Translations under genes and position numbers: made by a program
Source: Clostridiaceae bacterium
GTDB taxonomy: Bacteria; Bacillota; Clostridia; DSM-8532
Assembly: GCA_012523705.1 (NCBI GenBank)
Contig: JAAYTU010000072.1
Coordinates: forward strand, 1-33,852
Reading direction: 5' to 3'
Length of the DNA stretch: 33,852 nt
Shown: positions 1-33,852 of the stretch, one piece after another
Numbering within the stretch: position 1 is the stretch's first letter
Layout of the letters: the number at the start of each line of letters is the position of its first letter
Notes under the pieces: model-generated
Databases searched by the model: none
Told to the model about the DNA's origin: nothing
Seen by the model: the letters and a program-made list of their open reading frames with translations, nothing else

Positions 1-1
1 C

Positions 2-625
2 AATGTGAACGAAAAAGGCAATGCCGGGCAAAAAAGAGTCAGTCTATTGCTGATACTATTTGCTATACTGTTCTGGTTTAGCGGGTATAACGCTGTGGAG
101 ACTTTTTTCAGTCTATATGTTACAAACACTCTGCAAGACTCTGCAGGGAACTTTCTGACTGCAGGAGATGCCTCTTTACTCCTTGGAGTATTCTCTGTAA
201 CATTCCTGCTATTCTCTATCCCTGCCGGCTTTATCGGATCAAAATTAGGAAGGAAGAAAACCATCCTTATTGGCCTTGCCGGTGTTACCTGCTTATTCAT
301 TGCAATGCTTTTTACAGGTGACATTTGGGCATTAAGAATACTTCTGTTCCTTGGAGGTGCCTTCTGGGCATGCGTTAATATAAACTCTCTGCCCATGGTT
401 GTTGAATTGGCTAAATGGAAGGATATCGGGAAATACACAGGTTTTTATTATTTCTTTTCCTTCAGTGCATCTATTATAAGCCCGATATTATTTGGCAAAA
501 TCCGTGACATGGCCGGACATTATGAAGTCCTGTTCATATATGCTCCTGTAACCTTTATACTAGCTTTTGTCTGTATGCTGTTTGTAAAGCATGGTGAAGT
601 AAAAAAGGTTGAAGCAAAAGCTTAA
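2..625 (+). CDS. MFS transporter, C-terminal half (cut by window edge)
   Basis: The reading frame is open to the left edge, so the true start lies outside the window; an internal GTG at position 5 is not a convincing start. About 206 residues remain, half of a usual 400-450 residue major facilitator protein. Six hydrophobic segments are visible, with a short basic loop (SKLGRKK, about residue 80) matching the conserved MFS cytoplasmic loop. The segment around NSLPMVVELAKW followed by TGFYYFFSFSASIISPILFG resembles the SLC45-like (GPH/sucrose-type) branch. It would act in the cytoplasmic membrane as a secondary transporter. The substrate cannot be told, though a sugar is typical of that branch. 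It ends 14 bases from the convergent ABC ATPase gene, with no hairpin between. Confidence 0.8.
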   Translation, partial: NVNEKGNAGQKRVSLLLILFAILFWFSGYNAVETFFSLYVTNTLQDSAGNFLTAGDASLLLGVFSVTFLLFSIPAGFIGSKLGRKKTILIGLAGVTCLFIAMLFTGDIWALRILLFLGGAFWACVNINSLPMVVELAKWKDIGKYTGFYYFFSFSASIISPILFGKIRDMAGHYEVLFIYAPVTFILAFVCMLFVKHGEVKKVEAKA

Positions 626-639
626 CCTTTTAAATCTTA

Positions 640-1401
640 CTATCTGTTTTCAAATTTATTCAAAAACATTTTTGTTCGTTCACATTGAGGATTGTCTATT
701 ACATCACAGGCTTCTCCCTCTTCAATAATAACTCCACCGTCCATAAATATTATTCGGTCTGCAACATCTCGAGCAAAGCTCATCTCATGAGTAACTATAA
801 CCATTGTCATATCCTCTGCCGCAAGTTCGCGTATTACTTTTAGTATCTCTCCGGTTAGCTCCGGATCAAGAGCCGAGGTAGGCTCATCGAAGAACAAAAT
901 CTTAGGATTCAGAGCCAAAGCTCTTGCTATTGACACGCGCTGCTGTTGTCCACCTGACAATTGAAAGGGATAAGCATCTTCCTTATCTTCAAGCCCCATC
1001 TTCTCCAGAAGCCGGCGCCCTATTTCAATAGCCTCATCCTTAGGTTTTTTCTGGACACTAATAAGGGCATCAGTTACATTCTTAATAACTGAAAAATGGG
1101 GAAACAGATTAAAGTTTTGAAAAACTAGGCCATAATAGCTTTGAATTCTTTTAAGATCCTTAGGTGAAGCATAAACTGCCTTTCCATCAATTGTTTGAAC
1201 AGCATGCTCTCCCAGATACTTTAGCTCACCTGAATCTATTGTCTCAAGCATGGTAGCACATCTCAGAAGTGTTGATTTGCCAGAACCAGAAGGGCCAATT
1301 ATGGCAACTACACTCCCTTCTTTAACATCAAAGGAAATGTCTTTAATTACTTCCAGGCTCTCAAAGTCCTTTTTTAAATTTTTAACCTCTAATATCTTCA
1401 T
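640..1401 (-). CDS. Polar amino acid ABC transporter ATP-binding protein (GlnQ-like)
   Basis: A 253-residue ABC ATPase that powers import of a polar amino acid. Walker A is GPSGSGKST (about residues 36-44), the signature is LSGGQQQR (about 148), Walker B is ILFFDEPTSALDPE, and a switch histidine follows in VIVTHEMSFA. Length and motif spacing fit the GlnQ/HisP/TcyC family. AAGGGG lies 5 bases ahead of the ATG. It is the last gene of a three-gene unit (binding protein, permease, ATPase), 10 bases after the permease stop. Family membership is clear; the exact amino acid (glutamine, cystine or other) is not. Confidence 0.93.
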   Translation of the reverse strand: MKILEVKNLKKDFESLEVIKDISFDVKEGSVVAIIGPSGSGKSTLLRCATMLETIDSGELKYLGEHAVQTIDGKAVYASPKDLKRIQSYYGLVFQNFNLFPHFSVIKNVTDALISVQKKPKDEAIEIGRRLLEKMGLEDKEDAYPFQLSGGQQQRVSIARALALNPKILFFDEPTSALDPELTGEILKVIRELAAEDMTMVIVTHEMSFARDVADRIIFMDGGVIIEEGEACDVIDNPQCERTKMFLNKFENR

Positions 1402-1411
1402 TTATATCCCC

Positions 1412-2059
1412 TTACCTGTAATAACTAACCTTTTTCTCGACCCATTCCATGGTTGTTGCTACTATGTAATTGAATACATAGTAGAATACCCCTGCCACTA
1501 TAAAGGGTGTTGTGGTTTTCTGTGCCGCAGCTATTGCCTGAGCTGTGGTAAACATCTCTGATACCGATATAACAAATGCTAAGGAGGTATCCTTTATGAG
1601 AGTAATTATCTCATTGGTTACTGCAGGGAGAATCCGCTTTATTACCTGGGGTAATATAATCTTAATAAATGTCTGACTCTTACTGTATCCAAGTATTTTT
1701 GCCGCTTCATACTGACCAACCTCCATGGATTCAATTCCGCCTCTGTAAATCTCAGCGAAATATGCAGCATAATTGATTGAAAACCCTATTATCACTGCAA
1801 GAAACCTGTAACCCCTGATGGACCACCCAAATAAATAGTAGGGGCCGAAATAAACAACCATCAGCTGCAGCATTAATGGAGTTCCACGCATTACTGAAAT
1901 ATAGATCTTAGTTATATTTCTTATAATGGGATTTTTCGACATGCGGCCAAAGGCAACAAGTAAGCCAAGTGGAAGAGAAAAAACCAGAGTCAGAGTAAAT
2001 ATCTCAACTGAAATTAGCATGCCTTCAGCCAACTGAGACAATAAAACTGATAAATCCAA
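1412..2059 (-). CDS. Polar amino acid ABC transporter permease (HisM/GlnP family)
   Basis: Membrane permease of the importer, about 215 residues with some five hydrophobic segments. It carries the EAA-type loop that contacts the ATPase (YEAAKILGYSKSQTFIKIILPQ, about residues 120-141) and the RGTPLMLQL motif typical of the HisMQ family. Start choice: the first in-frame GTG (2068) overlaps the AGGAGG ribosome site itself, so translation cannot reasonably begin there. A TTG at 2059 sits 8 bases after GGAGG and is preferred. It lies between the binding-protein and ATPase genes and is separated from the former by a hairpin (see 2084-2119). Confidence 0.9.
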   Translation of the reverse strand: MDLSVLLSQLAEGMLISVEIFTLTLVFSLPLGLLVAFGRMSKNPIIRNITKIYISVMRGTPLMLQLMVVYFGPYYLFGWSIRGYRFLAVIIGFSINYAAYFAEIYRGGIESMEVGQYEAAKILGYSKSQTFIKIILPQVIKRILPAVTNEIITLIKDTSLAFVISVSEMFTTAQAIAAAQKTTTPFIVAGVFYYVFNYIVATTMEWVEKKVSYYR

Positions 2060-2083
2060 AGAAGGCACCTCCTGTTACTAATG

Positions 2084-2119
2084 TGAAAAATAAAGGGCTA
2101 TCTTTTAGGGACAGCCCTT
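2084..2119 (-). terminator. Intra-operon terminator-like hairpin
   Basis: A 7-bp perfect stem (AAGGGCT at 2093-2099, AGCCCTT at 2113-2119) with a 13-base loop. On the minus strand it is followed by a U-rich run (TTTATTTTT). It lies between the stop of the binding protein and the permease ribosome site. Inference: a partial terminator or 3'-end stabiliser that lets the binding protein be made in excess, as is common in such operons. Confidence 0.6.
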
Positions 2120-2189
2120 CATAAATAAATTACTTTTCTAATATCTGTCATATAAATATGCATTCATACTGACTATACTTGTTTGCAAA

Positions 2190-2975
2190 TTACTTTCCAA
2201 TTGTTGTAATATCTTTTCCAAACCATTTTTCAGAGATTTTTGCCATAGTACCATCCTTGGCCATGCCTTCCAATGTTTTTTGGATTGAGTCTCTTAACTC
2301 CTCATTTTCTAATAAGAAGCCCACTCCGTATTCTTCCTCAGCAAGCTTTTCTTCTAAAACAATAAGGTTTAGATTTCTTTTTTCAATATTATAGTTTGCA
2401 ACAACTTCATCCATGGCAACAGCATCAACGGCTCCAGCCTCTAGGTCCATAATTGCAACATCATAATCTGCTGATTTTATATATTGTCCAAAGGAATTTA
2501 CTAGGTCGGATTCACCTGCAAGAGCCTTCTCTGCACTTGAATCTGACTGTACAACTACAATCTTCCCTTCTAAGTCACTGAGCTTTGTAATTCCGGAATC
2601 AGCGTTCACTACGAATACCTGATTGTTAGCCATATATGGATCTGTCCAGGTATAGTCGTTTTCTCTACCGTTTATGGTAAAACCATTCCAGATACAATCA
2701 ATATTTCCTGATGTCAGCTCAAAGTCTTTTGATGTCCATTTTATAGGCTGCAATTTAAGCTCAAGGTCTAACCGTTTAGCAGTTTCTGCAGCAAGCTCCA
2801 GATCAAAGCCTGTAAACTGACCGTCATCACCTACAAAACCCATGGGCGGGAAGTTCTGATCAAATCCAACAGTAAGGACTCCTTCTACATTTGTTCCTGC
2901 CACTGGCTTCGCAGTACATGCGGAAATGCTAAGCATCATAACTATCATAAGAAGTATCGCAATTATTTTTTTCAT
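2190..2975 (-). CDS. Amino acid ABC transporter substrate-binding lipoprotein
   Basis: 261 residues. The N-terminus has a lipoprotein signal: two lysines, a hydrophobic stretch, and the lipobox LSISAC with the lipidated Cys at residue 20. The mature part is a bacterial extracellular solute-binding family 3 protein: LTVGFDQNFPPMGF, then GFDLELAAETAKRL, then TINGRENDYTWTDPY, all hallmark segments. It would sit on the outer face of the membrane and deliver a polar amino acid to the permease encoded downstream. GGAGG stands 9 bases before the ATG. A plausible promoter lies 40-68 bases upstream. Specificity (glutamine, cystine, histidine etc.) cannot be decided from sequence alone. Confidence 0.92.
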   Translation of the reverse strand: MKKIIAILLMIVMMLSISACTAKPVAGTNVEGVLTVGFDQNFPPMGFVGDDGQFTGFDLELAAETAKRLDLELKLQPIKWTSKDFELTSGNIDCIWNGFTINGRENDYTWTDPYMANNQVFVVNADSGITKLSDLEGKIVVVQSDSSAEKALAGESDLVNSFGQYIKSADYDVAIMDLEAGAVDAVAMDEVVANYNIEKRNLNLIVLEEKLAEEEYGVGFLLENEELRDSIQKTLEGMAKDGTMAKISEKWFGKDITTIGK

Positions 2976-3014
2976 TTTTTATGTCCTCCGATTATTATGT
3001 AAAAGTCATATCAA

Positions 3015-3043
3015 ATTGTAATACATTAGTGTGCTAAAGTAAA
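3015..3043 (-). promoter_or_regulatory. Candidate sigma-A promoter of the ABC importer
   Basis: On the minus strand TTTACT (3038-3043) and TACAAT (3015-3020) are separated by 17 bases. It lies between the putP stop and the binding-protein gene. No terminator is visible between them, so read-through from putP is also possible. Confidence 0.5.
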
Positions 3044-3054
3044 GAGTGTTTTTA

Positions 3055-4617
3055 TCATCCTTCAAATGTTTTGGCCAACTCAAACTCTTTCTTGACGTCA
3101 TCTGAGGGTTCCTTGGTCAAGAGAGATACTACTACTATAGCTATACAGGAAATCAGGAATGCAGGAAGCAATTCATATATTGCAAATACTCCACCTATAG
3201 GTGCGATAAGACCATCCCAAACAAATACCATGATCCCTCCAGAGAGCATTCCGGCAATGGCTCCCGCCCTTGTGGTTCTTTTCCAGAAGAGAGAAAAGAG
3301 CATTAAAGGTCCGAAGGTTGCGCCAAATCCTGCCCAGGCAAAGGACACCACATCAAATATTACACTGTTTTCATCAAGGGCAATAAGAATAGCTATCGCT
3401 GAAATAACAAGCAAAGTTATTCTTGTCATTCTTAATACCTGCTTATCACTGGCATCCTTTTTCATAATGCCATGATAAATACTCTTGGAAAATGCTGAAG
3501 CAGAAATCAGCAGGTATGAATCCGAGGAGCTAATTGTTGCCGCAAGTATACCCGCCATAACAAAGCCTGCGAAAATTGGAATTAAGAACTCGGTTGATAA
3601 CAGAATAAATACGCTCTCAGATGTACTTTTAGTTAATAAAGCCTCCGGATATAAAACACGGCCTATAATTCCGATGGCCACAGCTGCGGTAAGAGAAATA
3701 GCGCACCATATTGTGGCGACTCTTCTTGACAGTTTAAGCTTACTGGGTTGTTCAATGGCCATAAATTTTAACAGAACATGAGGCATACCGAAGTATCCCA
3801 GACCCCAGGATAAAGTAGAAATAATGGTTAACAATCCATATTTGCCAGCTTCTCCAAACAGTGGCTTTCCAGTTGTTGCAAGCTGCTGAACGCCATCTGC
3901 AACAGTAGGCTGAGCTATCCCAAAGAAATCTAAAAAACCAGGAATAGTTTTAGCATTGTTTATTAAAGAGGAAACACCTCCAACTTTTGAAATTCCAATA
4001 AACAATACTGCTACCAGAGAAATAAACATTACAATGCCTTGCATAAAATCTGATGCGCTCTCTGCAAGGAATCCACCGATAAAGGTATAGAAAATAACAA
4101 ATATCGCACCCAGAACCATCATTACGATATAGCTGGAATTAAATAATGTGCTAAATAGCTTTCCTACAGTTACAAAACAGCTAGCGGCATAAACAGTGAA
4201 AAATACAAGAATAAATATTGATGCAATTGTAGAGATAATCTTCTTATTCTCTTTAAATCTGTTGCTAAAGAAATCAGGAATAGTAATTGAGTCGGAAGCT
4301 ATCTTTGAATAACCTCTTAGTCTTTTGGCAACAAACAACCAGTTTAGATATGTACCTATTAATAACCCAATTGCTGTCCAAAAGGCATCACTAAGGCCAC
4401 ACCAATATGCTAAGCCCGGCAATCCCATTAATAGCCAGCCGCTCATATCGGAAGCCTCTGCCCCCATAGCAGTAACCCATGGTCCCAAAGACCGTCCTCC
4501 AATAAGGTAGTTTTGACTGCTTTGACTGGCTCTTTTAGCATAATAAAGGCCGATAGCAATAACTACACTTATGTAAATACACATTGCAATTAGAATTTGC
4601 ACCTTATCTGCATTCAT
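3055..4617 (-). CDS. putP: Sodium:solute symporter, PutP type
   Basis: About 520 residues with roughly 13 membrane segments, the size of Na+/proline symporters (SSS family). The region YLIGGRSLGPWVTAMGAEASDMSGWLLMG, and further on AGILAATISSSDSYLL, are the conserved Na+- and substrate-site segments of PutP. It would import proline, or a related solute, with Na+. Start choice: longer in-frame ATGs exist up to 4680, but the promoter at 4652-4680 covers them. The ATG pair at 4620/4617 follows AAAGGGG; 4617 has the better spacing of 7 bases. Proline specificity is inferred from family resemblance only. Confidence 0.88.
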   Translation of the reverse strand: MNADKVQILIAMCIYISVVIAIGLYYAKRASQSSQNYLIGGRSLGPWVTAMGAEASDMSGWLLMGLPGLAYWCGLSDAFWTAIGLLIGTYLNWLFVAKRLRGYSKIASDSITIPDFFSNRFKENKKIISTIASIFILVFFTVYAASCFVTVGKLFSTLFNSSYIVMMVLGAIFVIFYTFIGGFLAESASDFMQGIVMFISLVAVLFIGISKVGGVSSLINNAKTIPGFLDFFGIAQPTVADGVQQLATTGKPLFGEAGKYGLLTIISTLSWGLGYFGMPHVLLKFMAIEQPSKLKLSRRVATIWCAISLTAAVAIGIIGRVLYPEALLTKSTSESVFILLSTEFLIPIFAGFVMAGILAATISSSDSYLLISASAFSKSIYHGIMKKDASDKQVLRMTRITLLVISAIAILIALDENSVIFDVVSFAWAGFGATFGPLMLFSLFWKRTTRAGAIAGMLSGGIMVFVWDGLIAPIGGVFAIYELLPAFLISCIAIVVVSLLTKEPSDDVKKEFELAKTFEG

Positions 4618-4651
4618 CATGTTTCCCCTTTCATCTGTTACTGACCGCATA

Positions 4652-4680
4652 ATTATACCAAAGTAGCTCTGGTTAATCAA
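4652..4680 (-). promoter_or_regulatory. Promoter of putP
   Basis: Minus strand TTGATT (4675-4680), 17-base spacer, TATAAT (4652-4657). The -10 is perfect and the spacing ideal. Transcription would start near 4645, which rules out the upstream in-frame ATG at 4680 as the putP start. Confidence 0.8.
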
Positions 4681-4751
4681 TTTAATATGCTAAAGTTTTA
4701 AAGCGTTAATGTAAGTATAATAAATTCGCTGAATAACCAAATTGAAAAAGC

Positions 4752-4796
4752 GAGACACAGCCCGAGTAAGACACAGATCCGTCCCCTGTCTTACTC
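4752..4796. repeat. GGGACGG-type hairpin repeat, copy 1
   Basis: A perfect 10-bp inverted repeat, GAGTAAGACA (4764-4773) and TGTCTTACTC (4787-4796), with a 13-base loop holding the core CCGTCCCC. A further partial copy of the arm (GAGACACAG) lies at 4752-4760. It overlaps the TAA stop (4791-4793) and last codons of the nucleotidyltransferase gene. A second copy with the same core is at 33023-33044, also on a stop codon. On the minus strand a CTTTTTC run follows about 13 bases later, so it could help end transcription. Confidence 0.75.
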
Positions 4797-5711
4797 CCAT
4801 AGGTTTTCCGGATAAAGCCCGTCATTCTTGAGCTTAGTAATGGCCTTTACCACAGTAGCCTTATCCTCTTTATATGTTACGCCGTGCCATTTATCATGGG
4901 TTTTCAGAACCTTTACTCTTCCCTTGCCGTCATTAATAATACGACCCACAACATTGGGTAAAAAGAACTCTGCCTTAAGAGGGTTATTTTTAAGCTCATT
5001 TTCAAGAAAGAGCATAAATTCTTCATCTAGCTCCTTTAAAATGCTCTGGGTAAAGCCCCAGGCATTCATTGAAACCATAGTACCTTTGGAAATCGTAATC
5101 CATGTCTTACCGTCATCCTCAGAATAGGCGGCACCATCATTATGTTTTTTTATGCTGGTTCTCTCTATAATCTTTTCAAGATAGCCTGAGCCGTCAGTTG
5201 AGCATACACCTCTGGATACTGTTCCGTTTTCAGTAAGAGTGTTTTCAATTACATATCCCACCATGGCATAATTATAAAGATTCTGGTCCTCTGCTTTTTT
5301 TAGATAGTCATATAGTAAGGAGAATGCATTCCGCCCATAATAATCATCAGCATTAATAACTGCAAAGGGCTCTTTAATTCTGTTTTTACAGCACAGAATT
5401 GCATGACCAGTTCCCCAGGGCTTTACTCTGCCTTCAGGGACTGTATATCCTTCAGGTAAATCCTCTAACTGCTGATAAATATATTCAACCTTAATATGCG
5501 AAGAAATCTTATCTCCAATTTTCTCTTTAAAAAGGGCTTCATTTTCTTCCTTAATGATAAAACAGACCTTCTCAAAGCCAGCCTTTATTGCATCATATAC
5601 GGAAAAATCAATTATTATATGGCCTTTATCATCAATTGGATCTATTTGCTTTAATCCACCGTATCTGCTTCCCATACCTGCAGCCATAATTACTAATACC
5701 GGTTTATTCAT
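4791..5711 (-). CDS. NDP-sugar nucleotidyltransferase family protein
   Basis: About 306 residues. The N-terminus is a Rossmann-like nucleotidyltransferase fold: LVIMAAGMGSRYGGLKQ (the G-x-G-x-R nucleotide loop with its following Lys), then WGTGHAILCCKN, then FAVINADDYYG (the metal-binding DD region). These show transfer of NMP from an NTP to a sugar 1-phosphate. The family is annotated as general sugar-phosphate nucleotidyltransferase; the sugar is not known. Start choice: the ATG at 5711 opens directly into the conserved MNKPVLVIMAAG and has AAGGAG 13 bases upstream. In-frame ATGs at 5747-5741 would add 10-12 residues without a family match. The stop lies inside a hairpin repeat. It has its own strong promoter (5872-5900) and a leader of about 150 bases. 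Confidence 0.85.
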   Translation of the reverse strand: MNKPVLVIMAAGMGSRYGGLKQIDPIDDKGHIIIDFSVYDAIKAGFEKVCFIIKEENEALFKEKIGDKISSHIKVEYIYQQLEDLPEGYTVPEGRVKPWGTGHAILCCKNRIKEPFAVINADDYYGRNAFSLLYDYLKKAEDQNLYNYAMVGYVIENTLTENGTVSRGVCSTDGSGYLEKIIERTSIKKHNDGAAYSEDDGKTWITISKGTMVSMNAWGFTQSILKELDEEFMLFLENELKNNPLKAEFFLPNVVGRIINDGKGRVKVLKTHDKWHGVTYKEDKATVVKAITKLKNDGLYPENLWE

Positions 5712-5825
5712 AAATACTCTTAAACTCCTTCTCTTCTCCATCATCATGCCAGTCAAATTCTTCCGGGATCACAGCCGTTTCTCTAATTTCTCAACTCCGG
5801 TCAGAATCGTTTTACCAAGCTTTTT
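5704..5825 (-). pseudogene. Coding-like remnant ahead of the nucleotidyltransferase
   Basis: In the leader, one minus-strand frame (5790 down to TAA at 5706-5704) reads 28 codons with a credible acidic C-terminus including AVIPEEFDWHDDG and ending in FKSIYE. Its TAA overlaps the next gene's ATG in the string ATGAATAA, as translation-coupled genes do. Another frame just upstream (5825-5769) reads KTILTGVEKLEKRL. Joined by a frameshift the two could be the tail of one former gene. No start codon or complete gene is present, and I do not recognise the family. It could also be a chance reading of leader RNA. Confidence 0.35.
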
Positions 5826-5871
5826 CTACTGGTGACAAGCATTTTTATTAAAGCTGTTACTTTTAGCACAT

Positions 5872-5900
5872 ATTATACTTATCCTGTTATTCTATTTCAA
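5872..5900 (-). promoter_or_regulatory. Promoter of the nucleotidyltransferase gene
   Basis: Minus strand TTGAAA (5895-5900), 17-base spacer, TATAAT (5872-5877). The -35 lies in the last codons of the AI-2E family gene. A start near 5865 gives a leader of about 150 bases, which holds the coding-like remnant. Confidence 0.75.
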
Positions 5901-7137
5901 TGCCTCTCTCCTTTAGCCTGCGTTTTGTAACGCGTGCTAAAATTGCATATATGACAGCAAAGGCCGGAATACCTACAATCATACCTCCAATGCCAAAGAG
6001 ACTTCCCCCTACAATAAGGGAAACCAGAACCCACAGACCATCTAGACCGATTGAATTTCCCATTACCTTCGGATAAATTATATTGCCTTCCAGCTGTTGA
6101 AGGACAATAATAAAAATAATGAACCATATAACCTTGGGGGGATCTACCATTAAAATAATAAAAGCACTCGGTATTGCACCAAGCCAGGCGCCAAAAAACG
6201 GAATGATTGCGGTGACTGCAATGATTCCACTACAAAGCACGGCGTATGGAAAATTGAATATCAACATTCCAATAAGAACCAGCACTCCAAGAATGAAAGC
6301 CTCGGTAATCTGTCCTGATATAAACTTTTGAAATGATTTATTAAACTGTGCCCCGGTATCAAGTATTCTGTTGGCAGTGCATTTAGAGGTATATGCAAAT
6401 ATTAATTGCTTCATTATTCTGATAAGCTTTTCCTTCTTAGCCAATACATAAACAGACACAATAATCCCCATGACAATATTAATTATCCCACTTGTAAGAG
6501 ACTTTGTTAAATTATATACCTGGGGTAATGTGGCAGAGATCAGTTCGCTGCCTTTTGTGATTATTTCATTCCAGTTGATGGTTATAGTTTTCCAAAGTTC
6601 ACTTGATAAATCAAATCTTTGAGTTAAGTCATTAATGAAATTATTCAATGAGCTAATGTAATTGTTCATATTTGAGACAAGGTTTACTATACTATCAGTA
6701 ATCTGAGGTCCGAAAAATAAAACAAGAATGGTAAGAACCAGAGCTACGGCAACATATGTGGTTACTATAGCCAATGGTCTTTTCAGCTTTCTGACTAAGG
6801 CCCGTTTTGAAAGCTCAAGCTTTTTATAGAATACTCTTTCGAAGAATCTCATGGGAATATTCAACACATAAGCGAAAACCAGGCCCATTATAATGGGGCT
6901 CAAAACCTGAATAAGCAGCTTCAAATAATTTTTAACAGTGCCGATATTTGAAACCAAAAGATAGAGCAGCACAGCATAAGTTATCAGAATGATATACGTC
7001 AAGAGGCCGCCCTTTAGTTTCTCCCCTTTTTCTCCTCGTATAATCCTGCCTATTCCAGTCTTAGACTTGTTTTCTACTCCCCGCTCTGTTATGGTGCCTG
7101 TAGTATTAGATTTTTTGGGGTTTTCCTTTTTCTTCAT
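5887..7137 (-). CDS. AI-2E family transporter / permease (PerM-like)
   Basis: 416 residues. A charged, Lys-rich N-terminal tail of about 45 residues is followed by about eight hydrophobic segments and a central hydrophilic region (about 140-200), the layout of the AI-2E/PerM (UPF0118) family. The C-terminal part holds PFFGAWLGAIPSAFIILM and LQQLEGNIIYPKVMGNSIGL, which are the conserved family blocks. Members act in the cytoplasmic membrane; some export autoinducer-2 and others are linked to Na+/H+ exchange, so the substrate is open. GAGGT sits 9 bases before the ATG. The gene starts 20 bases after the Ca2+-ATPase stop and is probably cotranscribed with it. Confidence 0.88.
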   Translation of the reverse strand: MKKKENPKKSNTTGTITERGVENKSKTGIGRIIRGEKGEKLKGGLLTYIILITYAVLLYLLVSNIGTVKNYLKLLIQVLSPIIMGLVFAYVLNIPMRFFERVFYKKLELSKRALVRKLKRPLAIVTTYVAVALVLTILVLFFGPQITDSIVNLVSNMNNYISSLNNFINDLTQRFDLSSELWKTITINWNEIITKGSELISATLPQVYNLTKSLTSGIINIVMGIIVSVYVLAKKEKLIRIMKQLIFAYTSKCTANRILDTGAQFNKSFQKFISGQITEAFILGVLVLIGMLIFNFPYAVLCSGIIAVTAIIPFFGAWLGAIPSAFIILMVDPPKVIWFIIFIIVLQQLEGNIIYPKVMGNSIGLDGLWVLVSLIVGGSLFGIGGMIVGIPAFAVIYAILARVTKRRLKERGIEIE

Positions 7138-7157
7138 CAGATAATTACCTCGTTTTT

Positions 7158-9779
7158 TTACTTTGTATATTTACGACTTATTGTTTTTTCTATCTCTACA
7201 ATAGGTATTATTAAGACCGATAATCCAACAGCAATTAAAAAGTTTGTAAGTGACAGAGCGGTCAGCTCAAACACTGTATTAAGGCCAGGAATATATATTA
7301 CTCCTAATGTTAGTACAAAGGAGGCAAGCATTGCCAATAATAAATATATATTATGAGTTTTTATAGTAAATATGGACCTGGTGCTTGACCTTAAATTGAT
7401 AGAGTGGAAAATCTCACATGTGGATAATGTAAGAAAGGCCATAGTCATTGCTGTGGTCTGCTTCAGAACAACTGAAGTATATTGCCCTGAATAGCCTATG
7501 ATAAATGAAATTAGTGTAAGTATGGCAATCACCACACCTTGATATATAACCCTTCCTCCAAGTCCTTGGGCAAAAATACCTTCCTTCGGATCACGGGGAG
7601 GCTTTTTCATAATATCACTTTCAGCGTCCTCCATACCCAGTGCAATTGCCGGGAAGGAATCTGTAATCAAATTTATCCAAAGGATATGAATGGGCGAAAA
7701 CAATCTTAGATTCATAATGGTGGCAACAAATAAAGCCACAACCTCGCTAAGATTCGAGGATAATAAAAACTGAATGGATTTCTTAATATTCTCGTAAATT
7801 CTTCTGCCTTCATCCACGGCATAAACTATGGAGGCAAAGTTGTCATCTGCCAGGACCATATCTGAAACACTCTTACTTACGTCGGTTCCTGTTATCCCCA
7901 TACCAACGCCTATATCGGCAGCCTTAAGTGCAGGAGCATCATTTACACCATCTCCTGTCATAGCTGTGATCATACCTCGTTTTTTCCATGCAGAAACTAT
8001 TCTGACCTTATGTTCAGGCTGAACTCTCGCATATACATTCCACTTATCAATATTTTTATCAAATTCCTCATCGGACATATTAGAGATTTCACTGCCTGTA
8101 ATAGCCTGAGACTCATGTGTTATAATCCCTAACTCTTTAGCTATTGCCACAGCCGTATCTTTATGGTCTCCAGTTATCATAATAGCCCTAATTCCAGCTT
8201 CCTTACATTCGTCAATTGCTGCTTTTGCCTCTGGCCTTACCGGATCGATCATTCCTGTCAGGCCTATAAAAATCAGATTCTTTTCTAAGTTTTCAGGAGA
8301 AGTATCCTCGGGAATGGCCTCCCAATTTCTCATAGCTGCAGCTAAAACACGTAAAGCCTTTTTAGCCATCTCGGTATTCTTTTCCAGGACCTGTTTGTAA
8401 AGCTCATCTGTCAAAGGAACTGCTCCATCAGGAGTAAGTATATGTGTACATTGCTTCAACAACTCATCGGGTGCACCCTTTGTATATTGAATAAACTTGT
8501 CATCTGCCTTATGAACTGTGGACATCATCTTTCTTAAAGAATCAAAGGGGGCTTCCCCGACCCTTGGCATATCCTGCTCCAGCTTATTCTTATCTAAACC
8601 TTTCTCCAAAGCATATCTGACCAGAGCACTTTCAGTTGGTTCTCCGATTATTTCGCCATCATAATCATCGGACAGGGCTGCGTCATTACAAAGGGCCATA
8701 GCCATGGTAAGCTGGTTTACGTTACCAAATGCATCAACGACGGTCATTTTGTTCTGTGTTAGTGTACCTGTTTTATCAGAGCAAATAACCTGGGTACAGC
8801 CAAGGGTTTCAACAGCTGTAAGCTTGCGGATGATTGCGTTTCTTTTTGACATCTTTGTTACGCCAATAGAAAGTACAATGGTTACTACAGCAACCAGACC
8901 TTCCGGTATAGCTGCTACAGCCAGACTGATGGCAAGCATGAACCCATCAAGTACATGTTCACCCTGAAAACCACCATTCCTTATTACGCTGAAAACAAAT
9001 ATAAGAATGCTGATAATAATTACTGCTACACTAAGAACCTTGCTCAAAGAAGCTAATTTTTCCTGAAGAGGAGTTTTTTCATTTTCTGTACGAGAAATGA
9101 TACCGGCGATTTTACCCATTTCGGTATTCATTCCCGTTCCTATTACAACCCCTTCTCCACGCCCATAAACTGCATTTGTGCCAGCATATGCCATATTGCG
9201 TCTGTCTCCAAGCGTAATATCTTCGTTCTCTTCGGCTTCTAAAGTATTACTTGTCTTCTCTGCAGGGATGGATTCTCCTGTCAATGAGGCTTCTTCAATT
9301 TTTAAACTTGATGCAGAAATTAGGCGCATATCTGCAGGGATTGCATCTCCTGCCTCCAATAAAACAATATCTCCGGGAACAACCTCTTCGGATTTTATGC
9401 TCATAACATGTCCTGCTCTTTTTACCTTAGAATAGGGCGAAGACATTTGTTGAAGTGCTTCAATTGCTTTTTCTGCCTTTCCCTCCTGTATTACACCTAA
9501 AACAGAATTCAAAAAAACAACGGCGATAATAATAATGGAATCAACAAGCTCTTTAGCAAAGGCTGATATGATTGCTGCTGCAATGAGCACAATTATCATG
9601 GGGTCTGCCATTTGTCCAAAGAATCGGGCTATAACTGATTTTTTCTTTCCCTCATCCAACTTATTTTTTCCATACTGATTCATTCGTTTCTCGGCTTCTT
9701 CCTGAGTAATACCATCAAGGGAGGATTTTTGTTTTTCCAGAACCCTTTCAATACTTTCAAGATAATGTTTCATAACCAC
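7158..9779 (-). CDS. Calcium-type P-type ATPase (P2A), cation-translocating
   Basis: About 873 residues, the usual length of bacterial SERCA-like pumps. Visible in order: a cation-ATPase N-terminal segment; the actuator motif LTGES (about 168); AAIPEGLVAVV in membrane helix 4, the ion-binding helix; the phosphorylation site SDKTGTLTQNK (about 335); an ATP-binding domain with KGAPDELL; the hinge TGDGVNDAPALK; and a cation-ATPase C-terminal domain with several membrane helices. It would export Ca2+ (or possibly Mn2+) at the cost of ATP. Start: GTG at 9779 is 6 bases after AAGGAAGG; the ATG at 9773 (MKHYLES) is a fair alternative at 12 bases. The downstream AI-2E gene is likely in the same transcript. 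Confidence 0.92.
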   Translation of the reverse strand: MVMKHYLESIERVLEKQKSSLDGITQEEAEKRMNQYGKNKLDEGKKKSVIARFFGQMADPMIIVLIAAAIISAFAKELVDSIIIIAVVFLNSVLGVIQEGKAEKAIEALQQMSSPYSKVKRAGHVMSIKSEEVVPGDIVLLEAGDAIPADMRLISASSLKIEEASLTGESIPAEKTSNTLEAEENEDITLGDRRNMAYAGTNAVYGRGEGVVIGTGMNTEMGKIAGIISRTENEKTPLQEKLASLSKVLSVAVIIISILIFVFSVIRNGGFQGEHVLDGFMLAISLAVAAIPEGLVAVVTIVLSIGVTKMSKRNAIIRKLTAVETLGCTQVICSDKTGTLTQNKMTVVDAFGNVNQLTMAMALCNDAALSDDYDGEIIGEPTESALVRYALEKGLDKNKLEQDMPRVGEAPFDSLRKMMSTVHKADDKFIQYTKGAPDELLKQCTHILTPDGAVPLTDELYKQVLEKNTEMAKKALRVLAAAMRNWEAIPEDTSPENLEKNLIFIGLTGMIDPVRPEAKAAIDECKEAGIRAIMITGDHKDTAVAIAKELGIITHESQAITGSEISNMSDEEFDKNIDKWNVYARVQPEHKVRIVSAWKKRGMITAMTGDGVNDAPALKAADIGVGMGITGTDVSKSVSDMVLADDNFASIVYAVDEGRRIYENIKKSIQFLLSSNLSEVVALFVATIMNLRLFSPIHILWINLITDSFPAIALGMEDAESDIMKKPPRDPKEGIFAQGLGGRVIYQGVVIAILTLISFIIGYSGQYTSVVLKQTTAMTMAFLTLSTCEIFHSINLRSSTRSIFTIKTHNIYLLLAMLASFVLTLGVIYIPGLNTVFELTALSLTNFLIAVGLSVLIIPIVEIEKTISRKYTK

Positions 9780-10010
9780 ACTCTACCTTCCTTTACGAGA
9801 CCAGCAGCATTGTAAAAGATAATTATTAACACAAAAATCATTATTAACAAAATATCTTATTAATAATACAATTTATTTCACAAAAATACCCTATCATATT
9901 GTATAATTAATAAAAAGCTTTTTTAATTACTTTTATTATATTATTATTTTCCCGCAGAATTCTACATTATTTGCGATATTTCGCCGATATAATATATAAA
10001 TGGCATAAAT

Positions 10011-10036
10011 ATCTAGGGAGGTTATCTAGGGAGGTT
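10011..10036 (+). promoter_or_regulatory. Tandemly duplicated ribosome binding site
   Basis: The 13-base string ATCTAGGGAGGTT occurs twice back to back (10011-10023 and 10024-10036). The second GGAGG is 6 bases before the ATG at 10041; the first is 19 bases before it. A TATAAT at 9988-9993 could be the -10 box, but I see no good -35. Confidence 0.9.
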
Positions 10037-10040
10037 TTCC

Positions 10041-11366
10041 ATGAAAATAAGAGGAAGATATGCGATATTATTACTCTGCACTCTTATCGTTGCTTTGCAG
10101 GCCGTATCATGTAGCCCTAGCACAACTGAATTACTTAATGATACAGACCAGCATACTCCTGACATAAAGGTTAATAATTCTGAAGACTTACTTTCATTTT
10201 ATAAGGAGAATGTTAATTCTGTTTCTCCTGATGATTCTTCTCCCCAAATGAAGGAAACAGAAGGTTTAATTTATATTTTAGAAGCATCCTTTGACAGTCA
10301 GTCGGATATTTTTATTGGAAATGAAAACAAAGAATATCTAGTGGAAAATTATCTTTCCCCCGAAAACAAATACTTCTTTATGACTGCCGGAGATTGGAAT
10401 AAAATTATTTCTATACTATTTTCTGCCGGCGATAATAGTATTTCTGCAAGGAATTATTTATCAGGCTATATGGAAAATGATCTGATTAACAGGCAGGATG
10501 CAGTTTCAAGTATTATGAAGGTTTTAGCCTCAATTCCTTCCATTACAATTGAAGAAGATGCTTCAGCTCTTCATAAATCATATGTATTGACTGATTTAGA
10601 CGATTTGTCTGAAGAGAATCAGCTTCTTATCCGTAATGCGTATTGCCTGGGATTTACTGATCTTAACATTGATAGCGCGAAAAAGTTCAGGCCAAATGAC
10701 TACCTTAGCCGTAATGATTCTGTTTCAATTCTATATCGTATATTTAGTAATTTAGGGTTTCCGATAAACAAACTTACACAGAATGAAGATCCTTCGGCTG
10801 CAACTGATACCGAACCAGGAGGAAACTCAGAAGAATTGTATTCCTTAGAACATATTTATACTGAATACAATAATTATTTGGATAATTTATTCAAGAGGGG
10901 AAAATCCTCCGACAAAAAGAAGATTAATATGTTGAATAAAGCCGAATCAATACTTACTAAAAGCACAGAAATTGGTTCAAGTTCTCCTGTCCTGAGTAAA
11001 GAAAAATTCACAAGGCTTCTTAGCGAGGTTTTTGGCCTTGACCAGAAGGAAGTCGATCAGTACTTGATCCATGAGACTGACGACGCAATTTCCTTTGACG
11101 GACTTGCAATTATTGTTTTTAACAGCCCAAAGCTATTAGGACAAGCCACTCCCGAAGAAGCCAGTCAGAAAGCCTTAGATGAGGCCAGGGCCATTATCCC
11201 GCAGTTTGATACTGCTCAAGATGCAGATAGCTTATCTCATATGCTTTCAACAGGGTTAATAAACGGTATTCATGAAATACCCGGCTTCACTCCCCAAAGG
11301 CCCGTGACAAATGCTGAAGCCTTAATAGTGATTAAGCGGATTGTCGAGAACATGAAAATTAATTAG
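10041..11366 (+). CDS. Lipoprotein with degenerate SLH-like segments
   Basis: 441 residues. A lipoprotein signal (MKIRGRYAILLL...) ends in LQAVSC, so the mature protein should be anchored on the outer membrane face. The mid part (about 190-237), with YVLTDLDDLSEENQLLI, CLGFTDLN, FRPNDYLSRNDSVSILYRIF, follows the S-layer homology pattern: D followed by an A/G-rich helix, then FRPN..LSR.....L. A weaker match (GLINGIHEIPGFTPQRPVTNAEALIVIKRIV) is at the C-terminal end. SLH domains bind pyruvylated secondary wall polymer, so a wall-linked structural or scaffolding role is inferred. The repeats are degenerate and no enzyme domain is visible. It is preceded by a duplicated ribosome site and ends 5 bases from a convergent gene. 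Confidence 0.7.
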   Translation: MKIRGRYAILLLCTLIVALQAVSCSPSTTELLNDTDQHTPDIKVNNSEDLLSFYKENVNSVSPDDSSPQMKETEGLIYILEASFDSQSDIFIGNENKEYLVENYLSPENKYFFMTAGDWNKIISILFSAGDNSISARNYLSGYMENDLINRQDAVSSIMKVLASIPSITIEEDASALHKSYVLTDLDDLSEENQLLIRNAYCLGFTDLNIDSAKKFRPNDYLSRNDSVSILYRIFSNLGFPINKLTQNEDPSAATDTEPGGNSEELYSLEHIYTEYNNYLDNLFKRGKSSDKKKINMLNKAESILTKSTEIGSSSPVLSKEKFTRLLSEVFGLDQKEVDQYLIHETDDAISFDGLAIIVFNSPKLLGQATPEEASQKALDEARAIIPQFDTAQDADSLSHMLSTGLINGIHEIPGFTPQRPVTNAEALIVIKRIVENMKIN

Positions 11367-11371
11367 TACTT

Positions 11372-12109
11372 TTACACACCATTAATTGCGTATTTTACTA
11401 TAGTCTGTTTCATAATATTATAGCCCTCTTCATTCGGATGGATTCCATCTTCACACAAATAATTGTAATAATCTCGTTTTAGTAGGAAGGGCCCCCTGAC
11501 ATCGATAAATGGGCATGAAAGCTTTTGGGCGACATTCATTATGGCCAGGCTATAGGATTCATGGTGGCGATAGATAAGCTCTTTATCTCCTAACCAACTT
11601 AGTATTGCATCTGCATTCAGCCCCCTGCTTATCCAATTAAAATACTTTTCAGAATTGATAGGCGGAAGATTCATCAAAACGGGCTTTATACCGTGATCCC
11701 GAAACCGTATAACCATATCAGTAATACATTCTTTAAATGAGTTTATAGGAGTTTTAGGCAAATGATGACCTTTTGGATCTTCTGATATCTCTTCCCATTT
11801 ATAGTCACAATCATTTCCGCCAAATTCTATGATTGCTATATCTGCTTTTGTCCCCTTTTCAAGGGAATTAAGCATAAGATTTCTTGCTTTTGGAGCCGTC
11901 ATTCCAAATCTTGAATTATTCTTTATGCTTAGACCTAATTCGCTTAGTTTATTTATTATAGTATCCATTTTTAAACGGAGATACTTCTTTTTTTGCACAT
12001 CATAAATAACACCTTTTAATACTGAGTCTCCCCATACTTCAATTTTCTTTAATAGATTAATCACTAAATCACATCCAATCGACTTTAGAATTATATCACC
12101 TGTTTTCAA
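11372..12109 (-). CDS. SGNH/GDSL-type hydrolase
   Basis: About 245 residues. Three SGNH blocks are visible: block I VWGDSVLKG (nucleophile Ser about residue 30), block III EFGGNDCDY (the GxND motif), and block V CEDGIHPNEEGY (catalytic Asp and His). These form an esterase/lipase-like active site. There is no signal peptide, so the enzyme is probably cytoplasmic. The substrate (acylated sugar, lipid or other ester) is unknown. The start is uncertain: the longest frame begins at TTG 12109 without a good ribosome site, and GTG at 12064 would still keep block I. It converges on the lipoprotein gene. Confidence 0.8.
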   Translation of the reverse strand: MKTGDIILKSIGCDLVINLLKKIEVWGDSVLKGVIYDVQKKKYLRLKMDTIINKLSELGLSIKNNSRFGMTAPKARNLMLNSLEKGTKADIAIIEFGGNDCDYKWEEISEDPKGHHLPKTPINSFKECITDMVIRFRDHGIKPVLMNLPPINSEKYFNWISRGLNADAILSWLGDKELIYRHHESYSLAIMNVAQKLSCPFIDVRGPFLLKRDYYNYLCEDGIHPNEEGYNIMKQTIVKYAINGV

Positions 12110-12194
12110 TAACCATATTATATGATATTGCTCTGCATGTCAACGGTTTTCTGTATTGAATAGCACTCTTCTTTATGTTATTATTTTCTTAACC

Positions 12195-12222
12195 TATAAT
12201 AATTATTATGAGAATAATAATT
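12195..12222. promoter_or_regulatory. AT-rich dyad at a candidate -10 box before the DUF1836 gene
   Basis: TATAAT (12195-12200) runs into a 14-bp perfect palindrome ATAATAATTATTAT (12196-12209). The right part pairs again: AATTATTAT (12201-12209), loop GAGA, ATAATAATT (12214-12222). The three half-sites on a -10 box could be an operator. No convincing -35 is seen. Confidence 0.4.
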
Positions 12223-12299
12223 TCCCACACTTGATTATCAGCGACAAAGAATTGCTTTATCAGGCCGACAGAATAACCATATACTGGAGGATTGTTTAA

Positions 12300-12917
12300 A
12301 TGGAAGCTATAAAAAAAATACTATTAGAATGGGTAGAAGAGCTGGAGGAGTACCATATGCCGGGTTGGAGTGAGCTTCCAGATCTGGATCTTTATATGGA
12401 CCAGGTAATAACCTACCTGGAACGGCAACTATCAATATTTTCAAAATCCAGTGAGGAAAAACTGATTACTCCTTCCATGATAAACAATTATGCAAAAAAT
12501 GAGATCATTCCCCGGCCGGTTCAAAAAAAATATACCCGTGATCATATGGCACACCTTATATCTGTTTTAAACCTTAAGAACATTCTATCATTAATGGAAA
12601 TTGCCAGACTTATTTCCCACGAAACATCCGATAAGCCGATTGATACTTTTTATAACAGGTTAATTAAAATTCAGGATGAGGCAATCAAGTCCACTGCCAC
12701 TAGGGTAAAAGAATCATTTTTAAGCCTTGAAACCGAGACTGATAAAACTGATCAGGAAAAGCTAGGTCTTCTTGCATTGAAATTTTCTTTAGAAGCTAAT
12801 GCCTGTAGAATTGCAGCAAAAAAAATAATAGAAGAGCTTGAAACTAAGACAGATAGCCCGCAACAAGCTGAAATCAGAGATAAAGCCAATAGCAATAATA
12901 GGGATACTGCAAAATAG
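12300..12917 (+). CDS. DUF1836 domain-containing protein, putative HTH regulator
   Basis: 205 residues, hydrophilic, no signal or membrane segment. The segment from about 60 to 110 (ITPSMINNYAKNEIIPRPVQKKYTRDHMAHLISV) matches the DUF1836 pattern, where a MerR-like winged helix-turn-helix is predicted: a helix beginning at SMINNY and the P-x-P-x-x-K-K-Y-T turn. Members are small Firmicute proteins of unknown role, presumed DNA-binding. GGAGG precedes the ATG by 9 bases. An AT-rich dyad lies about 80 bases upstream. The C-terminal 30 residues are low in complexity (polar, Gln/Asn/Lys-rich). Function is inferred only. Confidence 0.75.
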   Translation: MEAIKKILLEWVEELEEYHMPGWSELPDLDLYMDQVITYLERQLSIFSKSSEEKLITPSMINNYAKNEIIPRPVQKKYTRDHMAHLISVLNLKNILSLMEIARLISHETSDKPIDTFYNRLIKIQDEAIKSTATRVKESFLSLETETDKTDQEKLGLLALKFSLEANACRIAAKKIIEELETKTDSPQQAEIRDKANSNNRDTAK

Positions 12918-12928
12918 TAAATATATTG

Positions 12929-13213
12929 TTATTTTTCAACACTTAATATCTCATAGCTTTGCCAATCGGTATTAAGCAGATCTGATTGCATCAGAATCCC
13001 AAAGCAGTGCTTATTCTTAATATGTACAAAATCATTATTGGAAATATTAAATCTGACCTTTACATCCTTGTCATTGATTTTACCGATACAATAAAAATCT
13101 GTATCAGGCTCAACAGATTCGTACTCAATAAATTGTCCCTCTAAAATGCCCTCAGGTAGTTCTTTTTTGTTTTGTTCATACAATAATTCGCCCGAGCTAA
13201 AAGCGTATCTCAT
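12929..13213 (-). CDS. Small conserved-looking protein of unknown function
   Basis: About 94 residues, acidic, no signal or membrane segment, and predicted mostly beta (alternating hydrophobic residues in FYCIGKINDKDVKVRFNI). I do not recognise the family. Start choice: the frame's first ATG (13228) is immediately followed by GGAGGT, which serves the second ATG at 13213 with 7-base spacing, so the protein begins MRYAFSSGE. It is the last gene after recO (37 bases downstream) on the same strand and is probably cotranscribed with cdd-era-recO. It converges on the DUF1836 gene with 11 bases between. Confidence 0.65.
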   Translation of the reverse strand: MRYAFSSGELLYEQNKKELPEGILEGQFIEYESVEPDTDFYCIGKINDKDVKVRFNISNNDFVHIKNKHCFGILMQSDLLNTDWQSYEILSVEK

Positions 13214-13249
13214 AGGTGTTACCTCCATTGTAGCTTTAAAGTAGTCAGT

Positions 13250-13990
13250 TTAAGCCAGATCTTTTAACATATTTAGTTTCATATAATTCTTATCCAGCTG
13301 TAGACTTGTATATCGCAATGCAATATCTGAAAATCTCTTTGACACTTCTTCAGATAAATCAAAACTGAAAACCTTGCCTTTTGGAGCACACAAGACATAA
13401 ACAATAGCCTTGGCAGTTCCTGTATCGATTAATCTGGCTTCAGTGTCAGACTTCGCACATACTTCGCATACAAAGCCACACTTATTAAAGCTAAAATATA
13501 TATTATCTATTTCTGTAGTTCTGCACACTGCACAATCATGTACATGGGGGGGATAACCCGTAATCTGCATTAGCTTTATTGCAAAAGCAGATGATACTAA
13601 TAATGGAGAACGCCCCTTTCTTAAAGCTTTGAATCCATAGAGCAGCAAGTCAAGTATCTGCCCGGATAAAGCAGCATCCGCACAGGTATCCTCAGCCAAC
13701 TCAAGCATATGAGCTATATTGGTGAAGCACACCAAATCTAGAGCCAAATCATAATAATTAGTTATTACATCACAATTATTCAGGGTAAAGCTGGATCTTC
13801 CCCTATATAGAACATACTCACCATAGGTTAACACTTGGGTACCATAGCATGCACGGGTTCCATTCTTTTTAGCATTCCTGGCCATTACTGATATTTTGCC
13901 AAAATCCTCAGTAATGATAGTAAGCATTTTGTCACTGTCACTATAGGATATCTCTTTTGAAATAAGTCCTTTTACTTTTACTAATGCCAT
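13250..13990 (-). CDS. recO: DNA repair protein RecO
   Basis: 246 residues, the usual RecO length. It has an N-terminal OB-fold segment (KGLISKEISYSDSDKMLTIITEDFGKISVMARNA), a helical middle, and a zinc site formed by two CxxC pairs (CAVC, about 155, and CEVC, about 178). RecO loads RecA onto SSB-coated single strands together with RecR in the RecFOR pathway and anneals strands. It starts 12 bases after era, as in many Firmicutes. Overall pattern and gene order make the call firm. Confidence 0.92.
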   Translation of the reverse strand: MALVKVKGLISKEISYSDSDKMLTIITEDFGKISVMARNAKKNGTRACYGTQVLTYGEYVLYRGRSSFTLNNCDVITNYYDLALDLVCFTNIAHMLELAEDTCADAALSGQILDLLLYGFKALRKGRSPLLVSSAFAIKLMQITGYPPHVHDCAVCRTTEIDNIYFSFNKCGFVCEVCAKSDTEARLIDTGTAKAIVYVLCAPKGKVFSFDLSEEVSKRFSDIALRYTSLQLDKNYMKLNMLKDLA

Positions 13991-14002
13991 TTTCCCGCCC
14001 TA

Positions 14003-14902
14003 TCAGTCCTTATCCTTGTATCCAAGTTCATTAAGCACAAAATCGTTGTTTCTCCAGTCATCCTTAACCTTTACCCAAAGCTTCAGTACTACCTTGGCAT
14101 CGAACAGATTCTCCATATCCTGTCTTGCCAGGGTTCCCACCCTCTTGAGCATGGTGCCATTCTTACCTATTACTATACCCTTGTGTGATTTCTTCTCACA
14201 ATAGATATCGGCATCTATATATATCACATTATTATCATTATCTTCCTTAAAGGATATGATCTCGATTCCGATGCCGTGGGGAACCTCCTCTGACAACAGC
14301 TGCAGGAGTTTTTCCCTGATAAGCTCCTGGGCCAGAACCTTAGACTGCTGGTCTGTAAGCATATCCTCAGGATAATACAATTCTCCCTCGGGAAGGAGCT
14401 TAAATAATACATCTAACACTTGATTCTTTGTATCTGCATTTAGAGCGCTTACTGGTATAATCTCCTCAAATTCATAGGCTTGGGCATATTGAGCTATCAA
14501 GGGCAATAAGGATTCCTTTTCAACAAGGTCTATCTTGTTAATAACTAGAATAACTGGAGCCCCTGCTTTTCTAAGCTCCTCAATTATTCTGGAATCGCCC
14601 TTGCCGATTTTTTTGTCAGTAGCTTCCACCATGTAAATAATTACATCAACATCCTCAATAGAATTGTAGACTTCCTTCATCATGAATTGCCCCAGCTTGT
14701 TTTTTGGGGTATGCATGCCGGGAGTATCAACAAAAACCATCTGATAATCATCAGTGGTCAGCACGGTACGAATAGAAGTTCTGGTTGTCTGTGGCTTGTT
14801 GGACATAATAGCCACCTTTTCCCCTGTTAAAAGATTCAACAGGGTGGACTTCCCAACATTTGGTCTTCCGATTATTGTTATGAAGCCTGATTTAAATGCC
14901 AT
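14003..14902 (-). CDS. era: GTPase Era
   Basis: 299 residues. The GTPase motifs are G1 GRPNVGKS (about 12-19), G2 region TTRTSIRT, G3 DTPG (about 59), G4 NKID (about 122) and G5 SAL (about 152). A C-terminal KH domain follows, with the G-x-x-G loop in IVIGKNGTMLKRVG and the final LKLWVKVKDDWRNN typical of Era. It binds the 3' end of 16S rRNA and assists 30S subunit assembly. It lies between cdd and recO, the classic clostridial order, with 3 bases to the cdd stop. Confidence 0.96.
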   Translation of the reverse strand: MAFKSGFITIIGRPNVGKSTLLNLLTGEKVAIMSNKPQTTRTSIRTVLTTDDYQMVFVDTPGMHTPKNKLGQFMMKEVYNSIEDVDVIIYMVEATDKKIGKGDSRIIEELRKAGAPVILVINKIDLVEKESLLPLIAQYAQAYEFEEIIPVSALNADTKNQVLDVLFKLLPEGELYYPEDMLTDQQSKVLAQELIREKLLQLLSEEVPHGIGIEIISFKEDNDNNVIYIDADIYCEKKSHKGIVIGKNGTMLKRVGTLARQDMENLFDAKVVLKLWVKVKDDWRNNDFVLNELGYKDKD

Positions 14903-14905
14903 ATC

Positions 14906-15343
14906 CTATTTAACATCCTCCATATCACTTTGTTTAAAAGCACTTGGTAACAATTCATCAAATCTCCAGGTTTCGAAGCTGCCATTGTAATTGCTTAAAT
15001 AGAGCGGTGTTTCAGGGCTGGCAAACTCACTTATGACTTGCCTGCAAATGCCGCAGGGCATTGTAGCCCCGTTGCTGTCGCTTGATACAGCAAAGGCTAA
15101 TATTTTCTTTGCTCCATCAGATATTGCCTTAACAATTGCTGTCCTTTCAGCACATATAGCAGCTCCATAGGAGGCATTCTCTACATTGCAGCCAGTATAT
15201 ACTTTTCCGTTGTCTGCCACCAGAGCAGCACCAACATGAAATTTCGAGTAGGGAACATAAGCATTTTTCCTGGCCTCAATTGCAAGCATTACAAGCTTTT
15301 CAGGGTCGTACCCATGCGTTTTGACAGATTCAGCTCCTAGCAT
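14906..15343 (-). CDS. cdd: Cytidine deaminase
   Basis: 145 residues. Catalytic residues are clear: Cys64-Ala-Glu66 (ICAERTA) and the zinc pair Cys97/Cys100 (PCGIC). NVENASYG (53-60) binds the ribose. It hydrolyses cytidine or deoxycytidine to uridine or deoxyuridine in pyrimidine salvage, as the Cys-zinc tetrameric type found in Gram-positives. GAGGAGG stands 7 bases ahead of the ATG. First gene of the cdd-era-recO cluster. Confidence 0.94.
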   Translation of the reverse strand: MLGAESVKTHGYDPEKLVMLAIEARKNAYVPYSKFHVGAALVADNGKVYTGCNVENASYGAAICAERTAIVKAISDGAKKILAFAVSSDSNGATMPCGICRQVISEFASPETPLYLSNYNGSFETWRFDELLPSAFKQSDMEDVK

Positions 15344-15491
15344 GTAATTACCTCCTCTTATACTATATTATACAGATTATTGTACCACTTTATTGCCTGT
15401 TTGAAAAAGTCTTTATTAATTATTGCTTAACATCGCATATACAGAGCAATACAAACATTTTATTATTAGCTGATAAATTTTACATAACCTC

Positions 15492-15519
15492 TTGTATTTT
15501 TCACAGTAGATGTTATACT
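15492..15519 (+). promoter_or_regulatory. Promoter of the zinc-ribbon gene (extended -10)
   Basis: TTGTAT (15492-15497), 16-base spacer, TATACT (15514-15519), with the extended -10 dinucleotide TG at 15511-15512. It predicts a start near 15526 and a leader of about 115 bases. Confidence 0.65.
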
Positions 15520-15538
15520 ACAAATAAAGTTATATATT

Positions 15539-15621
15539 GGATTAATACTGATTCTTGTTCTACCCTCTCCTGTTCTTTCTGGATTAAGGGTCACGTTCAA
15601 AAATGGTTTAATCCGGATTAA
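15539..15621 (+). promoter_or_regulatory. Repeat-rich structured leader of the zinc-ribbon gene
   Basis: GGATTAA occurs three times in direct orientation (15539-15545, 15581-15587, 15615-15621) and once inverted (TTAATCC, 15608-15614). The inverted copy can pair with the second copy (CTGGATTAA/TTAATCCGG, 9 bp counting one G-U pair, 20-base loop) or with the third (part of the 14-bp palindrome 15608-15621), so the two hairpins exclude each other. The palindrome ends 2 bases before AAGGAGG (15624-15630). Confidence 0.5.
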
Positions 15622-15641
15622 TTAAGGAGGATTATATTAAT

Positions 15642-15809
15642 ATGGGTGATAAGACACTTACCTGTAAGGACTGTGGTGCTGACTTCATTTTCACAGAAGG
15701 CGAGCAAGCTTTCTACAAAGAAAAGGGTTTTGAGAACGAACCACAGAGATGTCCTGATTGCAGAAGGGCCAGAAAACAACAACGAAACAACAGAGGTCCT
15801 AGATACTAA
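15642..15809 (+). CDS. Small zinc-ribbon protein (zf-trcl family)
   Basis: A 55-residue protein. It has two Cys pairs, CKDC (8-11) and CPDC (37-40), separated by a region holding DFIFTEGEQAFYKEKGF, and ends in an Arg/Gln/Asn-rich basic tail (RRARKQQRNNRGPRY). This is the zf-trcl ('probable zinc-ribbon') pattern of small Firmicute zinc proteins. The basic tail suggests nucleic-acid or ribosome contact, which is inference. AAGGAGG lies 11 bases before the ATG. It has its own promoter, a leader of about 115 bases and a strong terminator, so it is a monocistronic unit. Confidence 0.88.
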   Translation: MGDKTLTCKDCGADFIFTEGEQAFYKEKGFENEPQRCPDCRRARKQQRNNRGPRY

Positions 15810-15820
15810 TCAGAATTTCA

Positions 15821-15844
15821 GGAGAGCTAAAGCTCTCCTTTTTT
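15821..15844 (+). terminator. Intrinsic terminator of the zinc-ribbon gene
   Basis: GGAGAGCT (15821-15828) and AGCTCTCC (15831-15838) form an 8-bp arm pair, in practice about 7 bp with a 4-base loop, directly followed by TTTTTT (15839-15844). It begins 11 bases after the stop. Confidence 0.93.
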
Positions 15845-15901
15845 ATTAGGTATGTTTCTTATTTAGGACGTTTTTTCATTGGGTACGGTTCTGTTGTGTT
15901 A

Positions 15902-18505
15902 CTAATCTCGTGCCTTGTGAGCCGATATTGCCAGTTGCACACCGTCACAATCTACCCTAACCCTGTCTCCTTCAGATATTAATCCCTTTACAATCTGCTT
16001 CGCTATTTCAGTCTCAATACTTTTTTGGACAAACCGTTTAACAGGCCTTGCCCCATATTCAGGATTCCATCCATTGGCAACAACATAATCGAGGGCGGCA
16101 TCAGTAATCTCGATATGAATATCTCTTTCTTCAAGTCTCTTGCCCAATGCATCAATAACAAGCCTGACTATTTTCTTAACCTCATCCTTAGTCAGGGGCT
16201 TAAAAAGTACTATGTCATCCACTCTGTTTAAAAACTCCGGTCTAAAGCCCCTTCGCAACTCTGTCATTACCTTTTCTCTTATTACCTCATCTATTTCCCC
16301 ATCAGTGCCTGAATTCTCCAGAAGAATATAGCTGCCTATGTTTGAGGTCATGATAATAACTGTATTCTTAAAGTCCACTATTCTGCCCTGACTATCGGTA
16401 AGCCTTCCGTCATCCAATATTTGAAGCAGAATGTTAAACACATCCGGGTGAGCCTTTTCTATCTCGTCAAAGAGTATTACACTATAGGGTTTTCTTCTTA
16501 CAGCTTCGGTAAGTTGACCGCCCTCCTCATATCCCACATAGCCCGGAGGTGCCCCAATAAGCCTTGCCACAGAATGCTTTTCCATATATTCACTCATATC
16601 TATACGAACCATGTTCACCTCTGAGTCAAAGAGAGCCTCCGACAAAGCTTTTGCAAGCTCGGTTTTACCAACTCCTGTCGGTCCTAAAAATATAAAGGAA
16701 CCAACAGGGCGAGCTGTATCCTTTAACCCCGCTCTTGCACGAAGAACAGCATCCGAAACAGCAGTTACAGCCTCTTCCTGGCCTATGACTCTCTTATGAA
16801 GAGTATGACAAAGATTAAGAAGCTTTTCTTTTTCCTGCTCCATTAGCTTCGTTAAAGGGATACCAGTCCACTTAGATACGATTTCCGCAATTTCATCCTG
16901 AGTAACCTCTTCCTTAAGCATCCGTCCCGGAATCTTCTTCTGAAGCTGATTATCTTTAGAGATAGAACTCTCCAGTTCAGGTAGCTTGCCATGCTTCAAC
17001 CTGGCAAGGGCTTCAAGATCATAGTTTCTCTCAGCTTCCTCAATCTGAAGCTTAACCTCCTCAATTTGTGCTTTAATATCCTTTTCTTTCTTGATAGATT
17101 CTTTTTCAAGCTCCCATTGTGCTTTCATGGTGTCAGCCGTTTCCTTGAGGCCGGCTATTTCAGCTTCAATGACCTTGAGCCGCTCTTGAGAAGCTTTATC
17201 CTCTTCCTTTTTCAATGCCTCCTGCTCAATCTCCAGCTGCATTATCCTACGCATCATCTCATCTAATTCAGCAGGCATGCTGTCAATCTCCATTCTTAAC
17301 ATTGAAGCAGCCTCATCCATTAAATCTATAGCCTTATCTGGAAGAAAACGATCTGAAATATACCTGTTTGAGAGTATTGCACAGGCAATAATTGCACCAT
17401 CGGTTATACGCACTCCATGATGAATTTCAAACCTCTCCTTTAATCCTCTTAATATAGAAATTGTATCCTCCACTGTGGGTTGATCTACCAGAACAGGTTG
17501 GAACCTTCTTTCTAAGGCAGCATCCTTTTCTATATTCTCCCTGTATTCATCGAGGGTAGTTGCTCCGATGCAATGAAGCTCCCCCCTGGCCAGCATGGGT
17601 TTGAGAATATTGCTCGCATCCATTGCTCCATCAGCCTTTCCCGCTCCTACAATATTATGTAGCTCATCAATAAAGAGTATGATCTGTCCTTCCGAGGCCT
17701 GAACCTCTTTGATAACAGCCTTCAGTCTTTCTTCAAACTCTCCTCTGTATTTTGCACCGGCAACCAGGGAACCGATATCCAGAGAGTAAATTATTTTGTT
17801 CTTCAGAGTTTCAGGAACATCACCCTTTAATATTCGCTGGGCAAGGCCTTCAACTATGGCTGTTTTACCTACTCCGGGTTCACCTATCAGAACAGGGTTA
17901 TTCTTTGTTCTTCTTGATAGTATCCTTATGACACGCCGAATCTCAGAATCTCTTCCTATTACAGGATCAAGTTTTCCCTTTCTTGCCAGGTCAACTAAAT
18001 CACAGCCATACTTTTCAAGAGCCATAAAATCCAATTCCGGGTTTTGGTTGGTAACCCTTTGATTCCCTCTAATTATGGACATTGCCTCTTTAAAAGTGTC
18101 AGATGTGACACCATAGTTTCTGAGCATTAAAGATGTACTATTGTTTTTATCCTCAAGAAGAGCCAAAAATAAATGTTCAACGCTAACATACTCATCATTC
18201 ATCTTTTCAGCAATTTCCTCAGCTGATATAAGAATTTGATTGTATCTTCTTGTAGGATATACATTGGCAGCACCACTTCCATATACCTTAGGAAGTGCAT
18301 CCAGGGTCTTTATTAGTTCCGATACAATATCTTGCGGGTTTACACCTAGACTCCACAATATACGAGGAACCAGCCCCTCCTCCTGTTCGGCCAGGGCAAG
18401 GGCAAGGTGTTCACCATCAACCTGTTGCTGATTTAATTTTATTGCCCATTGCTGGGACTCTACAACTGCCTCCTGGGCTTTTGCAGTAAATTTCTCAAAA
18501 TTCAT
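15902..18505 (-). CDS. clpB: ATP-dependent disaggregase ClpB
   Basis: About 867 residues. Order: Clp N-domain repeats (about 1-145); first AAA module with GEPGVGKTA and the Walker B region [15 protein letters not shown]; a long coiled-coil middle domain (about 400-520, rich in Glu/Lys) that marks ClpB rather than ClpC; second AAA module with [14 protein letters not shown] and [13 protein letters not shown]; then the C-terminal D2-small domain. It pulls apart protein aggregates with the DnaK system. Start choice: AGAGG lies 8 bases before the ATG at 18505 ([14 protein letters not shown]); the GTG at 18514 overlaps that site. It follows the J-protein gene by 27 bases under a shared CtsR-type promoter. 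Confidence 0.96.
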
Positions 18506-18532
18506 ATTGTTCACCTCTTTACTCTACAGTTA

Positions 18533-19489
18533 CTAGTTATCCAGCCTTTCCAGTTCCTCGTACAGTCTCAATTGCTCCTGGCTCAAGTGGCTTGGATTAT
18601 TTATTCTTATATTAAGGAACAAATCTCCTCTTCCGCCTATCGAATTATGGTATCCTTTTCCCGGAATGCGGATGCTCCCACCATTTCTGATTCCCCTTGG
18701 AATACTCACAAGTATCTTTGACTCAGGGGTCTGAACCTTAACTTCCCCCCCTAAAGCCGCCGTCCAAGGCATAATCTCAAGGTTCTGATGGATATCGAAG
18801 CCTCGTAAAGCGAACTGATCCTCCTTAAATTTAACCACTAAATATAAATCGCCCTCAGAACCACCATTTCGTCCCTTTCCCCCCTGTCCCCTTAGGCGTA
18901 TTTTCCCTCCGGGCTGAATTCCTTTAGGGATTTTAACCGAAAGAGTCTTTCTGCCCTCTGGTGATTCAATTGTGATATGCTTTTCAGCACCCTTCAATCC
19001 GTCTTGCACAGATATTTTTATTTCAGCTTCCTTATCCTCGCCTCTGAAACTTTGATTAAAGCCTCTTGTACCGTCAGATGAATACCTTGCCGAGGAAAAG
19101 CTATTACCTCTGCCTGAGAATATCTCATCAATATTTATTCCCCCATCACCGAAGAACATTTCGAAGAAATCGCTGAAACCTTCCCCTCCCGATGTTCTAT
19201 ACTGGTAACGGCCATTTCCTGTTCTAAAACCATATTTCGACGGATCAAAATCAGATCCGTTGGAAAAATCAAATTGATTTCCGAACTGATCATATTTTTT
19301 CCTTTTATCTTCATTTCCTAAAACTTCATATGCTTCATTTATTTCCTTAAACTTTTCCTCAGCCTTATTATCGCCGGGATTAGCATCAGGATGATATTTT
19401 TTTGCAAGCTTACGATAGGACTTCTTAATCTCCTCCTGAGAGGCGTCCTTCTTCACTCCTAGTATTTCATAGTAATCACGAAACTTCAT
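18533..19489 (-). CDS. J-domain protein, class B (CbpA-like)
   Basis: 318 residues. An N-terminal J domain (about 4-68) with the HPD motif in [12 protein letters not shown] is followed by a Gly/Ser/Phe-rich linker (about 70-140). Two C-terminal beta domains follow ([15 protein letters not shown], then [19 protein letters not shown], then a second [19 protein letters not shown]). The CxxCxGxG zinc repeats of DnaJ are absent, which makes it a class B, CbpA/DnaJB-like cochaperone. It stimulates DnaK and feeds clients to it and to ClpB, encoded next. GGGAGG is 5 bases before the ATG. The pairing with clpB under one CtsR box supports a disaggregation role. Confidence 0.92.
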
Positions 19490-19512
19490 ATTATTCCTCC
19501 CAGCTTAATCAG

Positions 19513-19529
19513 TTTGACTTTCTTTGACC
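19513..19529 (-). promoter_or_regulatory. CtsR operator
   Basis: On the minus strand it reads GGTCAAA-GAA-AGTCAAA, two direct heptads with a 3-base spacer. This matches the established CtsR heat-shock operator (RGTCAAA-N3-RGTCAAA). It lies 9 bases downstream of the -10 box, covering the transcription start region, where binding would block initiation. Confidence 0.88.
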
Positions 19530-19538
19530 TTTGTTATT

Positions 19539-19567
19539 ATTATATCCACTTTTCTTCCGGAATTCAA
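19539..19567 (-). promoter_or_regulatory. Promoter of the J-protein/clpB operon
   Basis: Minus strand TTGAAT (19562-19567), 17-base spacer, TATAAT (19539-19544). The CtsR box follows at once, so this is a vegetative promoter held off by repression. Confidence 0.85.
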
Positions 19568-19666
19568 TATGAAATAGCTATTTTTATAAATAAATTGATT
19601 TATTACATTTATTATTACATTTATCAGGGTATATAATTAATATAACAATTTGTTGGAGGAGGACTT

Positions 19667-20947
19667 ATGATTCGAAAAGAAATAGTGGCCATGCTGCTTG
19701 CCGGCGGGCAGGGCAGCAGGTTAGGTGTGCTCACGCAAAATATTGCTAAGCCCGCTGTTCTTTATGGCGGAAAATATCGCATCATTGATTTCACATTAAG
19801 TAATTGCATCAACTCTGGAATTGACTCCGTAGGTATCTTAACTCAATATCAGCCCTTAGCTTTAAATAATCATATAGGCATAGGAAAACCCTGGGACCTT
19901 GACCGTATGAGTGGTGGAGTAACAATTCTTTCCCCGTACATGAGAACCGAAAAGGGGGAATGGTACTCCGGTACTGCTGACGCTGTGTATCAGAATATTC
20001 ATTATGTAGACTCTTTGTCTGCTAAATATGTGATTATTCTGTCAGGTGACCATATTTACAAAATGGACTACTCGAAAATGCTTGATTATCATAAGAAAAA
20101 TAATGCCGATGCTACTATATCTGTTATTGAAGTTCCATGGGAAGAAGCAAGCAGATATGGAATCATGAGTACCCAGGAAGATGACAGAATATTTGAGTTC
20201 GAAGAAAAGCCTGCTAATCCCAAAAGCAGATTAGCCTCTATGGGTATCTATATTTTTACCTGGGATCTATTAAGAGAATACCTCATTCTTGATCATAGTC
20301 AAAGTTCCTCTCATCATGATTTTGGAAAAAATATTATACCCGCCATGCTGGCCCATGATAGGCGTCTGTTTGCCTATAAATTCGACGGCTATTGGCGTGA
20401 TGTGGGTACCATCGATGCTTATTGGTCTTCCAATATGAATTTAACAGAACGGGTGCCTGATTTTAATCTGTTTGATCCTTACTGGAAAATATATACTCCT
20501 AATCCAGTATACCCACCTCATTTTATAGGAGACAACGGAAAAGTAGAGAAATCAATTGTCGCAGAAGGTTGTATGATTTATGGAACTGTAAGAAGATCGG
20601 TTATCTTCCCCGGTGTTACAATTAACGAGAATACTGTTATTGAAGATTCCATAATCATGTCCGAGGCCTTAATCGGGTCTAACGTGGAAATCTATAATAC
20701 CATCATAGGGGAAACAAGTGTTATCGGAAATAATGTTAAATGTGGAGTAGGTGAATTTGCTGAGAGCACCTTCAACCCGAAGGTTTATTATACAAATACA
20801 ACAGTAATCGGTTCTAACACAGTGGTTCCAAATAATACTGTAATAGGCAAGAATGTTGTTATTGATAATTATATAACTCCCCATGATTATGAAACAAATA
20901 ACATTCCCTCAGGAGGATATGTTATGAAAGGAGGAGGAGCAGAATGA
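19667..20947 (+). CDS. glgC: Glucose-1-phosphate adenylyltransferase, catalytic subunit
   Basis: 426 residues. N-terminal nucleotidyltransferase domain with [15 protein letters not shown] (nucleotide loop), [25 protein letters not shown], and the metal-site [20 protein letters not shown] and the glucose-1-phosphate site SMGIYIF follow. The C-terminal third is a left-handed beta-helix of hexapeptide repeats ([20 protein letters not shown]). It makes ADP-glucose for glycogen synthesis and carries the intact catalytic Asp. GGAGGAGG precedes the ATG. The stop overlaps the glgD start (ATGA). A TATAAT at 19632-19637 may be the -10 box, with a poor -35. Confidence 0.95.
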
Positions 20948-22065
20948 AATCAACAATGGGAATTATCTTGACCGGCGGAAAAAACAACCGGTTAAAGGAG
21001 CTGTCATTAGAAAGGTCAATAGCCGCTGTACCTATTGGCGGAAAGTACCGAATCATTGATTTTACCCTCTCCAACATGGTTAATTCAGGTATCACTAATG
21101 TTGGTGTACTTACTCAGTATAATTACCGTTCTTTAATGGACCACCTTGGCTCCGGTAAAGAATGGGATCTCGATAGAAAAACCGAAGGACTCTTTATCTT
21201 TCCCCCTTACCTCTCTGAATACGGGACAGGCTGGTACAAAGGAACGGCAGACGCCATGTACAACAATATTACTTTTTTATATAGAAGTGATGAGGAATAC
21301 GTTTTAATTGCCCAGGGCTATGCTATCTATAATATGGATTATACCCCTATGCTTGAGCGTCATATTAATACAAATGCTGATATTACCGTGGCATGTAGAA
21401 ATATGGACGACTTAACCTGCGAAGACCAAAAGCAGCTTGGTATGGTTCAGCTGGACGAGGATGGACGAATTATTGATTTCATGGAAAAGCCACCGAACCC
21501 TAAATCATCAATTGGTTCCTTAGGTATTTACATTATAAAGAGAGACTTCCTTATTGAATTATTGGAGGAAAGTGCTGCTAAAGGCCTGACCGAATTCGTT
21601 CAGGATATTATTGTTCGCCGCACTGATACCCTGAAAATTTACTCCTACATGTTCAATGGTTATTGGCGTCCTCTAAGCAGCATCCAGCTTTACTATAAAA
21701 CCAACATGGAGCTGCTAAACCCCAAGGTAAGACAGGAATTGCTTGTGGGTCGTAATAAGATTTACACCAAGGTCAAGGACGAACCGCCGGCAAAGTATAA
21801 TGCGGAGGCAAATGTTCATAATTCGATTGTAGCCGATGGATGTATTATTGAAGGAACAGTTGAAAACAGTATTCTGTTCCGTGGGGTTCGCGTAATGAAG
21901 GGGGCTTATATAAAAGACAGCCTGGTCATGCAAGGTGCAGTAGTTGGCGCTAATTCCAACCTCCGCTATTGCATACTCGATAAGGGCGTTACAATCTCCG
22001 AGGGCAAAGCTCTTAATGGTGATTCTCAATGGCCACTTATTGTAGGTAAAAATGTGACGGTATAA
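20944..22065 (+). CDS. glgD: ADP-glucose pyrophosphorylase regulatory subunit
   Basis: 373 residues, homologous throughout to the preceding GlgC. The Rossmann domain ([36 protein letters not shown]) and beta-helix are kept. But the catalytic GDHIYKMDY of GlgC is here [10 protein letters not shown], losing the metal-binding Asp, and the LAGGQGSR loop is LTGGKNNR. That is the known state of Firmicute GlgD, which pairs with GlgC and modulates it rather than catalysing well by itself. The start overlaps the glgC stop by 4 bases with AGGAGG inside glgC, so translation is coupled. A terminator follows. Confidence 0.93.
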
Positions 22066-22095
22066 ACCTACCAAAATATATAACAAATTAAAATA

Positions 22096-22123
22096 AAGCA
22101 AGGGATCTTCCCCTTGCTTTTTT
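22096..22123 (+). terminator. Intrinsic terminator of glgC-glgD
   Basis: AAGCAAGGG (22096-22104) pairs with CCCTTGCTT (22111-22119) across a 6-base loop, giving a 9-bp stem that runs into TTTTTT (22118-22123). It begins 30 bases after the glgD stop. The remaining bases to gpsA (22124-22306) hold nothing I recognise. Confidence 0.93.
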
Positions 22124-22306
22124 AATACATAGCCCCCAGACATCTTAGTTCCATGAAAGATTAAATACGCCATTAGCTTAAATCTTAATGTTATGTAATA
22201 CTTTGTTCTTCATTAATTCTCTACCCAAGGTCACTCAAATCTCATTTCGCCATTTAACAGAGCCTAATACTTTTGAACTTATACAAATATACCTACAACA
22301 AATTAT

Positions 22307-23314
22307 TTACCAGCCTATATCTTCGGACTCATGCTTGCGGCTTCTGGTCATCAGGTCATAAACAGCGGTTTTGCAGTCCTTATTGTTAAACAGAATTTCA
22401 TATGCCTGGTGAGAAATCGGCATTTCCACATTATACTTTTCGGAAAGCCTCTTTATTGCACGGGTTGCAGATATCCCTTCAACCACCATTTTAATTTCTT
22501 TCTGAGCTTCCTCAGCTGTATATCCTTTTCCAATTAAATAGCCAGCTCTCCAATTCCGGCTATGTTTGCTGGTGCATGTGACAATTAAATCACCAATACC
22601 AGTAAGTCCTGAAAAGGTACTTGCATTTGCCCCCATAGATATTCCAAGACGGCCAATTTCTGTTATTCCCCGGGTCATAAGAGCGGCCTTGCTATTATCG
22701 CCATAGCCAAGTCCATCGCTAATTCCTGCACAAAGTGCAATAACATTTTTACAGGCAGCACCTATTTCAGCCCCCACTATGTCTGAGCTTGTGTATACTC
22801 TAAAGGCTGGTGACATAAAAAGATCCTGGACCTTCATTGAAATATTAACATTTGCAGAGGCAGATACCACTGTTGTAGGAATTCCTCCTGCCACCTCTTC
22901 GGCGTGGCTGGGACCATATAAAGCAGCAATTTCGCAGCTTGGTATCTCACTTTTTATTACCTGGCTCAAGGTAAGTCCTGTGTCCTCCTCAAGACCCTTT
23001 GAGCACATAATGATAATATCGTTTTTATGTACATGTAGAGCTAAAAGCTTTGCAGTTGAGCGAACGGCCTGGGAAGGCACCACGAAAACTATGAAATCAT
23101 GTCCATTAAGACATTCTTCAACATTAGAAGTAAATCTTATAGACTTAGGAATTCTGATTCCGGGGAGATTTAATTTGTGCTCCCTCTCTTTATCTAACAT
23201 CTCAACTTCATCTTGGAACAATGACCATACAGATACCTCATGGCCATTATTTGATAAAAGTATAGCCAGAGCTGTGCCCCAGCTTCCTGCTCCTATGATT
23301 GATACAACTGACAT
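22307..23314 (-). CDS. gpsA: Glycerol-3-phosphate dehydrogenase [NAD(P)+]
   Basis: 335 residues. N-terminal Rossmann fold with IIGAGSWGTALAILL (GxGxxG), then VFVVPSQAVRS and the conserved MCSKGLEEDTG. The catalytic Lys lies in AACKNVIALCAGISDGLGYGDN (about 190), and LTGIGDLIVTCTSKHSRNWRAG is the C-terminal signature. It reduces dihydroxyacetone phosphate to sn-glycerol 3-phosphate for phospholipid synthesis. It starts 3 bases after plsY, whose product acylates that same glycerol 3-phosphate, so two successive steps are encoded together. Confidence 0.96.
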   Translation of the reverse strand: MSVVSIIGAGSWGTALAILLSNNGHEVSVWSLFQDEVEMLDKEREHKLNLPGIRIPKSIRFTSNVEECLNGHDFIVFVVPSQAVRSTAKLLALHVHKNDIIIMCSKGLEEDTGLTLSQVIKSEIPSCEIAALYGPSHAEEVAGGIPTTVVSASANVNISMKVQDLFMSPAFRVYTSSDIVGAEIGAACKNVIALCAGISDGLGYGDNSKAALMTRGITEIGRLGISMGANASTFSGLTGIGDLIVTCTSKHSRNWRAGYLIGKGYTAEEAQKEIKMVVEGISATRAIKRLSEKYNVEMPISHQAYEILFNNKDCKTAVYDLMTRSRKHESEDIGW

Positions 23315-23317
23315 TTT

Positions 23318-23956
23318 CTATTCCTTCCTCTGCTTATTATTAAAGCTAAGTTTTTTTTCGCTTCCATTAATTAATCTCTTTATATTTTCACCATGCCTTA
23401 TTATAATTAAGCCTACCAGGGCACTTCCCACTAAAATCAGAGGCAAAGGCTCTTTGATAATAATGGATATACTTATAAACAGCATCGCGGCAAGCATTGA
23501 TCCTAATGAAACATACCGGGTGACAGCTACAATCAAAACAAATGCCGCCAGACATATAAGTGCGGTTAAGGGTGAAAACATTAAAATAACTGCAAATGAA
23601 GTTATTACTCCTTTTCCACCTTTGAAGCCAAAGAATATAGGCCAGTTATGTCCTATAACCGCAAAAAAGCCGGCTATGTATAGGCCAAGATACACTCCGC
23701 TCCCCGAAGTCAGCTCTCCAAAAAGATAGCGACCAATGAGACAGGCAATTATACCCTTTAGAAAGTCACCAACTAAAACAGCTATAGCGGCACCCTTCCC
23801 AAGTATTCTTAAAGTATTGGTAGCACCGGCATTGCCGCTGCCGTGCTTTCTTATATCAGTTTTATAGAAAATTTTGCCAACCAGCAACGAGGTATTAACA
23901 CTGCCCAGCAAATAGCCTATTATAGCTGAAAGTATTGCTACAATTGATGGATTCAC
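23318..23956 (-). CDS. plsY: Glycerol-3-phosphate acyltransferase PlsY
   Basis: 212 residues with five or more membrane segments. The conserved PlsY motifs are present: GYLLGSVNTSLLVGK (S/N-rich motif 1), DIRKHGSGNAGATNTLR (motif 2, phosphate loop) and GHNWPIFFGFKGGKGV (motif 3). It transfers the acyl group from acyl-phosphate to glycerol 3-phosphate in the cytoplasmic membrane. The start is a GTG directly abutting the der stop, with AGGTG inside der as ribosome site, so translation is probably coupled. Confidence 0.95.
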   Translation of the reverse strand: MNPSIVAILSAIIGYLLGSVNTSLLVGKIFYKTDIRKHGSGNAGATNTLRILGKGAAIAVLVGDFLKGIIACLIGRYLFGELTSGSGVYLGLYIAGFFAVIGHNWPIFFGFKGGKGVITSFAVILMFSPLTALICLAAFVLIVAVTRYVSLGSMLAAMLFISISIIIKEPLPLILVGSALVGLIIIRHGENIKRLINGSEKKLSFNNKQRKE

Positions 23957-25279
23957 TTAATTATCACCTTTTTGTTTAATTGTAAATCTAATGGGTGTTC
24001 CCTCAAACCCAAAATTACTTCTTAATGTGTTTTGCAAATATCTTGTATAGGAAAAATGCATAAGCTCTGCATCGTTTACAAACACGACAAAGCTCGGGGG
24101 CTTTACACCGGTCTGAGTCATATAATAAATCTTAAGCCGCTTTCCCTTGTCTGAAGGAGGCTGAACCATTGCCAAGGCATCGTTGAGCACATCATTCAAC
24201 AGTCCGGTGCTTACTCTAAATGAGGCCTGAGCGTTAACGTAATCTATAAGCTCAAATAATCTGTCAACCCGCTGTCCGGTAATAGCTGAAATAAATACTA
24301 TGGGGGCATAGCTCATGAATTCCAGGTCCCCTATAACCTTCTTACGATATTTCTCCATAGTACCAGTGCTCTTTTCAATGGAATCCCATTTATTAATGGC
24401 GATAATAGATGCTTTCCCCTGTTCATGGGCATATCCGGCAATTTTTGTATCCTGCTCGGTAACTCCATCCTTAGCGTCTATCATGATTATGCATACATCG
24501 GCCCTGTCGACCGCAGTCCATGATCTTATTATACTGTATTTCTCAATACCCTCTTCAATCTTGCTTTTTCGCCTGATTCCGGCCGTATCAATAAACATAT
24601 AGCGTTTTCCATCAATCTCGTAGAAGGTATCAATTGCATCCCTTGTGGTTCCCGGAACATCGCTTACTATTACCCGTTCTTCGCCCAGAATCCTGTTTAT
24701 CAGAGATGATTTCCCAGCATTGGGCTTTCCAATAACAGCCACTTTAATACAATCATCCTCCTGGCCCAGGACATCCTCAGTAGGAAAGTGTTCATATATG
24801 GCATCTAACAGGTCACCGATACCAAGACCATGTATTGATGATATGGGGTATATTTCTCCCATTCCTAGATTATAGAACTCGTAGGCCTCCGGTGGAGTAT
24901 CTCCAATACGGTCGGCCTTATTAACCGCTACGACAACTGGCTTTGAAGATTTTCGAAGCATAACTGCAACATCTTCGTCGGCAGCATTCATTCCGGTTTT
25001 TAAGTCCACCATCAATACTATAACATCGGCCGTATCTATAGCTATCTGAGCCTGTCGGATCATCTGTTGCTTAATAAAATCCTCAGAATAAGCTTCGATT
25101 CCTCCAGTATCAATTATAGTAAACTCTTTTCCTCGCCATTCACTTTCAGCGTAAATCCTGTCCCTTGTAACTCCAGGCGTATCCTCTATTATAGAAATCC
25201 GTTTCCCTGCAAGATAATTAAAAAATGTAGATTTACCTACATTAGGTCTTCCAACTATTGCAACTACGGGCTTTGACAC
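23957..25279 (-). CDS. der: Ribosome-associated GTPase Der (EngA)
   Basis: About 440 residues with the tandem GTPase domains unique to Der. Domain 1: GRPNVGKS, DTGG, NKAD. Domain 2: GKPNAGKSS, DTAG, NKWD. A C-terminal KH-like domain ends in FEGTPIRFTIKQ. Der is essential for 50S subunit assembly. Start choice: GTG at 25279 gives VSKPVVAIVGRP, which fits the family's usual N-terminus, with GGGGG 8 bases ahead. The GTG at 25303 has no ribosome site. First gene of der-plsY-gpsA, from a promoter at 25360-25388. Confidence 0.95.
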   Translation of the reverse strand: MSKPVVAIVGRPNVGKSTFFNYLAGKRISIIEDTPGVTRDRIYAESEWRGKEFTIIDTGGIEAYSEDFIKQQMIRQAQIAIDTADVIVLMVDLKTGMNAADEDVAVMLRKSSKPVVVAVNKADRIGDTPPEAYEFYNLGMGEIYPISSIHGLGIGDLLDAIYEHFPTEDVLGQEDDCIKVAVIGKPNAGKSSLINRILGEERVIVSDVPGTTRDAIDTFYEIDGKRYMFIDTAGIRRKSKIEEGIEKYSIIRSWTAVDRADVCIIMIDAKDGVTEQDTKIAGYAHEQGKASIIAINKWDSIEKSTGTMEKYRKKVIGDLEFMSYAPIVFISAITGQRVDRLFELIDYVNAQASFRVSTGLLNDVLNDALAMVQPPSDKGKRLKIYYMTQTGVKPPSFVVFVNDAELMHFSYTRYLQNTLRSNFGFEGTPIRFTIKQKGDN

Positions 25280-25359
25280 TATTTCATCCCCCACTATCTT
25301 CACATTTTGTATATATCGTTCCTGATATTAATCGATTCTTTGTAAAGTCTGTCGTTATA

Positions 25360-25388
25360 ATTGTAACTACTTTTTAATAAGATATCAA
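25360..25388 (-). promoter_or_regulatory. Promoter of der-plsY-gpsA
   Basis: Minus strand TTGATA (25383-25388), 17-base spacer, TACAAT (25360-25365). Good match and ideal spacing, leaving a leader of about 75 bases. Confidence 0.7.
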
Positions 25389-25497
25389 ACTTATTATATC
25401 AGTAAAGATATGGTCAGCCTGAATCACTGAGATCTAATCTGCCCATCAGATTTATTATGTGCTGTTAAAATCAATATATCAAATATTAATACTCTTC

Positions 25498-25526
25498 TTG
25501 TCCTATATTAAATCCTATGATATTAT
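25498..25526 (+). promoter_or_regulatory. Promoter of the GH94-like phosphorylase gene
   Basis: TTGTCC (25498-25503), 17-base spacer, TATTAT (25521-25526). Transcription would begin near 25533, inside the dyad operator that follows. Confidence 0.7.
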
Positions 25527-25530
25527 TATG

Positions 25531-25546
25531 GTGAACACGGTTTCAC
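25531..25546 (+). promoter_or_regulatory. cre-like / LacI-family operator
   Basis: GTGAACACGGTTTCAC is a 16-base dyad: outer five bases and the central CG are symmetric. This is the architecture of LacI-family operators. Against the CcpA cre consensus (TGWAANCGNTNWCA) it has one mismatch. It overlaps the predicted transcription start, a repressing position. Which regulator binds is inference. Confidence 0.6.
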
Positions 25547-25613
25547 ACTCATAATAGAAGTGTTTTATAATAATGACAAGTCTGTGATTATTGTCTTAAA
25601 CGGAGGTAGGAAT

Positions 25614-28580
25614 ATGATAATTCATTCTGCAAGAACTACTACTAAAAATGCCTTTGAAGCCGCAAAATCTATTTTCAGGGAAAAATTTAATGCAAAAACC
25701 GGAGATGCTATTTTTTGCGACAGCTCTTTTTCTGATCTTATTGCTGTAACTGGCATAGTTTATAAGGCTCCTGCTGTTATAGAGCTATTAAAGAATAGAG
25801 AAATTGCTGATTATATTGACGAATTATCTAAAAAAAAGCTATCTCTGTTGTTCCAATTTGATGGCCAGACAAACAACCTCAAGGTTTTATCAGGGAATTC
25901 TTCTGGTGTTAGCGAGGTAAATTGTCCTGAGGATATTAAAGCCAAGATTATTACTATTCTATCTGAAATACCTGAATGGGCAGGAATCTTAAATGATAAA
26001 GGGGAGCATGAAATTGATCTGTTATATCCCCAGCCAGGGCCTCATTTTAATGTCAATTTGCTCTTAGGTAACAGAACCGACTATCCTTATCCCCTTCAAA
26101 CCACACCTAAGAGTGTTGTTGATAAGTTTGGCGGAGGAAGCTTCAGATCACATGCAGACACTCAGGTTCTCGCTACCCGTTGGGATACACGTCCTGAGGA
26201 AAACGGTTTTCCTGCCAATCGCCAGTTTTATCTGATGGAAAATAATAAGAAAATATTCTATTCAGCAGATCCCAATCATGAAAACTTTTTATCTGCTAAA
26301 TGTATCCATGGAAAAAATCATACCCGGATAATATACAAAACCCGTTGTGGTCTTACCGTTACCCGTCTGATTTTCGTTCTGCCCCAGTACGAAGGTCTTC
26401 CTCTTGCTACTGAGGTTCAGAGAATCGAGATAAAAAACAACTCCGGCACTTCACGAAATATAAGAATTGTATACACCGGAATGTTTGGCCTTTCAAGGCC
26501 TATGGCTCAGTGGGAGGACGTAATCTATTCAACTGTTATTATGCAATCAAGGGTTTTGCAAAATGATGATGGTTCAATTATAGCTATATCCCCCGACTAC
26601 TATCCGGAATTTGCTAAGCTTGATCAGCGTTTCCACAGCCTTATTGTACATAATAATGGTCAGACATCCTTTGCTAATGAATTCTGCATGAATTATAACG
26701 AGTTTGTGGGTTCAGGAACCCTTAATGACCCTAATAGCCTCCACAAATTATCCAATAGATTATCCAGAAAAGGTCCTGGATTCTTTGCTCTGGCTTCAGA
26801 GTTCAATATAGATAAGGACAGCAGCTGTATTGTTGATAATTTTACAGGTTTAGTCTCCGATAAGGCTAATGGGTCATATGATCCTGAAAAGAGCTTCCTT
26901 TCAGAGGTTCAGGCTCTTATTGACAGGTTTTCTGATGCTGCGGAGGTTGAGAATGCCTTTAATTACAATTTAAGCTTTCTGCAGCAATACTCAGACTTCC
27001 TTAAGGTGGAAACAGAAAACAAGATAATTGGTAATTATTTTAATAATAATCTACCTTTCCAAATTCTTTATCAAACCTTTGTTTCCCGTTCCTTTGCACA
27101 AACTCAAAAGGGCTATAGAGAAATGGGCTTCCGTGAGATTCAAGATTTGTTTGCGTCCATGTATTACTTTACAGCAATGGGAAAATCAGATCTTGTGAAG
27201 GATTTATTAACACAATGGTGTAGCCAGATTTACCAATTTGGATATGCTAACCATAATTTCTTCTGGGTCGGCAAGGAGCCAGGGGGCTGGTCCGATGACG
27301 CCCTTTGGTTCATTCAGGCTCTCTACCGTTACATAAGCCTTTCAGGAGATATTGATATATTAAATTTAGAAGTATCGGTCGCAGGTACTGATAAAAAGAG
27401 AAGGATATATGATACTGTCAAGGCTGTTATCCGTTATTCGGCAATCATTTCAACAGGAAAGCACGGACTTCCTCTACTTGATCGTGCAGACTGGAATGAC
27501 ACACTCAGAGTTGATGTGGATTCTATTGATGGTCCTACAAAGGAAAGACTTTATAAAGAGCAAATAGCCCCTGATACCGATGCTGTTGTTCGTTTTGAGA
27601 GCGATTATTCAGAGAGCGTCATGAATGCATTTCTGCTAAAGCTTGCCCTTGATGAAGCAATGGTATTTGCTGAACAGGCGAACGATATATCCTATAAAAA
27701 TGAGCTAAAGACTCTGACAGACACCCTGGTTGAAAATATTCAGAAGCATGCCTGGAAGGAAGACTTTTTCTGCCGAGTTCTGATTAACAGACCAACCAAG
27801 GGTGGAAACACCTATTTAGGAGCAAAGGGTGATGGTTTCTCTTCAGATCCTGACATAGACGGAGTATTCTTCCTGAATTCATTCAGCTGGTCGATTCTTT
27901 CAGATGTTGCCTCTGATGACCAGATTGAAAAGATGTTGGATGTTATTAACAATACTCTTAAGACACCCTATGGTTACAAACTAGTTTCTCCTTCAGACCT
28001 AAGCTCAGTAACATCCGAAAGTGCTACCGAGCATTATTTCCCTGGAGACAGAGAAAACGGCGGAGTATTTAAGCATGCTTGTATGATGGCTACAAGTGCT
28101 ATGTTCAAGGCCGCTAAAACAGTAAAGAATAAGAGCCTTGCCAAAAAGCTCAGCGATACCGCATATGAGATTGTTGATATTGTATTCCCTTTCAGAACCC
28201 TAAACAGCCCCTTTGAAATATGCGGCAACCCAAGAATTTGTACTCAATACAATAATAGTGACACAGGCGAGAATATCGGGCCATTGCTTTCTGGAACCTC
28301 AACATGGCTATTGCTCACTCTTATGGAGGCCTTTGGTATAGAATACACAAAGGATGGAATTGTTATTGAGCCCGTGCTGAGAAGTGATGAATCACAGTTA
28401 AAATATAGTATTAATACGGGAAAATCCCGCTATAAGGTGACTATATCAAAGACAAAAGAATTCAAACGATTCCTTGACACCAAATACACCTTACTGCTGG
28501 ACGGCAAAGAGCATTCATCAAATCTCATACCAATTTTTGATGACAACGCTACACATACAATCGAAATCAGTTTTGCATAG
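25614..28580 (+). CDS. GH94-like glycoside phosphorylase, substrate unassigned
   Basis: About 988 residues, cytoplasmic (no signal). An N-terminal beta-sandwich-like part (about 150-330, with TRWDTRPEENGFPANRQFY and GFGGG-type loops) precedes an (alpha/alpha)6 catalytic barrel. The barrel holds GWSDDALWFIQALYRYI, the acid motif RADWNDTL (Asp about 626) and ATEHYFPGDRENGGVFKHA, all patterns of GH94 phosphorylases, which cleave beta-glucosides with phosphate to release a sugar 1-phosphate. It is longer than cellobiose phosphorylase (about 810) and nearer to the long-form GH94 enzymes. The disaccharide or oligosaccharide is not decidable here. Start choice: GGAGG 7 bases before ATG 25614; the ATG-like codons upstream lack one. 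A cre-like operator controls it. Confidence 0.78.
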   Translation: MIIHSARTTTKNAFEAAKSIFREKFNAKTGDAIFCDSSFSDLIAVTGIVYKAPAVIELLKNREIADYIDELSKKKLSLLFQFDGQTNNLKVLSGNSSGVSEVNCPEDIKAKIITILSEIPEWAGILNDKGEHEIDLLYPQPGPHFNVNLLLGNRTDYPYPLQTTPKSVVDKFGGGSFRSHADTQVLATRWDTRPEENGFPANRQFYLMENNKKIFYSADPNHENFLSAKCIHGKNHTRIIYKTRCGLTVTRLIFVLPQYEGLPLATEVQRIEIKNNSGTSRNIRIVYTGMFGLSRPMAQWEDVIYSTVIMQSRVLQNDDGSIIAISPDYYPEFAKLDQRFHSLIVHNNGQTSFANEFCMNYNEFVGSGTLNDPNSLHKLSNRLSRKGPGFFALASEFNIDKDSSCIVDNFTGLVSDKANGSYDPEKSFLSEVQALIDRFSDAAEVENAFNYNLSFLQQYSDFLKVETENKIIGNYFNNNLPFQILYQTFVSRSFAQTQKGYREMGFREIQDLFASMYYFTAMGKSDLVKDLLTQWCSQIYQFGYANHNFFWVGKEPGGWSDDALWFIQALYRYISLSGDIDILNLEVSVAGTDKKRRIYDTVKAVIRYSAIISTGKHGLPLLDRADWNDTLRVDVDSIDGPTKERLYKEQIAPDTDAVVRFESDYSESVMNAFLLKLALDEAMVFAEQANDISYKNELKTLTDTLVENIQKHAWKEDFFCRVLINRPTKGGNTYLGAKGDGFSSDPDIDGVFFLNSFSWSILSDVASDDQIEKMLDVINNTLKTPYGYKLVSPSDLSSVTSESATEHYFPGDRENGGVFKHACMMATSAMFKAAKTVKNKSLAKKLSDTAYEIVDIVFPFRTLNSPFEICGNPRICTQYNNSDTGENIGPLLSGTSTWLLLTLMEAFGIEYTKDGIVIEPVLRSDESQLKYSINTGKSRYKVTISKTKEFKRFLDTKYTLLLDGKEHSSNLIPIFDDNATHTIEISFA

Positions 28581-28595
28581 GCTGCATCTGATAAC

Positions 28596-28615
28596 TTTAA
28601 TTATGCATAATTAAA
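28596..28615. repeat. 20-bp perfect palindrome
   Basis: TTTAATTATGCATAATTAAA is symmetric over all 20 bases, 15 bases after the phosphorylase stop. It has no T-run, so it is not a standard terminator. It could be an operator for the next gene or an mRNA 3'-end hairpin. Confidence 0.75.
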
Positions 28616-28634
28616 AATATATCCTATATATTAG

Positions 28635-28709
28635 TAGTCGGGAGCTTTATTAATAGAGGAAAAACATGGAAAAATCCTTCATGCCTTTAACCAATGAGAC
28701 TCCCGACTA
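28635..28709 (+). promoter_or_regulatory. Long-range inverted repeat around a start codon
   Basis: TAGTCGGGAG (28635-28644) and CTCCCGACTA (28700-28709) are perfect 10-bp complements, 55 bases apart. They enclose the ribosome site (AGAGGA) and ATG (28666) of the MurD-domain gene. In mRNA this would put the start region in a closed loop. Confidence 0.55.
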
Positions 28710-29226
28710 TCATTTTGATCATGATGTAAAAGAGTCTAAACCACTTGATAGCGAAACACTATCTTCTCAAGTAAAGTCTGAACACATAAAATCCATAAAT
28801 GATACAAATTATTATTTTGATATGTCAGGTATTAGTCCTGAAAATACTGCAGCTACCCTGAATTCTTTCAATGAAAGGCTTTTATTAATTACCGGAAGCG
28901 ACAGCGTCGATTTAAGCCAAGCTTCTTATGATTTACTGGGTTCTGTTCTGATCCATAAGGTCAAGCATCTGATTCTAATAGGACAAACTGCTGGTCTTAT
29001 TGAATTATCATTAATGAAAAGGCTAACAGGAAAGAATAAAGGGATTGATATTCGCATCACCAGATGCCTTACCCTGAAGCAAGCTGCTGACTGTGCATAT
29101 CTTTGTGCAAAACCCGGCGAAAATGTTCTCTTATCTCCGGCTGGAAGTATGTTTTCCGGTTACAGCTCAATAGAGGAGTTAAAAAACTCATTTATTGAAT
29201 GTATAAATTCAGAAGATGAAAGCTAG
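28666..29226 (+). CDS. Free-standing MurD C-terminal (domain 3)-like protein
   Basis: 186 residues. Residues about 48-180 follow the third domain of UDP-MurNAc-L-Ala:D-Glu ligase (MurD): YYFDMSGISPENTAATLNSF aligns with the MurD stretch carrying DSKATNP; RLLLITG with its LIAGG strand; HLILIGQTAG with its LIGE segment; and AKPGENVLLSPAGS with AxxGDxVLLSPACAS. The ATP-binding central domain and UDP-binding N-domain are absent, and the substrate-contact residues (DSKAT Lys, GGxDKG, CAS...D) are replaced. It is therefore not a ligase in itself. About 47 polar N-terminal residues are extra. The nearby sugar genes give no clear clue to its function. Domain call from pattern; role unknown. Confidence 0.65.
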   Translation: MEKSFMPLTNETPDYHFDHDVKESKPLDSETLSSQVKSEHIKSINDTNYYFDMSGISPENTAATLNSFNERLLLITGSDSVDLSQASYDLLGSVLIHKVKHLILIGQTAGLIELSLMKRLTGKNKGIDIRITRCLTLKQAADCAYLCAKPGENVLLSPAGSMFSGYSSIEELKNSFIECINSEDES

Positions 29227-29240
29227 GGGCTAAACACTGT

Positions 29241-29297
29241 CTTCGTACCTCTTACCTATGGCTTCAAACCTCTTACTGCTTAATTCTTACCTCTACT
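29241..29297 (+). repeat. Three degenerate 21-bp tandem repeats
   Basis: CTTCGTACCTCTTAC (29241-29255) and CTTCAAACCTCTTAC (29262-29276) match at 13 of 15 bases with a 21-base period. A third, weaker unit follows at 29283-29297. They precede the PfkB kinase gene. A related TTCTAACCTCC string lies just after that gene (30301-30311). Confidence 0.55.
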
Positions 29298-29314
29298 CAT
29301 ATCAGACAGATATG
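29298..29314 (+). promoter_or_regulatory. Dyad upstream of the PfkB kinase gene
   Basis: CATATC-AGACA-GATATG, a 6-bp inverted repeat with a 5-base centre, ends 1 base before a possible -10 box (TAAAAT, 29316-29321). It could be an operator; no clear -35 is seen. Confidence 0.35.
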
Positions 29315-29362
29315 GTAAAATAATTGGGAAACAGAAAAACAGATTAACACCAAGGAGAACAT

Positions 29363-30250
29363 ATGATTTTAGTTATTGGACAGTCCAGTTATGACATTAA
29401 TGTTGAGCTTGAAGAAGAAATATCTTCTGATAAGAAATATCGCATAGAATCTACTTTTGAATGCCCAGGTGGCCCGGCTTATAATGCTGCTTTGTTATTA
29501 GGTAAATGGAATGAGGATGTTGCACTTGTTTCCAGGCTAGGAAACGATCAGTATGGTCAGGTAATGAAAAAAGAAGCATTAAATAATAATGTTAACCTTA
29601 GTTATCTGATTAATGATGATAGTGATACTCCCTATTCCCATATTTATACCTATAAGGGTAAAAGGACGATTTTTAATTTTGCGAAGAAACTGAAAAAGAT
29701 CGATTATGAATGCAGTATTCCTGACTGTCGCCTTATACTAAGTGATGGCCATGAGGGAGATATTACTGTAAAACTCTTTGATAAATATCCTAATGCTATA
29801 AAGGTAATGGATGGTGGCAGTTACAGAAAAGAACGAATGAAGGTAGCTGAAAGAGTAGATTATCTGATTGTTTCCAGTCAGTTTGCCCAGGGTTATACAG
29901 GCAGAATTCTTTCAGCAGATACATATGAAGAAATATTCAATGAAACATCGCGAATAAATAATAAAGCATTAGTCATCACTTTAGGACACAATGGACTGTT
30001 ATATAAAGAAGAGGGTAAAGTCAAACATATGAAAGCGTATTTAACTGATAGCATTGATTCTACTGGTGCAGGTGATATCTTTCATGGAGCATTTGTTTAC
30101 AGTTTGAGTAAAAACTACTCTTTTGTCTCAGCATTAAAGTTTTCATCAATTGCTGCAAGCATTTCAACGGAAAAATATGGTTCAAGCAGTTCAATACCAG
30201 ACTTAAAAGAATTCTACAAAAGATATGAAGAATATGAAAACAACAAATAA
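29363..30250 (+). CDS. PfkB-family carbohydrate kinase
   Basis: 295 residues, the usual ribokinase-family length. N-terminal signature region GGPAYNAALLLGKWNEDVALVSRLGND (about 36-62) and the C-terminal catalytic motif DSTGAGDIFHGAFVY (about 232-246), with the anion hole GAGD and catalytic Asp. It phosphorylates a sugar or nucleoside with ATP in the cytoplasm. The substrate (ribose, fructose, adenosine or other) is not decidable. AAGGAG precedes the ATG by about 6 bases. It is flanked by CCTC-type repeats and faces cysK, with a shared terminator between. Confidence 0.88.
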   Translation: MILVIGQSSYDINVELEEEISSDKKYRIESTFECPGGPAYNAALLLGKWNEDVALVSRLGNDQYGQVMKKEALNNNVNLSYLINDDSDTPYSHIYTYKGKRTIFNFAKKLKKIDYECSIPDCRLILSDGHEGDITVKLFDKYPNAIKVMDGGSYRKERMKVAERVDYLIVSSQFAQGYTGRILSADTYEEIFNETSRINNKALVITLGHNGLLYKEEGKVKHMKAYLTDSIDSTGAGDIFHGAFVYSLSKNYSFVSALKFSSIAASISTEKYGSSSSIPDLKEFYKRYEEYENNK

Positions 30251-30272
30251 TATAAGTGAAAAATAAAACATT

Positions 30273-30311
30273 GGAGGTTAGAAATTTTTGAAGACCTTAA
30301 TTCTAACCTCC
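30273..30311. terminator. Bidirectional hairpin between pfkB-type kinase and cysK
   Basis: GGAGGTTAGAA (30273-30283) and TTCTAACCTCC (30301-30311) form a perfect 11-bp stem with a 17-base loop. On the minus strand it is followed by TTTTATTTTT, a good terminator tail for cysK. On the plus strand the following bases are not T-rich. Confidence 0.7.
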
Positions 30312-30323
30312 TGCCTCTGACAT

Positions 30324-31253
30324 CTATTCAGTAAACAAAGCAGTTGAAAGATACCTTTCTCCTGTATCGGGAAGCAGAACTACAATTTTCTTTCCCTTAT
30401 TCTCAGGCCTGCTTGCCAAAACACCAGCCGCATGAAGGGCAGCTCCACTAGATATTCCCACTAGTACTCCCTCTGTCTTTGCAAGATTTTTGGATGCAGC
30501 AAAGGCATCATCATTGGATACTGTAATAATTTCATCAAGAATCTCTGTATTAAGTACCTTAGGGACGAACCCAGCTCCAATGCCCTGTATTTTATGAGGG
30601 CCTTTTTCTCCCCTCGACAGCACCGGCGAATCTGAAGGTTCAACCGCAACAATTTTTACCTCAGGCTTTTTACTCTTTAACACTTCGCCAACACCTGTTA
30701 CTGTTCCACCTGTGCCAACCCCTGCAACAAATATATCTACCTGACCATCGGTGTCATTCCAGATTTCCTCGGCCGTAGTCATTCTGTGGATTTCCGGATT
30801 TGATGGGTTTTCAAACTGTTGAGGAATGAAGGAATTCGGGATCTCCTTTGAAAGCTCCTCCGCCTTTTTTATTGCTCCAGGCATTCCCTCTTCACCTGGA
30901 GTTAAAACCAGCTCTGCTCCTAAAGCCTTCATAAGATTTCGTCTTTCAATACTAAATGTATCGGGCAATGTGATGATAAGTCTATAACGGCGTGCTGCTG
31001 CCACAAATGCCAATCCTATACCGGTATTGCCGCTTGTGGGCTCAATAATAACTGTATCCTTATTAATCAGGCCTTTTTCCTCCGCATCCTTAATCATAGC
31101 GTAGGCTATTCTGTCCTTTACACTACCAGCTGGATTAAAATATTCAAGCTTAGCATATAAGTCAGCTAATAGTCCTTCTGATGCTTTATAATTAGATATT
31201 TCAAGTAACGGGGTATTTCCGATCAACTCGGTTATGCTCTTTGCAATTCTCAT
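30324..31253 (-). CDS. cysK: Cysteine synthase A (O-acetylserine sulfhydrylase)
   Basis: 309 residues. The PLP lysine is Lys46 in NPAGSVKDR; the substrate loop TSGNTG is at 73-78; the phosphate-binding GTGGT is near 175; [10 protein letters not shown] closes the PLP site. It makes cysteine from O-acetylserine and sulfide. In Bacillus and Staphylococcus CysK also binds the regulator CymR and helps it repress sulfur genes. Start choice: GGAGG is 5 bases before ATG 31253; the frame's earlier ATG (31265) overlaps that site. A strong promoter and a sequence shared with the cymR-like gene lie upstream. Confidence 0.95.
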
Positions 31254-31268
31254 ATTAACCTCCATTAA

Positions 31269-31288
31269 ATTATTATTCCTATATGTTT
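31269..31288 (-). promoter_or_regulatory. Putative CymR box before cysK
   Basis: The plus-strand 20-mer at this place matches the 20-mer at 32980-32999 at 17 positions, with 12 contiguous identical bases (TCCTATATGTTT, 31277-31288). It lies just downstream of the predicted start of transcription and 15 bases before the ATG. Confidence 0.55.
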
Positions 31289-31299
31289 AGTATGATTTA

Positions 31300-31328
31300 A
31301 TAATACAACAGGTTCCTCTTTTGGTCAA
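31300..31328 (-). promoter_or_regulatory. Promoter of cysK
   Basis: Minus strand TTGACC (31323-31328), 17-base spacer, TATTAT (31300-31305). Start near 31293. The leader of about 40 bases is too short for a T-box or SAM riboswitch. Confidence 0.8.
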
Positions 31329-31379
31329 CAAATAATTATTATTTTTCCTATCTAATTAATATGTTTTGTGAATCCTTGT

Positions 31380-32486
31380 CTATGAAAAGGTTTCACTGAT
31401 TATTCCCCCGCCTACAACAAAATCATTTTTATATAGAACAACAGACTGTCCCGGCGCCACAAACGAAACAGGATTATCAAATACTATCTTCGCTTTATCA
31501 TCCTCTAACGCTATTAACCTGGCTGGAATTTCTTTCTGAGAATATCGGGTTCTCGCCATTACCTTCTTTTCTGTATCAGGTTTTTCATAAAGAATATAGT
31601 TCATTTCACGGGCAATAAGACCACTTACCAAACCATCCTCCTTACTGCCAAGGGTTACTGTATTCTTATCACTGTCCTTACCAATTACATATTTACGCTC
31701 TGGAAAGCTCATACCCAGACCCTTCCTCTGACCAATTGTATAATTAACCATGCCTTTGTTCTTTCCTAGAACATTTCCATGCTTATCTATATAACATCCC
31801 TCGGGAATATCAGCGTTTTTGTATTCCTTAATAAAGTCAACATAGGATCCCTTTTGCACAAAACAGATATCCTGGCTGTCGGGCTTTCTGGCATTAATAA
31901 GATCCTTTTCCTCTGCAATTTCCCGGACCTGAGTCTTATAGTAATTACCTAGCGGAAGCAGGAGCCTTTCTAATTGCTCCTGAGTAAGCATATAAAGGAC
32001 GTAGCTCTGATCCTTGGATAAATCAAGAGCCTTCTTTAGAACATATCGATTGATTTTCTCATCAAATTCAACCCTTGCATAATGGCCTGTAGCTATATAA
32101 TCCATGTCAAGAGCTATTGCTTTCTGCAGCATTGCTTCAAATTTTATATAACGATTACAGGCAATACAGGGATTAGGAGTATCTCCAGCTAGGTAGGCGT
32201 CAACGAAATAATCAACTACCCTTTCTTTAAAGAGATCCTTCATATTTAGTACATAGAAAGGTATGTCAAGTTTGAATGCCGTTGCTCTTGCATTCTCAAC
32301 ATCCTCCAGAGAACAGCATGTTCTGGTCATCTTTCCATTCGATGAGTCTGTTGAATCATTCCCATCCCAAAGCTTTAAGGTAGTGCCGTATACATCGTAT
32401 CCTCTATCCAAAAGAATGGCAGCAGCTGCACTTGAATCAACACCGCCACTCATTCCCACCATCACTTTTTTTCTTTTTGTTTCCAT
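31380..32486 (-). CDS. mnmA: tRNA-specific 2-thiouridylase MnmA
   Basis: 368 residues. PP-loop GMSGGVDSS (11-19) binds ATP. The catalytic pair is Cys107 (NPCIAC) and Cys208 (DICFVQKGSYVDFI), with GHYARV between. The C-terminal beta-barrel contains VNYTIGQRKGLGM and the final FVAPGQSVVLY. It puts sulfur on U34 of tRNA-Glu, -Gln and -Lys. It needs a cysteine desulfurase, which is not encoded here; in many Firmicutes that gene stands between the Rrf2 regulator and mnmA. It lies 30 bases after the cymR-like gene and is probably cotranscribed with it. Confidence 0.96.
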   Translation of the reverse strand: METKRKKVMVGMSGGVDSSAAAAILLDRGYDVYGTTLKLWDGNDSTDSSNGKMTRTCCSLEDVENARATAFKLDIPFYVLNMKDLFKERVVDYFVDAYLAGDTPNPCIACNRYIKFEAMLQKAIALDMDYIATGHYARVEFDEKINRYVLKKALDLSKDQSYVLYMLTQEQLERLLLPLGNYYKTQVREIAEEKDLINARKPDSQDICFVQKGSYVDFIKEYKNADIPEGCYIDKHGNVLGKNKGMVNYTIGQRKGLGMSFPERKYVIGKDSDKNTVTLGSKEDGLVSGLIAREMNYILYEKPDTEKKVMARTRYSQKEIPARLIALEDDKAKIVFDNPVSFVAPGQSVVLYKNDFVVGGGIISETFS

Positions 32487-32516
32487 AAATTCACCATGCT
32501 TTTTCTATATCTTAAA

Positions 32517-32963
32517 CTATATATAATACATAAGAGCATCTAAATCATTCAAGCGTTTATAATGGTTTACAAGATCCTCAAGAGTAATTGAATCTACTAC
32601 ATTGCTGATGCTTTCGTCAATCTTATCCCAAACATAAAGCTTAATACAATGCTGTATACTCTTACTATTCACTTTCTGAATATTTGCATTTTCAATAACT
32701 GAAAGACTTCCCTCTAGAATTCTCAATACAGTACCCACTTTTATATTTTCGGGCTTCTCAGATAGAATATACCCGCCCTGTGCTCCTTTTACACTCTTGA
32801 CAAGTCCCGCCTTTCTGAGCCCGGAGAAAACCTGTTCAAGATAATTAATAGATATATTCTGTCTTTCGGCTACTTCACCTAAAGGGACATGTTCATTTCG
32901 TGCATGAATAGCTAAGTCAACCATAGCCCGAAGGCCATATCTTCCTTTTGTAGAGATTTTCAC
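32517..32963 (-). CDS. cymR: Rrf2-family regulator, CymR-like
   Basis: 148 residues. The N-terminal winged helix MKISTKGRYGLRAM...ISINYLEQVFSGLRKAGLVKSVKGAQGGY is the Rrf2 signature. The three Cys that hold the Fe-S cluster in IscR are missing; a single Cys remains (about 105). The end, DALMYYI, resembles the end of Bacillus CymR. This favours a CymR-type sulfur repressor over IscR/NsrR. The start is GTG, with GGAGG 7 bases ahead. It heads a short unit with mnmA, and cysK follows. A 20-base sequence shared with the cysK leader lies 16 bases before the start. Confidence 0.85.
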   Translation of the reverse strand: MKISTKGRYGLRAMVDLAIHARNEHVPLGEVAERQNISINYLEQVFSGLRKAGLVKSVKGAQGGYILSEKPENIKVGTVLRILEGSLSVIENANIQKVNSKSIQHCIKLYVWDKIDESISNVVDSITLEDLVNHYKRLNDLDALMYYI

Positions 32964-32979
32964 TAGCCTTCCTCCTTAT

Positions 32980-32999
32980 ATTAGTTATCCTATATGTTT
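32980..32999 (-). promoter_or_regulatory. Putative CymR box before the cymR-like gene
   Basis: 17 of 20 bases match 31269-31288, with TCCTATATGTTT (32988-32999) identical. It ends 16 bases before the GTG start. This would be autoregulation if the regulator binds it. No promoter could be assigned with confidence; a TTGACA exists at 33018-33023 without a properly spaced -10. Confidence 0.5.
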
Positions 33000-33022
33000 T
33001 ATCATAAATTACAATGTTGTCA

Positions 33023-33046
33023 AGACACAGAACCGTCCCTGTCTCA
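33023..33046. repeat. GGGACGG-type hairpin repeat, copy 2
   Basis: Plus strand AGACACAGAACCGTCCCTGTCT; copy 1 has the same string with one substitution and one extra C. The arms AGACA/TGTCT pair over 5 bp. The repeat overlaps the TGA stop (33044-33046) of tcdA, as copy 1 overlaps a stop at 4791-4793. Confidence 0.75.
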
Positions 33047-33852
33047 CCTTGAAATAAGATCCTTAATAACCTCTCCGGCAATAATCAGCCCTGCAACAGA
33101 GGGAACAAAGGCAATGCTTCCCGGGGTCCGTCTTTTGATTGATTGTTGTACAGTACCTGTCCCGTGACGTTCAGATTCTGTATTCTCTGTATTTTCCAAA
33201 TCATCATGGGCTTTAGTAGTATTATTATTTCCCATATAGTTATCAGATCCAGTATGAAAAGCGCCTTCGTCCAATTCATCTGGCTTTATGGGCTGTTCTG
33301 TCGAATATACTACCTTTAGAGATTTAATACCCCGCTTTTTTAGTTCTCTTCTCATAACTTTGGCAAGGGGATCCACACTGGTGCTATATATATCAGCTAC
33401 CTGAAATCTGGTGGGATCAAGTTTATTTCCAGCACCCATAGAGCTGATTATCGGAATTTGGAATTTTTGTGCCTGAACCGCCAGGTCTATTTTGGCTGTC
33501 ACAGTATCTACAGCATCAACTATATAACTGTAATCCTCTCGTATCAGCTCATTAGCATTATCAGGCAAGTAAAAAGCACGGATAGCTTCGACTCTTGCAT
33601 TTGGGTTAATTTCGAGCATTCTGTCCTTCATAACATCGACTTTAACCATTCCTACTGTAGATTTGGTGGCATGAATCTGCCTGTTTATATTAGTTAACGA
33701 AACCAGATCATTATCCACCAGAACGAAATGCTCAACGCCGGAGCGGACAAGGGCTTCCGCCACATAGGATCCGACTCCTCCCACTCCAAATATTGCCACC
33801 TTGCTTCTCTTTAATTTATTCAGGTTATCCCTTCCCAGTAAAATCTCTGTTC
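33044..33852 (-). CDS. tcdA: tRNA threonylcarbamoyladenosine dehydratase (5' end outside window)
   Basis: The frame runs off the right edge. The last in-window residues before the glycine-rich loop read EILLGRDNLNKLKRSKVAIFG, the usual TcdA start region, so only a few residues are missing and the GTG at 33799 is internal. E1-like Rossmann loop FGVGGVGSYVAEAL, then DNDLVSLTNINRQ, the conserved SSMGAGNKLDPTRF, and the C-terminal GSIAFVPSVAGLIIAGEVIKDL. It cyclises t6A37 of tRNA to ct6A using ATP. A polar stretch of about 48 residues (33137-33280) before the final motif looks longer than usual. The stop lies in a hairpin repeat. Confidence 0.92.
   Translation of the reverse strand, partial: TEILLGRDNLNKLKRSKVAIFGVGGVGSYVAEALVRSGVEHFVLVDNDLVSLTNINRQIHATKSTVGMVKVDVMKDRMLEINPNARVEAIRAFYLPDNANELIREDYSYIVDAVDTVTAKIDLAVQAQKFQIPIISSMGAGNKLDPTRFQVADIYSTSVDPLAKVMRRELKKRGIKSLKVVYSTEQPIKPDELDEGAFHTGSDNYMGNNNTTKAHDDLENTENTESERHGTGTVQQSIKRRTPGSIAFVPSVAGLIIAGEVIKDLISR

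Follow-up and report, generated by a model that had tools for sequence, protein, structure and literature searches.

A gene that encodes nothing but the C-terminal domain of MurD raises the question of where such a fragment comes from and what it can do apart from the rest of the ligase. The gene lies in the window, by which we mean the whole analyzed stretch of 33,852 nucleotides from a Clostridiaceae bacterium (contig JAAYTU010000072.1). For comparison we used 14 genomes of the genus, which belongs to the anaerobic clostridia, one per species; where they have to be told apart, they are named by handles such as G001. Our preferred reading, to which we assign a probability of roughly 0.55, is that the product is a reduced ancestral MurD that is kept by selection and works by non-catalytic docking.

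A stand-alone gene for domain 3 of MurD

The open reading frame extends on the forward strand from an ATG at 28666 to a stop codon at 29226, is preceded by a ribosome-binding site (AGAGG, 28655-28659, forward strand) and encodes 186 amino acids. The product matches the MurD model TIGR01087 at positions 307-440 of 441 (E 3.9e-12), and its score of 46 bits misses the curated cut-off of 211.95 bits for a MurD enzyme. The first-pass annotation had described a match to the C-terminal domain of MurD along about 130 residues. The match itself is sound, and its length is rather about 145 residues, as MurD structures of the PDB align over residues 36-182 (best E 7.9e-6). Superposition of an AF2 model (mean pLDDT 83.5) on solved MurDs confirmed the fold of domain 3, with a Z score of 21.2 and 1.7 Å over 136 residues. 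With Pfam PF02875, the protein scores 21.3 bits, below the gathering cut-off of 28.4, and three stand-alone relatives reach 40.6, 30.2 and 31.6 bits.

Neither the UDP-binding domain 1 nor the ATP-binding domain 2 with its P-loop was found in the protein or its surroundings, as had been claimed from the sequence. The upstream gene stops at 28580, 85 bp before the start codon, and therefore leaves no room for them. A split MurD was rejected as well, because a complete MurD is present elsewhere in the genome and no orphan domain 1-2 was found. The added polar N-terminus that had been noted is also real: residues 1-35 (28666-28770, forward strand) have mostly low pLDDT values and are predicted to be mostly disordered. 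In the alignment, an extension of similar length is present in G001, G002 and G011, absent in G006 and G007 and doubtful in G009. At most weak constraint acts on it in the trio G001, G002 and G011 (omega 0.44, 2dL 1.8).

Two substrate loops are degenerate. Residues 51-58 (28816-28839, forward strand) read FDMSGISP instead of NDSIGSSP or NDSKATN, and residues 157-174 (29134-29187, forward strand) have lost the equivalents of S415 and F422. Together with those of R302 and K348, the equivalents of four domain-3 substrate residues are lost in the alignment (numbering of E. coli MurD; for R302 also in PMC4816537). The reported loss of substrate contacts thus stands, with one qualification: at the K319/T321-type motif (NDSK-T), NDSIGSSP is what the family's working MurDs already have, so that only part of the change is special to the fragment.

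An inverted repeat (28635-28651 and 28693-28709) brackets the ribosome-binding site and the start codon, and the RNA of positions 28600-28730 folds at -34.1 kcal/mol (z -4.5), which would hide the start of the gene. This hairpin is absent from the five relatives that were checked.

Graded states of the ancestral MurD at one locus

Synteny places the stand-alone gene in a conserved locus between der-plsY-gpsA and cysK-mnmA-rrf2-tcdA. In the window, the left flank is represented by der (23957-25303, reverse strand) and the right flank by a cysK-like (30324-31265, reverse strand) and a mnmA-like gene (31380-32486, reverse strand). The upstream neighbor (25560-28580, forward strand) encodes a GH94-like protein of 1006 amino acids, identified by Pfam GH94 and without an NCBIfam model, which also adjoins the intact full-length MurD in G003. 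G003 has the same gene order as the window (der, GH94, full-length MurD, cysK, mnmA), except that an intact enzyme occupies the position of the fragment. A tcdA-like gene also adjoins the working MurD of genus g2. A metB-like gene is located between rrf2 and mnmA in G003, G009, G010, G012 and G013, and it is missing in the window, G001, G002, G006 and G007. Downstream of the stand-alone gene and in the same orientation, G001, G002 and G011 have genes for PDZ-domain and TIR-TPR proteins (L035:9608-13397; also L033 and L047). These were not present in the window, G006, G007 and G009, and beyond the housekeeping flanks synteny revealed no neighbor common to all stand-alone copies.

Across the genus, the ancestral gene was found in graded states. 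Intact motifs are retained in G003 and G010. G013 encodes a full-length protein with a changed P-loop (GKT to GTN) and without the HLD motif, and G008 a full-length protein with a broken catalytic motif (HLD to CKV), located on a small contig with other neighbors. Seven species (the window's genome, G001, G002, G006, G007, G009 and G011) have domain 3 only, and from G012 the gene is cleanly gone. No state was assigned to G004 and G005, as the ancestral locus is unassembled there. Intact, dead full-length, truncated and missing forms at one locus indicate that the old MurD was reduced, and it is almost certain that the gene is a reduced remnant of the lineage's ancestral MurD.

The assembly of the window's genome is fragmented (146 contigs) and 99.7% complete. 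The named genus members are metagenome-assembled Clostridiaceae, Ruminiclostridium and unclassified Clostridia or Bacillota from separate deposits, hence one assembly error is unable to explain the pattern. A single-protein scan of the named genomes gave 0 matches; an alignment search recovered 10 members, all on same-genus contigs of separately deposited assemblies. A search of the family's 32 genomes revealed no stand-alone copy outside the genus. Short frames in G033 sit at a contig end, and a Mur-ligase-like match in G007 (C93:27378-28406) was reported with an internal TAG. A phage or plasmid origin was rejected, since these sources gave distant MurD matches only, with about 26-35% identity among the matches listed.

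A second MurD adjoins murI

The complete MurD in the genome of the window is encoded on another contig next to murI (G000:C101, L032:10202-11569). This type was found in all 14 genomes except G003 and G010, the latter being an assembly of only 81% completeness. For G007 and G011 just its C-terminal piece is visible, at the end of a contig, and the G004 copy is divided between two contigs. In every genome where the murI-linked MurD was detected and the ancestral locus is assembled, the old catalytic site is either broken or missing, and within the genus stand-alone copies were found only in genomes that also carry the murI-linked type.

Domain 3 of the fragment shares about 33-38% identity with the sole MurDs of the other genera of the family and 24-30% with the murI-linked enzymes. 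In trees built from domain 3 and from full-length proteins, the fragment groups with the full-length copies of its own locus and apart from the murI-linked type. By sequence, the fragment is thus the lineage's own MurD, reduced in the presence of a second MurD that belongs to another type, with intermediate stages surviving in sister species.

In genus g7 (G019, G024, G028, G030 and G031), the sole MurD match is of the murI-linked type, assigned by 67-71% identity in three genomes and by similar scores in two. Neither the ancestral type nor a stand-alone copy was seen in these five genomes. G003 contains a MurL-like epimerase (NF041275, 256 bits versus a cut-off of 700) beside a further MurD-like ligase (L062:6919-9701), possibly a MurD2/MurL pair outside the Xanthomonadales.

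The stand-alone domain is under purifying selection

Codon models revealed strong constraint on the stand-alone gene. Omega was 0.116 in the six-species stand-alone clade, 0.132 in the trio G001, G002 and G011 and 0.146 in the closest pair, and omega = 1 was rejected in each case (2dL 289, 110 and 57, respectively); deep branches are near saturation, so the values of close pairs are the ones to trust. Unless the codon model is seriously misled, relaxed selection with omega near 1, as expected for a pseudogene, is largely ruled out by these values. In agreement, seven species have kept the frame open although their sequences differ at up to 45% of nucleotides; in a neutral simulation, open frames made up about 1% or less once the difference had reached 20%. 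The view of the first-pass annotation that this is a stable, independent gene is borne out, and we consider a selected function of the domain highly probable.

The full-length protein of G013 fits this picture. Its domains 1-2 have an omega of 0.44, indistinguishable from 1 (2dL 1.3), and its domain 3 is constrained (omega 0.037, 2dL 14.8), as if this MurD were caught midway in reduction. The estimate for G008 was saturated and uninformative.

The relationships of the species bear on the number of truncations. In trees of the flanking genes, G009 joins G012 at a support of 99-100 and, at a lower support of 81-89, also G013, whose MurD is still full-length; the remaining stand-alone species branch elsewhere. 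The domain-3 tree agrees, grouping the six other stand-alone copies with a support of 96-99. Taken alone, this tree is statistically compatible with a single truncation (AU p 0.48), and with rpoB alone G013 branches at the base of the genus. We therefore consider it likely, though not proven, that reduction to this domain happened twice independently.

Conservation has shifted from the active site to residues 98-150

The pattern of conservation is inverted in the stand-alone copies. Among the working MurDs of the family, conservation is highest in the active-site loops (mean pairwise identity 0.92) and lowest in residues 98-150 (0.52), whereas the respective values for the seven stand-alone copies are 0.38 and 0.75. 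The genus-specific block of residues 98-150 (28957-29115, forward strand), our proposed docking surface, forms a strand-helix-loop-strand-helix unit. Altogether, 24 residues are invariant across 11 sequences of the genus. They include K98, H101, G122, K123, R130, T132, C134, T136, Q139, D142 and C143, which are found in 11 of 11 sequences including the intact MurDs of G003 and G010; these residues were thus present alongside catalysis. Synonymous sites in the block vary as they do elsewhere (0.53 versus 0.54 and 0.48), indicating that the constraint acts on the protein. The same comparison ruled out an overlapping gene or an RNA constraint as the cause of the block. The substrate loops of domain 3 in Mur ligases come after the C-terminal strand ends. 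Within the block, loop 120-129 would lie at the opposite pole, a position that would fit a partner surface.

What the retained domain may do

The stand-alone domain is a selected pseudoenzyme domain, neither a decaying relic nor a sensor that uses the normal pocket. The missing domains 1-2 and catalytic residues, together with the loss of the gene in one species, are what a functionless fragment still in decay would show. That explanation is most improbable in view of the omega values of 0.12-0.15, which are far below 1 even in the closest pair, the open frames that outlast neutral expectation, the AGGAGG ribosome-binding sites preceding the genes of G006 and G007 and the invariant residues. 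Sensing of D-glutamate or a peptidoglycan precursor, as the first-pass annotation had suggested, would build on the fold with which MurD holds the incoming amino acid. The idea is very unlikely to hold, because the pocket residues are lost and the pocket region is the least conserved part of the domain, and because the MurD domains that bind the nucleotide precursor (domain 1) and ATP (domain 2) are both missing here.

Regulation of the resident MurD was another suggestion, and it is possible: the old domain 3 could be a regulatory subunit that binds the second MurD or its neighbor MurI and tunes its activity, in line with the restriction of stand-alone copies to genomes with the murI-linked type. 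We regard this as unlikely, given that genus g7 has that type without the fragment and that the conserved block is also present in G003 and G010, in which a murI-linked MurD was not detected; the block did not arise for that partner. Recruitment into an unrelated process, comparable to the MurE-like protein in the plastid RNA polymerase, is suggested by the PDZ-domain and TIR-TPR proteins downstream in three species. The lack of these neighbors in the four other species with a stand-alone gene speaks against it, and it too is an improbable explanation.

We favor docking, and rate a non-catalytic docking role of the domain as somewhat better than even. By comparison of the species, most of the genus carries the second MurD type adjoining murI, the old MurD lost its active site, and in seven species domains 1 and 2 were dropped altogether and domain 3 was kept as a separate, selected gene. 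A non-catalytic role of domain 3, carried by residues 98-150, may predate the loss of catalysis, and the second MurD may have left this docking role unreplaced. Domain 3 would then be an adaptor or regulatory pseudoenzyme, neither a ligase nor a ligand sensor with the old pocket.

According to published work, MurD, MurE and MurF bind MurG and MreB, and in the absence of these two the ligases do not bind one another (PMC6420597, PMC4929429); a partner in this machinery is therefore the simplest proposal. Mur ligases are thought to form a multi-enzyme cytoplasmic complex on MurG and MreB, with contact surfaces that are unmapped (PMC4929429). Residues 98-150 would most likely dock to a member of the cytoplasmic peptidoglycan machinery such as MurG, MreB or another Mur enzyme; a partner in peptidoglycan synthesis is still a tentative assignment, with odds slightly below even. 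Similarly tentative is the wider proposal that the MurD of the genus was bifunctional, that the second MurD took over catalysis and that only the partner-binding domain 3 was kept, probably twice independently. The role is dispensable, as the gene was lost in G012 and is absent from g7. The incomplete assembly of G010 and the MurD2/MurL-like pair of G003, the two species without the murI-linked MurD, count against our reading.

The living intermediates point to a stretch of about 53 residues in domain 3 of MurD that is kept when all catalytic parts are lost, and they offer a small protein with a defined patch for seeking a partner. They also give a stepwise view of how an essential enzyme is reduced to a pseudoenzyme of one domain when its reaction is provided by another. 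If the proposal of a bifunctional MurD is true, the locus represents a natural separation-of-function experiment for a Mur ligase.

Comparison with known systems

A description of a stand-alone MurD domain or a Mur pseudoenzyme was not found in the literature searched, which left subscription titles mostly outside. MurD itself, at the C-terminus of TIGR01087, shares fold and ancestry across the whole conserved part; the stand-alone version differs from it by the lack of domains 1-2, the lost pocket residues, the shift of conservation to residues 98-150 and a gene to itself. The MurE-like PAP11 of the plastid-encoded RNA polymerase is a Mur ligase retained in another complex, and PEP complexes appear among the fold matches of the AF2 model. 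PAP11 is a three-domain plant protein derived from MurE, unlike the single domain left here beside a second enzyme. The MurD2/MurL pathway likewise involves a second, non-orthologous bacterial MurD (PMC8788868), whereas the second MurD in the genome of the window is of an ordinary type next to murI, and a MurD2/MurL-like pair was seen only in G003. MurT of the MurT/GatD amidotransferase is also derived from a Mur ligase, comprises central and C-terminal Mur domains and works with a partner (PMC6085368). In contrast to the stand-alone domain, it keeps the ATP domain, a Cys-rich insertion and catalysis; identity with MurT was rejected, as the 186-residue protein consists of domain 3 only and no MurT model was among its matches. 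Neither MurT/GatD nor PAP11 represents a lone domain that remained when a different enzyme replaced the first.
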